The notes under the pieces were generated by a model. It was not told where the DNA came from. It searched no databases and was given only the letters and a program-made list of their open reading frames with translations. A DNA stretch of 64,000 bases, taken from Methanolobus bombayensis (GTDB lineage Archaea > Halobacteriota > Methanosarcinia > Methanosarcinales > Methanosarcinaceae). Position 1 is the first letter of the stretch. Each line of letters begins with the position of its first letter. Shown one piece after another: positions 1-64,000 of this stretch. The position numbers and the translations under genes are program-made. The stretch spans positions 1 to 64,000 of the forward strand of contig NZ_JAGGKD010000010.1 of NCBI RefSeq assembly GCF_017873415.1, written 5' to 3'.

Positions 1-438
1 TTGTAAGTGTTTTCGCGCGATTTGCGCGGACTCCTTCAAAGGTCATCATCGTATATATACCTTCCGAATCAAGAGATCCGAAGGCAAAGGATGAGACATC
101 ATAGAGGAATCATCAAACTACCCACATTCCCACTAGGATTATTAAGTTATATCTTAATCCTATATGGATTTTGTGGTGTCGTCATTAACTACAACTGTAT
201 GATAAAACAGTAAACAGTATGACACCTCCAAAACGCTTTGGAGGGAATTCATAGATACAAATCATCCAATATAAATGTTACGTATTTAATTAATTTATAT
301 TTTATTAATATCGCTGCCACCATCAAGGCCACAATACCATAACAAAGAGGACATAAACCGGGCGCAGCAATACGTAAGCTTTAACAACATAAGATACATA
401 GCAGTACTCAAACCCATAAAATTGCAAGAGGGATCAGC
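1..438. other. Intergenic, hairpin-rich region
   Basis: I see no convincing gene here. Several inverted repeats stand out: 14-28 (CGCGC, 5-nt loop, GCGCG), an imperfect stem at 61-91, a long imperfect stem at 123-176 with core TAGGATTA/TAATCCTA at 134-162, and a perfect 8-bp stem at 225-244 (CCTCCAAA, loop ACGC, TTTGGAGG). A TATA-like stretch at 51-61 reads best on the minus strand and could serve a gene left of the window. A second AT-rich stretch at about 275-306 is the likely promoter of the eIF1A operon. Confidence 0.5.
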
Positions 439-756
439 TTGCAGTCTAAAAGAAAGAATAATGTTTCTGATACAGGCGAAGTCACAAGAGTTCGCACCCC
501 ACGCAAAGAAAATAATGAAATCCTGGCCACCGTGGAAAACATGCTTGGAGCAAATCATGTTAAACTCAGATGCATGGATGGTATTGTAAGAATGGGAAGA
601 ATTCCCGGATCAATGAAAAAGAAAACATGGATTCGAGAAGGAGATATCGTAATAGCAGTCCCCTGGGATTTCCAGAACGAAAAAGCGGATGTAATCTGGA
701 AATATACGCGGCCACAGGCAAACTGGCTTGAACGCAAAGGTTTCCTTAAAGGATAA
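439..756 (+). CDS. eif1A: Translation initiation factor eIF1A
   Basis: This is archaeal IF-1A, an OB-fold factor that binds the small ribosomal subunit A site and promotes scanning and subunit dissociation. The 105-residue product carries the hallmark stretches [30 protein letters not shown] and [13 protein letters not shown] and ends in a lysine-rich tail. The start is TTG, preceded by a GAGGGAT ribosome-binding site. It leads an eIF1A-RIO1-KH operon, an order often conserved in archaea and joining initiation with small-subunit maturation. Length and motifs are normal for the family. Confidence 0.95.
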
Positions 757-763
757 ACAGATC

Positions 764-1573
764 ATGAAAAAGGAAGTTACAAGCAAAATAAAGCGTATTG
801 ACACTGAAGTGGACAAACTAAGAATAAAGCGCAAAGATACAGACACGCTCAAAGTAAAAGAAAATGTCTTTGACGAGCCTACACTGAAAACACTTTATAC
901 ATTATCAAATAAAAAAATAATAGAAGCAATTGGCGGTTCAATAAGTACAGGAAAAGAAGCAAACATATTCCTTGCGGAAGATGAAGAGAAAGACATAGCA
1001 GTAAAGATATACAGAATATCTTCGAGTAACTTCAATTCAATGGAAGAATATATTCTTGGAGACCCCCGTTTTAGGAATGTAAGACACTCAAAACGCGATA
1101 TAATATTTGCATGGACAAAAAAAGAACAAAGGAACCTTGTACGTGCAAAAGACGCAGGAATCCACGTACCTGAACCAATAGTCGCTGAACGCAATATCCT
1201 TGTGATGGAATTTATGGGAGAGAATGGAACACCATACCCCCAACTCAAAGGATACAGACTTGGAAAAGAAAATGCAGAAAAGGTATTTAATATAATAATC
1301 AATTATGTTGACCTCCTTTACAACAAAGCAAACCTTGTACATGGAGACTTGAGCGAATACAACATACTCATGATCCCTGAAAAAGACGAACCTGTATTCA
1401 TTGATATGGGCCAGTCAGTCACCCGGGAACATCCCCGTTCAATCGATTTCCTGAGAAGAGATATAGAGAACATAGTTCGCTATTTCAAAAAATACAAAAT
1501 TATCGCAGATCCCCAGGAAATATATACATCAATCAGGAACAAGGAAAAGAAAAACGAAGAAAATGATCTATAA
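764..1573 (+). CDS. rio1: RIO1-family serine kinase/ATPase
   Basis: This is a RIO1-type atypical protein kinase that acts in late maturation of the 30S subunit. In 269 residues it shows a glycine-rich loop region (SISTGKEANIF), the catalytic loop HGDLSEYN at residues about 193-200, and the metal-binding DMGQ about 14 residues later. I chose the ATG at 764 because AGGAT lies about ten bases upstream; the frame is open back to 728. It starts eight bases after eIF1A and is followed by the KH protein, its usual partner in small-subunit biogenesis. Confidence 0.93.
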   Translation: MKKEVTSKIKRIDTEVDKLRIKRKDTDTLKVKENVFDEPTLKTLYTLSNKKIIEAIGGSISTGKEANIFLAEDEEKDIAVKIYRISSSNFNSMEEYILGDPRFRNVRHSKRDIIFAWTKKEQRNLVRAKDAGIHVPEPIVAERNILVMEFMGENGTPYPQLKGYRLGKENAEKVFNIIINYVDLLYNKANLVHGDLSEYNILMIPEKDEPVFIDMGQSVTREHPRSIDFLRRDIENIVRYFKKYKIIADPQEIYTSIRNKEKKNEENDL

Positions 1574-1591
1574 AGCAAAAGGTAGACCAGT

Positions 1592-2128
1592 ATGACACAC
1601 ATCAAAGTTCCTAAAGACAGAGTTGGCGCAATTATCGGTCCAAAAGGTCGCGTCAAGCAGATAATAGAAGAGAGATCAACAGCAAGTCTGGACATTGACA
1701 GCGAGGAAGGAACTGTGGAGATAATTCCCGGAGAGGACCCTGTAGGTGCAATGAAGGCTGAAGACGTAATAAACGCAATTGCAAGAGGATTCAATCCGGA
1801 TAAAACATTTTCAATGTTTGATGACGATATGCTGATGCTTGAGATCATTGATCTTTCAAAACACATAGGAACATCAAAAGAACTGCTGCGTTTAAAAGGA
1901 AGAATCATAGGAAAAGGTGGCAAGACAAGAGAAATAACTGAAAGGCTGATAGGTGTTAAAATATCAGTATATGGAAAAACAGTAAGCATAATAGGAACTC
2001 CTGAGCAGAACCAGATAGCAAGAACATCCATTGAAATGCTAATTGACGGCGCAAACCATGGAAGTGTTTACAGTTATCTGGAAAAGAAAAGGCAGGAAAT
2101 GCTTCAGTCACAGCTTGATTACTACTAA
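1592..2128 (+). CDS. KH-domain ribosome biogenesis protein (Dim2/Pno1-like)
   Basis: This is a 178-residue archaeal homologue of the Dim2/Pno1 small-subunit assembly factor. Two KH domains are visible: the first with IIGPKGRVKQIIEE near residues 13-26, the second with GRIIGKGGKTREITERL near residues 100-116. Family members bind the 3' end of pre-16S rRNA beside RIO kinases. It sits 18 bases after rio1, so co-transcription is very likely. Length and motifs are typical. Confidence 0.9.
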   Translation: MTHIKVPKDRVGAIIGPKGRVKQIIEERSTASLDIDSEEGTVEIIPGEDPVGAMKAEDVINAIARGFNPDKTFSMFDDDMLMLEIIDLSKHIGTSKELLRLKGRIIGKGGKTREITERLIGVKISVYGKTVSIIGTPEQNQIARTSIEMLIDGANHGSVYSYLEKKRQEMLQSQLDYY

Positions 2129-2209
2129 ATCAAAAACATAGATAATACACTAGTATATCTCACCAAAAATATTAAAACTCTGGAGTCCTAATTATTTACC
2201 GGTGGCCAG

Positions 2210-2905
2210 ATGCGAGGATATACCAACAGTTCTGAACTCAGGACATACGCAGCTTTTGTATTGATTCTGCTCCCCACAGCAGCCCTTTGTTATAAAGGAC
2301 AACTTTCATTGGGGACAATAAATCCCCTCGCACTGATGGCCATTCTTTTTACCATGCTGCTAGGATCTGTTGTCGAAATACCTTTACTGAGCACACGATC
2401 CAAAAAACCCGAGCAATTATTCAGATACGCACCCATACTTGAAGATATATATTCAGTCCCCGTCGTAAAGGAACTGAACATTGGAAAAGACAGAGTTTTT
2501 AAAACAAAAATAACAGCAAACCTTGGCGGTGCGTTAATACCTGCACTTGCAACAATATATCTGCTACTAACCCAGCCAAACAACACTGCACTGGAAATAA
2601 TGCTGATAGTAGTTGTCGCAGTGAGTCTCCTTGCTGAAATGGTAGGAGGAATAGGACTGATAGTACCTGACTACATCGGACTCATAGCCCTGCCGTTCTC
2701 ACTCATTGTTTCACCGGAAAATGTGGCAGCAATTACATTCATAGCAGGTGTCGGTGGAATATTAGCAGGAAATATAATTTCAGCACTTACATTCAATAAA
2801 GAAAAAACAGGTAGTGCATTCATAAGTATTGGCGGAGCAGGAAGCTTTAAAGCAATATACCTGACAACAATTGTTGCCAGTCTTCTATCATACTTCATCC
2901 ATTGA
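2210..2905 (+). CDS. DUF1614-type multi-pass membrane protein
   Basis: The 231-residue product has about six to seven hydrophobic segments and a soluble loop with LEDIYSVPVVKELN near residues 80-95. It matches my memory of the DUF1614 family, conserved in methanogens and of unknown function. A GGTGG ribosome-binding site precedes the ATG. It lies 81 bases after the KH gene, so membership of that operon is uncertain. Its 3' end overlaps the convergent KaiC-like gene by 18 bases. Confidence 0.7.
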   Translation: MRGYTNSSELRTYAAFVLILLPTAALCYKGQLSLGTINPLALMAILFTMLLGSVVEIPLLSTRSKKPEQLFRYAPILEDIYSVPVVKELNIGKDRVFKTKITANLGGALIPALATIYLLLTQPNNTALEIMLIVVVAVSLLAEMVGGIGLIVPDYIGLIALPFSLIVSPENVAAITFIAGVGGILAGNIISALTFNKEKTGSAFISIGGAGSFKAIYLTTIVASLLSYFIH

Positions 2906-3799
2906 CATCCCACCACCAAGTCTTTCAGCTCTTCTTTTTTCAATCCTGTCCTGAAGAACCTTTGAAGGAATATTAAGAGCCCTGTACTTGGCAATACCAT
3001 TGTTAGTGAACCTGAATGGTTGTGGCGTATGGTCAACACGTGTTGCCCTCATTTTGTGAACAGCCATCACAGGCATCGGAGTTGTGTCAATATCATTTGT
3101 CTGAATAAAATCCAGGAAAACAACACCATCACCGAGGAAATCAAAATCATCATATTCCTTTATTTCTATCCCATGGGACTTTTCAGTAACAAGAATAGCA
3201 GTAGTCTGGTTTTTCTTGAGTAAACGATGAAGTCCGCGCCATGAAGTCGAAGTACGGAAATCACTTGGTGCCGTAAGTACATTCATAGAATCAAAAACAA
3301 CTCTTTCAGGCTTATGAGAATCGATAATCTCCATCATTTCCTCTGAAGTAAGCATAGAGATTCCGAATATTTCCAGATAACCATCGTCAATATACTTACC
3401 GACATCCCATCCGAACCTTGCAAAATGCTGGACGAGTTGTTGTGCTCTTTCCTCAAAAGAAAAGAAAATGCACCGCTCACCGTTCTTCACACCTTCCATG
3501 AGATACTGCATCGAAAATGTAGTCTTTCCAGTGCCAGGGGGACCAGTCACAACAATGGCAAAACCTTTTGGGAATCCACCTTCCAGAAAATCATCCATTC
3601 CTGGAATTCCAGTTGTAACTCTTTTGATGATACGATCAATATTCTGTGTGTCAAGTTTGGCCTTGAAACGTGTAGAATCAAGATTAAGAAGTGCCTTTTC
3701 AAGCACGACATTCTTTGCACCAAGTTCTTTCTCGTACCTTTCGAGAACCTTAATAGCATCTGCGCTTAATGTAGTATGAATAGGGAATTTGGTTTTCAT
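2888..3799 (-). CDS. KaiC-like RecA-superfamily ATPase
   Basis: A single RecA-like KaiC/RadB-type ATPase domain follows a leader of about 65 residues. Visible motifs are TGIPGMDDFLEGG, Walker A GPPGTGKT, the catalytic EE pair in FSFEERAQQ, and Walker B RVVFDSMNV. Such archaeal proteins are signalling or regulatory ATPases, often linked to motility or light/redox input; the partner here is unknown. I chose the ATG at 3799, with GGTGGT just upstream, over the GTG three bases earlier. A TATA-like element at 3830-3841 predicts a very short leader. Confidence 0.85.
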   Translation of the reverse strand: MKTKFPIHTTLSADAIKVLERYEKELGAKNVVLEKALLNLDSTRFKAKLDTQNIDRIIKRVTTGIPGMDDFLEGGFPKGFAIVVTGPPGTGKTTFSMQYLMEGVKNGERCIFFSFEERAQQLVQHFARFGWDVGKYIDDGYLEIFGISMLTSEEMMEIIDSHKPERVVFDSMNVLTAPSDFRTSTSWRGLHRLLKKNQTTAILVTEKSHGIEIKEYDDFDFLGDGVVFLDFIQTNDIDTTPMPVMAVHKMRATRVDHTPQPFRFTNNGIAKYRALNIPSKVLQDRIEKRRAERLGGGMSMDEV

Positions 3800-3813
3800 C
3801 ACACCACCATATG

Positions 3814-3826
3814 TACATAATATGTG
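3814..3826. promoter_or_regulatory. Palindrome between TATA box and KaiC-like gene
   Basis: The sequence at 3815-3825 reads ACATA-A-TATGT, a perfect inverted repeat with a one-base centre. It lies between the TATA-like box (minus strand, 3830-3841) and the start codon at 3799, so it overlaps the expected transcription start. That position suits a repressor operator. The regulator is unknown. Confidence 0.35.
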
Positions 3827-3883
3827 ATTATATATTTAAAATGTTATGGTATTATGGACACACATTCTAAATTATGAACATAA

Positions 3884-5254
3884 CTATTCAGAGGATTCTG
3901 AAATCAATCCTTTACCTGGAAGGAAGTTGCCACGCCCTCTTGATGCTACCAGGTCACCATCCCAGACAAGTTCTCCCCGGGCAATAGTATACTCAGGGAA
4001 AATACCATCCATACCCTCATAAGGTGTCCAACCTGCCTTGCTGTGAAGATTATCCCCTTTGATCTCAGTAACGTTAGAATGATTAACTACAATTATATCC
4101 GCATCATAACCTTCTGCAAAACGACCTTTTGAAAACCTGTCAAGACCAAATATCCTTGCAGGATTCTTGCTTGTCACATCTATCATGCGTCCCAGAGGGA
4201 GGAGATTCCTTTTTACAGCAACAAGCATTAAAGGCATAAGTGTTTCAACACCGGGAACTCCCGAAGGAGCACTCTTTATATCTACATCTTTTTCAGCTTC
4301 AGTATGAGGTGCATGATCCGAGGCTACCAAATCAATAGTACCATCATTGAGTGAATTTAGCAACATTTTAACACTTCGGCGGTCCCGGAGAGGAGGATTC
4401 ATTCGCCCAAATGAACCAAGATGATCCCAGTCTTTGGTTGAAAGGAAAAGATGATGAGGTGCAGCTTCACTTGTGATCGTAGGAGCACGGCCTTCCCTTG
4501 AATCAATATAGCGTTCTTTACGCAAAAGACCCACCGATTCCATGGCACTTATATGGCAGAAATGTGCCTTTGTTTCATTCTTCCTTATAAGTTTGATAGC
4601 TTTCTCAACAGCAAATGCCTCACAATGGTTCGGTCGTGCACGGGAGTGAGAATCCGGAGCATAATCATTCTTAAGAAAAGCCTCACATTCCAGCCTGATC
4701 TTGTCATCCTCTGCATGAATACATGGAAGTGCACCAAGTTGTTTCAACACAGCCAGTGCTTCATCAAGACATTTTTCATCTATATTGAGAGCACCAGTTG
4801 ACTCTGCCATGAATATCTCACCAAAGGCAGTTGCTCCACTTTCCCACAATTCAGGGAGTTTTTCGATATTACCTGTTACTCCGCCATAAAGTCCGAAATC
4901 AACTATAGAATTGCGGTTTGCAATCTTCATCTTATCTTTGAAGGACTTCTTATCAATAGTTGGGGGAATTGTATTTGGATGATCAATGACAGTGGTAATC
5001 CCACCAGCAGCAGCAGAACAGGAGCCTGTGTACCAGTCTTCTTTCTCAATTAAACCCGGATCACGGAAATGGACATGGACATCTATGCCTGCAGGAAGTG
5101 TAAGTGAACCTTTTGCATCAATAACCTGATTTAACCTTTGAACATCTATTTCTTTTGCTATACGGGATATTTTTCCATCATCAATAAGAACCTCTGCAGG
5201 TTGAAGATAATTATTGACAAAAACTTTGGTGTTCTTAATAAGAATATCTGGCAT
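3884..5254 (-). CDS. pyrC: Dihydroorotase
   Basis: This cyclic amidohydrolase converts N-carbamoyl-aspartate to dihydroorotate in pyrimidine synthesis. The 456-residue protein has the metal motif DVHVHFRDPG near residue 57, a second histidine region (HAEDD, HFCHISAME) and the metal aspartate in DLVASDHAPHT. At the place where many class I enzymes carry the carbamylated lysine (FK-I-F-M) this protein reads GEIFM, with Glu. It appears monocistronic between two unrelated transcription units. Confidence 0.93.
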   Translation of the reverse strand: MPDILIKNTKVFVNNYLQPAEVLIDDGKISRIAKEIDVQRLNQVIDAKGSLTLPAGIDVHVHFRDPGLIEKEDWYTGSCSAAAGGITTVIDHPNTIPPTIDKKSFKDKMKIANRNSIVDFGLYGGVTGNIEKLPELWESGATAFGEIFMAESTGALNIDEKCLDEALAVLKQLGALPCIHAEDDKIRLECEAFLKNDYAPDSHSRARPNHCEAFAVEKAIKLIRKNETKAHFCHISAMESVGLLRKERYIDSREGRAPTITSEAAPHHLFLSTKDWDHLGSFGRMNPPLRDRRSVKMLLNSLNDGTIDLVASDHAPHTEAEKDVDIKSAPSGVPGVETLMPLMLVAVKRNLLPLGRMIDVTSKNPARIFGLDRFSKGRFAEGYDADIIVVNHSNVTEIKGDNLHSKAGWTPYEGMDGIFPEYTIARGELVWDGDLVASRGRGNFLPGKGLISESSE

Positions 5255-5377
5255 AGTGCCCTATATCTCAATAAAAGTATATGCTTTTTATGATAATTAA
5301 TTGCAGAAAAAACAGCACATACTATATACTAATATATAGCAGATATATAGTTGCAATATAAAATTGAGGCTAACATA

Positions 5378-5411
5378 GGAATATATATTGTACTTACATA
5401 ACCCTTATGTA
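5378..5411 (+). promoter_or_regulatory. pstS promoter with palindromic operator
   Basis: A TATA-like GGAATATATATTG (5378-5390) is followed by a perfect inverted repeat, TACATAA-CCC-TTATGTA, at 5395-5411. The repeat falls where transcription should start, about 64 bases before the pstS start. This layout fits a phosphate-responsive repressor blocking initiation. The regulator is not identified in the window; the two PhoU proteins are signalling candidates but not DNA-binding ones. Confidence 0.5.
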
Positions 5412-5474
5412 TCGACTTTGTTATGGTTCACTGACAAATTACGTAGAACCCATAAATAAATGGTGAACCAGAAT

Positions 5475-6383
5475 ATGATATCAGGAAAATTATTCAAGAA
5501 CATTACAATTTTTTCCATAGTAATGTTGATTATTGCAACCGCATTCGTCGGGATCGGTTGTGTAGACAATCAAGAGACAACAGAAGAAACAACTTCAGAA
5601 GACGCCACAACAGAAGAAGTAGAAGCTGAAAGTATCATGATCAAAGGATCAGACACAGTGCTTCCACTTACACAGGCAGAAGCTGAAGAATTCATGATCG
5701 CAAATCCAGAAAAGTCCATTACCGTAATTGGTGGAGGATCTGGTGTAGGAATTGCAGCACTTATAGACGGTGAAGTCGAGATCGCAATGGCTTCAAGGAA
5801 GATAAAGGACTCAGAGATTGAAAATGCACAGGCAAACGGTATCAACCCTGTTGAACATATTATTGCATGGGACGGAATTGCAGTAGTCGTGAATCCTGAG
5901 AACCCTGTAACAGAACTTACTTTCGAACAGCTCAAGAGTATCTATGACGGAAGCGTAAGCAACTGGGCAGATGTAGGTGGAGAAGACCTTGCGATCACAG
6001 TAATAACCCGTGACAGCAGTTCAGGAACATACGGATACTTCCAGGAAGAAGTACTTCTTGACGAAGAATACCGCCAGGATGCACTTGTACAGCCAGCAAC
6101 CGGTGCAATTGTGCAGGAAGTAGGACAGAACACAGGAGCAATCGGATACATCGGGTACGCATACCTTGATGAAACAACCACTGCACTTGCACTTGATGGC
6201 GGAGACGGATTTGTAGAGCCTACCCCTGAGAACATCATGGCAGGAGACTATCCGCTTGCAAGACCTCTCCACTACTACACAGATGGTGAACCAACTGGAC
6301 TTGCAGAGGAATATATCGACTATGTAATGAGCTCCACTGGACAGGACATAGTCTCAGAAGTCGGATACTTCCCAGTAAATTAA
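5475..6383 (+). CDS. pstS: Phosphate ABC transporter, substrate-binding lipoprotein
   Basis: This is the extracytoplasmic phosphate-binding protein of the Pst importer. A hydrophobic leader ends in FVGIGC, a lipobox-like site, followed by a Thr/Glu-rich linker. The binding domain has KGSDTVLPL at its start, GGGSGVGIAAL, and the anion-binding TRDSSSGTYGYF. The ATG at 5475 has GGTGA nine bases upstream; an in-frame ATG at 5460 is the alternative. It is first in pstSCAB-phoU, with 24 bases to pstC. Confidence 0.95.
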   Translation: MISGKLFKNITIFSIVMLIIATAFVGIGCVDNQETTEETTSEDATTEEVEAESIMIKGSDTVLPLTQAEAEEFMIANPEKSITVIGGGSGVGIAALIDGEVEIAMASRKIKDSEIENAQANGINPVEHIIAWDGIAVVVNPENPVTELTFEQLKSIYDGSVSNWADVGGEDLAITVITRDSSSGTYGYFQEEVLLDEEYRQDALVQPATGAIVQEVGQNTGAIGYIGYAYLDETTTALALDGGDGFVEPTPENIMAGDYPLARPLHYYTDGEPTGLAEEYIDYVMSSTGQDIVSEVGYFPVN

Positions 6384-6407
6384 AAACACCAGGTATCAGA
6401 GGAATAG

Positions 6408-7295
6408 ATGTTAAACAGATACCTGAAGGAAAAGGGCATTGAGTCAATTCTCTTCGCAGCAGGAGCAGTGGCAATTGTTGTCCTTTTTCTCCTTTGTATT
6501 TTTTTATTCCGGGACGGGATACTGCTATTTGAGAATTATCCGTTTGGTGAGTTTTTAACTGATACTAAATGGTTCCCAACAGCAGATCCGGAACATTTCG
6601 GACTTCTGCCATTGTTCCTTGGATCATTAATAGTGACTGTTGGAGCAATACTGTTCTCAGTTCCGTTAGGAATTGCATCAGCAATATACATATCAGAACT
6701 GGCAAACCCGAAGATTGCCAATTTCCTTAAGCCTGTAACAGAGATCCTTGCAGGAATACCTTCTGTAGTCTACGGTTTCTTTGGCCTTGTCATACTTGTT
6801 CCAGTGGTCCAGAAAACCCTAGGTATCCCCACAGGACAGACTGCACTTACAGGTTCTATCATGTTAGGCATAATGGCATTGCCTACTATAATATCAATAT
6901 CAGAAGATGCCATCAGTTCAGTACCAAGATCTATAAAAGAAGGATCACTTGCACTGGGCTCAACCAGATGGCAAACCATATACAAAGTAACAGTTCCTGC
7001 AGCACTTTCAGGAATATCAGCCGCTGTTATGCTCGGAATAGGAAGAGCAATTGGTGAGACCATGACAGTAATGATGGTCACAGGAAACTCAGCAGTAATC
7101 CCGGGATTTCCCTCTGGCCTCTTTGCACCTGTGAGAACCATGACAGCAACAATTGCCCTTGAGATGGGAGAAGTCCCACAGGGAAGCGATCACTTTCACG
7201 CGCTCTTTGCAATAGGTTCTGTGCTTTTTATTACTACATTCATAATCAACATCATAGCCAATTACATAAAAAGGAGATATAGGTTCAACCTGTGA
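6408..7295 (+). CDS. pstC: Phosphate ABC transporter permease PstC
   Basis: This is the first membrane subunit of the Pst importer, 295 residues with about six transmembrane helices. The cytoplasmic coupling loop EGSLALGSTRWQTIYKVTVP (EAA-type) is clear and is followed by GIGRAIGETMTVMM, typical of PstC. It overlaps pstA by four bases if that gene starts at the GTG, which suggests translational coupling. Length is normal. Confidence 0.93.
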   Translation: MLNRYLKEKGIESILFAAGAVAIVVLFLLCIFLFRDGILLFENYPFGEFLTDTKWFPTADPEHFGLLPLFLGSLIVTVGAILFSVPLGIASAIYISELANPKIANFLKPVTEILAGIPSVVYGFFGLVILVPVVQKTLGIPTGQTALTGSIMLGIMALPTIISISEDAISSVPRSIKEGSLALGSTRWQTIYKVTVPAALSGISAAVMLGIGRAIGETMTVMMVTGNSAVIPGFPSGLFAPVRTMTATIALEMGEVPQGSDHFHALFAIGSVLFITTFIINIIANYIKRRYRFNL

Positions 7296-8158
7296 TAACC
7301 ATGTATTCCAATGCAAAAATCAATGAAAAAATAGCCTTTGGGTTATTAAAAATAGCAACGGGAATGGTTGTTGCCTTCGTACTGGTAATCCTTTATTACA
7401 TAATATCCAACGGATATAGCGCCATAAGTCTCGACTTCATTACAGAGATGCCCAGAAACAGAATGACGGAAGGCGGAATATATCCTGCAATTATGGGCAC
7501 AACATACCTCATTATAGGATCAATGGCTGTTGCCCTTCCACTGGGAATGCTTTCTGCTATCTACCTTACAGAATATGCAAAGCCAAGCAAAACAACCTGG
7601 GCAATAGAGATGGCCATAAGTAACCTTGCAGGAACACCATCCGTAGTATTCGGATTGTTCGGACTCGCAATGTTTGTGAAATATCTTGGTTTTGGACCCT
7701 CAATTCTTTCAGCCTCTTTAACACTTGCACTGCTCATACTTCCAGTAATAATAAGAGCAAGCCAGGAGGCACTTCTTACTGTACCTAAAGAATACAGGGA
7801 AGCTTCACTTGCACTGGGTGTTACCAAATGGGAAACAATTAGAAGAGTAGTACTCCCAGCTGCAATTCCCGGGATGATAACCGGAGCAATACTTAGTATT
7901 GGAAGAGTTGCAGGAGAAACAGCACCAATTCTGCTCACCGGGGCTGCCTATTTCCTTCCAAGACTACCAGATTCAATATATTCAGAATTTATGGCACTGC
8001 CATACCACCTTTATGTGCTTGCAACATCAGGCACCAGTATTGCCCAGACAAGGCCGATACAATATGGCACTGCATTGATATTGCTAATAATTGTACTGTG
8101 TGTGAACCTTGTGGCAGTAACTTTGAGAACACATTACAGAAATAAGCTCAAAAGATGA
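7292..8158 (+). CDS. pstA: Phosphate ABC transporter permease PstA
   Basis: This is the second Pst membrane subunit, 288 residues, with about six helices and the coupling loop REASLALGVTKWETIRRVVLP, followed by GRVAGETAPILLTGAAYF, a PstA hallmark. I give the GTG at 7292 because of the four-base overlap with pstC. The ATG at 7301 is a reasonable alternative, as an AGGAGAT site lies upstream of both. Confidence 0.93.
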   Translation: MITMYSNAKINEKIAFGLLKIATGMVVAFVLVILYYIISNGYSAISLDFITEMPRNRMTEGGIYPAIMGTTYLIIGSMAVALPLGMLSAIYLTEYAKPSKTTWAIEMAISNLAGTPSVVFGLFGLAMFVKYLGFGPSILSASLTLALLILPVIIRASQEALLTVPKEYREASLALGVTKWETIRRVVLPAAIPGMITGAILSIGRVAGETAPILLTGAAYFLPRLPDSIYSEFMALPYHLYVLATSGTSIAQTRPIQYGTALILLIIVLCVNLVAVTLRTHYRNKLKR

Positions 8159-8200
8159 TGAAATCACGTCCATTTTGACATAAAATCAAGAGGATAATAT

Positions 8201-8971
8201 ATGCCAGAAATTTACGATAACGGAACCGAAATTGAAGTAAAAAACCTCAATCTCTGGTATGGAGATAATCACGCACTCCATGACATATCGATAGATATCC
8301 CAAAGAACAGCGTTACAGCATTCATAGGCCCGTCAGGATGTGGAAAGTCTACATTCCTCAGGTGTTTTAACAGGATGAATGACCTTATCCCAAACTGCAG
8401 GATAGAGGGTCATGTCAGCATCGATCAAGAAGATATTTACGCAAAAGAAACGGATGTTGTAGACCTCAGAAAAAGAGTTGGAATGGTCTTCCAGAAACCA
8501 AATCCTTTCCCGATGTCCATATTTGACAATATTGCTTATGGACCAAAAATACATGGAATGGGTAAAAAAGAGATGCCTAGAATAGTCGAACATGCTCTCA
8601 AGTCAGGAGCACTCTGGGAAGAAACATCAGACAGACTTGACACCTCTGCCCTGGACCTCAGCGGCGGTCAGCAGCAAAGACTGTGTATTGCAAGAACGCT
8701 TGCAGTCAAACCTGAAGTCATATTGTTCGATGAACCATGCAGTGCACTTGACCCAATATCCACAGGTAAGATCGAAGATCTTATAATGGAACTAAAAAAG
8801 GATTACACAATCGTCATTGTAACACATAACATGCAACAGGCTGCCAGGATATCAGATTATACAGCTTTCTTCCTACTGGGTGATCTTATTGAATTTGGAA
8901 AGACAAACCAGATATTTGAAAACCCTCAGCAGAAAGAAACAGAAGATTATATCACCGGCAGATTCGGGTGA
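8201..8971 (+). CDS. pstB: Phosphate ABC transporter ATPase PstB
   Basis: This ATPase drives phosphate import. In 256 residues it shows Walker [10 protein letters not shown], the Q-loop [11 protein letters not shown] characteristic of PstB, signature [14 protein letters not shown], Walker B VILFDEP and the switch histidine in VTHNM. It lies 42 bases after pstA and seven bases before phoU, whose GGGTGAAG ribosome-binding site overlaps the pstB stop codon. Confidence 0.96.
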
Positions 8972-8977
8972 AGTTAA

Positions 8978-9628
8978 ATGACAAGAGATCAATTTCAGCA
9001 AAGTCTGGATACGCTTAAAGAATTCGTTATAGAAATGGGAGAATTGTCCCATAATGCTCTTGCTAGCTCAAAGGAAGTATTGATAACAAAGGATACAGAA
9101 CTTGCTGAAAATATATTTGAGGGCGACCAGAAAATTGACGAGTATGAACTGAAGATCCAGAAATGTGCAACACAACTGATAGCACGCCAGAATCCAACTG
9201 CAGGAGATATGAGGTTAGTTATTTCCTGCTTTAAAATAGCAATTGATCTCGAAAGAATGAGTGATCTGGCAGTAGATATTGCTAATGTTGCTAAATGTAT
9301 GGAAAAAGAGAGTACAGAACCATTAGACAATATTATGAAAATGGCTGAGATATGTGACGAGATGTTGCAACAGACGATCAAAGCCTTTGAAACAATGGAT
9401 AGTGAACTGGCAAAGTCAATTTCCCTTAAAGATGACGATGTTGACAGGTTATTTTACGGAACGCAGAATAAACTTATTGAAATGATGATAAAGGATAAAA
9501 CAATCATCAGCAACGCTTCACATCTTCTTTTAGTGCTCCGCTATCTTGAAAGATTCGGTGATCATGCATGTAATATATGCGAAAGTATTGTTTACATTTC
9601 TGAAAGCCAGAGAGTCAATCTCAATTAA
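8978..9628 (+). CDS. phoU: Phosphate signalling protein PhoU (copy 1)
   Basis: PhoU is a two-repeat three-helix-bundle protein that restrains Pst activity and phosphate signalling. The 216-residue product has both repeats, with the metal-cluster helices LERMSDLAVDIAN and LERFGDHACNICE. It closes the pst operon. A hairpin followed by T-rich DNA lies directly downstream, separating it from the second phoU. Confidence 0.92.
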   Translation: MTRDQFQQSLDTLKEFVIEMGELSHNALASSKEVLITKDTELAENIFEGDQKIDEYELKIQKCATQLIARQNPTAGDMRLVISCFKIAIDLERMSDLAVDIANVAKCMEKESTEPLDNIMKMAEICDEMLQQTIKAFETMDSELAKSISLKDDDVDRLFYGTQNKLIEMMIKDKTIISNASHLLLVLRYLERFGDHACNICESIVYISESQRVNLN

Positions 9629-9645
9629 TTCACAAAGAATTGGAC

Positions 9646-9693
9646 CATCCAGGAAAACAGTTCTCAACTTTTCTGGATGATTTCTGTTTTTAA
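9646..9693 (+). terminator. Terminator after phoU copy 1
   Basis: CATCCAG (9646-9652) pairs with CTGGATG (9673-9679), extended by AAAA/TTTT with a one-base bulge, and is followed by TTTCTGTTTTT. It separates the pst operon from the second phoU. Confidence 0.6.
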
Positions 9694-9820
9694 ATTCAGA
9701 ACTTGCAATTTGAAGGAAAGTTCAACAAAATATACATCAAAATCCACACATTACAAGTTTTCAGCCGAATAATTAAAATCATACTGAAAGAAAATTAAGT
9801 ACAAGAAACAGGGTGGAAAA

Positions 9821-10471
9821 ATGACGCGCACAAGATACCACGAAACTCTTGATATTTTGAAAAATGATGTGAAAGAAATGGGTAAACTGGCACATGAAGC
9901 CATTGACAATTCAATTAAGTCTTTGAAAGAACTTGACAAAGGACTCGCACAAGATGTCATTGATGGAGATCAGCCAATCGATGATTATGAAATGAAAATT
10001 GAAAGATCAATATCCCAGATAATAGCACTTCAAAGTCCTACTGCAGGAGACATGAGATTTGTCACCTCATGTTTGAAAATAGCAATTGATATTGAGAGAA
10101 TGAGTGATCTGGCAGTGAACATTGCCGAGATCACAAAAGAAATAGAGGGAGAACATGTCAAGCCCCTTGTGGACATTCCTAAAATGGCAGAGATGGCAAA
10201 TAACATGCTGGAAGATGCAATGACAGCCTTTGAAAACAATGATGCTAAACTGGCCGAAGATACTGCAAAAAGAGATGACGAAATTGACAAATCATTCTAT
10301 GCAATCGAGAAAGAACTTATTGAAATGATGATAGAGGATGATAGCATAATAACCAATGCATCACATCTTCTATTCGTACTTCGTTACATTGAAAGAATAG
10401 GCGATCATGCATGTAATATATGCGAAAGCATAGTTTACATTGCAGAAGGTCAGAGAAAAGATCTTAATTAA
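9821..10471 (+). CDS. PhoU paralogue (copy 2)
   Basis: This is a second PhoU of exactly the same length (216 residues) as copy 1 and similar throughout, including IERMSDLAVNIAE and IERIGDHACNICE. It has its own GGGTGG ribosome-binding site, and the hairpin upstream suggests a separate transcript. It probably arose by tandem duplication. A division of labour, for example one copy for transport control and the other for gene regulation, is only conjecture. Confidence 0.88.
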   Translation: MTRTRYHETLDILKNDVKEMGKLAHEAIDNSIKSLKELDKGLAQDVIDGDQPIDDYEMKIERSISQIIALQSPTAGDMRFVTSCLKIAIDIERMSDLAVNIAEITKEIEGEHVKPLVDIPKMAEMANNMLEDAMTAFENNDAKLAEDTAKRDDEIDKSFYAIEKELIEMMIEDDSIITNASHLLFVLRYIERIGDHACNICESIVYIAEGQRKDLN

Positions 10472-10489
10472 TCTTAAAAATAGGACAGG

Positions 10490-13213
10490 TTAAAAATCGA
10501 ACAACGAACTCTGTGATTTTTTGTCTACAGGTTGTTGTTGGGCTTTAACTCCACTTTCTTTTTGCTTGAACTTTTTTATTGGAGACTCTGGCGGTTTATC
10601 TGAAAAATCAAACAGACCTTTCTGTTTAGAGTCATAATCGAGGCTTGCAATATCCACACCAAATACGCCCAGAATCCTTTCTACCGGGGGTAATAGCTGC
10701 TTTTTGACATAATAGTCCACATCAATGGTAAGATTGTTCTCCTTTACATATTCCGGATCTTCAGCACGGTTCACAAACAAGTCCTTTCCAGCAACGATAA
10801 CAAAGGGAATGCGTTCTCCTACAGGAGGAGGAGTTCCAGTTCTTTCCTCTATCTTTTCAGCTACTGTCAGATGAGGTTGTTTATTCTTATATCTCGAAGC
10901 TTTTTTAGAGAACATACGAGTCATGGTCAGGTCCTCAATAATGTCGGAATCTTTCCTGACATCGATGTTTCGCACACCATCCACAACACTGCGAACATGC
11001 TGCACAGCAGCTTCTACATTACCTTCCTTAAGAACCAGTTCAAGTATACGGTTAAGAGTCTTGGATGTAAGCTCACACCAATCCCTGCGTACAGTTTCCA
11101 TACCTTTTACTTTAATGCCATCCTTCCATTCATCCCCTGAACGTTCGAATACCCATATTGCATAACGTTTCTTTGCGATGAACAGTGCGCGTTTTGCTAT
11201 TGATTCGAATTCAAGTTCCATGGGATCCGGAAGGGAGGAAGATACTGTTCCTGCAATCTTCTTTCCAACCAGACCAGCATTGTCAAGGGTAATTTCCTGC
11301 TTTGAACTGCACTGAACAAATACACTGTCAGTATCCCCATAGACCACTGAAAGTGACACAACCTGATCATCTGGTTCAATAGGAGACAGTTCCTCTGTGA
11401 AATAAGCTGAACCTTCTTTAAGGATTACCTTACTTATGCCACCATTAATGAGGGCACGAGTACTGAGAATATTATCTCTGCCAAAACTAGTTACTGCATT
11501 TGCAAGAGTGAGACTGTAAAGCCTTGCACGGGTATAACCAGAGTAACCATAAAAGCTGTTAAGCAGGATTTTCAGGGCAAGCTGGGTTGCATCAAGAACA
11601 CGATATTCCGATTCATCTGATGCATTCTTCATTCTCTTTTTTGTTTCTGTCCTTCGCAGGAGCAAATTTTCAAGAATAGATGGCATTATGCCTTTTGCAA
11701 CCTCAGAAGAAACAAACTCTCCACCGGAAGGAGGAACTATTGTTTCCCCGTTTTCAGGACGATCCTGATCCACAACTGTTGTATAACACAGGTTGTGAGC
11801 CATCATAATAGTAGGATAAAGTGATTTGTAGTCAAGGATTACAACATTTTCAAGAAGACCTTTTTTGGGCTCCAGTACCTCACCACCCTTCAGACCTTCA
11901 CTACTGCGATTTCTCATGGCTACAAGCTCATCACTTGGCTTTGGAGGAATAACTCTATCCTGCCTGCCATATTCCCTCAAAAGCAGGTTATCAACCATTG
12001 AGGTCTGACCTCCATCGACAACTTCCTGGAGGAGAGAACCGCTTACCCGGGCTACAGCAATATGTTTATCAAGAAGACGCAGTTTAAGGATTAGTTCTAT
12101 TGCAAGTTCAGAGTCCCTACGTGCATAATCTATGAATTTTAAGATCTTTTCACCGGAATCATTCCAGTATTCTTCCATCTCAGATGGAGCAACATCCAAT
12201 TTCTCCATATCAAGCAATTCTTTTGCCACATTCCTGAGAGTATATCGCTTAAGGCTGTACTGGCTTCGCAGAAGCGGCAACGCATCAACTACAACTCTGC
12301 CGGGAATGGAAACCATTGTACGATTGCCTATCTTACGATAACTCAGAACCCTGCCATCACGACCAACAGTAGGCCTTATTGTGTCTCCAGATCCGCAAAG
12401 AATGGCAACCCTGTCTGCAATGTAAGGAATATCAAAGTCATTTATGTTATAACCGGAGACGATGTCTGCATCATATTCCTGAAATATCTCAAAGAAATTG
12501 TTAAGCATCTGAGTTTCAGAGTCAAAACAAAGAACATCCTCACCTGTCCCTTCTACCTGTTTGGAAACCAGAACAAGAGTGTCATGACCTTTAAATGCAG
12601 GACTGAAGGACATACTGATCATAATCACAGGAGATGTTTCAGGCACGGGCATAGAACCATCTATAGGAAGACATTCGATGTCAAATGAAACATGCTTAAG
12701 TGGAGCTATAGAGAGCTTTTCGGTTTCTTTGAGAGAAGAAGCCGTAAAAACCGAGTCACAATAAATATGATCATCAGAAAATGGACTTTCAGAAATTGCC
12801 TCTGCTGTGACCCAACCCATACCATGGAGATCCATGTCAATCATAAAACGATTCCTGAAAAGGATATCGGTTTCATATACCTCCTTTACACCAGGAAGAG
12901 TAAGCACATCATCACGTATTTCAGGAACATTACGTGGTTCCATGGTAGTAATACGTAGCATTGGTTTCTTTGACACCTGATAACCTACAGGTTCAAATTT
13001 TGGAACAATATCAACCTTTTTAATTACGTCAAATCTTTCTTTCAACATAATAGAGAGCTTATCAAGCTCACCATCTGCATTCATATAAAAATAAGGTTCA
13101 AATTCCGGTACAAAACAACAGACGCTCTGACCATCTTCAGCCCTACCAAAAAGACGGACTACCGGACCACTTTCGTGTCCGATGTAATCAGCATCCAGTA
13201 TCTGAAAGTTCAT
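10490..13213 (-). CDS. polB: Family B DNA polymerase
   Basis: This is a replicative or repair DNA polymerase of family B, 907 residues and without an intein. Exonuclease motifs are SFDIECLP (Exo I), NINDFDIPY (Exo II) and YARRDSELA (Exo III). Polymerase motifs are DYKSLYPTIM (A), LLNSFYGYSGY (B) and YGDTDSVFV (C). The C terminus holds two PCNA-interacting-peptide-like motifs, QKGLFDF and, as the last residues, QSSLFDF. It converges on phoU copy 2 with an 18-base gap. Confidence 0.96.
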   Translation of the reverse strand: MNFQILDADYIGHESGPVVRLFGRAEDGQSVCCFVPEFEPYFYMNADGELDKLSIMLKERFDVIKKVDIVPKFEPVGYQVSKKPMLRITTMEPRNVPEIRDDVLTLPGVKEVYETDILFRNRFMIDMDLHGMGWVTAEAISESPFSDDHIYCDSVFTASSLKETEKLSIAPLKHVSFDIECLPIDGSMPVPETSPVIMISMSFSPAFKGHDTLVLVSKQVEGTGEDVLCFDSETQMLNNFFEIFQEYDADIVSGYNINDFDIPYIADRVAILCGSGDTIRPTVGRDGRVLSYRKIGNRTMVSIPGRVVVDALPLLRSQYSLKRYTLRNVAKELLDMEKLDVAPSEMEEYWNDSGEKILKFIDYARRDSELAIELILKLRLLDKHIAVARVSGSLLQEVVDGGQTSMVDNLLLREYGRQDRVIPPKPSDELVAMRNRSSEGLKGGEVLEPKKGLLENVVILDYKSLYPTIMMAHNLCYTTVVDQDRPENGETIVPPSGGEFVSSEVAKGIMPSILENLLLRRTETKKRMKNASDESEYRVLDATQLALKILLNSFYGYSGYTRARLYSLTLANAVTSFGRDNILSTRALINGGISKVILKEGSAYFTEELSPIEPDDQVVSLSVVYGDTDSVFVQCSSKQEITLDNAGLVGKKIAGTVSSSLPDPMELEFESIAKRALFIAKKRYAIWVFERSGDEWKDGIKVKGMETVRRDWCELTSKTLNRILELVLKEGNVEAAVQHVRSVVDGVRNIDVRKDSDIIEDLTMTRMFSKKASRYKNKQPHLTVAEKIEERTGTPPPVGERIPFVIVAGKDLFVNRAEDPEYVKENNLTIDVDYYVKKQLLPPVERILGVFGVDIASLDYDSKQKGLFDFSDKPPESPIKKFKQKESGVKAQQQPVDKKSQSSLFDF

Positions 13214-13277
13214 GACTTACCTTACAGGCTTGCAGCATATATGCTTTGCGTTGATATAAAACAAAAATAAAGAAGAG

Positions 13278-13388
13278 TGCCCGGAGCGTGACTCGAACAC
13301 GCGACCTCCAGATATCTCAGGAGATTTTGGACGCACGGAAATTTATTCCCTATGAGTCTGGCGCCCCAACCAACTAGGCTATCCGGGC
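13278..13388 (-). tRNA. tRNA-Met (CAU), elongator, with intron
   Basis: The acceptor stem GCCCGGA/TCCGGGC, the D arm and the T arm (GCGTG TTCGAGT CACGC) are intact. The anticodon stem CCAGA/TCTGG encloses CAU and a 37-base intron at 13314-13350, after position 37. The junctions form a canonical bulge-helix-bulge: outer CCAGA/UCUGG, bulge AUA, central CUCA/UGAG, bulge UAG, inner GGA/UCC. The mature length is 74. The anticodon stem lacks the GGG/CCC pairs of initiator tRNA, so this is the elongator. Confidence 0.93.
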
Positions 13389-13486
13389 AGTGCAGCACCT
13401 AAAAGGACAAAGTCCTATTAAAGCATATCGATTGAAAGAGAGACTGTCCAAATAATAAAAATGATTTTAAAAAGGATTGGCCAGGA

Positions 13487-14092
13487 TCAATATCCAGTTG
13501 ATTCGGCCAATGTGAGTAAAACATCAATATCTTCTGTTGCGCCATCTACGACAAATACAAACTTGCCGTTGCTCCATATGAGAGCATATCTTTTAACGTC
13601 CTCCGACCCTACAGTTACATAATCAAGTATTTGTACAGCATTATGCCCATTTACAGATACATTTGTAAATCTGTCACCAACTCTGAGATTGCTGAATTCA
13701 GACTTGTATGTAGTGATGAATTCTTCGGCATTTTCAGCACTGTTTGTTTCAATAACTTCAAGTTGAACATCAGTAGACTCCGAGTACAGGTAGAGACCTT
13801 CCAATCCTTCTACAATACCTTCGATTTCTACGTAATCTGCACCTATTTCATCTGCAGAAAGTTCATGTGTACCAAGCAACTCATAATTTTCAGGCAAATT
13901 CTCAGTTGGTACGAGATCAACAATTGAAGATGAGCCAGCAATAGTGTCTACACTCATCATATCAGTAGAACCAGAAGCATTCTCTAAATCCTGTACATCT
14001 GTTGCAGGCGTTTCTTCTACAAATTCATCCGTGCAACCGGAGATAGACAACATTAAGATGCTTAATATCAAAACCAAAATGATTTTTTTCAT
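13487..14092 (-). CDS. Predicted secreted lipoprotein, unknown function
   Basis: I do not recognise the family. The 201-residue product starts with a lipoprotein signal (hydrophobic stretch ending LSISGC), then an acidic linker and a compact domain from about residue 60 to the end, with YELLGTHEL, a run of acidic beta-like strands, and a C-terminal YALIWSNGKFVFVVDGA. A GAGGTG ribosome-binding site precedes the ATG. It lies just downstream of the S-layer gene on the same strand and may be part of the cell envelope, but no function can be assigned. Confidence 0.75.
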   Translation of the reverse strand: MKKIILVLILSILMLSISGCTDEFVEETPATDVQDLENASGSTDMMSVDTIAGSSSIVDLVPTENLPENYELLGTHELSADEIGADYVEIEGIVEGLEGLYLYSESTDVQLEVIETNSAENAEEFITTYKSEFSNLRVGDRFTNVSVNGHNAVQILDYVTVGSEDVKRYALIWSNGKFVFVVDGATEDIDVLLTLAESTGY

Positions 14093-14170
14093 GGTTACAC
14101 CTCTTTGAAAAATAATATTGAATTAAAAAAAGATAGTAAGAAGGGATTAACCCTTCTTCATTTTAAATGT

Positions 14171-16201
14171 TTAGTCTCTTCTGACGAGGTATGCTACTGC
14201 AAGAAGTCCAGCTACTGCGAAGACTGCTTCAAATCCAGGGGATTCTTCTTCAGCAGGTTCTTCAGTAGTTTCTTCTTCTTCCTCTTCTACAGGAGTTTCT
14301 TCTTCTTCCTCAGCAGGCATTTCCTCTTCGGTTACTTCTTCTCCCTCAGTAGGCATTTCATCTTCTTCGGTTACTTCTTCCTCTTCCTCAGGTTCTTCTA
14401 CAGCCATTTCGTCACCGATTGTTCTCTCGACGAGTGGGTAGTATCTGAGTGTTGTGGAGTTGTCTGCAGTCTTAAGCATCATACCTTCTGCAAGGTCGAT
14501 TTCCTTGTCTTTTGAAAGTGTGAGTGTGTTGGAGTTGAACATTGAAATAGTTTTACCAACTGCATTAACTTCAAGTTCTCCAAATTCATCAGAGGTTTCA
14601 ATCTCCATTACGTTCTCGTAATCAAGGAGCCAGAGACCTTCAACAACAGCAAGGCTGTCTACCTGACCCTGGAAAACATCAGTAATGAGTACTCTGAAGA
14701 CGATTACATCAGACTGGTCACCGACATCTACGTCATAGTCCCAGGTTGCTGAATCTTTGTTTGAAAGATCGACGACTTCATCCTCGACGAATTCTCCATC
14801 CTTGGAGAGTTCCATCCAAACCTTGTCACCCTCTACATCGATCTGCTTTGCGGTAAGTTCATAGCCGCCAGCGAGCTCAAGTGCGGAGCCAGTCCTGAGT
14901 GTGTACTTATCATCTGTGTCGAGAAGGAGCTTTACAAGCTCGCCTGCATCATCGTCATCTGTTGAAACATATTCCTGTGCAAAGAGTCCAATGATTGGGA
15001 ATGTAGTATTGTCATCTGTGGTATCTTCATCAGCAAAGTCAGCCTCGTATGATGTCTGAACGATGGTTGTGTTGTACCAGAGACCTTCTTCATCTGCAAC
15101 TGATCTACCAGCTACAGTGATGGAGAGGGTTTCTGAACCTTCGTTATCATCAAGATCATACCAGAAGCCTGCGAAGTTATCTGTTGTCCACTCTGTTGTT
15201 TCGTCGTCAAGTGCGATGCTACCTCTAATTTCATAAGTTCCTGGTTCGGTGTATTCCTTCAAGACGTAGAACCTGAGGAGATCATTTGCATCATCTGCAG
15301 TCTGAATCTTCATACCTTCTGCAAGGTCTATGGTCTTATCCTGTGAAAGTGTGAGTGTACCAGAGTTGAACATTGAAATGGTTTTACCAACTGCATCAAC
15401 TTCAAGTTCTCCAAATTCATCGGAGGTCTCTACTTCCATGATGTTCTCGTAATCTACGAGCCAGAGACCTTCAACTACAGCAAGGCTGTCTACCTGACCC
15501 TGGAAGACGTCAGTAATGAGTACTCTGAAGACGATTACATCAGACTGGTCACCGACATCTACATCGTAGTCCCAGGTTGCTGAATCTTTGCCTGTGAGGT
15601 CGACAACTTCATCCTCAACGAATTCTCCATCCTTGGAGAGCTCCATCCAGACCTTGTCTCCTTCTACATCGATCTGCTTTGCGGTAAGTTCATAGCCGCC
15701 AGCGAGCTCAAGTGCGGAGCCAGTCCTGAGTGTGTACTTATCATCTGTGTCGAGAAGGAGCTTTACAAGCTCGCCTGCATCATCGTCATCTGTTGGAACA
15801 TACTTATCAGCGAAGAGACCGATGAGTGGGAATGTGGTATTATCATCCGTGGTATCTTCGTCAGCGAAGTCAGCTTCGTATGCGTTCTGTACGATGGTTG
15901 CATTATACAAGAGACCTTCTTCCTCAATTGTATATCCATTATAATCTACAAGAGTTGAGTCATTTATAATTGTTATTTCTTCACTTGCAAGATCTTCATC
16001 GATATCATACCAGAAGCCTGCGAAGTTTGTAGTGTTAATTACGATGTCACCATCTCCAGCCTGCTGGCCGAAGATATCCTCAAAGTCAGTGCCATTGAAA
16101 ATGGAACTGCGCACTTCTACGCTGTCCACTGCAGTTACAGGCATAACTAATGCTGCAAGCGCAATAAGAGCAACTAATGCGATTGTTGTAAATCTTTTCA
16201 T
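14171..16201 (-). CDS. S-layer protein, duplicated Methanosarcina-type domains, PGF-CTERM
   Basis: This is the major surface-layer protein of Methanosarcinales type. The 676 residues comprise a signal peptide (MKRFTTIALVALIALAALV), two tandem copies of the S-layer domain (DUF1608-like, about 277 residues each), an acidic Glu/Thr stretch, and a C-terminal PGF motif, hydrophobic helix and RRD, the recognition signal for archaeosortase processing. I chose the ATG at 16201 because GGAGGA precedes it; the longer open frame has no such site. The repeats share a 132-bp stretch identical at DNA level. Confidence 0.92.
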   Translation of the reverse strand: MKRFTTIALVALIALAALVMPVTAVDSVEVRSSIFNGTDFEDIFGQQAGDGDIVINTTNFAGFWYDIDEDLASEEITIINDSTLVDYNGYTIEEEGLLYNATIVQNAYEADFADEDTTDDNTTFPLIGLFADKYVPTDDDDAGELVKLLLDTDDKYTLRTGSALELAGGYELTAKQIDVEGDKVWMELSKDGEFVEDEVVDLTGKDSATWDYDVDVGDQSDVIVFRVLITDVFQGQVDSLAVVEGLWLVDYENIMEVETSDEFGELEVDAVGKTISMFNSGTLTLSQDKTIDLAEGMKIQTADDANDLLRFYVLKEYTEPGTYEIRGSIALDDETTEWTTDNFAGFWYDLDDNEGSETLSITVAGRSVADEEGLWYNTTIVQTSYEADFADEDTTDDNTTFPIIGLFAQEYVSTDDDDAGELVKLLLDTDDKYTLRTGSALELAGGYELTAKQIDVEGDKVWMELSKDGEFVEDEVVDLSNKDSATWDYDVDVGDQSDVIVFRVLITDVFQGQVDSLAVVEGLWLLDYENVMEIETSDEFGELEVNAVGKTISMFNSNTLTLSKDKEIDLAEGMMLKTADNSTTLRYYPLVERTIGDEMAVEEPEEEEEVTEEDEMPTEGEEVTEEEMPAEEEEETPVEEEEEETTEEPAEEESPGFEAVFAVAGLLAVAYLVRRD
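14833..14964 (-). repeat. 132-bp exact repeat inside S-layer gene, copy in domain 2
   Basis: This stretch is identical, base for base, to 15664-15795 in the other S-layer domain. The spacing of 831 bp equals 277 codons. Flanking repeat sequence is similar but not identical, which suggests recent homogenisation. Confidence 0.9.
15664..15795 (-). repeat. 132-bp exact repeat inside S-layer gene, copy in domain 1
   Basis: Partner of 14833-14964, within the first S-layer domain and in the same reading frame. Synonymous positions are also identical, so constraint on the protein alone does not explain the match. Confidence 0.9.
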
Positions 16202-16718
16202 TAAATTTTCCTCCGTATTTAATTCGTGTAAAAGAGTGAGAATCAAAGAATAAAGCGAATTTCGCCCTATTAAATCTTCTAGCTTCAGACAAACAGTGGA
16301 GTTCGTCCATTGCCGAAGGAGACTTCATCACCCTCCTAATCCCGTCATATTGGATTACAAGTGTTCTATTAAACAATTGCCGTATTAAATCTTTTGTGGT
16401 CTATATCAGAACAATTATCGCATTGCATTGGCAAACATCGATGCAATTGACGGGAAATGTCGAAGTCACATTGAAATTTAAAAGAAAAAACAGACAAAAC
16501 GTGAACTAATATTTACTAATCGTCGATGCTATATTACATTGCATATTATATTTTTCATTGAATATCGATAAAATCAAAGTCATTATACACGGAATAGTTC
16601 AATATATTTATATATGTTATAACATAAAAGAGACATGAAATAAAGTCTGGCAATATACACAAAAATTTTGACATAATCGATGAGGGATATTACCAATCAT
16701 TAGGAGTGAATAAATAAG
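16202..16718. promoter_or_regulatory. Divergent promoter region of S-layer and KaiC-like genes
   Basis: This is 517 bases without a credible gene. Two near-identical elements, GCCCTATTAAATCTT (16264-16278) and GCCGTATTAAATCTT (16379-16393), read on the minus strand as BRE/TATA boxes for the S-layer gene, predicting leaders of roughly 45 and 160 bases. A hairpin (GACAAAC/GTTCGTC) at 16293-16312 lies in the longer leader. On the plus strand ATTTATATATG (about 16606-16616) precedes the KaiC-like gene and runs into a perfect 14-bp palindrome, TATGTTATAACATA (16613-16626). Confidence 0.5.
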
Positions 16719-17498
16719 ATGTTCGATGGTGCAGTTTCTGAAGAGATATCAATGGATGATGAAACAAATCGTGTCAAGACAGGCATTCCGGGTTTTGACG
16801 AATTATGCGGTGGCGGCCTTATCCGTGACAGGACTTACCTGATATCAGGTACTTCTGGTGCAGGTAAAACTAATTTTTCCATCCAATTCATTTACAACGG
16901 GATAACGAAATACGGGGAAAACGGAATAATTGTCGCAACCGAAGAAAGGCCCGAACAGATAAGAGAAAACGTTCTCAAGTTTGGATGGGATCTACAGGCA
17001 CTTGAAGACGAGAATAAGCTTGTTATCATTGATGCATGTTCCACCAAGATTGGAATACCGTCACAGGAAAAATATGTAGATGTAAGACCTTTTGATATCA
17101 GATCCATGATGGACCAGATTATTGCTACGCAAGAAGAGATCAATGCAAAGCGTGCACTTGTTGACTCTACAACATCCGTGAGTTTCTACCTTCAGGACCC
17201 TGCCAAAATTAGAATAGAACTCCTGAAACTTAGCACCACGCTGGAAGTCATAGGTCTGACCTCCATGATGACATGTGAGCTTATTGACGAATCAAAACCT
17301 TCAAGATTCGGTGTTGAAAACTTCGTCACTGACGGTACTATAGTATTATACTACAAAAGGCACGAAAATGTTAGAATGAGGAGTATGGAAATATACAAGA
17401 TGAGAGGATCAGATCACAGTAAGAAGATTCATCCATATGATATAACTCCCGGTGGATTTGTGATACATCCACACGAAGAAGTATATTCAATGTTCTAA
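16719..17498 (+). CDS. KaiC-like ATPase, single domain
   Basis: This 259-residue RecA/KaiC-type ATPase has TGIPGFDELCGGGL at the domain start, Walker A SGTSGAGKTN, an intact catalytic Glu pair in IVATEERPEQ, and Walker B ALVDSTTSVSF. The C-terminal strand region ends KIHPYDITPGGFVIHP, as in other archaeal KaiC-like proteins. An AGGAGTG site precedes the ATG. Its stop codon overlaps the end of the convergent zinc-ribbon gene. The neighbourhood (two KaiC-like genes, a zinc ribbon and a winged helix) suggests a regulatory module; its input and output are unknown. Confidence 0.85.
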   Translation: MFDGAVSEEISMDDETNRVKTGIPGFDELCGGGLIRDRTYLISGTSGAGKTNFSIQFIYNGITKYGENGIIVATEERPEQIRENVLKFGWDLQALEDENKLVIIDACSTKIGIPSQEKYVDVRPFDIRSMMDQIIATQEEINAKRALVDSTTSVSFYLQDPAKIRIELLKLSTTLEVIGLTSMMTCELIDESKPSRFGVENFVTDGTIVLYYKRHENVRMRSMEIYKMRGSDHSKKIHPYDITPGGFVIHPHEEVYSMF

Positions 17499-17641
17499 AG
17501 ATCAGGAAACATCTCTTCATGGCCGCATTCAACACATTTGTAGATTGCCAGCGTGCGGCCAAAGTGATCATGCCTTTTTAATGTAGGATATCTCCAACGG
17601 TTCATTTTACCTTCACAAACAGGACATCTGTAATTCATCAT
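17495..17641 (-). CDS. Small zinc-ribbon protein (48 residues)
   Basis: A short open frame encodes 48 residues with two CxxC pairs, CPVC near residue 6 and CVEC near residue 36, about 26 residues apart, the pattern of a one-module zinc ribbon. GGTG lies just upstream of the double ATG, and a TATA-like stretch is present in the divergent region beyond it. It is convergent with the KaiC-like gene, overlapping by four bases, and divergent from the two-domain KaiC-like gene. It could be a nucleic-acid or protein adaptor; I cannot name a family. Confidence 0.75.
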   Translation of the reverse strand: MMNYRCPVCEGKMNRWRYPTLKRHDHFGRTLAIYKCVECGHEEMFPDL

Positions 17642-17727
17642 TTTCACCAACAAGTAATTATATAAAAGAGTATATTAAATTAACGAATAAACAATTATCC
17701 AACATACAAAAAAAAACCAAAGATAAA

Positions 17728-19104
17728 ATGGACCAATTGAAACATATTTCGTGTGGTATAAAGGGACTCGACACGATCCTTGGAGGAATTATATCACCCT
17801 CCACATTTCTGGTAGCCGGATCTGCAGGAGTAGGAAAAACGATCATGTCACTGCAGATGTTATCAAATGCTTCGAAAAGTGGTGAAAAAGCACTTTATAT
17901 TCCCATAACAACCGAAAATCCAGAGAAACTAAAACTCTATAATTCAACACTTGATTTTTATGAAGATTCTTTTGAAGTGCACTCAATAAACAGGCAGCTG
18001 GCAGAAAAAGACCCCCTTACAACCCTGATAGAGATAGGAAACATATTAGAATCAATAAAACCAGACAGACTTGTCATTGATCCTATAACACCATTGGGAT
18101 TTGGGTTTATTGAACAGGAAAAAAGAAGGTTTTTCTATACTCTTGATTCTATGTTACAGGAAAGGAATATGGTCACATTTCTTGTAGGAGAATTGCTAAA
18201 ATCAGAGATTCACAATTCTGTTGTCAGTCACCTCTCAGACGGAATAATATACCTGACAAGAGAAGACAGGAATACAAGAGCTGACCACAGAATGGAATTC
18301 ATCAAAATGAGAGGAATTGATCCCGGTAAGCGTTCAGAAATAACCTCACATAAATATCTTTACAATATAAATTCATCCGGTTTTACAGTATACCCCCACC
18401 TCAGACCAGAGACTAATATAAAACTTGACGATTCAAGAATTGAGACCGGCATTCCCGGACTTGACAGTATGTTCGAGGGAGGATTGTTCTGCTACAACAG
18501 CTTACTTGTCGCAGGCATCCCAGGGACAGGAAAAAAGCTATTTGGTTTGCAATTCATGCTTCAGGGACTTGAGAAGAACAAGTCATCCATGGTGGTCACT
18601 TTTGAGGATTCGCCCCATCAGATGATACTTGAATCAAAGAAAATAGGATTGGAACTGGAAGAATATGTAGATAGAGGACTTCTACATTTTGTATGTACCA
18701 ATCCAAATGAGATGTACCCTGCAGAGCATGCGACAAATATAAAAGAAGTCATTGAAAAGAATAATATTAAAAGAGTATTTTTTGATGGGATAAATCACAT
18801 GGAAATTGCCATACCTGACAAACTGGAACTCAGAGGTTACCTTTATTCCATAACGAGCTATCTTAAAAGTAAAAATATTACTTCCCTTTTCACAACAGAT
18901 ACTGCACCTTCAGAATGCCCCGGAAATGAAAAAATAGACGTAGCTTCTATTATGGACTCAGTACTGATATTACACAATTCCAAAGCAAAGGATCGCAGAT
19001 ATATGTGTGTCACAAAATCCAGAGGAACAAAACACCTTCGTTCTATCAAAGAATATGCTATAACCGAATCAGGAATAAAATTAAGGACAGACACATTGAT
19101 ATGA
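17728..19104 (+). CDS. Two-domain KaiC-like protein with degenerate active sites
   Basis: This 458-residue product has two KaiC/RecA folds in tandem, each opening with a GI-G-LD signature (residues about 10-20 and 235-250). Domain 1 keeps Walker A GSAGVGKT, but the usual catalytic EE reads EN (TTENPEK). Domain 2 has GIPGTGKK, with Lys where Ser/Thr should bind magnesium, and ED in TFEDSPHQ. Domain 1 may bind ATP and domain 2 probably cannot hydrolyse it normally. It shares a divergent promoter region with the zinc-ribbon gene. It is not clock KaiC: no KaiA or KaiB is present. Confidence 0.82.
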   Translation: MDQLKHISCGIKGLDTILGGIISPSTFLVAGSAGVGKTIMSLQMLSNASKSGEKALYIPITTENPEKLKLYNSTLDFYEDSFEVHSINRQLAEKDPLTTLIEIGNILESIKPDRLVIDPITPLGFGFIEQEKRRFFYTLDSMLQERNMVTFLVGELLKSEIHNSVVSHLSDGIIYLTREDRNTRADHRMEFIKMRGIDPGKRSEITSHKYLYNINSSGFTVYPHLRPETNIKLDDSRIETGIPGLDSMFEGGLFCYNSLLVAGIPGTGKKLFGLQFMLQGLEKNKSSMVVTFEDSPHQMILESKKIGLELEEYVDRGLLHFVCTNPNEMYPAEHATNIKEVIEKNNIKRVFFDGINHMEIAIPDKLELRGYLYSITSYLKSKNITSLFTTDTAPSECPGNEKIDVASIMDSVLILHNSKAKDRRYMCVTKSRGTKHLRSIKEYAITESGIKLRTDTLI

Positions 19105-19125
19105 AAACAAAAAAATGATTAAGTA

Positions 19126-19365
19126 CTAAATGTTCTGAACCTTTTTCTCCAGCAATTCACCCAGCTCAGTGAGCATATACATATCAGAGTCCTGAAAAAT
19201 CAACTCTTTTTCAAGTAACTCATCTACTATCTTTTCAACGGAAGGACGGGCAATATGCATATTCTTAGCCAATTTTTCAGCATCAAGCTGGTGTTTGGAA
19301 CCTAAGAGAGCAAGTAATTTCTGGCGATTTTTATTTCCAGATACAAATCCAATCAATTCCTCCAT
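19126..19365 (-). CDS. Small winged-helix DNA-binding protein
   Basis: The 79-residue protein matches an ArsR/MarR-like winged helix: NRQKLLALLGSKHQLDAEKLAKNMHI, recognition-helix region ARPSVEKIVDELLEKELI, and a short wing YMLTELGELLEKK. AGGAGGT lies upstream of the ATG. It is convergent with the two-domain KaiC-like gene, 21 bases apart, making it the natural candidate regulator of the neighbouring cluster, though this is inference from position only. Confidence 0.78.
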   Translation of the reverse strand: MEELIGFVSGNKNRQKLLALLGSKHQLDAEKLAKNMHIARPSVEKIVDELLEKELIFQDSDMYMLTELGELLEKKVQNI

Positions 19366-19502
19366 TTCAGACCTCCTAATATATTATAGTCCGACATTCT
19401 ATATATTACTATTACATGTTGAATTTAATATCAACCTATGACACTGAACTCCTTTATACATTACTGGCAAAGGATACTTTTATAAGCAGTAATGCCCATG
19501 TT

Positions 19503-19785
19503 AGGGTGGCAGGCTAGTCTGGGTAGGCCGGCGTTACCTGTTACCCGAAATCGCCGATATGCGGGAGACGAAGCCTGAAGAAGATGTTTGGACCATTTTC
19601 AAACCTGTAATTTCAACTAAGAAACCCCGTCCTGCTTGGATGACGTTGATATAGGTGCTTGCTGGAGAGCTTGTTCTTATATCTTAACTGCGGGAACCAG
19701 CCCAGGCCCGGAAGGGAGCAGGCCTACCGTAGACAATCGTCGCTTGGAGGGTTGCGGGGTGGAGGCGAAATTGCAGACCACCTGA
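19503..19785 (+). ncRNA. ffs: Signal recognition particle 7S RNA
   Basis: The conserved domain IV core is clear around 19690-19730 (CCAGCCCAGGCCCGGAAGGG, then AGCAGGC), as is the Alu-domain region near 19530-19570 (GTTACCTGTTACCCG). Helix 1 can form between GGGTGG (19504-19509) and CCACCT (19778-19783), which sets the approximate ends. A TATA-like TTTTATAAG (19477-19485) lies about 25 bases before the predicted start. Confidence 0.92.
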
Positions 19786-19880
19786 TAATGGAATAAGCAA
19801 CGACTTCGGGCGTGCCTGTCACTTAAAACCGGAAAACGTTAAATACCTGAATTACGTTTAGGAACGAACATTACAAATAT

Positions 19881-19965
19881 GACGAGATAGCCAAGCCCGG
19901 TATGGCGCAGGATTGCTAATCCTGTGGTGCTATGCGCCTCGGGGGTTCGAATCCCCCTCTCGTCG
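19881..19965 (+). tRNA. tRNA-Ser (GCU)
   Basis: Acceptor GACGAGA/TCTCGTC with discriminator G, a long variable arm typical of serine tRNA, anticodon GCT in the AGGAT/ATCCT stem, and T arm GGGGG TTCGAAT CCCCC. A TATA-like TTAAATA lies upstream. It follows the SRP RNA gene, an arrangement seen in other methanogens. Confidence 0.95.
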
Positions 19966-20060
19966 TCCTGTTTTTTAATACATCAAAAATAAAGAGCAAT
20001 TGTTTTTATTTTCATCCCATGGCAAAGAACCTAATATGATAAAAAAGAGAAGGACAACTA

Positions 20061-20294
20061 ATGTCAGAGAAAACAATAATCCCTTTATTGAATAAAAGTG
20101 AGGTTGAAACTGAAACAGACTCCAATGTCGCTTGTAACTCATGTGGCGGCGGATGCTGTGGAGGAATGGGAATTAAAGCAGGCTCCGACAAAGAGGTCGT
20201 ATTCAGAAATATATTTCTTTATGTAGGAATGGGAGCAATAATATTCATTGTGGCATATCTGGCAACAAAGTTAATTTCATGGATAAATCCATAA
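20061..20294 (+). CDS. Small Cys/Gly-rich single-span membrane protein
   Basis: A 77-residue product of unknown function. The N-terminal half is polar and holds the cluster CNSCGGGCCGGMG (residues about 25-37), four cysteines that could bind metal; the C-terminal half is one hydrophobic helix (NIFLYVGMGAIIFIVAYLA). AAGGAC upstream of the ATG is a fair ribosome-binding site. It abuts the convergent RNase P gene with no spacer. Confidence 0.65.
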   Translation: MSEKTIIPLLNKSEVETETDSNVACNSCGGGCCGGMGIKAGSDKEVVFRNIFLYVGMGAIIFIVAYLATKLISWINP

Positions 20295-20621
20295 CTAATT
20301 TTTCTTTTCTTTGCCAAAAGGATATCTTTCGATATCGCCGCAATCCAGGCAAGTAATTATAATTATTTCATCCTGCAAACGAACACGGGAATTGTTTCCA
20401 GGAACCAATAAAGAGCCACAGTTTTTACAGAACCGTCTTTTAAGTTCAGAAGGGATACCCACCCGATGCCTCATCCCTATTTTACGAGCAAGTGCAACAT
20501 ATCTCTTACTTTTATCCGGATTTATTAAAAACTCACTTTTCGCAAGGTCAAAAAGGTACTCGATCCTATCCTGTGCAATACTACGAGCCACAGCCTTGTT
20601 CTTTTTTCGAGATCTGGCCAT
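20295..20621 (-). CDS. rnp4: RNase P protein component 4 (Rpp21)
   Basis: This is the archaeal RNase P subunit homologous to human Rpp21, which helps the RNA subunit process pre-tRNA 5' ends. The 108-residue protein has a basic helical N terminus and a zinc ribbon with CKNCG and CLDCG. It starts 17 bases after the metallo-beta-lactamase-fold gene, with AAGGTG ahead of the ATG, so the two are probably co-transcribed. Confidence 0.93.
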   Translation of the reverse strand: MARSRKKNKAVARSIAQDRIEYLFDLAKSEFLINPDKSKRYVALARKIGMRHRVGIPSELKRRFCKNCGSLLVPGNNSRVRLQDEIIIITCLDCGDIERYPFGKEKKN

Positions 20622-20638
20622 AAATCAAACACCTTAAT

Positions 20639-21286
20639 TCAAAGTAATATCACTTCTGCAGAGGGATTCTTTTCCCTGACAATATTCGTAAACATTGGAC
20701 ATCCAGTACTATCGAGTCCATAGAACATAGGAATTACATAAACAGATCCAAACATTGACACTGCATTTGCCGCCTTTTCAATATCCATTACATGATCACC
20801 TACAGGCAGCATAAGGACATCCGGAGACAGACCTTTCAGATCAGCAATATCACAGGTATGTCCTGCATGATATATTCCAAGACCTCCGAATAGGAAGAAG
20901 TAACCTACACCTTTACCAGGGGCCAGAGCTGTTTCGCATGAATCATATGCAGGTAAAACTTCAATATCTACACCTTTAATACTTAATTCATCTGCCAGAG
21001 AGTCGCCATCCATCACACGCCTGGCATCCCCCCTGAAATGCAAGCTCATTTGTTCAGGTATGAGAGTTGTGCAATCTGATTTACGGACTTTCTTTATAGA
21101 GTCGGGGTCACAATGACCAAAGTACTCGTTTGTTATGAGAATAATATCTGCCATTTCCTTTTCTGGAATGTGCACATCACCGAGTCCATTTGGATCAATA
21201 TAAACTACCATATCATCAGACTTTATCATAAAACCTGCATTTTCCAGTTTTTTTATCAAAACACCGTTGATTGTCGTGTCAGCCAA
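20639..21286 (-). CDS. Metallo-beta-lactamase-fold protein with lost metal motif
   Basis: Over 215 residues the product follows the UlaG/UPF0173 branch of the metallo-beta-lactamase fold: ENAGFMIKSDDMVVYIDPNG, then GLGIYHAGHTCDI and VLMLPVGDHVMDIEKA. The metal motif, normally T-H-x-H-x-D-H, reads TNEYFGH, so three of four ligands are replaced and a normal dinuclear site is unlikely. Start is TTG with GGTG seven bases upstream. It may be structural, regulatory, or use a different mechanism. It leads the rnp4 transcript. Confidence 0.75.
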   Translation of the reverse strand: MADTTINGVLIKKLENAGFMIKSDDMVVYIDPNGLGDVHIPEKEMADIILITNEYFGHCDPDSIKKVRKSDCTTLIPEQMSLHFRGDARRVMDGDSLADELSIKGVDIEVLPAYDSCETALAPGKGVGYFFLFGGLGIYHAGHTCDIADLKGLSPDVLMLPVGDHVMDIEKAANAVSMFGSVYVIPMFYGLDSTGCPMFTNIVREKNPSAEVILL

Positions 21287-21361
21287 AGTATCACACCATT
21301 AACTTGATCGAATGATATCAAATTGAGATTCAAGACATTATTCATCCCTGAGTTGAAATAC

Positions 21362-22955
21362 TGACTACTCCAACGACTGAAGTCGTTGGGTTCTATTGAA
21401 CCCTTAAGGAGCCTTAGCCTTGCATAAGGTTAAGCAATTGCTGATTCATTGTCGGAACTTGCAACCCAGCTTTACAGCTGGATGTAGAGGTTCCAACTCC
21501 ACAGCCGTAGATTCCCGTGAGCCCCACGGTATTTGTGTATGTTTTTGATCTTAACAGGATGTTGATGGCAGCGTTGACATCCCTGTCTATTTTGAGATCA
21601 CAATGTTCACAGTGAAATCTCCTTTCTCCTTTTTTGAGAAATACTTTCTTTTTCTTTCCACATGCTGAACAAGTCTGAGACGTATTTTTAGGATTAACCT
21701 TTTCAGTTATTTTTCCTATCTCAGCAGCCTTGTACATTACATGTAGAACAAGTCTTCCCCATGCTGCATCGTGAATAGATTTAGCATAGCTTCGTACCTT
21801 GACCATGTTCTTTATCTTCAGATCCTCGAACACTATTAGGTCGTATTTTGCTACAAGCAACTTGCTCAGACAATGTGAAATATGATTGCGAGTACCTTTA
21901 ACATTTCTGTGAATCCTGTTCACTTTACGTTTTTGTTTAAGGTAGTTCTGAGAGCCATATTCCATATTGGAGAGTTTTCTCTGTTCAACTGCTAATCTTT
22001 TTTCTGCATTCCTGAGCAACTTTGGTGGTTCGATGAATTCACCATCAGATGTTGCTATCAAATTGTTCAATCCTAGATCGATACCTACCATAGTTTGTGG
22101 TATGATTGGTTCAGGATAATCAGGAAGTTCAATTGTTATGAAAGCAAACCATTTCTTGCCTTCTTTTTTGATCGTACATGTTTTCAATTGACCATTAAGG
22201 ATATCGTTGTTAACATCTATCTTTATCAGGTTGTTCTTATCAGTTATCTTAGACAAGAACAAGTTGTTTCCTCTTAGTTCCCAACCATTTCCATGTTGCT
22301 TGTATGTGAAACTATAGTAGTCTTCTTTACCTTTGAATCTCGGATGTCCTTTTCGAAGAAGACCATCATATTTGATAGGTTTCGAACTTTTTTTTCCAAG
22401 AAGAGAATAAGGAGGATTTGCTGCAGGAACATCCTTTCTTTTGACGAAAGTTCCTTTTCTTGGTTTGCTTCCTTTAAGTCTACCATTTTTGATATCATCT
22501 AAGAACTTGAAGTATGCTTGTTGAACTCTTTCAAAAACATTAAGCCTTACTTGAGAATGGATATTGTTAGCATAGTCAAAGAACTTGAGTTGTTTTTCCA
22601 GCATTTGTGAATCTGGATATAATCCATAGATATCATAGAGGTTAATTCTTGTTGAGAGAAGATCATTCCATAACTTCCTGCAGGTTTCCAGAGTTTCTTC
22701 CATCTTTACTTCCTGTTCAGGATTAGGGTGGATCAGAAACCTGAGATTTCTACAGTTCTGACCTTCTTTTCTGACCATGATATCACTCTAAAATCAACAA
22801 CAGTATATTGTTTTCTTATTACTTTAATGTTGCTTTGGAATGTTTGCTTTTTTTGTTCAATGAGATACGATTCCAATGTTGTTATGATGAGTTTATCAAC
22901 AGCCAGTGAGGTACGATTCATCCTACGACTAAAGTCGTAGGCTTTCTCTACCCCT
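21362..22955 (-). mobile_element. TnpB-only insertion element (IS200/IS605 superfamily, IS1341-like)
   Basis: The element carries one gene (tnpB) and no Y1 transposase. Subterminal hairpins mark both ends: CCAACGACT/AGTCGTTGG at 21370-21389 on the tnpB 3' side and CCTACGACT/AGTCGTAGG at 22922-22941 on the 5' side, sharing the core ACGACT/AGTCGT. On the tnpB strand the 3' end probably closes at TCA near 21362; the other end is not exactly fixed. It lies between the metallo-beta-lactamase-fold gene and dtdA and disrupts neither. Confidence 0.75.
21414..22778 (-). CDS. tnpB: TnpB RNA-guided nuclease (OrfB family)
   Basis: TnpB proteins of this superfamily are RNA-guided DNA nucleases ancestral to Cas12. 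The 454-residue product begins with the usual NLRFLIHPNPEQEVKMEETL region and keeps all three RuvC acidic sites: Asp in GIDLGLNN, Glu in VFEDLKI and Asp in DRDVNAA. The zinc ribbon has CSACG and CEHC. It appears intact. The guide (omega) RNA would be expected to overlap its 3' end and run to the element's end near 21362. Confidence 0.92.
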   Translation of the reverse strand: MVRKEGQNCRNLRFLIHPNPEQEVKMEETLETCRKLWNDLLSTRINLYDIYGLYPDSQMLEKQLKFFDYANNIHSQVRLNVFERVQQAYFKFLDDIKNGRLKGSKPRKGTFVKRKDVPAANPPYSLLGKKSSKPIKYDGLLRKGHPRFKGKEDYYSFTYKQHGNGWELRGNNLFLSKITDKNNLIKIDVNNDILNGQLKTCTIKKEGKKWFAFITIELPDYPEPIIPQTMVGIDLGLNNLIATSDGEFIEPPKLLRNAEKRLAVEQRKLSNMEYGSQNYLKQKRKVNRIHRNVKGTRNHISHCLSKLLVAKYDLIVFEDLKIKNMVKVRSYAKSIHDAAWGRLVLHVMYKAAEIGKITEKVNPKNTSQTCSACGKKKKVFLKKGERRFHCEHCDLKIDRDVNAAINILLRSKTYTNTVGLTGIYGCGVGTSTSSCKAGLQVPTMNQQLLNLMQG

Positions 22956-23035
22956 ACACCCCGTTATTCCTAATAACAGGATATTGTCTCAATTCAGATG
23001 ATACCATCATAAGCATTAAAACTACTGAAAGAAAA

Positions 23036-24526
23036 ATGATACAAACATTGGAAAAAGAAATTAATTACTGCGATGAAACTAAACCAATGGACGGACTACA
23101 GAACATGAAAAAGACAAACATATTATGTTCTGCCGCCGATGCGGCAAGTCAGAACATAAAGAACCACCTCCTTCATAATACACAATGGGAAAAACCCGAC
23201 CAGATACCTGATGACTGGGAAGGATTAAATTCAATTTATGAGAATCAGGAAATACGAATTCTTGAGATCGAAGGACATCATATTTACGAAGATCAAATCG
23301 ATGAGAAAATGAGAACATATGGATTTGAAACTGACCTGATAGTTGTGGCATCAAAACATAAAAGTAATGATGGAAGATCAGTGCTAACTGCTCATTTCAC
23401 TGGAAACCCGGATAAAGCAGATTTTGGAGGGAGACCGAAGGAACTGTCAGTGGCTGCACCCCATGTTCTGCGCCTTATATTAAGAAATATGAAGGAACTT
23501 GCAGAAAATATAGATTATGAAGTAAATATGGAATCTACACATCACGGACCTACCGACCTTAAAACGCCAATGGTATATGCAGAGATCGGAAGTTCGGAAA
23601 AGCAATGGAATGATCCTGAAGCAGGAGACATTGCATCAAAAGCAATATTGGAAGCAATAAGAGAATTTAATGCAAGTAAGAAAACTGGAAAATATATCCC
23701 GATTGCCGTTGGATTTGGAGGTGGCCACTATGCATCCAGACAAACAGAACTGATATTGGGAGCTGAAGTTACATTCGGTCACAATTTCCCTGATTATCAG
23801 TTATCTTTTGTAGACAGAAATATAATGTTGCAAGCTTTTGAGAAATCCGGGGCTGATTTTGCATATTTTGACAGGAAGTCCATGAGTTCAAAAGAAAGGG
23901 AAAGACTTGCACAATTACTGGATGAACTTGGATTTGTATTGCTGAGGGAAAGCGACATAAGAGAGATAGGGGAAGTTCAATGGGAACTGTTCATGGAAAT
24001 TAAGGAGAAATGCAATGACTTATGCCCTGAAGGAAAATTCAGAATCACAGAAGTATTCAGATCAGGGTTAAAAAAATCTCCTGGTGAAAAAGAAAGGGAA
24101 TATGGAGAATTGACTCAGTGCCAAATTTGTGAAGAATTATTTCAGGAAACAGTAAAAGCTAGCAAGAAGCTTACTGAAGAAATGCTCATACACTGCGCAC
24201 CCATATATATGGAAAGAAAGAACGGAACTCTTTCAAATACCATAATGGGAATGGGTGAAGAAACAAAAAGTGCTATGCAGAACGTTACAAATGAATGCAT
24301 TAAAATACTAAAAGAGCATTATGAAATTAAATATATTCCTGATGAGAATATACTTTGTATCAGCAACGAAAAATTTAATCCCAGGGCAGCAAAAGAACTA
24401 GGAATTCCGGCAGGGCCGATGCTGGGTGAACTTGCAAGAGGAAATTCCGTTGTTGTAGAGGGAAAGACCATCACACCCGGGATGGTACATAAAAGAAGAG
24501 TCAAGCACATCCATATATCCAATTAA
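23036..24526 (+). CDS. dtdA: D-aminoacyl-tRNA deacylase
   Basis: This archaeal/plant-type (GEK1) enzyme removes D-amino acids from mischarged tRNAs. Motifs are HKSNDGRSVLTAHFTGN, ESTHHGPTDLKTPMVYAEIG and VGFGGGHYASRQTE. About 200 further C-terminal residues end in GIPAGPMLGELARGNSVVV, an RNase-Z-like tail motif also known in haloarchaeal members. The first ATG gives 496 residues. The ATG at 23105 (MKKTNILCSAADAASQNI) fits the family's usual start better, but neither has a strong ribosome-binding site. Confidence 0.88.
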   Translation: MIQTLEKEINYCDETKPMDGLQNMKKTNILCSAADAASQNIKNHLLHNTQWEKPDQIPDDWEGLNSIYENQEIRILEIEGHHIYEDQIDEKMRTYGFETDLIVVASKHKSNDGRSVLTAHFTGNPDKADFGGRPKELSVAAPHVLRLILRNMKELAENIDYEVNMESTHHGPTDLKTPMVYAEIGSSEKQWNDPEAGDIASKAILEAIREFNASKKTGKYIPIAVGFGGGHYASRQTELILGAEVTFGHNFPDYQLSFVDRNIMLQAFEKSGADFAYFDRKSMSSKERERLAQLLDELGFVLLRESDIREIGEVQWELFMEIKEKCNDLCPEGKFRITEVFRSGLKKSPGEKEREYGELTQCQICEELFQETVKASKKLTEEMLIHCAPIYMERKNGTLSNTIMGMGEETKSAMQNVTNECIKILKEHYEIKYIPDENILCISNEKFNPRAAKELGIPAGPMLGELARGNSVVVEGKTITPGMVHKRRVKHIHISN

Positions 24527-24583
24527 ATATAAATATTCATACCTGTAATCCAATATACGATTTTCATTTGAGGGAGAAAAAGA

Positions 24584-25693
24584 ATGAGATCCATAGTAGA
24601 AGAGGCACTTGCAAGATCTGAGCAGGAGGAAAATATCCGTGGTCCGGTTGCAAGCCCCGAGCACAAAGACATAAATGCAGAATTAGAGGACATGCTACGT
24701 CAGTTACACACCAACATCAAAGTAATAGGATGTGGCGGCGGCGGTTCCAACAGTACACAAAGAATGGTCGAAGAAGGAATAAAAGGTGCAGAGTTCATTG
24801 CAGTGAACACAGATGCTCAACACCTGCTGAATATTAAAGCAGACCAGAAAATACTCATTGGAAAGAAAAAGACAAGAGGTCTCGGTGCAGGTAGTCTCCC
24901 GCAGATAGGCGAGGATGCAGCACTTGAGAGTGTTGACGAAATTGCTGCTGTAGTAAATGGCTCTGACATGGTATTCATTACATGTGGACTAGGAGGAGGA
25001 ACCGGAACAGGATCAGCCCCCATAGTTGCTGAAGCTGCAAGGGACGCGGGAGCGCTTACCATTGCCGTTGTAACATTGCCATTCAGTGTAGAGGGACAAG
25101 TTAGAAGGACAAATGCTGAGGCAGGTCTTGAGAGACTCAGAGAAGTAGCAGACACTGTGATAGTAGTTCCAAATGACAAACTCCTTGAAGTAGTTCCAAG
25201 ATTACCACTCCAGGCAGCGTTCAAAGTTTCCGATGAAGTCCTTATGAGAGCAGTAAAGGGTATAACAGAACTTATTACAAAACCAGGTCTCGTTAACCTT
25301 GACTTTGCAGATGTCAGAACTGTCATGCAGAACGGTGGTGTGGCAATGATAGGACTTGGAGAAGCAGATGGAGAGATTAAAGCAGTCGAGTCCGTACAGA
25401 AAGCACTTCGCAGCCCGCTTTTAGACGTGGACATATCTGGCGCGACATCCGCACTTGTCAATGTTATCGGTGGCCCGGACATGACAATTGCAGAGGCTGA
25501 AAGTGTTGTACAGGAAGTATACAGCAGAATCGATCCTGAAGCAAGACTTATCTGGGGAGCACAGGTCAATGATGAACTCGAACAGACTGTGCGTACTATG
25601 ATAGTGGTTACAGGGGTAAAGTCACCGCAGATATATGGTCACGGCGGTGCAAAGAATGTAACCAGGAAATACGGAATCGATTTTGTTAAATAG
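24584..25693 (+). CDS. ftsZ: Cell division GTPase FtsZ
   Basis: This tubulin-family GTPase forms the division ring. The 369-residue protein has an N-terminal extension of about 40 residues, [13 protein letters not shown], the tubulin signature [10 protein letters not shown] and the T7-loop region with [11 protein letters not shown]. It looks like archaeal FtsZ1. It precedes secE-spt5, a linkage frequent in euryarchaea, but the 185-base gap with a hairpin and a separate TATA box suggests its own transcript. Confidence 0.96.
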
Positions 25694-25725
25694 AACATCT
25701 CCCTTTTTTAACATGATTAACTTTT

Positions 25726-25755
25726 GATTGGATGGCATATTCTGGCAATCCAATC
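25726..25755 (+). terminator. Possible terminator after ftsZ
   Basis: GATTGGAT (25726-25733) pairs with ATCCAATC (25748-25755), with short T runs nearby (CCCTTTTTT at about 25701-25709 and TATTTTATT after the stem). Archaeal termination relies mainly on T tracts, so the hairpin's own role is uncertain. Confidence 0.4.
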
Positions 25756-25878
25756 GAAAGGTATTTTATTAAAGACGTTGTTTTGATGGCGCTATATATA
25801 GCAGACATAAAGTTCTGACATTATAGACTTCAAAATATACGCATGCATTACAAACGATCTAACCGGTTGTGAAGTACT

Positions 25879-26091
25879 TTGGCAGAAAATTCATTTGATC
25901 TAAACAAAATCAATAGCGCTAGCATAAACCAATCCTTAAAGACATATTTAAGGGTGCTGAAACTTACAAAAAAACCATCCAGAGAAGAATTCCTTACCAT
26001 CGCCAAGGTCGCTGGTCTGGGAATACTTGCGATAGGGTTTGTAGGCTTCCTTATATATCTATTATTGGTGGAAATGCCTAAATGGGTGTAA
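25879..26091 (+). CDS. secE: Preprotein translocase subunit SecE
   Basis: This is the small essential subunit of the SecYEG channel, 70 residues, with an amphipathic helix (YLRVLKLTKKPSREEFLTIAKVAG) and one C-terminal membrane span. It starts at TTG with GGTTGTG eight bases upstream. A palindromic TATA element (25790-25801) provides a promoter about 80 bases ahead. It overlaps or abuts spt5, as usual in archaea. Confidence 0.9.
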   Translation: MAENSFDLNKINSASINQSLKTYLRVLKLTKKPSREEFLTIAKVAGLGILAIGFVGFLIYLLLVEMPKWV

Positions 26092-26093
26092 AT

Positions 26094-26561
26094 ATGACCG
26101 CAGAGTCAGCGATATTCGTAGTGAAAACAACTGCGAATCAGGAACGATCAGTAGCAAATATGATAACGCAATCCGCAAGGAAAGAGCATCTGGACATCAG
26201 AGCTATCCTTGCACCTGATGAGCTGAAAGGGTATGTGCTTATTGAAGCATCATCGCCCGGAGATGTGGAACAGGCAATACAGACGGTACCACATGCCCGT
26301 GCATTGGTAAAGGGCCAGTCATCCATCGAGGAAATATCTCACTTCCTCACACCAAAACCAACGGTAACCGGAATTTCAGAAGGAGCTATCATCGAGATAA
26401 CATCCGGTCCTTTCAAAGGTGAAAAGGCACGTGTAAAGAGGGTTGATGAAGGCCACGAAGAAATTACAGTAGAACTGTTTGATGCAGTTGTACCGATACC
26501 TATAACTATTCGTGGTGATACTGTAAGAATCCTCAGGAAAGAAGAAGAGGAAAATTCCTGA
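26094..26561 (+). CDS. spt5: Transcription elongation factor Spt5/NusG
   Basis: Archaeal Spt5 clamps RNA polymerase onto DNA together with Spt4. The product has an NGN domain (IFVVKTTANQERSVANMI) and a KOW domain (EGAIIEITSGPFKGEKARVKRV). The ATG at 26094 is preceded by GGGTGT, which overlaps the secE stop; an in-frame ATG at 26082 is less likely. Length (155 residues) is normal. Confidence 0.93.
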   Translation: MTAESAIFVVKTTANQERSVANMITQSARKEHLDIRAILAPDELKGYVLIEASSPGDVEQAIQTVPHARALVKGQSSIEEISHFLTPKPTVTGISEGAIIEITSGPFKGEKARVKRVDEGHEEITVELFDAVVPIPITIRGDTVRILRKEEEENS

Positions 26562-26612
26562 ACTAATCATATTTATTATTAATCAACGATTTAATTTAAC
26601 GGTGATATTCAA

Positions 26613-27098
26613 ATGGCAAATGTTGTTGAAGCATTGGTCCCAGGAGGAAAAGCAAATCCAGGCCCACCACTCGGTCCTGCTCTTGGTCCTCTTGGTATTA
26701 ACATAAAAGACGTGATCGACAAGATCAACGAAAAGACAAGCGATTACAATGGGATGCAAGTCCCTGTCAAGGTAATAGTAGCAGACGACAAGAGTTTCGA
26801 GATTGAAGTCGGAACCCCACCAACATCTGCACTTATATTACAGGAAGCTGGAATCCAGAAGGGATCCGGTGAGCCAAACACAGTAACCGTAGGAAACATT
26901 ACAATTGCACAGGCTGCAAAGGTCGCACGCATGAAAAGAGAAGACATCCTTTCATACGACCTTAAAGCTGCTGTGAAGGAAGTACTCGGTTCCTGCGTCC
27001 CTATGGGCGTAACTGCTGAAGGCATGACTGCAAAGGAATGTCAGAAAGCAATCGACGAGGGACAGTTTGACGATGCACTGGCACAAGAAGCATGGTAA
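26613..27098 (+). CDS. rpl11: 50S ribosomal protein L11
   Basis: uL11 sits at the base of the ribosomal stalk in the GTPase-associated centre. It has 161 residues with the conserved N-terminal stretch PGGKANPGPPLGPALGPLGIN and the RNA-binding C-terminal domain. A GGTGAT site precedes the ATG. It is followed by a 157-base gap before L1 that carries a structured leader and a probable promoter. Confidence 0.97.
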   Translation: MANVVEALVPGGKANPGPPLGPALGPLGINIKDVIDKINEKTSDYNGMQVPVKVIVADDKSFEIEVGTPPTSALILQEAGIQKGSGEPNTVTVGNITIAQAAKVARMKREDILSYDLKAAVKEVLGSCVPMGVTAEGMTAKECQKAIDEGQFDDALAQEAW

Positions 27099-27118
27099 GC
27101 CCATGCACTAACCAATAA

Positions 27119-27255
27119 CTTTAATATTAATACAGATTATTGGAGTGCCACTATAGACAGAGTGATGGTTTTAGAACCTGAAACTCTAGACAAATCCGTA
27201 GTAGACCGTAACGGTCCTGCCTGAACCTTGAGTTCAACACTACGGGAGGTAAAGA
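27119..27255 (+). promoter_or_regulatory. Promoter and structured leader of the L1-L10 operon
   Basis: A TATA-like TTTAATATTA lies at about 27119-27130. The leader then has GGTT-TTAG-AACC (27167-27178), a stem CCGTAGT (27196-27202) with ACTACGG (27239-27245) whose last bases run into the GGGAGGT ribosome-binding site (27244-27250), and inside it GACC-GTAAC-GGTC (27204-27216). The closed form would hide the ribosome-binding site. Ribosomal protein L1 is known to repress its own mRNA in bacteria and methanogens, so autogenous control is a reasonable inference. Confidence 0.5.
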
Positions 27256-27897
27256 ATGGCAGACGAAAGTATAGTAGAAGCTATTGAGAAGTTATTAGCT
27301 GAATCACCTGAAAGGAAATTCTCAGAAGGTGTGGAACTTGCTATTAACTTAAAAAATCTGGATATGAGTCAGCCTAAAAACCGTGTTGATGAAGAAATAT
27401 TACTTCCAAACGGATTAGGAAAAGACCTCAAGATCGCAGTATTTGCGAAAGGTGAGGTTGGTCTCCAGGCAAAAGAAGCTGGCGCAGAAATCGTATTCTC
27501 TGAGGAAGATCTTGCTGAAATGGCCGAAGACAAATCACGTGCCAGATCAGTTGCAAATGAATACGACTTTTTTGTTGCTGAAGTCCAGTACATGGCACAG
27601 ATTGGTAAAGCACTTGGTGCCATATTGGGTCCAAGAGGAAAGATGCCAACTCCATTGCCACCTGGAAAGAATGTGGCAGATCTTATCAACAGCGCAAGAA
27701 GCTCAATAAGAGTAAGATCAAAGGATAAGCTTACTTTCCATGTATCCGTTGGCCGCAGAGAAATGGATATCCAGGAACTTGCAGAGAACGTAGAAACAGT
27801 CCTTAGCAGAGTGGAAGGCTCCCTTGAAAAGGGTAAGCACAACATAAAAGCTATTTATGTTACAACCACAATGGGCAAATCAGTGAAGGTGGCATGA
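27256..27897 (+). CDS. rpl1: 50S ribosomal protein L1
   Basis: uL1 forms the mobile L1 stalk at the ribosomal E site and is often a translational repressor of its own operon. The 213-residue product has the conserved GKALGAILGPRGKMPTPLPP signature. The four-base overlap with L10 (ATGATG across the stop) indicates translational coupling. A strong GGGAGGT lies ahead of the ATG. Confidence 0.96.
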   Translation: MADESIVEAIEKLLAESPERKFSEGVELAINLKNLDMSQPKNRVDEEILLPNGLGKDLKIAVFAKGEVGLQAKEAGAEIVFSEEDLAEMAEDKSRARSVANEYDFFVAEVQYMAQIGKALGAILGPRGKMPTPLPPGKNVADLINSARSSIRVRSKDKLTFHVSVGRREMDIQELAENVETVLSRVEGSLEKGKHNIKAIYVTTTMGKSVKVA

Positions 27898-28925
27898 TGG
27901 AAGAAGATCACCACACAAGTCATATCCCACAGTGGAAAAAGGATGAAGTTGAGGAAATAAAGGAACTCATCAAGAAATATCCGATCTTTGGTGTCATCGG
28001 TATTGGAGGGATTCCTGCAAAACAACTTCAGAAGATGAGAAGAGACCTTAAGGACAAGGCTGTTTTGAAAGTCTCTAGGAACACCCTTATAAGACGAGCA
28101 CTTGACGAATCCAGTGAAGGAAAGGAAATGGAAGAGTATGTTGATGCTCAGACAGCCCTTGTTTTCACAGAACAGAATCCTTTCAAGTTATTCAAAACAC
28201 TGGAAAAGAGCAAGAGCCCATCTCCAATTAAAGCAGGTGCAATTGCACCTAAAGATATTATTGTCGAGGCAGGCGAAACATCATTCCCACCTGGCCCAAT
28301 ACTCGGAGATATGCAGGCAGCAGGAATTCCTGCAGCTATCGACGGTGGCAAAGTGGTAATCAGAGAGACAAAAGCCGTAGCAAAGGAAGGCGAGGCAGTT
28401 TCACAGAAACTCGCTGCAATGCTCACAAGGCTTGAGATCTACCCAATGGAAGTAGGTCTTGACCTAAGAGCAGCTTTTGAAAGCGGAATGGTTTTCACAC
28501 CAGATGTATTGGCCATTGACGAAGACAAATACTTCTCAGATATCGTACTGGCAGCACAGCAGGCATTCAACACATCCGTGTTTGCAGCATACCCAACTGC
28601 AGAGAACATCAACACACTTATTGCAAAAGCAACATCAGATGCGCGCAACCTTGGTGTCAACGCAGAGGTATTTGAACCAGAGATTGTCGATATACTTCTT
28701 GGAAAAGCACAGTCTGAAATGCTTTCAGTTGCATCCGTTGCATCTGCTAACAATGCAGAAGCAGTTGACGATGAACTGAAAGAAGCACTGGGTGCTGCAG
28801 CAAGTGCAGCCGCAGCTGCTCCGGCAGAGACTACTGTTGAAGAAGAAGAAGAGAAGGAAGAAGAACAAGAAGAGGAGTCAAGTGAAGAAGACGGCATGGC
28901 CGGACTTGGAGCACTCTTCGGATAA
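27894..28925 (+). CDS. rpl10: 50S ribosomal protein L10 (P0)
   Basis: uL10/P0 anchors L12 dimers to the stalk. The 343-residue archaeal form has the rRNA-binding N-terminal domain (LKVSRNTLIRRALDE), the inserted domain, the helical spine binding L12, an Ala/Glu-rich hinge and the C-terminal tail [10 protein letters not shown]. The same tail ends L12, reflecting the shared factor-binding peptide of archaeal stalk proteins. Confidence 0.96.
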   Translation: MMEEDHHTSHIPQWKKDEVEEIKELIKKYPIFGVIGIGGIPAKQLQKMRRDLKDKAVLKVSRNTLIRRALDESSEGKEMEEYVDAQTALVFTEQNPFKLFKTLEKSKSPSPIKAGAIAPKDIIVEAGETSFPPGPILGDMQAAGIPAAIDGGKVVIRETKAVAKEGEAVSQKLAAMLTRLEIYPMEVGLDLRAAFESGMVFTPDVLAIDEDKYFSDIVLAAQQAFNTSVFAAYPTAENINTLIAKATSDARNLGVNAEVFEPEIVDILLGKAQSEMLSVASVASANNAEAVDDELKEALGAAASAAAAAPAETTVEEEEEKEEEQEEESSEEDGMAGLGALFG

Positions 28926-28979
28926 TCAGAATTTACAAAATACAAAATTTACATTGATATAAATAAAAGGTGATTTCAC

Positions 28980-29297
28980 ATGGAATACATATATGCAGCA
29001 CTTTTACTCTACAAAGCAGGTAAAGACATTACAGAAGAATCAGTAGTAGCCGTACTTCAGGCAGCAGGCGCAGACGTTGACGACGCACGTGCAAAGGCAC
29101 TTGTCGCAGCTCTTGATGGCGTAGACATCGAGGAAGCAATGGCAACCGCAGCAGTCGCAGCAGCACCGGCAGCAGGCGCAGCTCCAGCAGCAGCAGCTGA
29201 AGAAGCTCCAGCAGAAGAAGAGGCAGCTGAGGAAGAAGAGGAAGACGACGCAGCAGAAGAGAGCGGCATGGCTGGTCTCGGAGCACTCTTCGGATAA
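28980..29297 (+). CDS. rpl12: 50S ribosomal protein L12 (P1-type)
   Basis: This is the archaeal P1/L12 stalk protein, 105 residues, with an N-terminal dimerisation/P0-binding domain ([19 protein letters not shown]), an Ala/Glu hinge and the factor-binding tail [11 protein letters not shown]. It is the last gene of the stalk cluster. AAAGGTGA precedes the ATG, and a hairpin with a T run follows. Confidence 0.96.
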
Positions 29298-29309
29298 ACA
29301 AACATTATC

Positions 29310-29345
29310 TGTCCGCCTTTGTGCGGACAACACATTCTTTTTTAA
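29310..29345 (+). terminator. Terminator after L12
   Basis: TGTCCGC (29310-29316) and GCGGACA (29323-29329) form a perfect 7-bp stem with a 6-base loop, followed by TTCTTTTTTT. It closes the ribosomal stalk operon. Confidence 0.75.
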
Positions 29346-29974
29346 TCAGCTTTCCTGAAAAGCTGGCATTTTACATAGGATTTAATATATATCTCGTTTT
29401 CAAGTATCAGATTATTTTCCCTGCAAATATCAGGATAGTGATTATTCCAACTCTCCGGAGTTTCCTTGAACATAAAGAAAGGAAGCATCATAACAGTATC
29501 CAAACCCATTATTGGTTTTGCACAATCAACAATTCCAAAACAAGACTGATCCTTCAACACACGTGAAACTTCCTTAATAGCTCCTATTCTTACCTCGGAT
29601 GTGGTCTCACAGAATGCCACTGATGTAACTACAAGATCAAAAGATCTATCATCAAATGGGAGAAGATCCATTGAACCCCTATACAGATTCAGAGAAGTAC
29701 CTGATTTTGAGCCTTTTGTGGCTGCATAATCCAGTTGTGTGCTCGAAAGGTCAAGTCCATGAATATTAACATCTCCTCCAAGTTGCCTTGAAACTGCAAT
29801 ACCTACAGATTCAGTTCCACATCCCAGATCAAGGACAGACATTCCATGTTCAAGTGGGAGGGCTTTAGCTACCTGAGTATAATAGGTATCACCAAAACCA
29901 AGGATAGTTGCAAAAAAATCATAGTGCTTCCCACCAAAGAGCCAGCCAAAATTATTTCCCTTTACGTGATTTAT
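29342..29974 (-). CDS. Class I SAM-dependent methyltransferase with non-canonical start
   Basis: The SAM-binding core has VLDLGCGTESVG, an acidic loop HGLDLSSTQLDYA and the family-typical DLLPFDDRSFDLVV. The first ATG (29842) begins only three residues before motif I, cutting off the N-terminal helices. The frame stays open for 44 more codons upstream with methyltransferase-like sequence (HYDFFATILGFGDTYYTQV) but no ATG, GTG or TTG. An ATA codon at 29974 has GGGTG seven bases upstream, so AUA initiation, or a lost ATG, is likely. Substrate unknown; the C-terminal half is short. Confidence 0.65.
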   Translation of the reverse strand: MNHVKGNNFGWLFGGKHYDFFATILGFGDTYYTQVAKALPLEHGMSVLDLGCGTESVGIAVSRQLGGDVNIHGLDLSSTQLDYAATKGSKSGTSLNLYRGSMDLLPFDDRSFDLVVTSVAFCETTSEVRIGAIKEVSRVLKDQSCFGIVDCAKPIMGLDTVMMLPFFMFKETPESWNNHYPDICRENNLILENEIYIKSYVKCQLFRKAD

Positions 29975-30023
29975 CTACACACACCCTTTGAAACCTTTAA
30001 TCAAGAGAAAAAAATAAAGTTCT

Positions 30024-30089
30024 CTTAACTCCCAATAATTAGTATGAAACTAACCATTAATAAAATTTACAATCGTTGGGAGACTTAAG
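30024..30089. repeat. Inverted repeat between methyltransferase and UbiB-like genes
   Basis: CTCCCAA (30029-30035) faces TTGGGAG (30076-30082), with further pairing CTTAA/TTAAG outside, across about 40 AT-rich bases. It could be termination for the UbiB-like gene or an RNA fold; it has no T tract directly after the stem. Confidence 0.35.
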
Positions 30090-30100
30090 CAAACAAATAT

Positions 30101-31732
30101 TCATGAGTTTTGTACAAAAATAACTGCAAAGAGGAATATAGCACTCATGAATCCTACAATACCCATTACTGGAAGGTATCCTTCACCACTTGTTGCAAAG
30201 TAAGAAGATGCAAGCAGAATTCCAAGCAGAAATGTGTATTTTGCAATGGAATCGATTGTCCTGTATTTTCTGATCTCATCGGTTTTCTTTTCGAATCTCT
30301 CGATCTTGTAACCCCTTATAGTCTCGATCACATCATTGACACCCTGAGGTAGTTCCTTGATAATTTCCAGATACCTGTCACCTTCAAGCTGCAGGTATTC
30401 AAAGGCCTCAAATGGAGAATAACGCTTCATCAAAACCTTCACTATAACAGGTTTTGCATTTTCAAGCAGGTTGAACTTTGGATCAAGTTCAAGACAATTG
30501 GCCTCTATGAGAATTAGAGCCCTTTCAAGTGTTGAGAACTCAGTTGGAAGGGACAGATCATACTTCAGGCCAAGGGTTGCATAATTATCACTCTGACGTT
30601 CACCGGATGAATAATTCTGCTTTGAGATTATATCGTCAAGATCCAGCTTGAAACGACGTACATTGATATCTTCCTTGTTTATTCCCGTGATCTTCAAGAA
30701 TGATTCAAATACAACATCCAGCCTTTTCTTGTAAATACCATAAAAAAGGTTGAGCATATTACGACGCAGCTCATCGTCTATTGTACCTACTGCACCAAAG
30801 TCAATGTAAGCGATACCATCCTCCTGCAGGATTATGTTTGAACTATGGGGATCGGCATGATAGAACCCATCAATATAAACCTGTTTCAGGTAACTTTTAC
30901 TGATAATATCGGCATACCATTTTTTCTTTTCACGAGGCACGTCTGAAAGTTTTCTGATGGTGACACCTTCCATATAATCCATGACAAGGACATTCTCATT
31001 GGAAAAATCGTCATAGATATGTGGGACATGTACCTCTTTCACATCTGCAAAGTTCTCTTCAAAGCGCCTGATATTCCTTGCCTCATTGCTCAGGTCGAGC
31101 TCACGGCTGAGGAGCTCACTGAATTCATAAAGGAAACCATCGATATCGAAATTCTTTCCAAGACCCAGAAGCCTTACAATAATAGGTTTGATGTCATTGA
31201 GTATTGCAAGATCAAGATTTATTGTATCTATAAGATTGGGTCTTGTAATTTTTACTGCAACTTTTTTTCCATCCAGTTTTGCCTCATACACCTGGGCAAT
31301 TGAGGCACATGCTATTGGTTCAGTATTGAAATCCTCGAAAATCTCATGAATATCAAAACCCGAATGTTCAAGGCTCTCTTCAATTTCCTCTTCCCCTATG
31401 CTACAACTAAAACCTTCAAATGCTACTTTCATTTTGTCAAATCCAAGAGGATTAACATTATCCTGAAGATTTCCCAGTTCCTCGATGTAAATAGCCGGAA
31501 CAATGTCAGGCCTCTTACTCAGTATCTGACCAAGTTTTATGAATGTAGGACCCAGTTCCTCAAGAGCTTTTCTAAGTTTTACAGCATTTTCCCTGTTCTT
31601 GTAATCCAGTACACATGGATTTCTCCTGTTGGAAACATAGTATTGGTTAACCTCACTGTAAATAAGGCTAAAAAGGTTGTATTTTGAGAATACCCTGAAA
31701 ATAGTAATGTACCTGCGGATCTTCCTGAACAT
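30101..31732 (-). CDS. UbiB/ABC1/ADCK atypical kinase-like protein
   Basis: This is a 543-residue member of the UbiB family, ATPases and atypical kinases tied to quinone or isoprenoid lipid metabolism. It has the KxGQ motif (FIKLGQILSKRPDIVP), the Ala-rich loop ACASIAQVYEA, the catalytic region HADPHSSN and the metal-binding DFGAVG. Two C-terminal hydrophobic segments anchor it in the membrane. Methanosarcinales use methanophenazine rather than a quinone, so a role with that cofactor or with lipids is possible but not shown. Confidence 0.88.
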   Translation of the reverse strand: MFRKIRRYITIFRVFSKYNLFSLIYSEVNQYYVSNRRNPCVLDYKNRENAVKLRKALEELGPTFIKLGQILSKRPDIVPAIYIEELGNLQDNVNPLGFDKMKVAFEGFSCSIGEEEIEESLEHSGFDIHEIFEDFNTEPIACASIAQVYEAKLDGKKVAVKITRPNLIDTINLDLAILNDIKPIIVRLLGLGKNFDIDGFLYEFSELLSRELDLSNEARNIRRFEENFADVKEVHVPHIYDDFSNENVLVMDYMEGVTIRKLSDVPREKKKWYADIISKSYLKQVYIDGFYHADPHSSNIILQEDGIAYIDFGAVGTIDDELRRNMLNLFYGIYKKRLDVVFESFLKITGINKEDINVRRFKLDLDDIISKQNYSSGERQSDNYATLGLKYDLSLPTEFSTLERALILIEANCLELDPKFNLLENAKPVIVKVLMKRYSPFEAFEYLQLEGDRYLEIIKELPQGVNDVIETIRGYKIERFEKKTDEIRKYRTIDSIAKYTFLLGILLASSYFATSGEGYLPVMGIVGFMSAIFLFAVIFVQNS

Positions 31733-31776
31733 CGGTACTATATTTGTGCTGTTAGTAGATATATGTTCGCGTAGGA

Positions 31777-32703
31777 CTATTTTTTCCCATTGCGATGATG
31801 ATTATAAGAGTCCATCACATGGGATATCTCTTTATGAGTATGTTCGTGAATATGCAAATGAATATGACCTTCTGTCCCCTCAATTGTTCTTGTCAGGACC
31901 TCCACTGCCTCATCAAAGGACAATGGCAAATCATCTGAAGAATAGCCAAAACAGTTCAGGACCTTGAACAACTTAAAGACATCCGGAGCCTCAAGACTAT
32001 TGTCCTTAAGAAGCGACCAGTCAGAAAATATATCCCTTGGAGAACCTTCCGCAACTATGCGCTTATTTAGAACATAAACACGATCTGCAAGTGTCGGAAG
32101 AGCATTGACATCATGCATTGCGATAATTGTAGTTATTCCATCCCGCTCGTTAAGATCACTGATTAGACTGATAAAATCCGCACGGCTTTTTGGATCAAGA
32201 TTCGCAGTGGGCTCATCAAGTACCAGCACTTTTGGTTCCATTGAAAGCACTGCAGCAAGTGCAACCCTTTTTTTCTGTCCGTAACTTAGATTGTGAGAAA
32301 CTTTTTTTTCAAAACCCTCAAGACCGACCTTTGAAAGGGCTTTATTAACACGCTTTTCAACTTCTTCTTCATCAAGACCCATATTAATAGGACCAAAAGC
32401 AACATCATCGAATACGGTTGGCATGAACAGCTGGTCATCAGGATCCTGAAAAACAACACCTACCTGATGAATCCTATCCTCTATTTTCATGTCAGAGATT
32501 CTTTTACCAAATACCCGGACATCACCCTGTGGATTTTTGATTGTTCCATTGAGGTGCAGGAAAAATGTAGTTTTGCCAGCTCCGTTTGGACCAACTACAA
32601 CGACCTTTTCACCTTCATAAATTGTGAGACCTATATCCTCAAGGGCTTTTGTTCCATCAGAATAGGAATAGTTCAGATCTTCAACCTTGATTGCTTCTAC
32701 CAT
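31777..32703 (-). CDS. nikO: Nickel/cobalt ECF-type transporter ATPase
   Basis: This is the ATPase of an energy-coupling-factor metal importer. Motifs: Walker [11 protein letters not shown]-loop [10 protein letters not shown] (typical of ECF ATPases), signature LSYGQKKR, Walker B VLVLDEP. At 308 residues it is longer than usual because of a C-terminal tail rich in histidine ([17 protein letters not shown], then NHH), which could bind metal and sense internal nickel. It is the last gene of nikM-L-Q-O; NikK upstream supports nickel over cobalt. Confidence 0.9.
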
Positions 32704-32721
32704 ATTTTTACCGTAATTACA

Positions 32722-33480
32722 TCATATAAATTGATAAGCATGCACAAAGATTGCAATTCCCACCATACATGTACTTAGTACATAATCCTTTGCGCTCATT
32801 TTCAGATGAACCAAGGTCCTTGGCCTGCCACTATATCCCTTTGAAACCATTGACTCATAGACCCTTCTTGTCCTGTCATAACTTTTTATGATAATCATGC
32901 CGAGCATATTTCCGAATATGGAAAGTCCGTGATAATTGGCTTTTAAGCTGAATCCCTTACATTCCATGGATTCCCACATCCTGCTAAACTCATCGGTTAT
33001 CACAAAGATGTAACGATAAGTGAACATGAGCATCTGAACAAGCGTCCCTGGAATTTTCAAGGCATACAGGGTTTTCATCGTCATATCGAATCTTGTAGTT
33101 GCCAGCATGGTAAGAGCAAGAGTTACTGCAGCCAGTGCTCTCATGATTATGAGTGAAGCAAATATCAGGCCATCAAGTGTGACTGAAATTCCCGATATAT
33201 TTGCAATTTCCCTGCCCTCTACAGTTAACGGCATTACCAGTAGCAAAGGAAATAGAAAGAAAAAAACCATCCTGATCCTTTTCAGTGCAAATCCAGGAGG
33301 TAACCGGGATACCAGTAATATGAAAAAAGAGAAAACCAAACCTGAAAAAGCAACCCTTATGTCATTAACAAAAACAAGCGAGAATATAAGAAAAGTAAAT
33401 GACACGATCTTGGCCCGGGGATCAAAGCGATGAATGGGAGAATCCATCGAAGAATATGCATCTATTTCCGGGTATTCCAT
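32722..33480 (-). CDS. nikQ: Nickel/cobalt ECF transporter transmembrane subunit
   Basis: This EcfT/CbiQ-type membrane subunit couples the ATPase to the substrate-binding component. The 252-residue product has about five to six helices and the coupling motifs MWESMECKGFS and RRVYESMVSKGYSGR (A-R-G type). It lies between nikL and nikO with short gaps, consistent with one operon. Confidence 0.88.
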   Translation of the reverse strand: MEYPEIDAYSSMDSPIHRFDPRAKIVSFTFLIFSLVFVNDIRVAFSGLVFSFFILLVSRLPPGFALKRIRMVFFFLFPLLLVMPLTVEGREIANISGISVTLDGLIFASLIIMRALAAVTLALTMLATTRFDMTMKTLYALKIPGTLVQMLMFTYRYIFVITDEFSRMWESMECKGFSLKANYHGLSIFGNMLGMIIIKSYDRTRRVYESMVSKGYSGRPRTLVHLKMSAKDYVLSTCMVGIAIFVHAYQFI

Positions 33481-33518
33481 TTTATGTCACCTTTTACTCA
33501 AAGTTCCGGGAATTGGCT

Positions 33519-33974
33519 TTATTCTGATTTTGATTTCCGGACAGACAGGTACATTGCAATACCTGCTATTCCGATTATATATCCGAAACCTGCACCAATC
33601 TTTGCTTCCAGTGGAAGTTCTGCTTCTGCAGTATCTTCAGTAGCACCTCCTGTCAGAGCAAATGTCGTTTCGCTCTTGTGACCACTTTCAGAAACCTCAA
33701 CTCTGTATTCTGAAACTCCAAGCTTCGGAGTGAAATAAAAGAGACCATCCGAATCGGTCTTGTCCTCAATATAAAGTTCTTCCTCGCCGTTCTTGATAGC
33801 ATACACAGCAACTTCTGCATCAGCCATTGAATCTCCGCCACCAAACCAGGCTTTGATCTCAACCTCTGTAATAGTTTCCTGAACATAGACCCTGTGTGCA
33901 GAAGCAGCAGGCATAGCCATTGTAAGAACCATGACTATCAAAACCAGAATTTTCATTATTCTTAAAGAATCCAT
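33519..33974 (-). CDS. nikL: NikL-type accessory protein of nickel importer
   Basis: This 151-residue protein has a signal peptide, an extracellular carboxypeptidase-regulatory-like beta domain (VYAIKNGEEELYIEDKTDSDGLFYFTPK) and one C-terminal membrane span followed by SVRKSK. It occupies the NikL position between NikM and NikQ. GGGAGG precedes the ATG at 33974. The start of the mature protein, AHRVYVQETITEVEIKAW, has a histidine that could touch metal. Confidence 0.8.
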   Translation of the reverse strand: MDSLRIMKILVLIVMVLTMAMPAASAHRVYVQETITEVEIKAWFGGGDSMADAEVAVYAIKNGEEELYIEDKTDSDGLFYFTPKLGVSEYRVEVSESGHKSETTFALTGGATEDTAEAELPLEAKIGAGFGYIIGIAGIAMYLSVRKSKSE

Positions 33975-33978
33975 TATC

Positions 33979-34599
33979 TCAAACCTCCCTGTCCAGTGGT
34001 AACAGCTCCGGCCTGACTTTCAGGATGAAGGTTACAACAGAACCCGTTATTATTCCCTCGATGATCATTACAGGAATATGAGCAACTACAATTGCATAGG
34101 CGATTTCAGTAAATTCCTCACCTGTAGTTATCAGCATTAAAGCAAGGAAAATCCCTGACAGGATTACTCCAAGGGCACCACAGATAATACCCAGAACAGA
34201 AGCATTGATACCTTTACGATATCCATACCTGAATATCAAGTATGCAAGAAGGGCAGGAATACCCATCATCACATTATTTATTCCAATGGTTGTAATGCCG
34301 CCGTGCTGGAAAAGAAATGCCTGTAATGTGAGGCCAACAAGCATTGCGGGGAATGCCATAATACCAAGCACAACTCCAAGAAGTCCGGTCAAAAGAAGGT
34401 GTACACTTGTTGGACCTATGGAAACATGAACCAGGGATGCAACGAAAAAGGCACCTGTCATAATGGAGATCTTAGGGATTTCCTCAGCCATGTCATGTCT
34501 GGATTTACATCGCCAAAGGATTATGGCATTCAATATCAGTGCAATAATCCAGCCAGTAGCAATTACCTGGAAGGATAGTACACCGTCAGAAATATGCAT
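33979..34599 (-). CDS. nikM: Nickel/cobalt ECF transporter substrate-binding subunit
   Basis: This is the S component that binds Ni2+ or Co2+. The 206-residue protein starts with MHISDG, whose extreme N terminus and His2 coordinate the metal in this family, and has about six to seven helices with HVSIGPTSVHLLLTGLLGV. The conserved MHISDG start fixes the initiation codon. It begins the nikMLQO operon and sits behind a TATA-like element and an inverted repeat. Confidence 0.92.
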   Translation of the reverse strand: MHISDGVLSFQVIATGWIIALILNAIILWRCKSRHDMAEEIPKISIMTGAFFVASLVHVSIGPTSVHLLLTGLLGVVLGIMAFPAMLVGLTLQAFLFQHGGITTIGINNVMMGIPALLAYLIFRYGYRKGINASVLGIICGALGVILSGIFLALMLITTGEEFTEIAYAIVVAHIPVMIIEGIITGSVVTFILKVRPELLPLDREV

Positions 34600-34611
34600 A
34601 ATAGTAACCTC

Positions 34612-34649
34612 ATATGTATAATTTGGTATGAATTGTTTTTTAATTCATA
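34612..34649 (-). promoter_or_regulatory. nikM promoter and operator-like inverted repeat
   Basis: On the minus strand a TATA-like AAATTATACA lies at about 34612-34624. Directly upstream is a perfect inverted repeat, TATGAATT (34627-34634) and AATTCATA (34642-34649), 7 bases apart. The half-sites resemble the GTATGA/TCATAC of bacterial NikR, but the spacing differs. A metal-responsive regulator is a fair guess. Confidence 0.45.
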
Positions 34650-34681
34650 TGATTTTGGACTGAGAATGAATAACAACGTAT

Positions 34682-34715
34682 AAAAAGGGTTTGATAGAGA
34701 GGGTGACTCCCTATC
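34682..34715 (-). terminator. Terminator after nikK
   Basis: On the minus strand the stem GATAG/CTATC (34693-34697 with 34711-34715, with a further GG/CC pairing inside) is followed by AAACCCTTTTT. It separates nikK from nikMLQO, suggesting two transcripts. Confidence 0.55.
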
Positions 34716-34731
34716 ATATTTTGGCTATAAT

Positions 34732-35700
34732 CTATTCTTTTCTCATAATAGTATAGAGTGCACCAAGTATGCCTGCAAGGGCAACAGATGCAATGAATCC
34801 GGGAGTACTTGCTGATTCAGGTGATGATTCAGCTGTTCCCTCAGCCATTGTTGAATCAGATGTTGCGGATACAACTTTTACAGGGAATGATTCGATTACA
34901 GGAACAATAAATACTCCTCTTACAGGCTGCCCCTCTTCAGGTTCCATTGTTGCACCAACAAACCAGATACCAGGTTCATCCAGTGTGTAAACGAAGTCAC
35001 CTGCATCATTGGACTTTGTGAGTCTTGTGAAAACCATTGGTGCATCATATGGATACATCTCTTCTGCAGCTTCGACGATCTCGATACCTTTCTCAAGAGT
35101 ATGATATATCTCTATTTCAACATCAGCACCAGTGAGAGCTTCACCATTGTAAAGTGCCTTACCTGAGAAGACAAATCCTTCTTCCATACCGTAGGGTCTC
35201 ATGTATGGTATGATCTCAGTATCCTGACCAACTTCTGCATCCCAGCCAACCCACATTTCTTCTCCACAGTGAATTACTGCTTTGGTGAAGTCAACCATAT
35301 CCTCGTCAACGTCAGCATATTTTACAGAAATGACTGAATCGCCCATCTGGTCCACTGTGAATGATGTTTTGTAAGCAACAAAGGTTCCCATGTTACCTTC
35401 TTCGTCCATTCCATCAACAGTTGTTTCTTCAACAGTCAGCTCTTCAACAGTGCCATCTGGTTTTGTAACTGAAACTTCAGGAACAGTAGACATATCAAAA
35501 AGGATGTGTTCGTAAGGGTGACCCCACATCATATAAACATCTTTTGTGTCACCAAGCTCTGCGATGTAATCTTCCGGAGTTACATCCCATAAGGTGTCTT
35601 CGCTATCGCTTGGGAAAACCATTGTGAAGTGAGCACTTCCCATACCTGCGGAACACATCAGCATTCCAATGAATAATAAGCTCAAAACAATTTTTCTCAT
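34732..35700 (-). CDS. nikK: NikK-type DUF4198 surface protein of nickel uptake
   Basis: This 322-residue exported protein has a signal peptide ending in GMGSAHF, two beta-rich DUF4198 regions (for example GKALYNGEALTGADVEIEIYH) and a C-terminal TPGF followed by a hydrophobic helix and RKE, resembling a PGF-CTERM archaeosortase signal. DUF4198 proteins beside NikMLQO are called NikK and are thought to gather nickel outside the cell. The mature N-terminal histidine and several internal His/Met residues fit metal binding. Confidence 0.8.
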   Translation of the reverse strand: MRKIVLSLLFIGMLMCSAGMGSAHFTMVFPSDSEDTLWDVTPEDYIAELGDTKDVYMMWGHPYEHILFDMSTVPEVSVTKPDGTVEELTVEETTVDGMDEEGNMGTFVAYKTSFTVDQMGDSVISVKYADVDEDMVDFTKAVIHCGEEMWVGWDAEVGQDTEIIPYMRPYGMEEGFVFSGKALYNGEALTGADVEIEIYHTLEKGIEIVEAAEEMYPYDAPMVFTRLTKSNDAGDFVYTLDEPGIWFVGATMEPEEGQPVRGVFIVPVIESFPVKVVSATSDSTMAEGTAESSPESASTPGFIASVALAGILGALYTIMRKE

Positions 35701-35724
35701 TATAATCTCCTACCAACATAATAG

Positions 35725-35789
35725 ATTGAATAATCACACAGTAATACTAAATATATAGTTTGTGCTATTTATGTAGAATCTTATTCAAT
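35725..35789 (-). promoter_or_regulatory. nikK promoter flanked by 9-bp inverted repeat
   Basis: On the minus strand the TATA element ACTATATATTTAG (about 35747-35759) is flanked by ATTGAATAA (35725-35733) and TTATTCAAT (35781-35789), a perfect inverted repeat 47 bases apart. One arm lies near the expected transcription start, the other upstream of BRE/TATA. A looping or two-site operator is possible. Confidence 0.4.
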
Positions 35790-35912
35790 TTGATAATAAT
35801 TAATGCTTCGATGATAAAGATTAATCATAAGACAAAAGGTTTCAGGTGATAGAGCAAATCTTTTTTAGTCTATGTAAGTTTAAAAGAGGACAAACAACTG
35901 CGGATAATCTTC

Positions 35913-36887
35913 ATGACAAAATATTCACCATTCATTGCTGCAAAAGCTGTCTGGCAGATGCACATAAGAAAACGTCCTTTTGTTCTATCACATGCCATCA
36001 ATTCCAGATGTAACATGAAATGTTCATTCTGCGAGTACTGGAAAACAGAAGGCGAAGAAATGGAGCTTCAGGACATCTTCAAGCTCCTTGATGAAGCAAG
36101 AGAATTTGGGATCCTTGTATATAATGCATGGACAGTGGAACCACTTCTCAGGAAAGACCTTCCTGGAATACTGGCGTATGCGAAAAGTATTGGAATGGTA
36201 ACATCACTCATAACGAATGGGCTTTTGCTTGAAAAACGCATAGATGAACTTGTAGACCTTGACTATCTTTCTGTTTCCGTTGATGGAACTTCCAGTTATA
36301 AAGAGATAAGAGGCATTGATCTTGAAAGAATAATGCCAGGAATCCTGAAAGCAAAAGATAAGCTTGACAATCCCCTTCTGCTAAACTGTGTGATAAGTGG
36401 AAAGAATCTGGATGATATTGAAGAACTTATCACAATGGCAAAAGATCTGGATGTGAAAATATCATTTGAGCCTATGTACGAATTCCAGGGAATTGCGAAT
36501 GATACCTGGGAAATGATGGGAATACGTGACATTTCAAAGTATCATCAGACTGTTGACAGGATAATTGAGATGAAAAAGGAAGGTTATCCGATAATTAACT
36601 CTTATACATACCTTAAAATGGCCCGTGACCTTAATCCTGATTTTACATGCCATGCAAATGACATCATACTTGATGTGACAGCTGATGGCAGTATAGAGAA
36701 CTGCAGAATCCATCGTGAACCGATAGGACATATCAGTGAAGGAATTGCAAACGTATGGGAAAGGACAAGGAAACTCCGAAAGGAGAAAGCACGTGATTGT
36801 CAGAAATGCCTTTTCTTTGGTTATGTTGAGAACAGCCTGATGTACAATTTCAATACTGAAGTTGCAAGGCACTATGAATGGATGTGA
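35913..36887 (+). CDS. Radical SAM protein, substrate unknown
   Basis: The 324-residue protein binds a [4Fe-4S] cluster and SAM through CNMKCSFC (residues about 34-41) and has a partial-TIM-barrel core with SLITNGLLL and LSVSVDGT. The C-terminal region has further cysteines (CHAND, NCRIHRE, ARDCQKCLFF), which could hold a second cluster as in SPASM-like proteins. A TATA-like GTTTAAAAG lies about 30 bases before the ATG, implying a leaderless or very short-leader mRNA. Its target may be a lipid or peptide; I cannot tell. Confidence 0.8.
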   Translation: MTKYSPFIAAKAVWQMHIRKRPFVLSHAINSRCNMKCSFCEYWKTEGEEMELQDIFKLLDEAREFGILVYNAWTVEPLLRKDLPGILAYAKSIGMVTSLITNGLLLEKRIDELVDLDYLSVSVDGTSSYKEIRGIDLERIMPGILKAKDKLDNPLLLNCVISGKNLDDIEELITMAKDLDVKISFEPMYEFQGIANDTWEMMGIRDISKYHQTVDRIIEMKKEGYPIINSYTYLKMARDLNPDFTCHANDIILDVTADGSIENCRIHREPIGHISEGIANVWERTRKLRKEKARDCQKCLFFGYVENSLMYNFNTEVARHYEWM

Positions 36888-36950
36888 ATTTCTCATCATA
36901 TTAACTGCAATGTTTTAATATAATAACGCATCAATAATTATAAGAAATAA

Positions 36951-37607
36951 TTGAAGGTGATCACTATTACATATATTAAAAGCTGTAAGTCATTCTCAGC
37001 CATTTCCATCTTTGTTCTTATTACACTTTTACTTGCAGGAACTGCAAACGCAGAGATATCAGTTGCCTTTTATCCGTCCCAAACCAGCGTTGAAGAAAAC
37101 GAGGAGTTCACTATTGACATCATGATCGAAAGCGATGTCAATGTTTCCGGTGCTGAGATGCAACTGACATATGACCCCGAACTAATAGAAGTTACATCCA
37201 TCTCTGAAGGAAACTTTTTCAAGCAGGATGGAGAAAGCACAATATTCTCAAAGGGAACCATTGATAATGAACTTGGAACTGTGAATGAAATATATTCAGT
37301 GATAATGGGTGATGACACAATGCTGGAACCTGATATTTTTGCTACAATAACATTGCATTCAAAGGAAAAATCAGGAGTTGCCATTCTTGAGATGAAAAAT
37401 GTGATAATTACCAATTCCGCAGGAGATAGTCTGGAAACAAAAATAACCAATGCAGAGATTATAGTGGGAGACGTGGAAGTGACAACTCCGGAAAGTGGAG
37501 CAGAAACGGAAACTGAAGAAGAAAGTGTCACAACGGGTCAGAACAGTTCAATAATAGCTTTAATTGCCTTATGCTGTTTGTATATTGTCAGAAAAAGAAT
37601 AGATTAA
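36951..37607 (+). CDS. Exported cohesin-domain protein with C-terminal anchor
   Basis: The 218-residue product has a signal peptide (ISIFVLITLLLAGTANA), a cohesin-type beta domain (SVEENEEFTIDIMIESDVNVSGAEM, then YDPELIEV) to about residue 165, an acidic Thr/Glu linker and a C-terminal membrane helix ending RKRID. Cohesins bind dockerin partners; none is obvious in the window. The start is given as TTG; GAAGGTG lies just inside the frame and no ATG follows, so the true start (possibly GTG at 36957 or ATT at 36966) is uncertain. Confidence 0.75.
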   Translation: MKVITITYIKSCKSFSAISIFVLITLLLAGTANAEISVAFYPSQTSVEENEEFTIDIMIESDVNVSGAEMQLTYDPELIEVTSISEGNFFKQDGESTIFSKGTIDNELGTVNEIYSVIMGDDTMLEPDIFATITLHSKEKSGVAILEMKNVIITNSAGDSLETKITNAEIIVGDVEVTTPESGAETETEEESVTTGQNSSIIALIALCCLYIVRKRID

Positions 37608-37615
37608 GAAAGCAG

Positions 37616-38395
37616 CTAAATGCTGCCCATTATTCCTATCCGAATACTGTTCCCATTAGTCAGATGAAGCAAGCGTGATGCACTTCCCTGATTTACAGAA
37701 ATTTCAAAAAAACCGTGGCTTCCCACCAATGCAACTATTCCCCATTTTGGAACATCACTGTAGGTTTTCATGAATGGCATTTGCCTGCCGGATACTGATA
37801 AGATAGTTCCGGGTTTTATTTTATCCAGTAGCTTTTCAGCCGGAATATTTGTGATGATATTACCAAAATCATCTACATATACAACAATTGCCTCGATGAA
37901 CTGTTTTTCTATGGAATAAACTGAGAAATCAAGGTCAACATAATCATCGGTTTTGCGGCCAATTTCCTGAACATCACGTCCCGCAGACAGATGAGCAGCA
38001 GCCGGGGCAAATATATCCCTTCCGTGGAACGTTGAAGAAACACTATCCGGAAGAAGACCATCCTCAATTTCATAAACCTGGAAATCTCCTAGAAGCCGGG
38101 CAGCAGGAATCAAAAGACCATTGTCCGGACCTACAAAGTACTGGTCACCTGCTTTAATAATTATTGCCTTGCGAGCAGTGCCTACTCCTGGGTCGATCAC
38201 ACCTACATGAATTGTGCCGGGAGGGAAATGCCTGACCACAGAATAGATGGCAAAGGCACCAGCCCTGATATCAATAGGAGGAACAGAATGGCTAATATCA
38301 ACAATCGTAACTTCAGGATTTATGCTAAGTATAACACCCTTCATGGATGCAGGATAAAGAGTTCCAAAATCAGTAGTAAGAGTAATTACTGACAT
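37616..38395 (-). CDS. SAM hydroxide adenosyltransferase (DUF62/SalL family)
   Basis: Members of this family split S-adenosylmethionine into adenosine and methionine using water or hydroxide, or in relatives chloride or fluoride. The 259-residue product starts with VITLTTDFG, has HVGVIDPGVGTARKAI and FVGPDNGLL, and FHGRDIFAPAAAHL, all family hallmarks. It converges on the cohesin-domain gene with an eight-base gap. A hydrolase role is the default for archaeal members. Confidence 0.9.
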   Translation of the reverse strand: MSVITLTTDFGTLYPASMKGVILSINPEVTIVDISHSVPPIDIRAGAFAIYSVVRHFPPGTIHVGVIDPGVGTARKAIIIKAGDQYFVGPDNGLLIPAARLLGDFQVYEIEDGLLPDSVSSTFHGRDIFAPAAAHLSAGRDVQEIGRKTDDYVDLDFSVYSIEKQFIEAIVVYVDDFGNIITNIPAEKLLDKIKPGTILSVSGRQMPFMKTYSDVPKWGIVALVGSHGFFEISVNQGSASRLLHLTNGNSIRIGIMGSI

Positions 38396-38594
38396 GATAT
38401 TATTTTTATCAGTTTTGATATAAATACATGTTTAAATTAGGTCCAGAATAAAATGTATTTTGCTTTATTTAGCTATACAAGTCACTGCAATAAACATAAT
38501 TATGCCTTAAAGATATAACAGAAGAATATAAAGATACTGCTATTGAAAGTGAGTTAAAATAGCAAAAGATAAAAGCACAATTAATTGAAAAAAG

Positions 38595-38624
38595 AAAAGA
38601 AAAAAGTAATGTCTTTAACATTAC
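38595..38624 (-). terminator. Intrinsic-type terminator of thiC containing the stop codon
   Basis: On the minus strand GTAATGT/ACATTAC (38618-38624 with 38606-38612) forms a 7-bp stem with a 5-base loop, followed by TTTTTTCTTTTC. The thiC stop codon (38621-38623) lies inside the stem. Confidence 0.7.
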
Positions 38625-39910
38625 TTACAGAGGTCGTAGTTCTGGTTTACTATCTTAAGAGCGCAGAAGTCACCGCACATTGTACATGCATCTTCGTCGC
38701 CTGGTGCTCTGCTGTCTCTGATGCTTCTTGCAAGTTCTGGGTCGAGTGCATGCTTATACTGTTCTTCCCAGTCAAGTTTTGCACGTGCTCTGCCCATTGC
38801 CAAGTCAACATCACGAGCTGTTTCTGGGTACTTGACCATGTCACCAACGTGAGCAGCGATCTTTGAGGTCTTGACACCTTCAACAACATCTTCAAGGTTT
38901 GGAAGTGCAAGGTGTTCTGCTGGTGTTACATAGCAGAGGAAGTCACAGCCAGCTGCTGCGGAAGCTGATGCACCGATAGCTGTTACGATGTGGTCACGGC
39001 CTGCACCTATATCAGATACGAGTGGACCGAGCATATAGAATGGCTTTCCATCACTCATTGCCTTCATGAGTTTAACGTTCATCTCCACCTGATCAAGTGG
39101 TACGTGACCTGGTCCTTCTACGATTACCTGAAGGTCGTATTTGTCGTGTGCTTTCTGTGCGCATTCTGAGTTGATGATGAGCTCCTGTACCTGTGCTCTG
39201 TCGGTTGCATCGTGAACTGCACCTGCACGCATTCCGTTACCGGTTGAAAGGGTAACTTCGTGTTCCTTGAGTATCTCACAGAGGTAGTCGAAGTCTGCAT
39301 AAAGTGGATTTTCCTTCTCGTTGTGAAGCATCCATGTGCTCATGAATGCACCGCCACGGGAACAGAGACCACCGTATCTGCCGTGTGCCTTCAACCTGTC
39401 AAGAACAATGTTGTTGATACCTGTGTGAATAGCCATGAAGTTTGTACCGAGCTTTGCCTGCTCCTCGGTTGCGTACCAGAGATCGTCCTCGGTCATGTGA
39501 ACAATAGAACCGTCTCTCTTTGCTGCTGTTATGAATGCCTGATAGAGTGGAACTGAACCTACTGGAAGGGAGATTGCGTCACATACAGCTTTCCTGATTC
39601 CAAGGAAGTCTCCACCGGTACCAAGCTCCATAAGTGTGTCTGCACCTGCTGCCTCTGCTGCCTTTGCTTTTGCAACTTCTGCATCCAGATCAACAATATC
39701 GGATGATGCACCAATGGATGCGTTTACCTTAGTTTTAAGACCTTCACCCATACCACAGATCTTTATGTCCCTGTAAGGGGTCATTGGGATTACGATTCTT
39801 CCTGAAGCAACACCACGTCTGATAAATTCAGGATCTTTACCTTCAATCTTGGCAACGATCTTCATCTCTTCTGTGATCTTACCATTTTTTGCATCTGTAA
39901 CTATTGTCAT
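38621..39910 (-). CDS. thiC: Phosphomethylpyrimidine synthase
   Basis: ThiC converts aminoimidazole ribotide to the HMP-phosphate half of thiamine, using SAM and a [4Fe-4S] cluster. The 429-residue protein has the barrel core (RGGAFMSTWMLHN, EGPGHVPLDQVEMN) and the C-terminal cluster motif CTMCGDFC. It is of the shorter archaeal form. GAGGT precedes the ATG. A palindrome lies upstream of the promoter. Confidence 0.95.
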   Translation of the reverse strand: MTIVTDAKNGKITEEMKIVAKIEGKDPEFIRRGVASGRIVIPMTPYRDIKICGMGEGLKTKVNASIGASSDIVDLDAEVAKAKAAEAAGADTLMELGTGGDFLGIRKAVCDAISLPVGSVPLYQAFITAAKRDGSIVHMTEDDLWYATEEQAKLGTNFMAIHTGINNIVLDRLKAHGRYGGLCSRGGAFMSTWMLHNEKENPLYADFDYLCEILKEHEVTLSTGNGMRAGAVHDATDRAQVQELIINSECAQKAHDKYDLQVIVEGPGHVPLDQVEMNVKLMKAMSDGKPFYMLGPLVSDIGAGRDHIVTAIGASASAAAGCDFLCYVTPAEHLALPNLEDVVEGVKTSKIAAHVGDMVKYPETARDVDLAMGRARAKLDWEEQYKHALDPELARSIRDSRAPGDEDACTMCGDFCALKIVNQNYDLCK

Positions 39911-39953
39911 TGTTTATACCTCAAGTTTTGATGTAACCTACAATAACCAAATC

Positions 39954-40006
39954 GTATATAATGTTTGTCAAAAAATAAACTTTAGATAAAGTCAAGTTAA
40001 CTTTAT
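39954..40006 (-). promoter_or_regulatory. thiC promoter with operator-like palindrome
   Basis: A TATA-like ACATTATATACG lies on the minus strand at about 39952-39964. Upstream is ATAAAGT (39986-39992) facing ACTTTAT (40000-40006), which overlaps the perfect 10-bp palindrome AAGTTAACTT (39994-40003). Archaeal thiamine genes can be controlled by the repressor ThiR; I do not recognise its consensus here. The remaining bases up to 40208 show nothing clear. Confidence 0.4.
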
Positions 40007-40208
40007 AGATATTGATTTTTTATTTCATAGCGAAATAGCCAAAGAGATTATTTATTTCAAAAAACAACATCAAAAAAGACAATAGTACTATAATTCATGG
40101 GAGATACATTCAGAATAGAAAAACAGGATACAACTAAAATTGTTTTGTTATCAGGAAAAATGACGCAATATTTCAATCTTACTTACAGAATCAGGGCCTC
40201 ATTAAAGA

Positions 40209-41138
40209 TCAGTCATCATCATTTTCAGTATTTTCGCTGATCTTACGGAGCATGCGCATATTTTCCCTGTGAAGTGTAACCATCAGATCACTGAGCATTC
40301 CGAAAATGAACATCTGGAAACCTGCAACAACAAGCAATGTTGTAAGAATTGTCATTGGAATGCGAGTAACTCCCTGGAACCACTGTATAACCACAAAACC
40401 ACCAACAATAATGCCTGCAAAGATAAACGCAGCACCGATTATTCCAAAATAGAACATCGGGTTATGAAGTTTTGCCATTTTATAGATGGTAGAACCAATT
40501 CTCCATCCATCCTTAAGAGGATTCAATTTTGTAGCACCTTCTGAATGTCTTGCCAGATAAGTAGTTGGAACCTCTTCGATTCGCAGATCTTTCTTCACGC
40601 TTTCTATGGTAATTTCAGATTCGACCTCAAATCCCATTTTCTTGAGCTCAAAAGATCTTATGGCTTTTTTATTGAATGCCCGGTAACCTGTAAGAATATC
40701 ATTAAGCCACACACCATAGGCCATGCCGAACATCTTGTTTATTACCTTGTTCCCGAAAAGATTGAGCTTTGTGAAAGCGCCTTCCTCAAAATCCACAAGT
40801 CTGTTACCCATAACATGATCTGCCTTGCCTTCGAGCACAGGACCAAGAACAGCATGAACATCCTTTGCAAGGTTTGTTCCGTCACCATCCGCCATGACAA
40901 CATAATCTTCCTCGATTAGCTCAAAAGACTGCTTGATGGCCTGACCTTTTCCCTTGCCGGTCTGGACAACTACCCTGGCGCCTTCAGCCTCAGCTATCTC
41001 ACGGGTTTTATCCTTGCTGTTACCATCTATCACAAGAATATTGTCAAAACCCTCAGAGCGAAAATCCCTGATAACCTGACCGATGGTAGCCTCTTCGTTC
41101 AGAGTAGGCAGCAGAATACAAACATTTTCGTTTGACAT
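40209..41138 (-). CDS. Family 2 glycosyltransferase, AglJ-like
   Basis: This GT-A glycosyltransferase most likely transfers the first sugar to dolichol phosphate for N-glycosylation, as AglJ does in haloarchaea. The 309-residue protein begins with CILLPTLNEEATIG, has the nucleotide-binding ADGDGTN, and ends with two membrane helices. Surface proteins in this window carry many N-x-S/T sites, in keeping with that role. It starts 26 bases after tbp, without a clear ribosome-binding site. Confidence 0.85.
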   Translation of the reverse strand: MSNENVCILLPTLNEEATIGQVIRDFRSEGFDNILVIDGNSKDKTREIAEAEGARVVVQTGKGKGQAIKQSFELIEEDYVVMADGDGTNLAKDVHAVLGPVLEGKADHVMGNRLVDFEEGAFTKLNLFGNKVINKMFGMAYGVWLNDILTGYRAFNKKAIRSFELKKMGFEVESEITIESVKKDLRIEEVPTTYLARHSEGATKLNPLKDGWRIGSTIYKMAKLHNPMFYFGIIGAAFIFAGIIVGGFVVIQWFQGVTRIPMTILTTLLVVAGFQMFIFGMLSDLMVTLHRENMRMLRKISENTENDDD

Positions 41139-41164
41139 CGATATAGAAATAGAAATGAAAGGTC

Positions 41165-41716
41165 TTAAAGCAGACCCATGCTGTCAAGCTGCTGTCTTAC
41201 GACCTCAACACCCTGTTCACAATTCTCAGGTGATTTGCCGCCGGTGACCACAAGCTTTCCGGAACTGAAAATAAGCACTACGACCTTAGGATCGTCAATA
41301 CGGTAAACAAGACCAGGGAACTGTTCCGGCTCATATTCAATATTCTCAAGACCAAGACCGATTGCAATTGCGTTCAGGTTCAGGACTGCCTGCAGGTCTG
41401 CAGATGCAACAATATTCTGCACTGTTATATCAGGATTTTCGATTGTCTTGATGCCAATGTCATTAAGTTTCTGGGCCATATTGCCTATGACAGTGTGAAC
41501 ATCATCCACATTCTTTGCGCCGGTACATACCACTTTACCGGAAGTGAAGACCAAAAATGCGGCTTTTGGATCAGAAACACGGTAGACAAGACCAGGGAAT
41601 TTCTGTTTGTTATATTCCGCGCCCTCAAATTCAGCTTCTATTTTTGTAAGATCGAACTCCTCAGCAAGCTTGGTAGATGCGACCACATTTTCAATTTTGA
41701 TGTTGTAATCTGACAT
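41165..41716 (-). CDS. tbp: TATA-box-binding protein
   Basis: This is the general transcription factor that recognises TATA boxes with TFB. The 183-residue saddle consists of two direct repeats: [10 protein letters not shown]...[28 protein letters not shown] and [10 protein letters not shown]...[32 protein letters not shown] precedes the ATG. Length is normal. Confidence 0.97.
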
Positions 41717-41864
41717 AGTATAATCCTCATATTTAAAGCGGGCTAATATTCAACAATTCAGTATATAAACTTATACCCTCTTATTTATATAGGTTTTTAA
41801 GGGACTGACAAAATGATAAAAGTTTTAAGACATTTTAGATGAAATTTAATACTAATTTTTCATC

Positions 41865-42977
41865 TCAGTCATCTTCGAACTTCTTAAGACCATCAATAAC
41901 AGCATCATATTTGCTGCATACTCTTTCAATAAGATCGCCGTCCATGCCTTTGTGTGTGGGGATCAAAATATCAGCACCCTCTGAAACATCAACGCCATCA
42001 CTCGATTTCCCGTAGTCAGGAGCTATGACAATTCCTGTTGATGAGACACCAAGACGCAGGTCACTGATGATGCGCGCAACCATCTCAGTGGCAGGCTGCA
42101 CCTTTTTACTTATCACAAGAGCTTTGGATACATAACGCTCTTTAAGCTCGGTTATAGATTCAATACTTGAAACGGCAGTATCCTCATCCCAGACATTTTC
42201 AAGTAGCTTAACAGAATCAATAATGTCATCAAATGTAGTTGAACTGACCTCGATTATCTCTCCGTCATAATATTTGCTTACTTTCTCAAGATAACCTTTT
42301 GAAATAACCAGCTTGTAAACATCTTCGAGCTCATCCAGTTCTGATTCAGTCGGATCATAGGCATTGATCACTTTATACTCCTTAATGCCACATAGCTGCA
42401 TCAGAGACTCATACATCGGAGTTACACCAATGAATCTTCTTCCAAGCCACTTATTAAGACCACTCTGTCCACTCTGGGCTCGTGAGAGTTCGATGATCTT
42501 CTTTTTAACAATTTCAGGGTCATTGGATTCCAGACCAAAATAATCCGCAAACAATGCAGTGGTCTGCAGAATCTTAGTTCTGCCATGAGGTAGGGCTTCA
42601 ACAAAACCTCTTTCCTTTAACTCCCTTATATGATCGTAAGCAGAGTTACCTCTCATGTCAACAAGATCAGACTGAATAAGTGGCTGGTGATAAGCTATCA
42701 TGGAAAGTGTGCGTAACATGGGAGCACTCAGTTCCTTTGGAGCCAGAGGCCTTACTGCATCAGTATATTGGGGCTTTACCTGCATAACGTAACGTTCACC
42801 AAGATCCAGAACTTCAAGACCTGTTTCCCTTGAAGCATATTCTTCCACAAGACCAAGAGCAATAGGAATAGCCTTCTTTTTGTTTTTACCTATAAGCTTA
42901 CCCAGAGTAGTAGCATCAAGTGCACCACCGGCAGCAAAAAGAGCTGCTTCAATAACTTCCTTGTCACTCATAGACAA
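41865..42977 (-). CDS. scpB: Condensin subunit ScpB with long C-terminal extension
   Basis: ScpB forms tandem winged helices that bind kleisin ScpA. Residues about 1-160 match ScpB (EAALFAAGGALDATTLGKLI, PELSAPMLRTLSMIAYHQP-like, then MRGNSAYDHIRELKERGFV). The protein is 370 residues, nearly twice the bacterial length; the last 200 form an extra region I do not recognise. GAGGTG sits five bases before a TTG (42977) and eleven before an ATG (42971). It is the last gene of the smc cluster, 11 bases after scpA. Confidence 0.85.
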   Translation of the reverse strand: MSMSDKEVIEAALFAAGGALDATTLGKLIGKNKKKAIPIALGLVEEYASRETGLEVLDLGERYVMQVKPQYTDAVRPLAPKELSAPMLRTLSMIAYHQPLIQSDLVDMRGNSAYDHIRELKERGFVEALPHGRTKILQTTALFADYFGLESNDPEIVKKKIIELSRAQSGQSGLNKWLGRRFIGVTPMYESLMQLCGIKEYKVINAYDPTESELDELEDVYKLVISKGYLEKVSKYYDGEIIEVSSTTFDDIIDSVKLLENVWDEDTAVSSIESITELKERYVSKALVISKKVQPATEMVARIISDLRLGVSSTGIVIAPDYGKSSDGVDVSEGADILIPTHKGMDGDLIERVCSKYDAVIDGLKKFEDD

Positions 42978-42988
42978 AAGTACACCTC

Positions 42989-43834
42989 TTAAACAGCCTC
43001 AGTTACAATATCGCACGCCTCGTCGCATGGATATACATATAATTCACCGAAAAGTTCCTTCTGCGCAAGCCAGATTTTCTTTTCGGTTGCAAGGAATAAC
43101 AATGAAACATAGGTCATAATGTTCTCAGACCTGTCATCGGTCATCAGATCGGAAAGCACGACACATTCACTATCCTCAAAGGACTTTTTCAGCCTTTCAC
43201 CCATATCCCTGACACGCCCGAGAATATCTTCTTCATGAGCAATCCCAAGAACTTCATCAGTGGTAGCTGCTGCCTTTTGCTCAAGCTTACGGTGAACGCT
43301 GCGGTCTTTCCTGCGGGTTTCCACTTTCTCAGCTTTCCGCAGCTCAACGATAAGCTCCTGAAGCGTTACGGGACGGGTGGCCCTGCGCCTTATCGGAAGC
43401 TTTGGAACCGGATATTCATCAACTTCATAGAAGTCCAGTTCATCGTCAAACATATCAAAATCTTCATCATCCTCTTCTTCCTGAACGATCCCTGTCGACT
43501 TCATGCGCAAGAGGATTGCTGCATAAAGAAGGGTTCTGCCGGATAAACGCAGGTCAAGCATCTGCATGACCTCGATACGCTCAAGGAACATGTCAGTAAC
43601 ATTGACAATATCAATATCCCAGGGATTGATAGCGCCATCCTTTGCAAGGTTCATAAGGATCTCAACAGGTTCACTGAGAACATCTTCCGGGAATTCCAGA
43701 AGGGATTCATCCACACCCAGACCCCTCAGAGTATCAACAAACTCCTGGTCAATGGTGCAAGGTAACGAAACATCAGCTATCGGGGCAATATCGACTGCCT
43801 GAACCATTTCCATATCCTCTGCTATTTCGTTCAA
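42989..43834 (-). CDS. scpA: Condensin kleisin ScpA
   Basis: ScpA is the kleisin that closes the SMC ring. The 281-residue protein has the N-terminal SMC-binding helix region (EILMNLAKDGAINPWDIDIVNVTDMFLERIE), an acidic middle and a C-terminal winged helix (IVTYVSLLFLATEKKIWLAQKELFG-like). It overlaps smc by four bases, indicating translational coupling. Confidence 0.9.
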   Translation of the reverse strand: MNEIAEDMEMVQAVDIAPIADVSLPCTIDQEFVDTLRGLGVDESLLEFPEDVLSEPVEILMNLAKDGAINPWDIDIVNVTDMFLERIEVMQMLDLRLSGRTLLYAAILLRMKSTGIVQEEEDDEDFDMFDDELDFYEVDEYPVPKLPIRRRATRPVTLQELIVELRKAEKVETRRKDRSVHRKLEQKAAATTDEVLGIAHEEDILGRVRDMGERLKKSFEDSECVVLSDLMTDDRSENIMTYVSLLFLATEKKIWLAQKELFGELYVYPCDEACDIVTEAV

Positions 43835-46800
43835 CGTAATTTCACACCCGTAATACTTGTAATATTATTTTCCTGCATTGCAACACCAATCGTGCGTTCT
43901 GCAGCTTCGATCATTGGTTTTCTCAGGGACACAACAATGAACTGTGCATTCTTAACTGCCTTTTTCACACGCTGGGCGACCCTTCCGGCATTTGCTCCGT
44001 CAAGGAACATGTCTATCTCATCAAATGCATAGAAAGGTGCCGGCCTGTACTGCTGGATAGCGAAAACAAATGAAAGCGCAGTCAGACTCTTTTCCCCTCC
44101 TGACATAGCTTCAAGACGCTGCAGTGTTTTTTCCTTTGGCTGTGCCTTAAGTGTCAGACCACCTGCGAAAGGATCATCATAATTATCAAGAACAAGTTCT
44201 CCAATTCCATCGGAAAGTTCATGGAATATTTCCTTGAATGGTTCGTTAATACCATTATAGGTTTCCATGAAAGTGTCTTTTTTGAGCTGCTCGTATTGTT
44301 CGATACGCTCAAGTATCTGCTCCCTTTCAGTGGAGAGAGTATCACGCCTGCTCACAAGTTCATCAAGTCTTGATTCAACCTCGTCATACTCATCAATTGC
44401 GCGCATGTTCACAGGCTCAAGCCTTTCCATTGCCTTTTCAATAGAACCAATTCTTGTGCGCACGGTCTCATAATTGGGAACCTCTTCTGTTTCCTCGATT
44501 CCACGCCTCTGGATCTCTTCAGCAAGATCACCAACCTGTTCATCAAGGGCTTCCTTTGTTGCTTTAAGAGCCAGCATCTGCCTGTTGCCCTCATCGAATC
44601 TTTCCTTGAATTTATCAAACTCCTTCTTCATGGAAAGATGCTTATCATGAAGTTCTGCACGTTCCTGCTGCAACTCCTTTAGCTCATCGGCAAGCTCCAT
44701 TTCACGCTGCTGCTTTTCTTTGAGTGATTCCTCAAGTTCAGTGATCTTATCCTTAAGGTCGGAAACACGCTGTTTGTGAGTGCTCTTCTTTTCATCCATG
44801 GATTTGATGAGTACCCTGTTCTCCTCCATCTTATTAGATGCATAATCACGGTCAAGATTAAGAGCATTAAGAGTGGAATCAATATCCCTCACACGACCAT
44901 CCAGACGCCTGATCTCTTCATCAAGCTGCTCTGCCTGTCTGTTAAGTTCAGGTACTTCTGAGCCTGCCAGTTTCTCTTCCAGGACTTCAATATCCTTTTC
45001 AAGTGAAACAACAAGCTCTTCCTGTTCCTGCTTCTTTGTAAGAGTGGAATCCATCTCAACTCTTAGCTGCTTGCGTCCTTCCTCTATCTCTTCAAGTTCT
45101 TGACTCTTTGCTTCAATAAGCTGATCCAGACGCTCACCTCTGCCTGCAATCTCTTCAAGCTGCATCTGCTTCTTGGAGATGTCCTTGTCGTGTTCGTGGA
45201 TCTCACGGTTGATCTGTGCAATATGACCTTCAACCTGATCCAGTTTCTTGATTGCATTGCTGCGTTTGGAATCAAGTTCAGTAATCTTTTCAGCGATCTT
45301 AACAAGCTTATCCTTTTCAGATGCTGCAAATGAAAGACCGGATTTCTGCTGTTGGGAACCTCCCACCATTGCACCGCTCTTTTCAATAACTTCACCTTCA
45401 AGCGTGACCATTCTTAAGCCCCCCATCAGGCGACGAGCATTGGTGAGAGTATCAACAATAAGAGTATCCCTGAAAACATACCAGAATGCAGCCTCGAATT
45501 TGCTATCAAAATCTATAAGGTCGATCGCATAACCGATGACACCTTCCCTGTCAGAAAGATTCTTGTAAGGCCTGCGGGCTTCCATTTTGTTCAAAGGAAG
45601 GAAGGTTGCTCTGCCTCCGCGTCTTTGTTTTAGGAAAGAGATAGCTCTTGATGCATCTTCATCGTTTTCAACAACAACTGCCTGCATACGTCCACCGGCA
45701 GCAATTCCCAGAGCATTGGAATACTTCTGATCAACGCTACCGAGTTCTGCAATAGTACCATATATTCCCGGCAGACCGTGGTGTTTTTTCTCATTCATCA
45801 CCATGTCTACGGCTTTGGAATATCTGCTGTGGTCCTCTGCAGCTCTGACTCGAACTTCGATCCTTGCATAATCATTCTCATGCTTGCGAAGCTCGTCTTC
45901 AAATTCCTTAACAATAACTTTTAACTGGGAACGTGTGAACTCAAGGTCATCCATGTCCTTTGTCAGAGCATCGATCTTCTCATTGAGTTTATCAATATCA
46001 TATTCTACGGATTTTGTGTCGCTTCCCGAAGACTCTGCCTTGGATTTTGCATCAGCTATCTCGCTCTCAATATCTCTTGCTTCAACTGATTTTCTTCTCT
46101 GAGAATCAAGCAGACGGTCTTCCTGACGCATGAGCTCATTTTTCTCATTCTTCACTTCTTCAAGCCGGGATTTCAGAGTACTTAACTCATCACGGGTCTG
46201 GGCGAATTTAGCATCCACATCAGCGATCTTGCTTTGCAGGAGCATACGTTCTGTCTTGCGCTCTGACATTTCGGCAAGGATGCTTTCCTTTCGCATTTTT
46301 TCTTCAGATATCTTAGAATCCAGTTCCTCAAGCTTGCCCTTGATCTCGTCAATATCAACAAAAGCCTTTCTTCTTCTGGACTCAACATCTTCCATCTCTT
46401 TTTCTGATATCTCTATTGTGTCCGTACACCTGGAAACTTCACCACGGATGCCTTCTATCTCCTTCTTGATCCGGATCTGTTCATTCTCACCCATCTTCTG
46501 GATGTGAAGGGTCATTTCCTCAAGTTCCTGCTCAAGCTTATCCACAGCAAGTCTTTTAGTATCAAGGTCTACTTCCAGCTTAGAAAGAACTTCTTCTTTT
46601 GCCTCAATGTCACCTACAACGTTTGTGAGCTCAACTTTGGCATCCTTAAGCTTTGCCAGCAAAACGAAGCCTTCGAACTTCATTTTCTCTTCTTTCAGAG
46701 ACTGGTACTTAAGTGCCTGGTCGCGTTCGGTCTTTAATTTAGCAAGCTGCTGACCTACTTCTTCAATGATGATGTCGACTCTTTCGACTCTTTCACGAAC

Positions 46801-47355
46801 TATCTCAAGTTCGCTGAGCGCACGGTCTCTTTTATTGTCAAACTCTGCAACTCCGGCAATCTCATCTATGATCTTTCGCCTTTCACCGGGAGTCATATTG
46901 ATGATGCGTGTAACGTCTCCCTGCATCACAACGTTGTATCCTTCAGGAGTTACACGGGCTTTTGCGAGGTAATTATGAACATCACCAAGACTTACGGCCT
47001 TGCCGTTGAAATAGAAATAACTGTAATATCCGGAATCGGTTTCCCTGATCTTTCTTGTGATTGAAACCTCGTCTGCATCAAAAGGCATTTCACGGTCACC
47101 ATTGTCAAAACGAATAGTCACCTGGGCAAAATCAGGTTTTTTGGAACCTTCGCCGTTATAGATAAGATCAGTAAGTTTTTCAGCCCTCAGAGTCCTTGAA
47201 CTGGAAAGTCCCAGTACAAAGAGAATACCATCTATTATGTTAGATTTACCACTACCATTCGGACCTGATATGGTAGTGAAACCATCAAAAAAAGGTATCT
47301 TTACCTTTTTCCCGAAGGATTTGAAGTTTATAAACTCAAGTTCCTTGATATGCAC
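43831..47355 (-). CDS. smc: Chromosome segregation protein SMC
   Basis: SMC is the ATPase of the chromosome-organising condensin. The 1174-residue protein has Walker A ISGPNGSGKSNI, long coiled coils on both sides of a hinge (about residues 510-680, including GIYGTIAEL and IGYAIDLI), signature LSGGEKSLTALSFVFA and Walker B APFYAFDEIDMFLD. It starts at GTG with AGGGTT upstream. It follows the unknown coiled-coil gene and precedes scpA-scpB. Confidence 0.96.
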   Translation of the reverse strand: MHIKELEFINFKSFGKKVKIPFFDGFTTISGPNGSGKSNIIDGILFVLGLSSSRTLRAEKLTDLIYNGEGSKKPDFAQVTIRFDNGDREMPFDADEVSITRKIRETDSGYYSYFYFNGKAVSLGDVHNYLAKARVTPEGYNVVMQGDVTRIINMTPGERRKIIDEIAGVAEFDNKRDRALSELEIVRERVERVDIIIEEVGQQLAKLKTERDQALKYQSLKEEKMKFEGFVLLAKLKDAKVELTNVVGDIEAKEEVLSKLEVDLDTKRLAVDKLEQELEEMTLHIQKMGENEQIRIKKEIEGIRGEVSRCTDTIEISEKEMEDVESRRRKAFVDIDEIKGKLEELDSKISEEKMRKESILAEMSERKTERMLLQSKIADVDAKFAQTRDELSTLKSRLEEVKNEKNELMRQEDRLLDSQRRKSVEARDIESEIADAKSKAESSGSDTKSVEYDIDKLNEKIDALTKDMDDLEFTRSQLKVIVKEFEDELRKHENDYARIEVRVRAAEDHSRYSKAVDMVMNEKKHHGLPGIYGTIAELGSVDQKYSNALGIAAGGRMQAVVVENDEDASRAISFLKQRRGGRATFLPLNKMEARRPYKNLSDREGVIGYAIDLIDFDSKFEAAFWYVFRDTLIVDTLTNARRLMGGLRMVTLEGEVIEKSGAMVGGSQQQKSGLSFAASEKDKLVKIAEKITELDSKRSNAIKKLDQVEGHIAQINREIHEHDKDISKKQMQLEEIAGRGERLDQLIEAKSQELEEIEEGRKQLRVEMDSTLTKKQEQEELVVSLEKDIEVLEEKLAGSEVPELNRQAEQLDEEIRRLDGRVRDIDSTLNALNLDRDYASNKMEENRVLIKSMDEKKSTHKQRVSDLKDKITELEESLKEKQQREMELADELKELQQERAELHDKHLSMKKEFDKFKERFDEGNRQMLALKATKEALDEQVGDLAEEIQRRGIEETEEVPNYETVRTRIGSIEKAMERLEPVNMRAIDEYDEVESRLDELVSRRDTLSTEREQILERIEQYEQLKKDTFMETYNGINEPFKEIFHELSDGIGELVLDNYDDPFAGGLTLKAQPKEKTLQRLEAMSGGEKSLTALSFVFAIQQYRPAPFYAFDEIDMFLDGANAGRVAQRVKKAVKNAQFIVVSLRKPMIEAAERTIGVAMQENNITSITGVKLR

Positions 47356-47381
47356 GTGAACCCTCTGTTTTTATGAAAAGG

Positions 47382-48233
47382 TTATTTTTTTCTTGTGGAG
47401 GTCATTATTACAGCATCTTCGTCCTCACGCGCTTCAACGATCTCATAATCAGAACTCTCATCATTGCATGATCCCGGTGTGTCTTCTTCAGCAACGATAT
47501 AATTGCATGAATCTACTTCCTGACGTGATGTCCTGTTGAGTCTCAGCTGGCGTTCATCATCAGTTTCTGCAATGATATATTCAGAATCTGGTTCAGGCTC
47601 GGGAACTTCAGGCTGCTTCACAGAAGGGACTTCCCTCACATTGAAACGCATATTGGAAGCTGAAGGCTTCTGATTTTCTCTGGAAACATGCTCAGGTTCT
47701 GCTGAACGAATGGAAACTCTGGGTTTTGGTTTGGAGGGCTGCTGTGCGGATTCTTTAGGAACTGTGGGTTTTAAAGGTGGATTTACCGAAGGTGAATCTT
47801 TTACAGGTTGAGGGGCATTGGCAGAAGAAGCAACAGGTTTAGGTTCAGGCCTGTAAACCCTGGGACTTGAAAGTTCTACAGGAGCTTCCGCAGGAGCTGG
47901 TTTCTCTACTTCAGATACAGCCTTTGTATCAATTTTCTTTTCATCTGGAACAGGAATATCTTTAGGAACGGACAACTCTTTCAACGACCTTATCATAGAT
48001 TTCTGGTCAAGAAGCTCGTCCATGATACCGTTAAGATTACTGCTTATGGACTGGACCTTACGTTCAAGCTGAGCTATACGGTTGTTAAAATCAAGATCGT
48101 TCTTAAGGTCGCTTCGTATCTCACGGAGTATCGACTCACGGAGATTGGTTTTGATATCATCTAATTCTGCTTCTTTATCCTTGAGCTGCCGCTCAAGGCG
48201 TTCAATGACAAAGTCCCTGTTTTCAGTGTTCAT
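47382..48233 (-). CDS. Unknown coiled-coil and Pro-rich protein ahead of smc
   Basis: I do not recognise the family. The 283-residue product has an N-terminal coiled coil (FVIERLERQLKDKEAELDDI to about residue 90), a long Pro/Lys/Ser-rich linker and a C-terminal acidic part with three similar short motifs, EYIIAETDDE, NYIVAEEDTP and DYEIVEARED. I chose the ATG at 48233 because GAGG lies six bases upstream; the open frame extends to a GTG at 48287. It ends 26 bases before smc, so an accessory role in chromosome organisation is likely by context. Confidence 0.7.
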   Translation of the reverse strand: MNTENRDFVIERLERQLKDKEAELDDIKTNLRESILREIRSDLKNDLDFNNRIAQLERKVQSISSNLNGIMDELLDQKSMIRSLKELSVPKDIPVPDEKKIDTKAVSEVEKPAPAEAPVELSSPRVYRPEPKPVASSANAPQPVKDSPSVNPPLKPTVPKESAQQPSKPKPRVSIRSAEPEHVSRENQKPSASNMRFNVREVPSVKQPEVPEPEPDSEYIIAETDDERQLRLNRTSRQEVDSCNYIVAEEDTPGSCNDESSDYEIVEAREDEDAVIMTSTRKK

Positions 48234-48404
48234 GAAAAGCCTCGCAAATCCATTCAGTCCCTCATCGCTGTTATGCGAAAATACCACGTTAATATATGAA
48301 TAAAAGTATAATATACCTTATGGTCGTCTCCTGTATTTTAATTCAAGGAATAAATAATTATTTAATTTGGTCTGCATCACAACATTCAGTTTCATCTGGC
48401 AGTG

Positions 48405-51065
48405 TTACCTGGCAAAAATAGCAGAATTATTCGTAACCGGATCTTTCTCAACTGCAAAAACATTATCTGCGGAATCAATAAGCGACTCATCGTGTGAAAC
48501 TATGAGAATCTGTGCCACTCCAATTTCCCTCATCATATCAACAAGCTTGATCAACTGATGCACATGTCCACGGTCAAGGAAAACCGTCGGCTCATCCATA
48601 ATCAGCGGAGGAAGTCCTTCCCCTGCATGCGTAGAATTTCCAAGTGACAGCAGGCGATAGATAGCACAACGAAGTACAAGATTAAAGAGCGCCCTCTCAC
48701 CTCCACTGAGAAGTTTAGGTTCAAGTGCAGTGCCGTCCTTCTCAAAGACCGTGAGGTTGTAATCAGCATCCAGCATCACATGAGAATACGCATTGTTAGA
48801 GTACATGAATGTGAATATCTCATTTATAAGCGTATCAAGTGTCTGAATATTACTCGAACGCAACTGGGCACGAATGCGCATGTACATACTTTCGAGGTCT
48901 TCAGCATCCGAATATACAGCCTGCAGGTAATCACCTTTATTTTGCAGCACATCAAGACCTTTTTTCATATCTGAAAGTCGCTTACGATCATTTTCAGCCA
49001 TACCGGCCTTCTTCATGACTTCATCTTTTTCAAGCTTCAGTTCATCGATCTTTGAATTGATATTCTCAAAGGCATCGCCATAGTCCTGGCTCAGAGTTTC
49101 AAGTTCCTTCTTATTGAATTCCCCTATATTCTTATTAATATCTTCCAGCGACTCTTTCTTTTCACCTATCTGAGCCTCAAATAAAGATATCATCTCCTGA
49201 ATGCTCTTTATCTTCTCCTCCATCTGCTTAATCTCAGACTCAATCTTCTCGGATTCACCAATTATCTTCTGCATTTCCCTTAGTATACCGAGTTTTTCAA
49301 GAACATCAGAATGTTCCTTCTGAATAGATCCCTCTTCCTGTTTTATCTTTTCAATTCCTGCCCTGGTTTCTTCAAGTGCTTTTTCCAGAGATTCCTTAGC
49401 ACTACGCAGTTCCACAATCTTGTTCTCATCAGCCTTTATACGAAGCTTATATTCCTCAATTCTCTTCCCATCACGCTCAATTGCTTCCTTCTCCAAGCCG
49501 ATATCACGAAGAACATCATCAATCTCCAACTTAAATTTTCTTGCAGATTTTACTTTCTCAATCCTTGCATCAGTTTCAGCCTGTTTTCCTTTTAAATGTG
49601 AAAGTTCACTTTCCAGCTTTGACAATGCCTCGTCATCCTCAACCGTGGACTGCTCCACACATGAACCTTTAAGCTCCTGACCGCATGTAGGACACTTTCC
49701 TGCTTCCAGCAGCTTTTTTGATTTCTCAAGACGGACCTTTAATTCAGATATTTTGACCTTCAGCTCAGCTTCCTGACCATGAAATATTTTCTGCTGGTTA
49801 TTCACAAGATCAAGGACATCATCGATATTTTCAAGCTTTTCAAGGCTGAATCTCAGGGAAGAGACTCTGGAGACTATTTCCTTACGCCGGTTCTCAAGCT
49901 CAGCAATCTGAAGTTTGTGCTTTTTAGTTTCAGAATGAACAGACTCAATAAGTGCTTCCACATCCTTCATTCCATCTTCAAGAGCTTTGACCTGTTTTTC
50001 ATTATCCCTGACCGATTGTGCCATATTAAGAAGATCTTTTTCTGCAACGGCCCTTTTGCTTTTCACTTCCGCAAGCCTATCACGGATAGAGCGTTCCTCA
50101 TCATCTTTTACAGATACGAGAGAATCTACATCCTTTGAATTCACAGTAAGTTTTGACTCGATCTCAGATAACTTTGCTTTCTTCAGTTCCAAGGATTCCC
50201 TGCGTGAATGAATATCCTTTGAAAAAGAATCAATAGAAGTAAATGAACGGGACTTACGGTCTTTGAGTTCCTTTATCTGTTGCTGCACAGACTCTTTTTT
50301 AGATGAGAGTTCACTCAGTTCAGACAATTTCTTTTTAATATCATCGATCAAACTGCGAGTACGGTCCCTTTTCTCATTCAATGAAGAAATTTCCTCATCT
50401 ATCTTTAAGGACCGTGTTCTCATGGAAGCCAGTCTTGCGCTGGGATCCGAATCTTCCAAGAGCTTAATCTCTGAACCAAGCTCTTTGATCCGCCTTTCAT
50501 TATCTCTCTGATGCCTGCCTACGCCAACCCTTGCACTGGAAGCCCTTTCCCTGTATTCTTCCAGTTTTCCAAGTTGCAACAGGTCATCTATCATTTTCTG
50601 CCGGTCTTTAGGTTTGGAGTTGATCAGGACATCGATCTCACCCTGCCGGATGTAAACACAGTTACGGTATGCTTCTTCATCCATATTAAGAAGAGATGTA
50701 ACCGCCTCATAACTGCGGGTAGCCTGATCGAATATAATCTCCCCGTCTCTTTTGAAAACAGATTTAGTATTGGAAGCCCTGCCTTTTTCAGGATCGTTCC
50801 TGAATGTCTGCTCCACGGAATATTGATGACCATTCTGTTCGAATTCAAGAAGTATGGATGCCTTTGTAGCACCTTTTGTGATTATATCAGAAAGAACGAA
50901 CTCCTTATCCAGAGTCTTACTTCCAAAAAGTCCTGTAAAACATGCTTCCAGAAGACTGGATTTGCCACTTCCGTTAACACCTGAAACTACTGTCACGCCG
51001 TCTTTGAAAGACAGATCAAGCTTTTTGTAGCTCCTGATATTCTCCACTTTAAGACGTTTTAACAT
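48405..51065 (-). CDS. rad50: DNA double-strand break repair ATPase Rad50
   Basis: Rad50 tethers DNA ends with Mre11. The protein has Walker A GVNGSGKSS, long antiparallel coiled coils, the zinc hook KCPTCGQEL near the centre, signature LSGGERALFNLVLR and Walker B PLIMDEPTVFLD. I chose the ATG at 51065, which shares its A with the mre11 stop (TGATG); the GTG three bases earlier is possible. GGGTGA lies upstream. Confidence 0.95.
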   Translation of the reverse strand: MLKRLKVENIRSYKKLDLSFKDGVTVVSGVNGSGKSSLLEACFTGLFGSKTLDKEFVLSDIITKGATKASILLEFEQNGHQYSVEQTFRNDPEKGRASNTKSVFKRDGEIIFDQATRSYEAVTSLLNMDEEAYRNCVYIRQGEIDVLINSKPKDRQKMIDDLLQLGKLEEYRERASSARVGVGRHQRDNERRIKELGSEIKLLEDSDPSARLASMRTRSLKIDEEISSLNEKRDRTRSLIDDIKKKLSELSELSSKKESVQQQIKELKDRKSRSFTSIDSFSKDIHSRRESLELKKAKLSEIESKLTVNSKDVDSLVSVKDDEERSIRDRLAEVKSKRAVAEKDLLNMAQSVRDNEKQVKALEDGMKDVEALIESVHSETKKHKLQIAELENRRKEIVSRVSSLRFSLEKLENIDDVLDLVNNQQKIFHGQEAELKVKISELKVRLEKSKKLLEAGKCPTCGQELKGSCVEQSTVEDDEALSKLESELSHLKGKQAETDARIEKVKSARKFKLEIDDVLRDIGLEKEAIERDGKRIEEYKLRIKADENKIVELRSAKESLEKALEETRAGIEKIKQEEGSIQKEHSDVLEKLGILREMQKIIGESEKIESEIKQMEEKIKSIQEMISLFEAQIGEKKESLEDINKNIGEFNKKELETLSQDYGDAFENINSKIDELKLEKDEVMKKAGMAENDRKRLSDMKKGLDVLQNKGDYLQAVYSDAEDLESMYMRIRAQLRSSNIQTLDTLINEIFTFMYSNNAYSHVMLDADYNLTVFEKDGTALEPKLLSGGERALFNLVLRCAIYRLLSLGNSTHAGEGLPPLIMDEPTVFLDRGHVHQLIKLVDMMREIGVAQILIVSHDESLIDSADNVFAVEKDPVTNNSAIFAR

Positions 51066-52510
51066 CACAGGTAATCACCCAGGTTGTACTGTCGTGGCTT
51101 CGGTTCATCTTCCTTTTTCTTTTTTACTTTTTTTGAAGTCGAGTCTGCAGATTCAACTTTTTTACCAGAATCAATGGCTGCTTCTTCTACTGGAAGTTCT
51201 TTTTCATCAGTTTCTACGGATTCAACGGTTTCAGCCTTTTCAACAACCGGGGTCTCAACTTCTGACTCGACAGTATTTTCAGAATAATTAACAGGGGTTT
51301 CATCAATAGACTCTACTTCAGGTTCAGGAGAATAATCAGGACTTGACCCCTCAACTGATATAGAAACTGGAACAGGGCGTGTAAAGTCCATTTTCTCCAG
51401 AAGCTCCCCTAGTTTCTGTTCCGCTTCATCGCCCATTCTGGTCTTGGCAATCCGGGAATCCCGTATCATATCATCGAGCAGCAGACCGCCGGAAGTGAGA
51501 TTCATTTTTTTAATCTCTTCTTTTACAACATCATCAGGATCTGAAAATACCACTTTCAAAGTAGGATCATTGAGAGTATCAACTCCTGAACGCAGATCCT
51601 TTATTCCCGGAACCAGAGCTCCTCTTGACAGTAGGAACTTTTCGATCTCACTGAAATCAAGCCTCGCCTTCACATCACCTGTAAGTTCAACGAACACGAC
51701 CTTGTCATGAATGTCGTGTTCCATTATAGCGTTAAAAACATCTTCAATGGCCTTGGGACCCTCACTCACATTTGCAGGGATGAACAGGAAATCACGTGTT
51801 GGAATTATTCTTTTGCTGATATCTATGCCGCTTTCTTTTACAGTGACTATATTATATGACCGGGGCTCACGTTCAGATGTACTGTTCCTTTCGGTACTTC
51901 CGGCATAGGTTACCCACGTGTCATTCACTTTTGTAATTTCATACTTGTGATTATCTCCAAGAAGCACCGCATGTATGTCAAATGGAATTGATTCGATGAC
52001 TTCCTTAATGTCCCAGTCACCAAATGAGAAAGGCTTGACAAGCTGGTGCATCACAAGCAGGTTGTAACTGGCACCAGTTTCTTTGCCGTCAAATATTGAA
52101 TAATCGAATAATGGTATCTTTGTCTTTGCCACACTATCTATTCCATATATGGCAACATCTCCAAGTCTGTAAGGCTCATTACTGAGCCTTGTCACAAGAC
52201 CAAGGCTGCCGTACAGATCAAGCCACTGGGTATTCTGTTTGCTCTCATGATTCCCTACTATGGCAAGCAACGGAATTTCTGCATTTTTAAGCCTTGAAAA
52301 GAGTTCCATTGCATCAAGAATATCATCCAGTGTAGGATTGCGTGAGTCGAACAGGTCTCCTGAATGTATTAAAGCATCCACACCCATATCAATAGCATCA
52401 TCCACCACAGCAGAAAAAGCATTCAGAAAATCCTTCCGGCGCACATCACTATGATATTGCCGGTATCCAATATGCGTATCCCCTGTATGGATTATCCTTA
52501 TCTCATCCAT
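51065..52510 (-). CDS. mre11: DNA repair nuclease Mre11
   Basis: Mre11 is the manganese-dependent nuclease of the Mre11-Rad50 complex. Phosphoesterase motifs are HTGDTHIGYRQ, HSGDLFDSRNP and IVGNHESK. The last motif reads LGDNHKYE rather than G-H-x-H; I think this Asp form occurs in related euryarchaea but cannot check. The C-terminal 100 residues are low-complexity (Glu, Val, Thr, then KKVKKKKE) and end in YNLGDYL, possibly a Rad50-contact peptide. It precedes rad50 in one operon. Confidence 0.94.
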   Translation of the reverse strand: MDEIRIIHTGDTHIGYRQYHSDVRRKDFLNAFSAVVDDAIDMGVDALIHSGDLFDSRNPTLDDILDAMELFSRLKNAEIPLLAIVGNHESKQNTQWLDLYGSLGLVTRLSNEPYRLGDVAIYGIDSVAKTKIPLFDYSIFDGKETGASYNLLVMHQLVKPFSFGDWDIKEVIESIPFDIHAVLLGDNHKYEITKVNDTWVTYAGSTERNSTSEREPRSYNIVTVKESGIDISKRIIPTRDFLFIPANVSEGPKAIEDVFNAIMEHDIHDKVVFVELTGDVKARLDFSEIEKFLLSRGALVPGIKDLRSGVDTLNDPTLKVVFSDPDDVVKEEIKKMNLTSGGLLLDDMIRDSRIAKTRMGDEAEQKLGELLEKMDFTRPVPVSISVEGSSPDYSPEPEVESIDETPVNYSENTVESEVETPVVEKAETVESVETDEKELPVEEAAIDSGKKVESADSTSKKVKKKKEDEPKPRQYNLGDYL

Positions 52511-52652
52511 TAGAAATGATGATATGCTTCATTTAGTTTAATTGTTTGGGATGGATTTATTTAGAATAGGAATATATTAATATTATATAATATTAGATTC
52601 TATAATTTAGATGCTTTGTGTAACAAACGCACAGGGTTGATAGGGAACATTT

Positions 52653-53120
52653 ATGGATAACAACGGACAGATCACTATAGATTATCTGATAGGAATTATT
52701 ATTTTCCTGTTCGCTGTCATCTTTATATTCAATTACACTTCCGGAATATTTACTCCATTTCACTCAAATTCTGATGAAATAACCCTTATAGCTGACAGGA
52801 CATCCACCGCACTTGTTGAGAAAATACTTAGTGAAGGTGACGAAACCGTCCCAAACATGCTTAATAAAGACAAAACTGATGATTTCTTCACAGAACTGGA
52901 CACTAATTACGATTCATACATTGACTATCTGGGACTGACCGGTTCATATCTTAGATATGATTTCAATGTTACACTTGAGAACCAGACATCTACGATCAAT
53001 ACGGGAGGAAAAGTGATTCCCCGGGGAGTAAACGTAGGCCAGACAAAACGCATAGTTCTCATCAGAAATGATGACAACGGAGAAACAGAGACAGCAATAA
53101 TGTCTTTCAGGGTGTGGTAA
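52653..53120 (+). CDS. Type IV pilin-like protein, cassette A gene 1
   Basis: The 155-residue product has a very short N terminus, the motif NGQITIDYLIG, then a hydrophobic helix (IIIFLFAVIFIFNYTSGIF), and an extracellular domain with sequons. This is the layout of archaeal pilin or pseudopilin subunits with class III signals, and it recalls haloarchaeal DUF72xx pilin-like families. Its counterpart in cassette B is the gene at 57459 (KGQIAVDFLLG). AT-rich promoter DNA lies at about 52565-52595. It is first of six tightly packed genes. Confidence 0.75.
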   Translation: MDNNGQITIDYLIGIIIFLFAVIFIFNYTSGIFTPFHSNSDEITLIADRTSTALVEKILSEGDETVPNMLNKDKTDDFFTELDTNYDSYIDYLGLTGSYLRYDFNVTLENQTSTINTGGKVIPRGVNVGQTKRIVLIRNDDNGETETAIMSFRVW

Positions 53121-53121
53121 A

Positions 53122-53733
53122 ATGTTCAGGAAAAACTCCCTGATGTCTGACAGAGATGCGCAGATGCATACACTTGAGGCTGTTATGGCTGCACTGATAA
53201 TGGTAGGAGTGATCGTATTTGCCGTTGAAGCAACTTCCCTGACACCACTTACATCATCAACTGCAAACGCACACATCGAAGCCCAGATGCAGACCATGGG
53301 ACAGGACATGCTGAATGCTCTTTCATATGCACCTTACGGACACACCTCTGCCCTGAAAAGTGACGTTTTGAACTGGAACGGACTCGAATATGTATGGAAC
53401 GGGACAGCATATGAATCGCGATCCTCAGTGAATTCCACTCTTACAAACAGTTCTCTTGTTGATATGTTTAATTTCATTACGACACCAAGAGGAATTGCAC
53501 ATAATGTTCATTTCGCATGGATAAATGAAGATGGAGTATCAATATCAAGATCTTACATATACAATGGAGACCCCTCGGACAATGCAGTAATAGTTTCAAA
53601 AAAAGTTATCCTTTCTGACTATGAAGTGGCAAATGTGTCATCCTTTGCGACAAACACAGCTATTCCTGATATCGATAACAGCACCGGATTTTACAATATA
53701 GTCAATGTAAAAATGACACTCTGGAGAATGTGA
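53122..53733 (+). CDS. Type IV pilin-like protein, cassette A gene 2
   Basis: This 203-residue product has the N-terminal motif DAQMHTLEAVMAALIM, which starts a single hydrophobic helix, then an extracellular domain with several N-x-S/T sites and a C-terminal KMTLWRM. It pairs with the cassette B gene at 58412 (KGQLHTLEGLGAAVLM; C terminus RLTTWKI). GGGTGTGG at the end of gene 1 serves as the ribosome-binding site. Confidence 0.73.
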   Translation: MFRKNSLMSDRDAQMHTLEAVMAALIMVGVIVFAVEATSLTPLTSSTANAHIEAQMQTMGQDMLNALSYAPYGHTSALKSDVLNWNGLEYVWNGTAYESRSSVNSTLTNSSLVDMFNFITTPRGIAHNVHFAWINEDGVSISRSYIYNGDPSDNAVIVSKKVILSDYEVANVSSFATNTAIPDIDNSTGFYNIVNVKMTLWRM

Positions 53734-54611
53734 TCACATTGATACAGACCAAAAAGATTAATTCAGATGATAAAGCACAACTGCTCCTGATTGCAGGATT
53801 CGCTGTAGGCGTAGGTATAGTCGTGCTGACGATCATGCTGAACAATGTGATCTATGCCAGCAATATTGCCTCTGAAGCAAGTATTGATACATCGCGCTAC
53901 GAAATTGCAAATGCGGCCCAGATAACAACTGAAGCATATGAAGATGCATACAGATATGCAACCCTTAACGGAAGTTTCAACAACACAGATTTTGAAAATT
54001 ACATTGGATCATATTCTGAAATGGCAGAGAAGAATTTTGCCATGTCCGGATTTACCTACAATATAGAAAACAATACACTAAATGAGGCATACTTTACCCG
54101 GAATGGTCTGGCTGGCGGGAGAGACGACTGGACAGTTATAAAAAATATCAACACAACCAGCGGATTTGCAGTGGAAATACCAGATGTTTCACGCCTGGGA
54201 AACAGCACGAACAGTCTGACAATAGCAATAACTAACAGATCAGGACTACTGTGGTCACTTGATTTATACAATTCCAGCGGGAACATAAACATCACTGTCT
54301 CTGACCAGTCATCAGTAATCGGTACTTACACCGCTTCAAGTCATATTAATATTACAGGGGACAGGATCGACTTTTCAACGCCTGAAAACTTCTATTTCAA
54401 CAGCCATACCGATGGTGGCGATTATTCTATCAATATCCTTAACGGAAGCAATGCAGTTGGTTATTGCAGCTTTTCAGGAACCCAGACATCAGGAGACCCT
54501 TATGTTTTTGCTAGATACTGGATTGTCAATCCTTCCGTAGAAATGACATCCGGCGAAATGAGAATTGTTCGAAATACTCCGATATCCCTGCCAGGGAGGA
54601 ACATAGGATGA
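53730..54611 (+). CDS. Type IV pilin-like protein, cassette A gene 3
   Basis: The 293-residue product starts at GTG, overlapping the preceding stop by four bases, with GGAG just upstream. The N terminus KAQLLLIAGFAVGVGIVVLTI forms a membrane helix, followed by a large extracellular beta-rich region with many sequons. Cassette B has a shorter equivalent at 58921 (SGQWIALSGLVISLI). Function is structural or assembly-related by context only. Confidence 0.7.
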   Translation: MITLIQTKKINSDDKAQLLLIAGFAVGVGIVVLTIMLNNVIYASNIASEASIDTSRYEIANAAQITTEAYEDAYRYATLNGSFNNTDFENYIGSYSEMAEKNFAMSGFTYNIENNTLNEAYFTRNGLAGGRDDWTVIKNINTTSGFAVEIPDVSRLGNSTNSLTIAITNRSGLLWSLDLYNSSGNINITVSDQSSVIGTYTASSHINITGDRIDFSTPENFYFNSHTDGGDYSINILNGSNAVGYCSFSGTQTSGDPYVFARYWIVNPSVEMTSGEMRIVRNTPISLPGRNIG

Positions 54612-55084
54612 TCAGGAAACTCATTGATAATGAGGATGCTGTATCCATTTCAGTTGGATTCATACTGACATTTTCAATAAGTGTGATCATGATAGTAATT
54701 GTCCTCAGTTCTTTCTATTCCCTGATGGATAATGCCGAACAGACAGTTATGCATGATGAATTTGAGATACACGGAAATGACATTGCTGTCAGGATAGCAA
54801 CAATTGACACCATGGTAGGTTCAATGGAAGATTCAGGATCAAATCTTGAAGAGATAAGATACGATTTTTCTCTGCCTTCAAAAATTGCAGGCAAACCTTA
54901 TTCCATAGAGATAGTCAACAGCACCAGGGACATAGTTTTCATTTCAGATGAAAGAGAGAGAACTCAGGTGAAAGTTCCCTATTTTGCAGAAAATACCCTG
55001 GTAGTCTCAACCACAGTACAGAGCATAAAAGGCAATTTTGTAATTGCATACGAACCTGAAACAAATATCATAAATATCTACTGA
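54608..55084 (+). CDS. Type IV pilin-like protein, cassette A gene 4
   Basis: This 158-residue product has the N-terminal NEDAVSISVGFILTFSISV, a pilin-like signal followed by a hydrophobic helix, then a domain with EFEIHGNDIAVRIATIDTMVG and a C-terminal strand rich in Asn and Ile. It overlaps gene 3 by four bases, with GGGAGG upstream. Its cassette B counterpart is the gene at 59382 (EEGVSILFEYILFSL). Confidence 0.73.
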   Translation: MIRKLIDNEDAVSISVGFILTFSISVIMIVIVLSSFYSLMDNAEQTVMHDEFEIHGNDIAVRIATIDTMVGSMEDSGSNLEEIRYDFSLPSKIAGKPYSIEIVNSTRDIVFISDERERTQVKVPYFAENTLVVSTTVQSIKGNFVIAYEPETNIINIY

Positions 55085-55102
55085 AAAACCGGGAATTTAC
55101 AG

Positions 55103-55879
55103 ATGAAAAAAGAGAAAAGCCTGTTCCAGACAGAAGATGCTGTCTCGGAAGTTGTGGATTTCAGTATAACTCTGGGAGTTATGCTCCTTGCAATAGCAGT
55201 GATAGCTCTTGCAGGATACCCTATGGTCCAGCACATGAAAGAGACGGGACATATGGAAAACATAAGGCAGAGCTTTTCAGTACTCACCCCTAACGTGAAC
55301 AAAATAGTATTCGGTAAAGCACCTTCCCAGTCAGTGGAACTGAAGATGTATGGTGGAACGACCTACGTAACCGGAAGCAGTTATATGAATATAAGTATGG
55401 AACACTGGAATGAATCTTCTTCGTTCCTTGAAACCACATCATATGAAAGACAGCTGCGCATGATCGAAAACCAATATGAGGACACATCAGTTGCCTACGA
55501 GAATACCGGTGCATGGGTAAAATATCCTCAAGGAAAAGCGTTGATGATATCAAAACCAGCCTTTGCATATGACAACCATTCCCTGGTAATACCAATGGCA
55601 ACGATAACAGGTTCAAAAGGGACTTCAGGTTCAGGACTTATTCGTGTGATAGCTGATGGTGGACAACTTGCAGTTGAAACCTATACCAACGTATCAAAAG
55701 TTGAAATTACCATGTCCAGTGAATACTACGAAGCATGGGAGAAGTACTTTGATGACTCGCTTGAAATGACAGTCACAGATGTAAATACCACAACAAATAC
55801 CATCCATGCAGAGAAGAATTACAACCCTAACATAGATGTGTTCATAACAGTTTCACCCATGAGCGTGACCGTTGAATAA
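55103..55879 (+). CDS. Type IV pilin-like protein, cassette A gene 5
   Basis: The 258-residue product begins with a lysine-rich leader, then EDAVSEVVDFSITLGVMLLAIAV, close to the haloarchaeal pilin signal motif, and a conserved stretch QSFSVLTPNVNKIVFGKAPSQS. The same block recurs in gene 6 and in cassette B gene 5, so these three are one subfamily. The remainder is a secreted domain ending VSPMSVTVE. Confidence 0.75.
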   Translation: MKKEKSLFQTEDAVSEVVDFSITLGVMLLAIAVIALAGYPMVQHMKETGHMENIRQSFSVLTPNVNKIVFGKAPSQSVELKMYGGTTYVTGSSYMNISMEHWNESSSFLETTSYERQLRMIENQYEDTSVAYENTGAWVKYPQGKALMISKPAFAYDNHSLVIPMATITGSKGTSGSGLIRVIADGGQLAVETYTNVSKVEITMSSEYYEAWEKYFDDSLEMTVTDVNTTTNTIHAEKNYNPNIDVFITVSPMSVTVE

Positions 55880-55903
55880 AAACAATACAAGGAGGATCAT
55901 ATC

Positions 55904-57352
55904 GTGAAAAACTTCTTCAGATCACAAAAAGCAGTATCATCAGTAGTTGGTATGATAATGATACTGGCACTTACGATCACATCTGTCAGTGTGATCTTCC
56001 TTTATGGGGTACCTACGATCTATGAAATGGAAGACATAGCAAACGCTCAGAAAGTGGAACAGGCATTCACAGTACTGGACTCCAGAACAAGTAAAGTCGC
56101 CCTTGGAGAATCACCGAGCCAGACAACTTCCCTGTCAATGATGGCAGGAGACTTAAAAGTTAATGGTAACAATGAATCCTACAATTCCAGCAAGATTGTC
56201 ATAATCTCAGTGGATATAAACGCCACATGGTACAACAGTTATAAAAATAACAGGCACAGATGGGGTAGCTGGAAAAGTTACACTTCAAACCCGGAAATGA
56301 ATGAGTTCAATGCCTCCATGGGAAGCATAGTCTATAGAGACAACGACAGAATCATAGGCTATGAAGGCGGAGGAGTCTGGTCAAAATATCCTACCGGAAA
56401 ATCAGTAATGATATCACCTCCGGAGTTCCATTATAATGGTGAAACACTGACATTGCCTGTAATGAGAGTTCAGGGAGACTCACTGCACAGTGGAAAATCA
56501 GATGTCGACATCACTGTCAGTTCTAATAACATGCCTGTAGTACTATATCCTGACCCGGGTTCAGATAACAGAAGGACAAATCCTCTTACATCAGACAAGG
56601 TTATTATTTACATCAAGAGCGATTTCTATAATGCATGGGCCGACTATGCCAATACACTTGCCTATGCAACTGCCACAACCGATGACTACAACAGTACCGC
56701 AGTAGTTGAACTCGAAGTTATACCTGCAATGGGAAAAGACTCATTGAAGTCTGCTTTTAAAGTAGGATCTGTGAATCCTTCTAATCCGGAACCAATATAC
56801 AATTTCTCCTTTGACCTTGAAGCCAGGGCATCACAGGGACTTAATCCAAGCAACTATCAGATAACTGCTACATCAGGAACAAAGACACTTACATATACCC
56901 TTGCAAAGAAAGGTGGTGCCAACCAGCTACTTCTTGATGTTGAATATGAGGATACCTCAGTAGGCAGTGTTGAAACATGGGAACATAATGGTATTTTTGT
57001 AGTGAACGGTGCAAAGGATGATCAATCTTCCACAGTAGACCTGCTTTCAAAAACATATACATTGGAATATGATGAAAATAATGATTTTTCATGGGATAAC
57101 GATTCATCCATCAGCCTTGGACCAAATGTAGATTACTCAAAAGGCGATATTATGCCACTTTATAATCTTACGCAACATTATATGAAACTCATTACAATGG
57201 ACGGTTCGGTGCTGTTTACTCTCCAGCAGCCAGGACACTCTGACCCTGTGGATTATGATGAGTCGACTCTTACTTTGTACTATGACGGGATGCCGGGCAG
57301 TATAACATATCTTCACGTTAGCAGAAATGATCTTTCGGTAAACTTAAATTAA
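55904..57352 (+). CDS. Type IV pilin-like protein, cassette A gene 6 (enlarged)
   Basis: At 482 residues this is the largest of the pilin-like proteins. It has the N-terminal QKAVSSVVGMIMILALTITSV, then EQAFTVLDSRTSKVALGESPSQT as in genes 5 and B5, and about 200 extra C-terminal residues forming another secreted domain. It starts at GTG with GGAGG nine bases upstream. It closes cassette A and is a second member of the gene 5 type, likely by duplication. Confidence 0.75.
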   Translation: MKNFFRSQKAVSSVVGMIMILALTITSVSVIFLYGVPTIYEMEDIANAQKVEQAFTVLDSRTSKVALGESPSQTTSLSMMAGDLKVNGNNESYNSSKIVIISVDINATWYNSYKNNRHRWGSWKSYTSNPEMNEFNASMGSIVYRDNDRIIGYEGGGVWSKYPTGKSVMISPPEFHYNGETLTLPVMRVQGDSLHSGKSDVDITVSSNNMPVVLYPDPGSDNRRTNPLTSDKVIIYIKSDFYNAWADYANTLAYATATTDDYNSTAVVELEVIPAMGKDSLKSAFKVGSVNPSNPEPIYNFSFDLEARASQGLNPSNYQITATSGTKTLTYTLAKKGGANQLLLDVEYEDTSVGSVETWEHNGIFVVNGAKDDQSSTVDLLSKTYTLEYDENNDFSWDNDSSISLGPNVDYSKGDIMPLYNLTQHYMKLITMDGSVLFTLQQPGHSDPVDYDESTLTLYYDGMPGSITYLHVSRNDLSVNLN

Positions 57353-57426
57353 AAACATAGAGGTTATACTTACAAAAGTGCAGGAATGCACATTTCAAAC
57401 TGTATATTTTTTGTTTTAACAAATCA

Positions 57427-57440
57427 TTTTTATATTATAT
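57427..57440 (+). promoter_or_regulatory. Promoter of pilin-like cassette B
   Basis: A strong TATA stretch (TTTTATATTATAT) lies about 25 bases before the ATG at 57459, so transcription should start at or next to that codon, giving a leaderless mRNA. It marks cassette B as a separate operon. Confidence 0.55.
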
Positions 57441-57458
57441 ATGGCATATATTCTAGAA

Positions 57459-58415
57459 ATGATTGATGAAAAAGGTCAAATTGCAGTTGATTTCCTCCTG
57501 GGGATATCGTTATTCCTTATCGCTTTAACCTTTACAGTGCAATTCATTCCGGGTATGTTCATATCAGGATCTGCAGGTGAAAGTAGTCTCGACTATACTG
57601 CATACCGCACAGCCACAGTTCTTGTGGAAGACACAGGATGGTGGGGAAACAGTACAAGTAGTGGTACTGACTGGGAGGAACATCCCGTGAGCATTATGCG
57701 AATTGGTCTTGCAGTTGACGATGATCCAAGCTCTAAACTTACAAACACCCCGAACCTCATTTCAAGGAACAAGACACTTGAAATGATGAATGTGGACGAG
57801 AAAACATTCATAGAGATGATGGGACTCTACAACAATGTCGATGATACTCCATTTTCCTATGGTTACAACATATCATTCAAACAGAATGGAAATGTCCTGA
57901 TGCTAAACAATACCAGCATTGTAAGAGGGCAGATAATCCCTAACTATCAGGAATCAACAAAGATAACACGCATAGTCCTTATGGAAAAAGGCACTATTGC
58001 AAGTTTTACAGGAGATAATCTTACAAGTGAGCTGGCTAATACAGCAACCATCAATGTAACCGGTCCTTTTGAGGAAAACATAACCATCCGGATAAGTGAT
58101 CTGAATCTTACAGGCTCGTCACCAATGTTCCTGAATGCAAGTCTGGAAGGAACTACATTGACACGAGCATCAAATTATACAATGTGGAAAATGGATGGAT
58201 GGGACAAAGAGCCTTTTAATGGGTCACTATCTTCAGGAGATATTATATCATTTGATTTTGACAAAGAACTTTTCAGTACAGGTACTGAATGCAGACTTGA
58301 CCTTGAATTCATTAACGTAAGCCTGCCAACTCCCGGGCCTCCTTTTACAAAATATAACAACGAAAGCGCCCCTTATTACGAACCTGCATATCTCGTTGTG
58401 GAGGTGTGGCAATGA
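57459..58415 (+). CDS. Type IV pilin-like protein, cassette B gene 1
   Basis: The 318-residue product begins MIDEKGQIAVDFLLGISLFLI, the same layout as cassette A gene 1, but its extracellular domain is about twice as long. I chose the ATG at 57459 because the TATA box makes it a leaderless start and it gives the short N terminus expected; the ATG at 57441 lies just after the TATA box. The gene ends in an ATGA overlap with the next. Confidence 0.74.
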   Translation: MIDEKGQIAVDFLLGISLFLIALTFTVQFIPGMFISGSAGESSLDYTAYRTATVLVEDTGWWGNSTSSGTDWEEHPVSIMRIGLAVDDDPSSKLTNTPNLISRNKTLEMMNVDEKTFIEMMGLYNNVDDTPFSYGYNISFKQNGNVLMLNNTSIVRGQIIPNYQESTKITRIVLMEKGTIASFTGDNLTSELANTATINVTGPFEENITIRISDLNLTGSSPMFLNASLEGTTLTRASNYTMWKMDGWDKEPFNGSLSSGDIISFDFDKELFSTGTECRLDLEFINVSLPTPGPPFTKYNNESAPYYEPAYLVVEVWQ

Positions 58416-58933
58416 ACGATAAAGGACAATTACATACCCTCGAAGGATTGGGTGCTGCCGTTCTGATGACACTGACAATCCTTACGATCTCACAGAGTAC
58501 AATGATCGTCACACCACAGAACGAGCTTGCCATTGATGTCCATCTTGAGCAAATGAGTTCTGATGCGCTTACCGTAATGGATAGAAATCCTGTAGATTCT
58601 GCCCAGTATAATCTTACAGAGTGCATTGCATGTTGGGACATGAATGAAGCAGATTACCCAACAGATACTGCGGGAAATCTTGATGAACTTGATGCAGGAC
58701 TTCGATATCTTTTACCTAATGCATTGTACAACGTTGACCTGGCATACATAGAAAACGATGATCTGAAAGTTGATAAGGCCATCATTAACGGACCCGCCGG
58801 AAAGAACGCAGTGGTCACAAGACATTTCGTAACACTCACAAATTCAACCGTTTCTGAAATGGGAGGCGGCTGGAATCTTGGAGATAATGAACTGAAAGTA
58901 GTAGAAGTGAGGTTGACAACATGGAAGATCTGA
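58412..58933 (+). CDS. Type IV pilin-like protein, cassette B gene 2
   Basis: This 173-residue product starts MNDKGQLHTLEGLGAAVLMTLTI, matching cassette A gene 2. GGAGGTG five bases upstream fixes the ATG at 58412, which overlaps the preceding stop. The extracellular part has CIACWD, a possible disulphide or metal pair, and ends VEVRLTTWKI like its cassette A partner. Confidence 0.73.
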   Translation: MNDKGQLHTLEGLGAAVLMTLTILTISQSTMIVTPQNELAIDVHLEQMSSDALTVMDRNPVDSAQYNLTECIACWDMNEADYPTDTAGNLDELDAGLRYLLPNALYNVDLAYIENDDLKVDKAIINGPAGKNAVVTRHFVTLTNSTVSEMGGGWNLGDNELKVVEVRLTTWKI

Positions 58934-59385
58934 GAAAAGATACAAGTGGTCAATGGATAGCACTTTCAGGTCTTGTTATATCACTCATAATCATAGGACT
59001 TGCCGTACTGGCAAATCAGGCAGCACTGGCAGGATATCACTCGTCCAATGCAGCTCTTGAATTCCCCAAGGAGAACATAAGAGAGCTTAACCAGCACACC
59101 AGAGATAATGCACAGACAATAAAGGATATGGCATTTTACATGAACAGCACAACCAATGAAACTGTTCCTGTTGCCTTTGAGCAGTTGTTTGACAATTACA
59201 GCACGCAGATGCAAAAGCTCTATGCTGTGCACGGGGAAGTTGTAGATGTGTCTCTTGTATCCATAAATTCCACAACCGGGAATTATACCATGGAAGATAT
59301 TGACATGGTCTTTGTAAATATCACATACGATGACGGTAGAACTCACTACTCAGCAGAGCCTGAAATTATCGAGGTGATGGAATGA
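58921..59385 (+). CDS. Type IV pilin-like protein, cassette B gene 3
   Basis: The 154-residue product has TSGQWIALSGLVISLIIIGLAVL as its membrane segment and a helical then beta extracellular region with five sequons. It overlaps gene 2 by 13 bases and gene 4 by four. It corresponds by position and N terminus to cassette A gene 3 but is half as long. Confidence 0.7.
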   Translation: MEDLRKDTSGQWIALSGLVISLIIIGLAVLANQAALAGYHSSNAALEFPKENIRELNQHTRDNAQTIKDMAFYMNSTTNETVPVAFEQLFDNYSTQMQKLYAVHGEVVDVSLVSINSTTGNYTMEDIDMVFVNITYDDGRTHYSAEPEIIEVME

Positions 59386-59825
59386 AACGACTGTTTGCTG
59401 ATGAAGAAGGGGTTTCAATCCTTTTCGAATACATTTTGTTCTCCCTGATATGCATCGGTTTCTTTATGATAGTGAGTGTCAACTCTGATGAGATATTCAT
59501 GCAGACACCTAATGAAGTTGTGATGCAGAACGAGATGAGCGATATCGGAAACATGATGAGCACGATGATAACGGATATGTATCTCATTCTTCCGGCAAAC
59601 GGCCAGATTGATACGAAATACGATATCCCGCCTAAAGTCGGTACAGAGACATACATCATCAATGCGGATATTGCCTATACGGACCAGATAATTGAATTGG
59701 TCTCATCAGATTCAGGAAAGAAAGTAAGAGTTACGATCGGTGGAATTGCTACGACAATGCCGATCAATGGTACTGCATCAAGCAGTTCAACAAATCACAT
59801 GATCAGTTATGACTCGAGAAGATAG
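59382..59825 (+). CDS. Type IV pilin-like protein, cassette B gene 4
   Basis: The 147-residue product begins MKRLFADEEGVSILFEYILFSLICIGFF and continues with EVVMQNEMSDIGNMMSTMITDM, paralleling cassette A gene 4 (VMHDEFEIHGNDIAVRI). It overlaps its neighbours at both ends by four and 17 bases, indicating tight translational coupling. Confidence 0.72.
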   Translation: MKRLFADEEGVSILFEYILFSLICIGFFMIVSVNSDEIFMQTPNEVVMQNEMSDIGNMMSTMITDMYLILPANGQIDTKYDIPPKVGTETYIINADIAYTDQIIELVSSDSGKKVRVTIGGIATTMPINGTASSSSTNHMISYDSRR

Positions 59826-60549
59826 AAGTAATGCAGCAGTTTCCGAAACACTTGGATATATCCTTTTATTTGCAATAGTGACCCTTTCAATGGGTGTTAT
59901 CTATGCAATAGGATATCCTGCGCTGCAATCAAATATGGACGCGAATGTTTTTGAAAGTGCAGAACAGAATTTCATTGTTCTCCAGAGCAACATGGAAAGA
60001 GTGGCCTTTGACCAGACACCTGTAAAGGTACTCAAACTAAAGCTCCAGAGTTCTTCTATAGAAGTTAGCAATGAGTCAGCCATATCAGTAACAACAAGCG
60101 ATGGTTTTTCGTGGAATGGAGCGACCGGTGAGATAGTATTCTCTAAAGATGAGAAGACAATTAGTTATGAGAATGGAGCGGTTTTCAAGAAATATCCACG
60201 TGAGGCAACTGTGATGATATCTGAACCTTCTATATATGCCACATCATTTGAAAACACAACTGTGACAAACATAGGAATCGTGTCTGTTAACGGTCATTCA
60301 CAATTATCAGGAAAGGGAATTGCCACAGTAAATCTCAAGCACAACTCAAGCAGCATGAATATGAGTTCATCAACTACCGATGTCATTGTACTCATAAACA
60401 GCACTCATGCTTCCAAATGGAAAGAATACCTTGAAGAAGCAGGTTTTTCAATAGATAATAACGCAACAACATCTTCAAGTGTTTCTGCTCATATCAACGA
60501 TACAATGCTTATCATGAGTAATCACGATGTTGATGTAGACATATCATAA
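59809..60549 (+). CDS. Type IV pilin-like protein, cassette B gene 5
   Basis: The 246-residue product starts with NAAVSETLGYILLFAIVTLSM, then EQNFIVLQSNMERVAFDQTPVK, the block shared with cassette A genes 5 and 6. The secreted domain is Ser/Asn-rich with many sequons. It is the last gene of cassette B; a hairpin with T-rich DNA follows. Confidence 0.74.
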   Translation: MTREDRSNAAVSETLGYILLFAIVTLSMGVIYAIGYPALQSNMDANVFESAEQNFIVLQSNMERVAFDQTPVKVLKLKLQSSSIEVSNESAISVTTSDGFSWNGATGEIVFSKDEKTISYENGAVFKKYPREATVMISEPSIYATSFENTTVTNIGIVSVNGHSQLSGKGIATVNLKHNSSSMNMSSSTTDVIVLINSTHASKWKEYLEEAGFSIDNNATTSSSVSAHINDTMLIMSNHDVDVDIS

Positions 60550-60568
60550 GCATATATTTAAACAGAAA

Positions 60569-60603
60569 ATCCGGTCTGCATTGCCAGCCGGATGCTTCTT
60601 TTA
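60569..60603 (+). terminator. Terminator after pilin-like cassette B
   Basis: ATCCGG (60569-60574) pairs with CCGGAT (60588-60593), followed by GCTTCTTTT. It closes cassette B. Confidence 0.55.
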
Positions 60604-60716
60604 TAATCTGAATTTAATGTTTAGAAACATCTTTCTGATTATTCTTACATTTTTATAGCTTGAACGTAGCAACCGATTAAAGCACAAAACTGATTATAAT
60701 GAGAATATAATCGTGA

Positions 60717-60744
60717 AAATAAATAAATAAATAAATAAATAAAT
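60717..60744. repeat. Tetranucleotide repeat (AAAT)7
   Basis: Seven perfect AAAT units lie between the two convergent transcription units. Such tracts can vary in copy number by slippage; no gene depends on this one. The other bases of 60604-60780 show nothing else of note. Confidence 0.85.
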
Positions 60745-60767
60745 TAAGCATTAATGTGTTAACTGAA

Positions 60768-60808
60768 AATAGAAAAGTAAAGAAGCTCCGGTTATTACCG
60801 AAACTTCT
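60768..60808 (-). terminator. Terminator of the VWA surface-protein gene
   Basis: On the minus strand AGAAG-TTT-CGGT-AATA-ACCG-GAG-CTTCT (60808 to 60781) forms a hairpin with a 4-base loop and is followed by TTTACTTTTCT. Confidence 0.55.
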
Positions 60809-60843
60809 GGATAAACTGCAGATACTTTTACCACAACTGCAGA

Positions 60844-63800
60844 TCAGCTAATACTTATCATACCTTTTGGCCTGACGGCCAGTACATCTCTTGCAACCAG
60901 CACATCACTCACGTTGTTGATATTATAGGCATATGCAGTTATGTAAGCTCTTCCGGCAATAGCACTTGTAAAGTCCACAGTATCAGAACCTACCACTGTT
61001 ACATTGATCGGGTTCTCGTAGTTTCCAAAATATCCGATGTTACTGTAAAGATATACAAATCCATAGCTTGAATTACCCAGTGTGTCTTCAAGTGAGAGAG
61101 TAAGAGTTGTTGAATTTTCGATCAGCATTATTCTTTTGTCAGCGTCCATATCAAGACTTCCCAGTGAATAAGAAGTCACACTGGCAGCACCACCGCCAAC
61201 GCTGGCAGCTCCGCCACCACCTACTACTACAGTGATATTCTCACCACTAAGATCCGTATATGTAACAGTTGAAGTTGGCATAATAATCGGCACATAACCT
61301 GCACCATCCACTTTCATCTGATACCATATTCCCCATTTATCACCCGGACCCATATTTGGCAACTGCCACTCAAGAGAAGAAGTGGAACCTGATGTAGTGA
61401 TTGTAGGCTCTGCATTACCTGCAGGAGGTGATGTTGGAGTATAAAAAACAGTCTGATTACCTGTTGTTGCATTACTACTACCTGATTGGTAAGTTGCCTT
61501 TGCAACCGCAAGAGGTGTTATATAATTGTGAGGCACCTGGAGATCAAGTACCGGACCTCCTGCAGAGAAATTAGTTATCTGCATTGCAATTCCCTGGAAG
61601 ATATCTTTCAGGACACTGGAATTAGGTGCGAAATAATATTCACCGCCGGTTATAGTTGCAATCTCTTCAAGGATCGGGTCAACTTCTGCTTCGCTGTTAC
61701 CAAATCCCACTGTATAGATCACAGTATCATTGTCTTTTGCCCTGTATGCTTCCTCAAGTAGTGAATGATAACCTGCATTGTCAAGTCCATCTGTCATGAT
61801 GACTATAGTGGAGTTACCATCGGCAGATGAGAGTTCATTGTTAGCCAGATACAAACCTTCATCGATGGCTGTGAGTCCGTCAGCAGTTATGGTATCAATC
61901 GCATTTTCAAGATGAGACAGTGAATCGTTCTCAAATGTTGAAGTTACACTGCCTGTCCATTCATTCCAGGAAACAGGAGTGGTTACCGGTTCTTGATCAG
62001 TGTCACTGAAAACAATGTCAAAACACTCATAATATCTGGAGGATGATGATTCAACTTCAGTAACAATGTCCCAGGAAGAACCATCCCATCTCTGGATATT
62101 AAGATCATTATAACCATCTGAAGCCATTAGGAAAATAGCATCTGATGAAGGATCAGGAGTCAATTGAACCCAGCGTGTGTAGGCACTTCCAAGACTTGAT
62201 GCAGAAGATTCAGAACTCCATGAACTGCCATCCCATGTACGATACTTAGGAACTGAATTAGACTCACCCCAGACCACAATACCTGTACCACTGGACTGTT
62301 CAAAAGCAACATCCACAGATCTGCGACTGTATTCATAGACATCTCTCTCTACTCTCAGAGGTGTTTCCCAGGAAGAACCATCCCAGTCAGTAACATAAAT
62401 GTCATAAGACCTGTCCTCTGCTGCAAGTATTATATCATCCGAATAAGGATCTGCTGCCATCTTTATCCAGTATACTCTTTCATCAGGGGTATACATGTCT
62501 GAAGGAGAACTCCATGAGTTTCCGTTCCATATGCGGTACCGTACAGTATCAGTATCCATATCAGACCAGACAACCATTGCCCTTCCTGAATCCTGCTCAT
62601 ATACAACATCAAAACACTGATAACTTGTTGCCCTGGCATCATCCGTAATGAAAACAGGGTTGCCCCACGAATCTCCATCCCAGACCTGTGCACGCATATC
62701 CCTTTCATCATCCAAAGTTACAAGGATCATCTCATCGGAATCAGGATTTGCTTCAAGTCTGATCCAGCCGACATCCCCATCTCCGGGATTAGTATCGTCC
62801 ACTTCAGCATCCGAGCTCCAGGAAGAGCCATCCCAGACACGATACATAGGAACACCATCATTTTCATCCTTATCCATGTAAGTTATTATTGCATCACCGG
62901 ATACCTGTTCATACTTCAGGTCAAAACCTCTCTGACCATAAGAATCCAGATTGTTGGAGAACTGGCTAACAGTCCCCCAGGAAGAACCATCCCAGACCTG
63001 TACGTTAACATCATAACTTGTATCTGAAGTTGCCATTATGATCTCCGAGTCCGTTGGACTGGATTCTAGAACTACATAAGAAGGACTGGCACCTATATAA
63101 TTGGCAGAATCTTCAGATGACCACTCAGTACCATCCCAGGTTCTTATCTTTGGTGTGCCGCCACCTCCTCCACTATCATAATATGCTGTCATTACAGTAT
63201 CAATACCAGTTGTGGAAACATTGACTGTGAATTCCGTGTCTGCCTGGACACCAGCACCTTTGGAAACATCAATGTTGTATGTTTCTCCAGCAGAAAGCAG
63301 TGATGAGACTTCACATACACTTGTACCGGTATCTGATGAAAGCACATCAACACCATCATAGAGAGTGACATTCACCGTAGTAGAATCATCCCAGGATAAG
63401 TTGAATACATAATAACCATCTGTGTCCGGTGTGAAATATCCGGTCCATGTACTGTTTGCAAGCACATAACTGGTCTGGTTGGCACTTGAAACAACATCCT
63501 CGTAGCTGTAAAGCGCAAGTCCTGCTTTGTCACCTCTTGTTTCATCAAAACTTGACATGAAGGCATGTGAGGATAACTGTGTTGCACTCTTTTTGTCTAT
63601 GTAAGTTGTGATTGTGAAATCCACCAGACCTGAACCCTTACCCGTTACATTTACAGTCCAGTTACCTTTTTCTACTGTATCTCCGTCATCATCAGGATAA
63701 ATATAGGACAGTGGATGGATCCATATGTATTCCCCGGTTGTGCTGTTTGGATAGTAACCCGTTGTATTATCATTGACACCATATACCATTCCGGATGGAC

Positions 63801-64000
63801 TTGTAAGCTGAAGATCGAAATCCGCAGAACTGTCATCCCAATCAAGCTGGACCTTAAGATCGTTGATCGTTTCATTGATAAATATAGTATCCTCGAAATA
63901 ATCCGGTTCCACCACGTTTACAGTACAATCATAACCATCTGCATCCAGATCAACAGTATTTGAATAATATTCAATACGAGTACCATTCCAATATACTTCC
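60844..64000 (-). CDS. Giant VWA-domain surface protein with WDGSSW repeats, 5' end outside window
   Basis: The frame stays open to the right edge, so the true start lies beyond 64000. Reading inward: a jelly-roll-like domain (LKVQLDWDDSSADFDLQLTSPSG), a VWA-like helix/strand (HAFMSSFDETRGDKAGLALYS), another beta domain, four repeats of about 100 residues (63155 to 61955), each with two WDGSSW-type motifs, then the rest of a VWA fold: GLTAIDEGLYLA (metal Thr), IVIMTDGLDN (metal Asp), VIYTVGFGN. A Gly/Ala patch and a C-terminal beta domain follow. It converges on pilin-like cassette B and is probably an adhesin. Confidence 0.8.
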   Translation of the reverse strand, partial: EVYWNGTRIEYYSNTVDLDADGYDCTVNVVEPDYFEDTIFINETINDLKVQLDWDDSSADFDLQLTSPSGMVYGVNDNTTGYYPNSTTGEYIWIHPLSYIYPDDDGDTVEKGNWTVNVTGKGSGLVDFTITTYIDKKSATQLSSHAFMSSFDETRGDKAGLALYSYEDVVSSANQTSYVLANSTWTGYFTPDTDGYYVFNLSWDDSTTVNVTLYDGVDVLSSDTGTSVCEVSSLLSAGETYNIDVSKGAGVQADTEFTVNVSTTGIDTVMTAYYDSGGGGGTPKIRTWDGTEWSSEDSANYIGASPSYVVLESSPTDSEIIMATSDTSYDVNVQVWDGSSWGTVSQFSNNLDSYGQRGFDLKYEQVSGDAIITYMDKDENDGVPMYRVWDGSSWSSDAEVDDTNPGDGDVGWIRLEANPDSDEMILVTLDDERDMRAQVWDGDSWGNPVFITDDARATSYQCFDVVYEQDSGRAMVVWSDMDTDTVRYRIWNGNSWSSPSDMYTPDERVYWIKMAADPYSDDIILAAEDRSYDIYVTDWDGSSWETPLRVERDVYEYSRRSVDVAFEQSSGTGIVVWGESNSVPKYRTWDGSSWSSESSASSLGSAYTRWVQLTPDPSSDAIFLMASDGYNDLNIQRWDGSSWDIVTEVESSSSRYYECFDIVFSDTDQEPVTTPVSWNEWTGSVTSTFENDSLSHLENAIDTITADGLTAIDEGLYLANNELSSADGNSTIVIMTDGLDNAGYHSLLEEAYRAKDNDTVIYTVGFGNSEAEVDPILEEIATITGGEYYFAPNSSVLKDIFQGIAMQITNFSAGGPVLDLQVPHNYITPLAVAKATYQSGSSNATTGNQTVFYTPTSPPAGNAEPTITTSGSTSSLEWQLPNMGPGDKWGIWYQMKVDGAGYVPIIMPTSTVTYTDLSGENITVVVGGGGAASVGGGAASVTSYSLGSLDMDADKRIMLIENSTTLTLSLEDTLGNSSYGFVYLYSNIGYFGNYENPINVTVVGSDTVDFTSAIAGRAYITAYAYNINNVSDVLVARDVLAVRPKGMISIS

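Follow-up and report, generated by a model that had tools for sequence, protein, structure and literature searches.

How does an archaeon come to carry two successive sets of pilin-like genes in the same order, what might assemble their products, and does the large von Willebrand factor A (VWA) protein encoded next to them belong to either set? The window (the whole stretch of 64,000 nucleotides analysed, from Methanolobus bombayensis) poses these questions in its last part.

Two cassettes of pilin-like genes

Eleven pilin-like ORFs are arranged in two cassettes, six in A (52653-57352) and five in B (57459-60549), with an identical order of families (Table 1). Neighbouring genes of a cassette overlap by 4-17 bp or leave gaps of 1-24 bp. 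With B1 starting at 57459, the position that relatives favour against the 57441 of the ORF caller, A6 and B1 are spaced by 106 bp. A comparison of 12 Methanolobus A-B loci, among them that of the window, shows the TTTATAT box in every one, 30-33 nt ahead of B1. In an all-against-all phmmer comparison of the eleven proteins, all A/B partners were mutual best matches (A1-B1, E 4e-10; A2-B2, 5e-8; A3-B3, 1e-5; A4-B4, 6e-7; A5-B5, 5e-19; A6-B5, 1e-18), the partners thus being closer to each other than to unrelated pilins; off-diagonal matches reached about 1e-4 at best. A5 and A6 are both DUF7289 proteins and match each other at 7e-26. A6 is the additional gene of A, and its DUF7308 part has no counterpart in B. 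A sequence-only reading had described tightly packed genes, paired one to one in a common order, a doubled last type in A and a TATA box belonging to B, and all of this holds.

Table 1. Features of the two cassettes and the adjoining gene (window positions).
Feature	Position	Strand	Basis
A1, DUF7287 pilin-like, 155 aa	52653..53120	+	Pfam PF23958 E 5e-35; leader MDNNG/QITID
A2, DUF7288 pilin-like, 203 aa, QMHTLE	53122..53733	+	Pfam PF23959 E 6e-47; 24-homologue alignment
A3, DUF7261-like pilin, 293 aa	53730..54611	+	PF23922 E 2e-4 (below cut-off); B3 best match, 1e-5; position shared with relatives
A4, DUF7266 pilin-like, 158 aa	54608..55084	+	PF23928 E 2.5e-12
A5, DUF7289 pilin-like, 258 aa	55103..55879	+	PF23960 E 3e-24
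A6, DUF7289 + DUF7308 pilin-like, 482 aa	55904..57352	+	PF23960 E 9e-24; PF23985 E 1e-28
TATA box TTTATAT of cassette B	57429..57435	+	Conserved ahead of B1 (30-33 nt) in the 12 Methanolobus A-B loci compared
B1, DUF7287 class B, 318 aa, C-terminal extension	57459..58415	+	PF23958 E 5e-16; relative in 43 genomes of the order
B2, DUF7288 class B, 175 aa	58406..58933	+	PF23959 E 2e-22; class B clade support 99
B3, DUF7261-like class B, 154 aa	58921..59385	+	PF23922 E 0.04 only; A3 match 1e-5; conserved position
B4, DUF7266-like class B, 147 aa	59382..59825	+	PF23928 E 0.009 only; A4 match 6e-7
B5, DUF7289 class B, 246 aa	59809..60549	+	PF23960 E 6e-36; AF2 model
VWA adhesin candidate, 1964 aa, of which about the C-terminal 1051 fall in the window	60844..64000	-	Sec signal peptide, domains, genome-wide tie to B

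Each of the eleven proteins starts with a hydrophilic leader of 5-16 residues with G or A at -1 and Q or V at +1, and has a single hydrophobic helix and no further transmembrane segment. The helix directly follows the leader, as in class III leaders, in all eleven and in most homologues as well. This anatomy across homologues rules out ordinary signal peptides or anchors and fits the pilin-like N termini proposed before. Of the eleven, B5 was modelled with AF2 (pLDDT 88) and has the extended helix and beta-rich head of a pilin: a 63-residue N-terminal helix (4-66) followed by a beta domain. That domain had no PDB match at E<=0.001 in Foldseek, and so the pilin assignment is based on topology and the N terminus. 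Nor did sequence-profile searches of the PDB with DUF7289 and DUF7288 yield a match. At the level of sequence, A and B are pilin-like in homology, leaders and gene order. The genome has one prepilin peptidase gene; its stand-alone Pilin_N genes number two, plus one within the C3 locus.

A known pilin set with no motor beside it

Profile searches placed the cassette proteins in the Pfam families DUF7287, DUF7288, DUF7261, DUF7266 and DUF7289 (with DUF7308 in A6). An NCBIfam scan gave nothing useful, and neither Pfam nor NCBIfam gave a credible match to the Gsp pseudopilins of type II secretion systems (T2SS). Together these families form the pilins of a euryarchaeal type IV pilus that is already known. 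In the haloarchaea, which the sequence-only reading had named as having similar families, the locus reads pilB-pilC-DUF7287-DUF7288-DUF7261-DUF7266-DUF7289, with the cassette directly behind pilB-pilC in loci L162, L163, L164 (second copy), L166-L169 and L179-L181. In one further genome, G320 (locus L174), the cassette lies beside pilC-pilB. Both DUF7287 and DUF7288 are present in H. volcanii. Throughout Methanolobus and its order the pilin genes stand alone. A literature search found no paper on DUF7289; we infer that it fits arCOG02911, a duplication-prone pilin of 250-550 aa in the main text of PMC4858521.

The two classes are old

Block duplication had been proposed as the origin of the pair. 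A recent local copying of A into B within Methanolobus would suit two adjacent paralogous cassettes of shared order, and the genus does have younger A-A' tandems. Trees and distribution nevertheless rule it out, and we give it next to no credence. Identity between partners reaches only 22-28%. Class B forms a single clade (support 99) that spans four families (f1, f2, f3 and f5), all with its canonical form, on a branch of about one change per site; a divergent sister occurs in f4. Class A is as old. Most genomes carry one class only, and each class is found alone in many of them. The trees disallow a split inside Methanolobus, though by the AU test one at the base of the order is compatible with the data (p 0.28). 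Judged from these phylogenies, the A and B classes predate the families of the order; the duplication does not stand as a local event.

A probable motor in trans

A secretion ATPase and a membrane platform gene were noted as missing from the sequence at the outset, and the 20 kb that surround A and B indeed contain neither. On another contig of the same genome is a detached PilB/PilC pair with no adjacent pilin gene (PilB at C9:31770-33881). Over 186 genomes, which are not independent samples, the C9-type PilB and DUF7287 occur together in 105, singly in 11 (DUF7287) and 7 (PilB), and neither occurs in 63 (phi 0.80); the genus-level counts are 18/1/1/7 (p 7e-5). Four of the 11 genomes are at least 90% complete, and one of the seven (G077) has a truncated B1. 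For two other PilB types the phi values with DUF7287 are 0.05 and -0.10 in the same genomes; a third locus, C5:233675, stands outside this comparison of detached motors. Co-occurrence rules out the C5-type and C3-type PilB as general motor partner.

In the phylogeny, the C9 PilB groups with that of G320 (support 99/97). The haloarchaeal cassette-linked PilBs form a separate clade that is not its direct sister; their frames are long, like the described PilB4, the HVO_1160 locus of H. volcanii itself lying outside the comparison. The C9 PilB matches Pfam PilB3_N/PilB3_C. Because it tracks the cassettes across the 186 genomes, unlike the other PilBs, the C9-type PilB/PilC is the likely motor of the A and B pilins, which would then be assembled in trans. 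Co-occurrence and phylogeny thus put a name to a motor that was expected to be encoded elsewhere. There are published precedents for PilB-PilC operating with pilins in trans (main text of PMC4858521; PMC6491452).

A VWA protein that goes with cassette B

The VWA gene extends past the end of the window and begins at about contig position 66738. Its product has a Sec signal peptide and no membrane anchor, and contains an Ig-like Big_1 domain, a split VWA domain around an inner VWA domain, and a lectin-like beta-propeller (about residues 1160-1570). The propeller is present in most members of the family and absent in some (L129, L130). Foldseek aligned it best with lectins, those of Photorhabdus and fucose lectins (E to 7e-12, target TM up to 0.70), and aligned the inner VWA with VWA structures. 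In the AF2 model of the fragment (pLDDT 69.5) the first half of the split VWA is at low confidence; the two halves may or may not pack together. Pfam scans of the VWA proteins hit neither a PilY1 family, as homology to the PilY1 C-terminal domain would require, nor DUF2341. The make-up is nonetheless PilY1-like: Sec signal, VWA plus beta-propeller, and a genetic tie to minor pilins.

That tie is to B. The VWA gene is present in 31/31 genomes with a canonical B and in 1/74 with cassettes but no B. Within Methanolobus it occurs in 15/15 with B and 0/12 without (15/0/0/12), and the pattern is likewise perfect in g7, g10 and f5. Over the 186 genomes, VWA and B1 are found together in 40, singly in 3 and 3, and both are missing in 140 (phi 0.91). 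The VWA gene adjoins B in about 25 of the 26 canonical B loci whose flanks are long enough to tell. In one Methanomethylovorans locus (L105) it adjoins A; the matching genome (G141) also has B1 on another contig. The counts rule out the VWA protein as partner of the doubled arrangement or of A. Of the earlier suggestion that doubled cassettes facing a VWA protein might be undescribed, then, the link to VWA survives for B, and the doubling drops out. The specificity of VWA for B is the new part, the pilins themselves being in named Pfam families.

That B is so tightly paired with a single secreted protein could suggest a T2SS-like pseudopilus that exports the VWA protein or anchors it at the surface, rather than an extended adhesive pilus. 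We consider this improbable. The VWA protein carries a Sec signal peptide of its own, and of the 74 genomes that have a cassette without B, 73 lack the VWA protein. Methanosarcinales are not known to have an outer membrane for which a T2SS would be required. With its tie to VWA, and the signal and domains of that protein, B resembles an exchangeable complex for a pilus tip that bears a PilY1-like adhesin.

Proposed role in a filament

Each cassette might instead encode the whole body of its own pilus, major and minor subunits together. The main text of Makarova et al. (PMC4858521) proposes that extra pilins are possibly structural parts of the filament and assigns a predicted major pilin to the PilB4-type motor, and B has its own TATA box. 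Five to six dissimilar single-copy pilins per operon fit minor pilins better, however; several have large heads (up to 482 aa here, 560-1610 aa in relatives), and stand-alone PilA-like genes are present. We regard a whole filament body as unlikely, if less so than a pseudopilus.

We prefer the view, with a probability of roughly 0.7, that A and B are anciently diverged modules of tip or priming pilins, served in trans by the C9 motor, with B carrying the VWA protein at its tip. They would be two old pilin modules of one euryarchaeal kind of type IV pilus, detached from the motor in this order. Their subunits, presumably cut by the single prepilin peptidase, would be inserted into a growing filament by the detached PilB/PilC, with major pilins perhaps supplied by the stand-alone PilA-like genes. 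Each module may make a tip or priming complex with its own properties. The tip protein of B would be the adjoining Sec-exported VWA protein, whose frame may present an exchangeable, often lectin-like binding domain, analogous to PilY1 with minor pilins in bacteria; tip location and adhesion are predictions from genes and domains. Of the two minor-pilin tip complexes proposed at the outset, the parallel paralogous sets are supported and the minor-pilin or tip role is probable.

Most archaeal pilins are unannotated, and archaeal pilus tip proteins are largely unknown. The tie of VWA to B offers a concrete candidate tip adhesin in methanogens and Methanoperedens-like methane oxidisers, and a probable assembling motor can be named for the B module. 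The system may offer a natural example in which a single motor serves several tip modules that can be exchanged.

Comparison with known systems

The main text of Makarova, Koonin and Albers (2016, PMC4858521) describes a comparable pilin set behind pilB-pilC, the 'PilB4' set of euryarchaeal clade 2. A and B share the family set and order of the haloarchaeal pilB-pilC locus, but the adjacent pilB-pilC found there is lacking within 20 kb; here pilin module and motor are separate, and the module comes in two classes or more. That main text has no description of a dedicated VWA protein as in class B. In Haloferax volcanii, PilB3-PilC3 is likewise a pilin-free motor operon with its pilins (PilA1-6) in trans (PMC6491452, PMC4371748); unlike A and B, the PilA pilins do not form a conserved cassette of 5-6 genes from dissimilar families. 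The archaeal DUF2341 proteins of Methanococci and relatives, as presented in the main text of PMC4858521, are large secreted proteins of pilus loci proposed to sit at the tip, as we propose here for a protein with a different domain.

In Myxococcus xanthus, dissimilar minor pilins go with a Sec-exported VWA/beta-propeller protein, PilY1, in several clusters per genome, and the three clusters are proposed to yield different tips (PMC7541494). The likeness is one of make-up rather than of sequence: the propeller here is lectin-like, of the PLL type from Photorhabdus, and sits within a split VWA, and the motor is archaeal. More tentatively, and with slightly less belief than doubt, we suggest that class B with its VWA protein is an archaeal tip system parallel to these bacterial tips, in which one motor would serve interchangeable modules and the VWA frame would be a conserved holder for inserted ligand-binding domains, here a lectin-like propeller.

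Pilin families and promoter

The sequence-only reading had placed two pilin-like cassettes side by side, A (genes A1-A6) and B (B1-B5), and both are present as it stated. Their eleven proteins form one ordered Pfam series, DUF7287, DUF7288, DUF7261 (weak), DUF7266 and DUF7289, with DUF7308 additional in A6, and all 11 carry an archaeal class III leader. The counterparts it had proposed proved to be mutual best matches for each A/B pair, and the TATA box assigned to cassette B holds up, lying 30-33 nt upstream of the start codon and being conserved among relatives. The AlphaFold2 model of B5 (pLDDT 88) has an N-terminal helix of 63 residues followed by a beta domain, for which no match among solved structures was found. 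Both cassettes thus draw on pilin families that are on record but uncharacterised, and the pilus is of a kind already known.

Positions of the features discussed (C, contigs of the own genome; L, compared loci)
Feature	Position	Strand	Remark
VWA gene	window 60844-64000; L038:10845-16739	-	strand given for the window; runs past window end
AAAT tetranucleotide repeat run	window about 60730-60760		between B5 and VWA gene
Pilin-free ATPase loci	C9; C5:102755; C5:233675		basis: gene neighbours
Orphan ATPase and partner	L044:7277-11882		own genome, C5
MinD/ParA-like gene with C9-type pilB-pilC	L090:3157-8271		G046
Third-class cassette	L086:10143-16822		

Kind of pilus and a candidate motor in trans

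In haloarchaeal-type loci, a label that relies on relatedness, on their base composition and on the match of an H. volcanii control, pilB and pilC stand directly 5′ of the same gene series (L162, L163, L164 (second copy), L166-L169, L179-L181). The complete six-gene series also adjoins pilC-pilB in another family of the phylum (L174, genome G320). This linkage fits the euryarchaeal clade 2 pilus, to which Makarova et al. 2016 (PMC4858521) assign a pilin set of its own, and the series may correspond to the named H. volcanii PilB4 locus. In contrast to the haloarchaeal loci, those compared from Methanolobus or elsewhere in its order showed no motor gene in the vicinity of the cassettes.

Of the seven T2SSE-type ATPase genes in the own genome, judged by their neighbours, one is a PINc protein, one is that of the archaellum, two have large pilins of their own (C3, C4) and three have no adjacent pilins. 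Co-occurrence with DUF7287 was scored for the C9, C5:102755 and C3 types of PilB. The C9 type (scored as present at E <= 1e-200; G074, whose match at the end of a contig has 69% identity, is included) follows the cassettes across 186 genomes of the order: both in 105, cassette only in 11, PilB only in 7 and neither in 63 (phi 0.80). Per genus the counts, in the same order, are 18/1/1/7 (p 7e-5), although such p-values overstate independence because the compared genomes are related. The C5:102755 and C3 types show no such co-occurrence in the order (phi 0.05 and -0.10). In the PilB tree the C9 type groups with the cassette-adjacent PilB of G320 (support 99/97), and the cassette-linked haloarchaeal PilBs form a clade apart from it.

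Two other loci may be recorded here. In L090 a MinD/ParA-like ATPase gene lies directly 5′ of C9-type pilB-pilC, in line with the proposal that clade 2 pili have a FleN/MinD partner. L044 holds an orphan ATPase of 892 aa and a multi-span partner of 648 aa, which gave no match to T2SSF; the clade of this ATPase lies at an extreme distance (branch 5.7), is common in the order and has no pilins nearby.

Age and spread of the two classes

In trees of DUF7288 and DUF7287, class B is one clade (99) over families f1 (three genera), f2, f3 and f5, and its divergent sister is found in f4. In the DUF7288 tree, the order's class A clusters with two outside families (95). A single A + B clade for the order is not rejected by the AU test (p 0.28), which dates the A/B split to the base of the order or earlier. 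In many genomes only A occurs, in some only B (G133, G091, G106). Next to mre11-rad50, Methanolobus has the arrangements A-B, A-A′ (a further class A copy in tandem) and A-B-VWA-A′. Tandem six-gene cassettes in L176 (G193, family f14) have a separate origin.

The f4 loci (L081, L082, L083, L223, L224) hold B-like cassettes with a DUF7288 gene of 1458-1610 aa, against the usual 175 or so, and most of these genomes have VWA homologues at other sites. A third cassette class (L076, L079, L086, L121, L122, L124) has very large pilins, DUF7261-like of 560-600 aa and DUF7266-like of 500-608 aa. Single cassette genes are split into at least two frames in L056 (A6), L218 (A2), L219/L131 (A6) and L071 (A1), which suggests decay of some A copies.

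An apparently split VWA protein paired with class B

Among the 26 canonical B cassettes with sufficient flank, about 25 have the VWA gene as a neighbour, placed convergently in f1 and f3 and co-directionally in f5; its B-adjacent products are mostly 1500-2200 aa long. Separate genome-wide searches with B1 and with the C-terminal 374 residues of the VWA protein found both in 40 genomes, B only in 3, VWA only in 3 and neither in 140 (phi 0.91), a weak VWA match in G150 (2.9e-16) being excluded. The protein occurs in all 31 genomes with canonical B; G006, the single non-adjacent case, has the gene elsewhere. In Methanolobus it is present in 15/15 genomes with B as against 0/12 without, and the match is likewise perfect in g7, g10 and f5. 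Of the 74 genomes that have a DUF7287 cassette and lack B, one has it (G181). The VWA protein belongs to class B.

It begins with a Sec signal peptide and an Ig-like domain; no C-terminal membrane segment was found. Two DRSGSM MIDAS starts lie 22 residues apart (DRSGSMDPDYYAG.PLDVVLVLDRSGSM). A complete VWA domain (618-788) starts at the second, and a headless C-terminal VWA half follows about 1000 residues further on; in L129, the Pfam VWA_3 match to the region of this half does not begin until profile position 57. The arrangement is most simply read as an outer VWA into which a complete VWA and further domains, including a propeller, have been inserted. The propeller, with WDGSSW repeats, lies within the insert of most members and is absent from L129 and L130. 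In structure it matches Photorhabdus and fucose-binding lectins best, and from fold and motif it may bind sugar.

Proposed working and comparison with known systems

From anatomy and co-occurrence we propose that a single prepilin peptidase would process the pilins of both cassettes and the C9-type motor would assemble them, with stand-alone PilA-like pilins perhaps making up the body of the filament. A and B would serve as alternative complexes at the tip or in priming, and the VWA protein would be the adhesive tip of B. Three points are new: the history of two classes, a candidate for the motor in trans, and the fact that class B is specifically paired with a secreted, often lectin-like split-VWA protein; part of the inventory may already stand in the supplementary tables of the 2016 census (PMC4858521). 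Haloarchaea offer a precedent for motor sharing in trans (PMC6491452, PMC4858521). Alternative tip complexes, as suggested here for A and B, have also been proposed in Myxococcus, which has three PilY1/minor-pilin clusters (PMC7541494).
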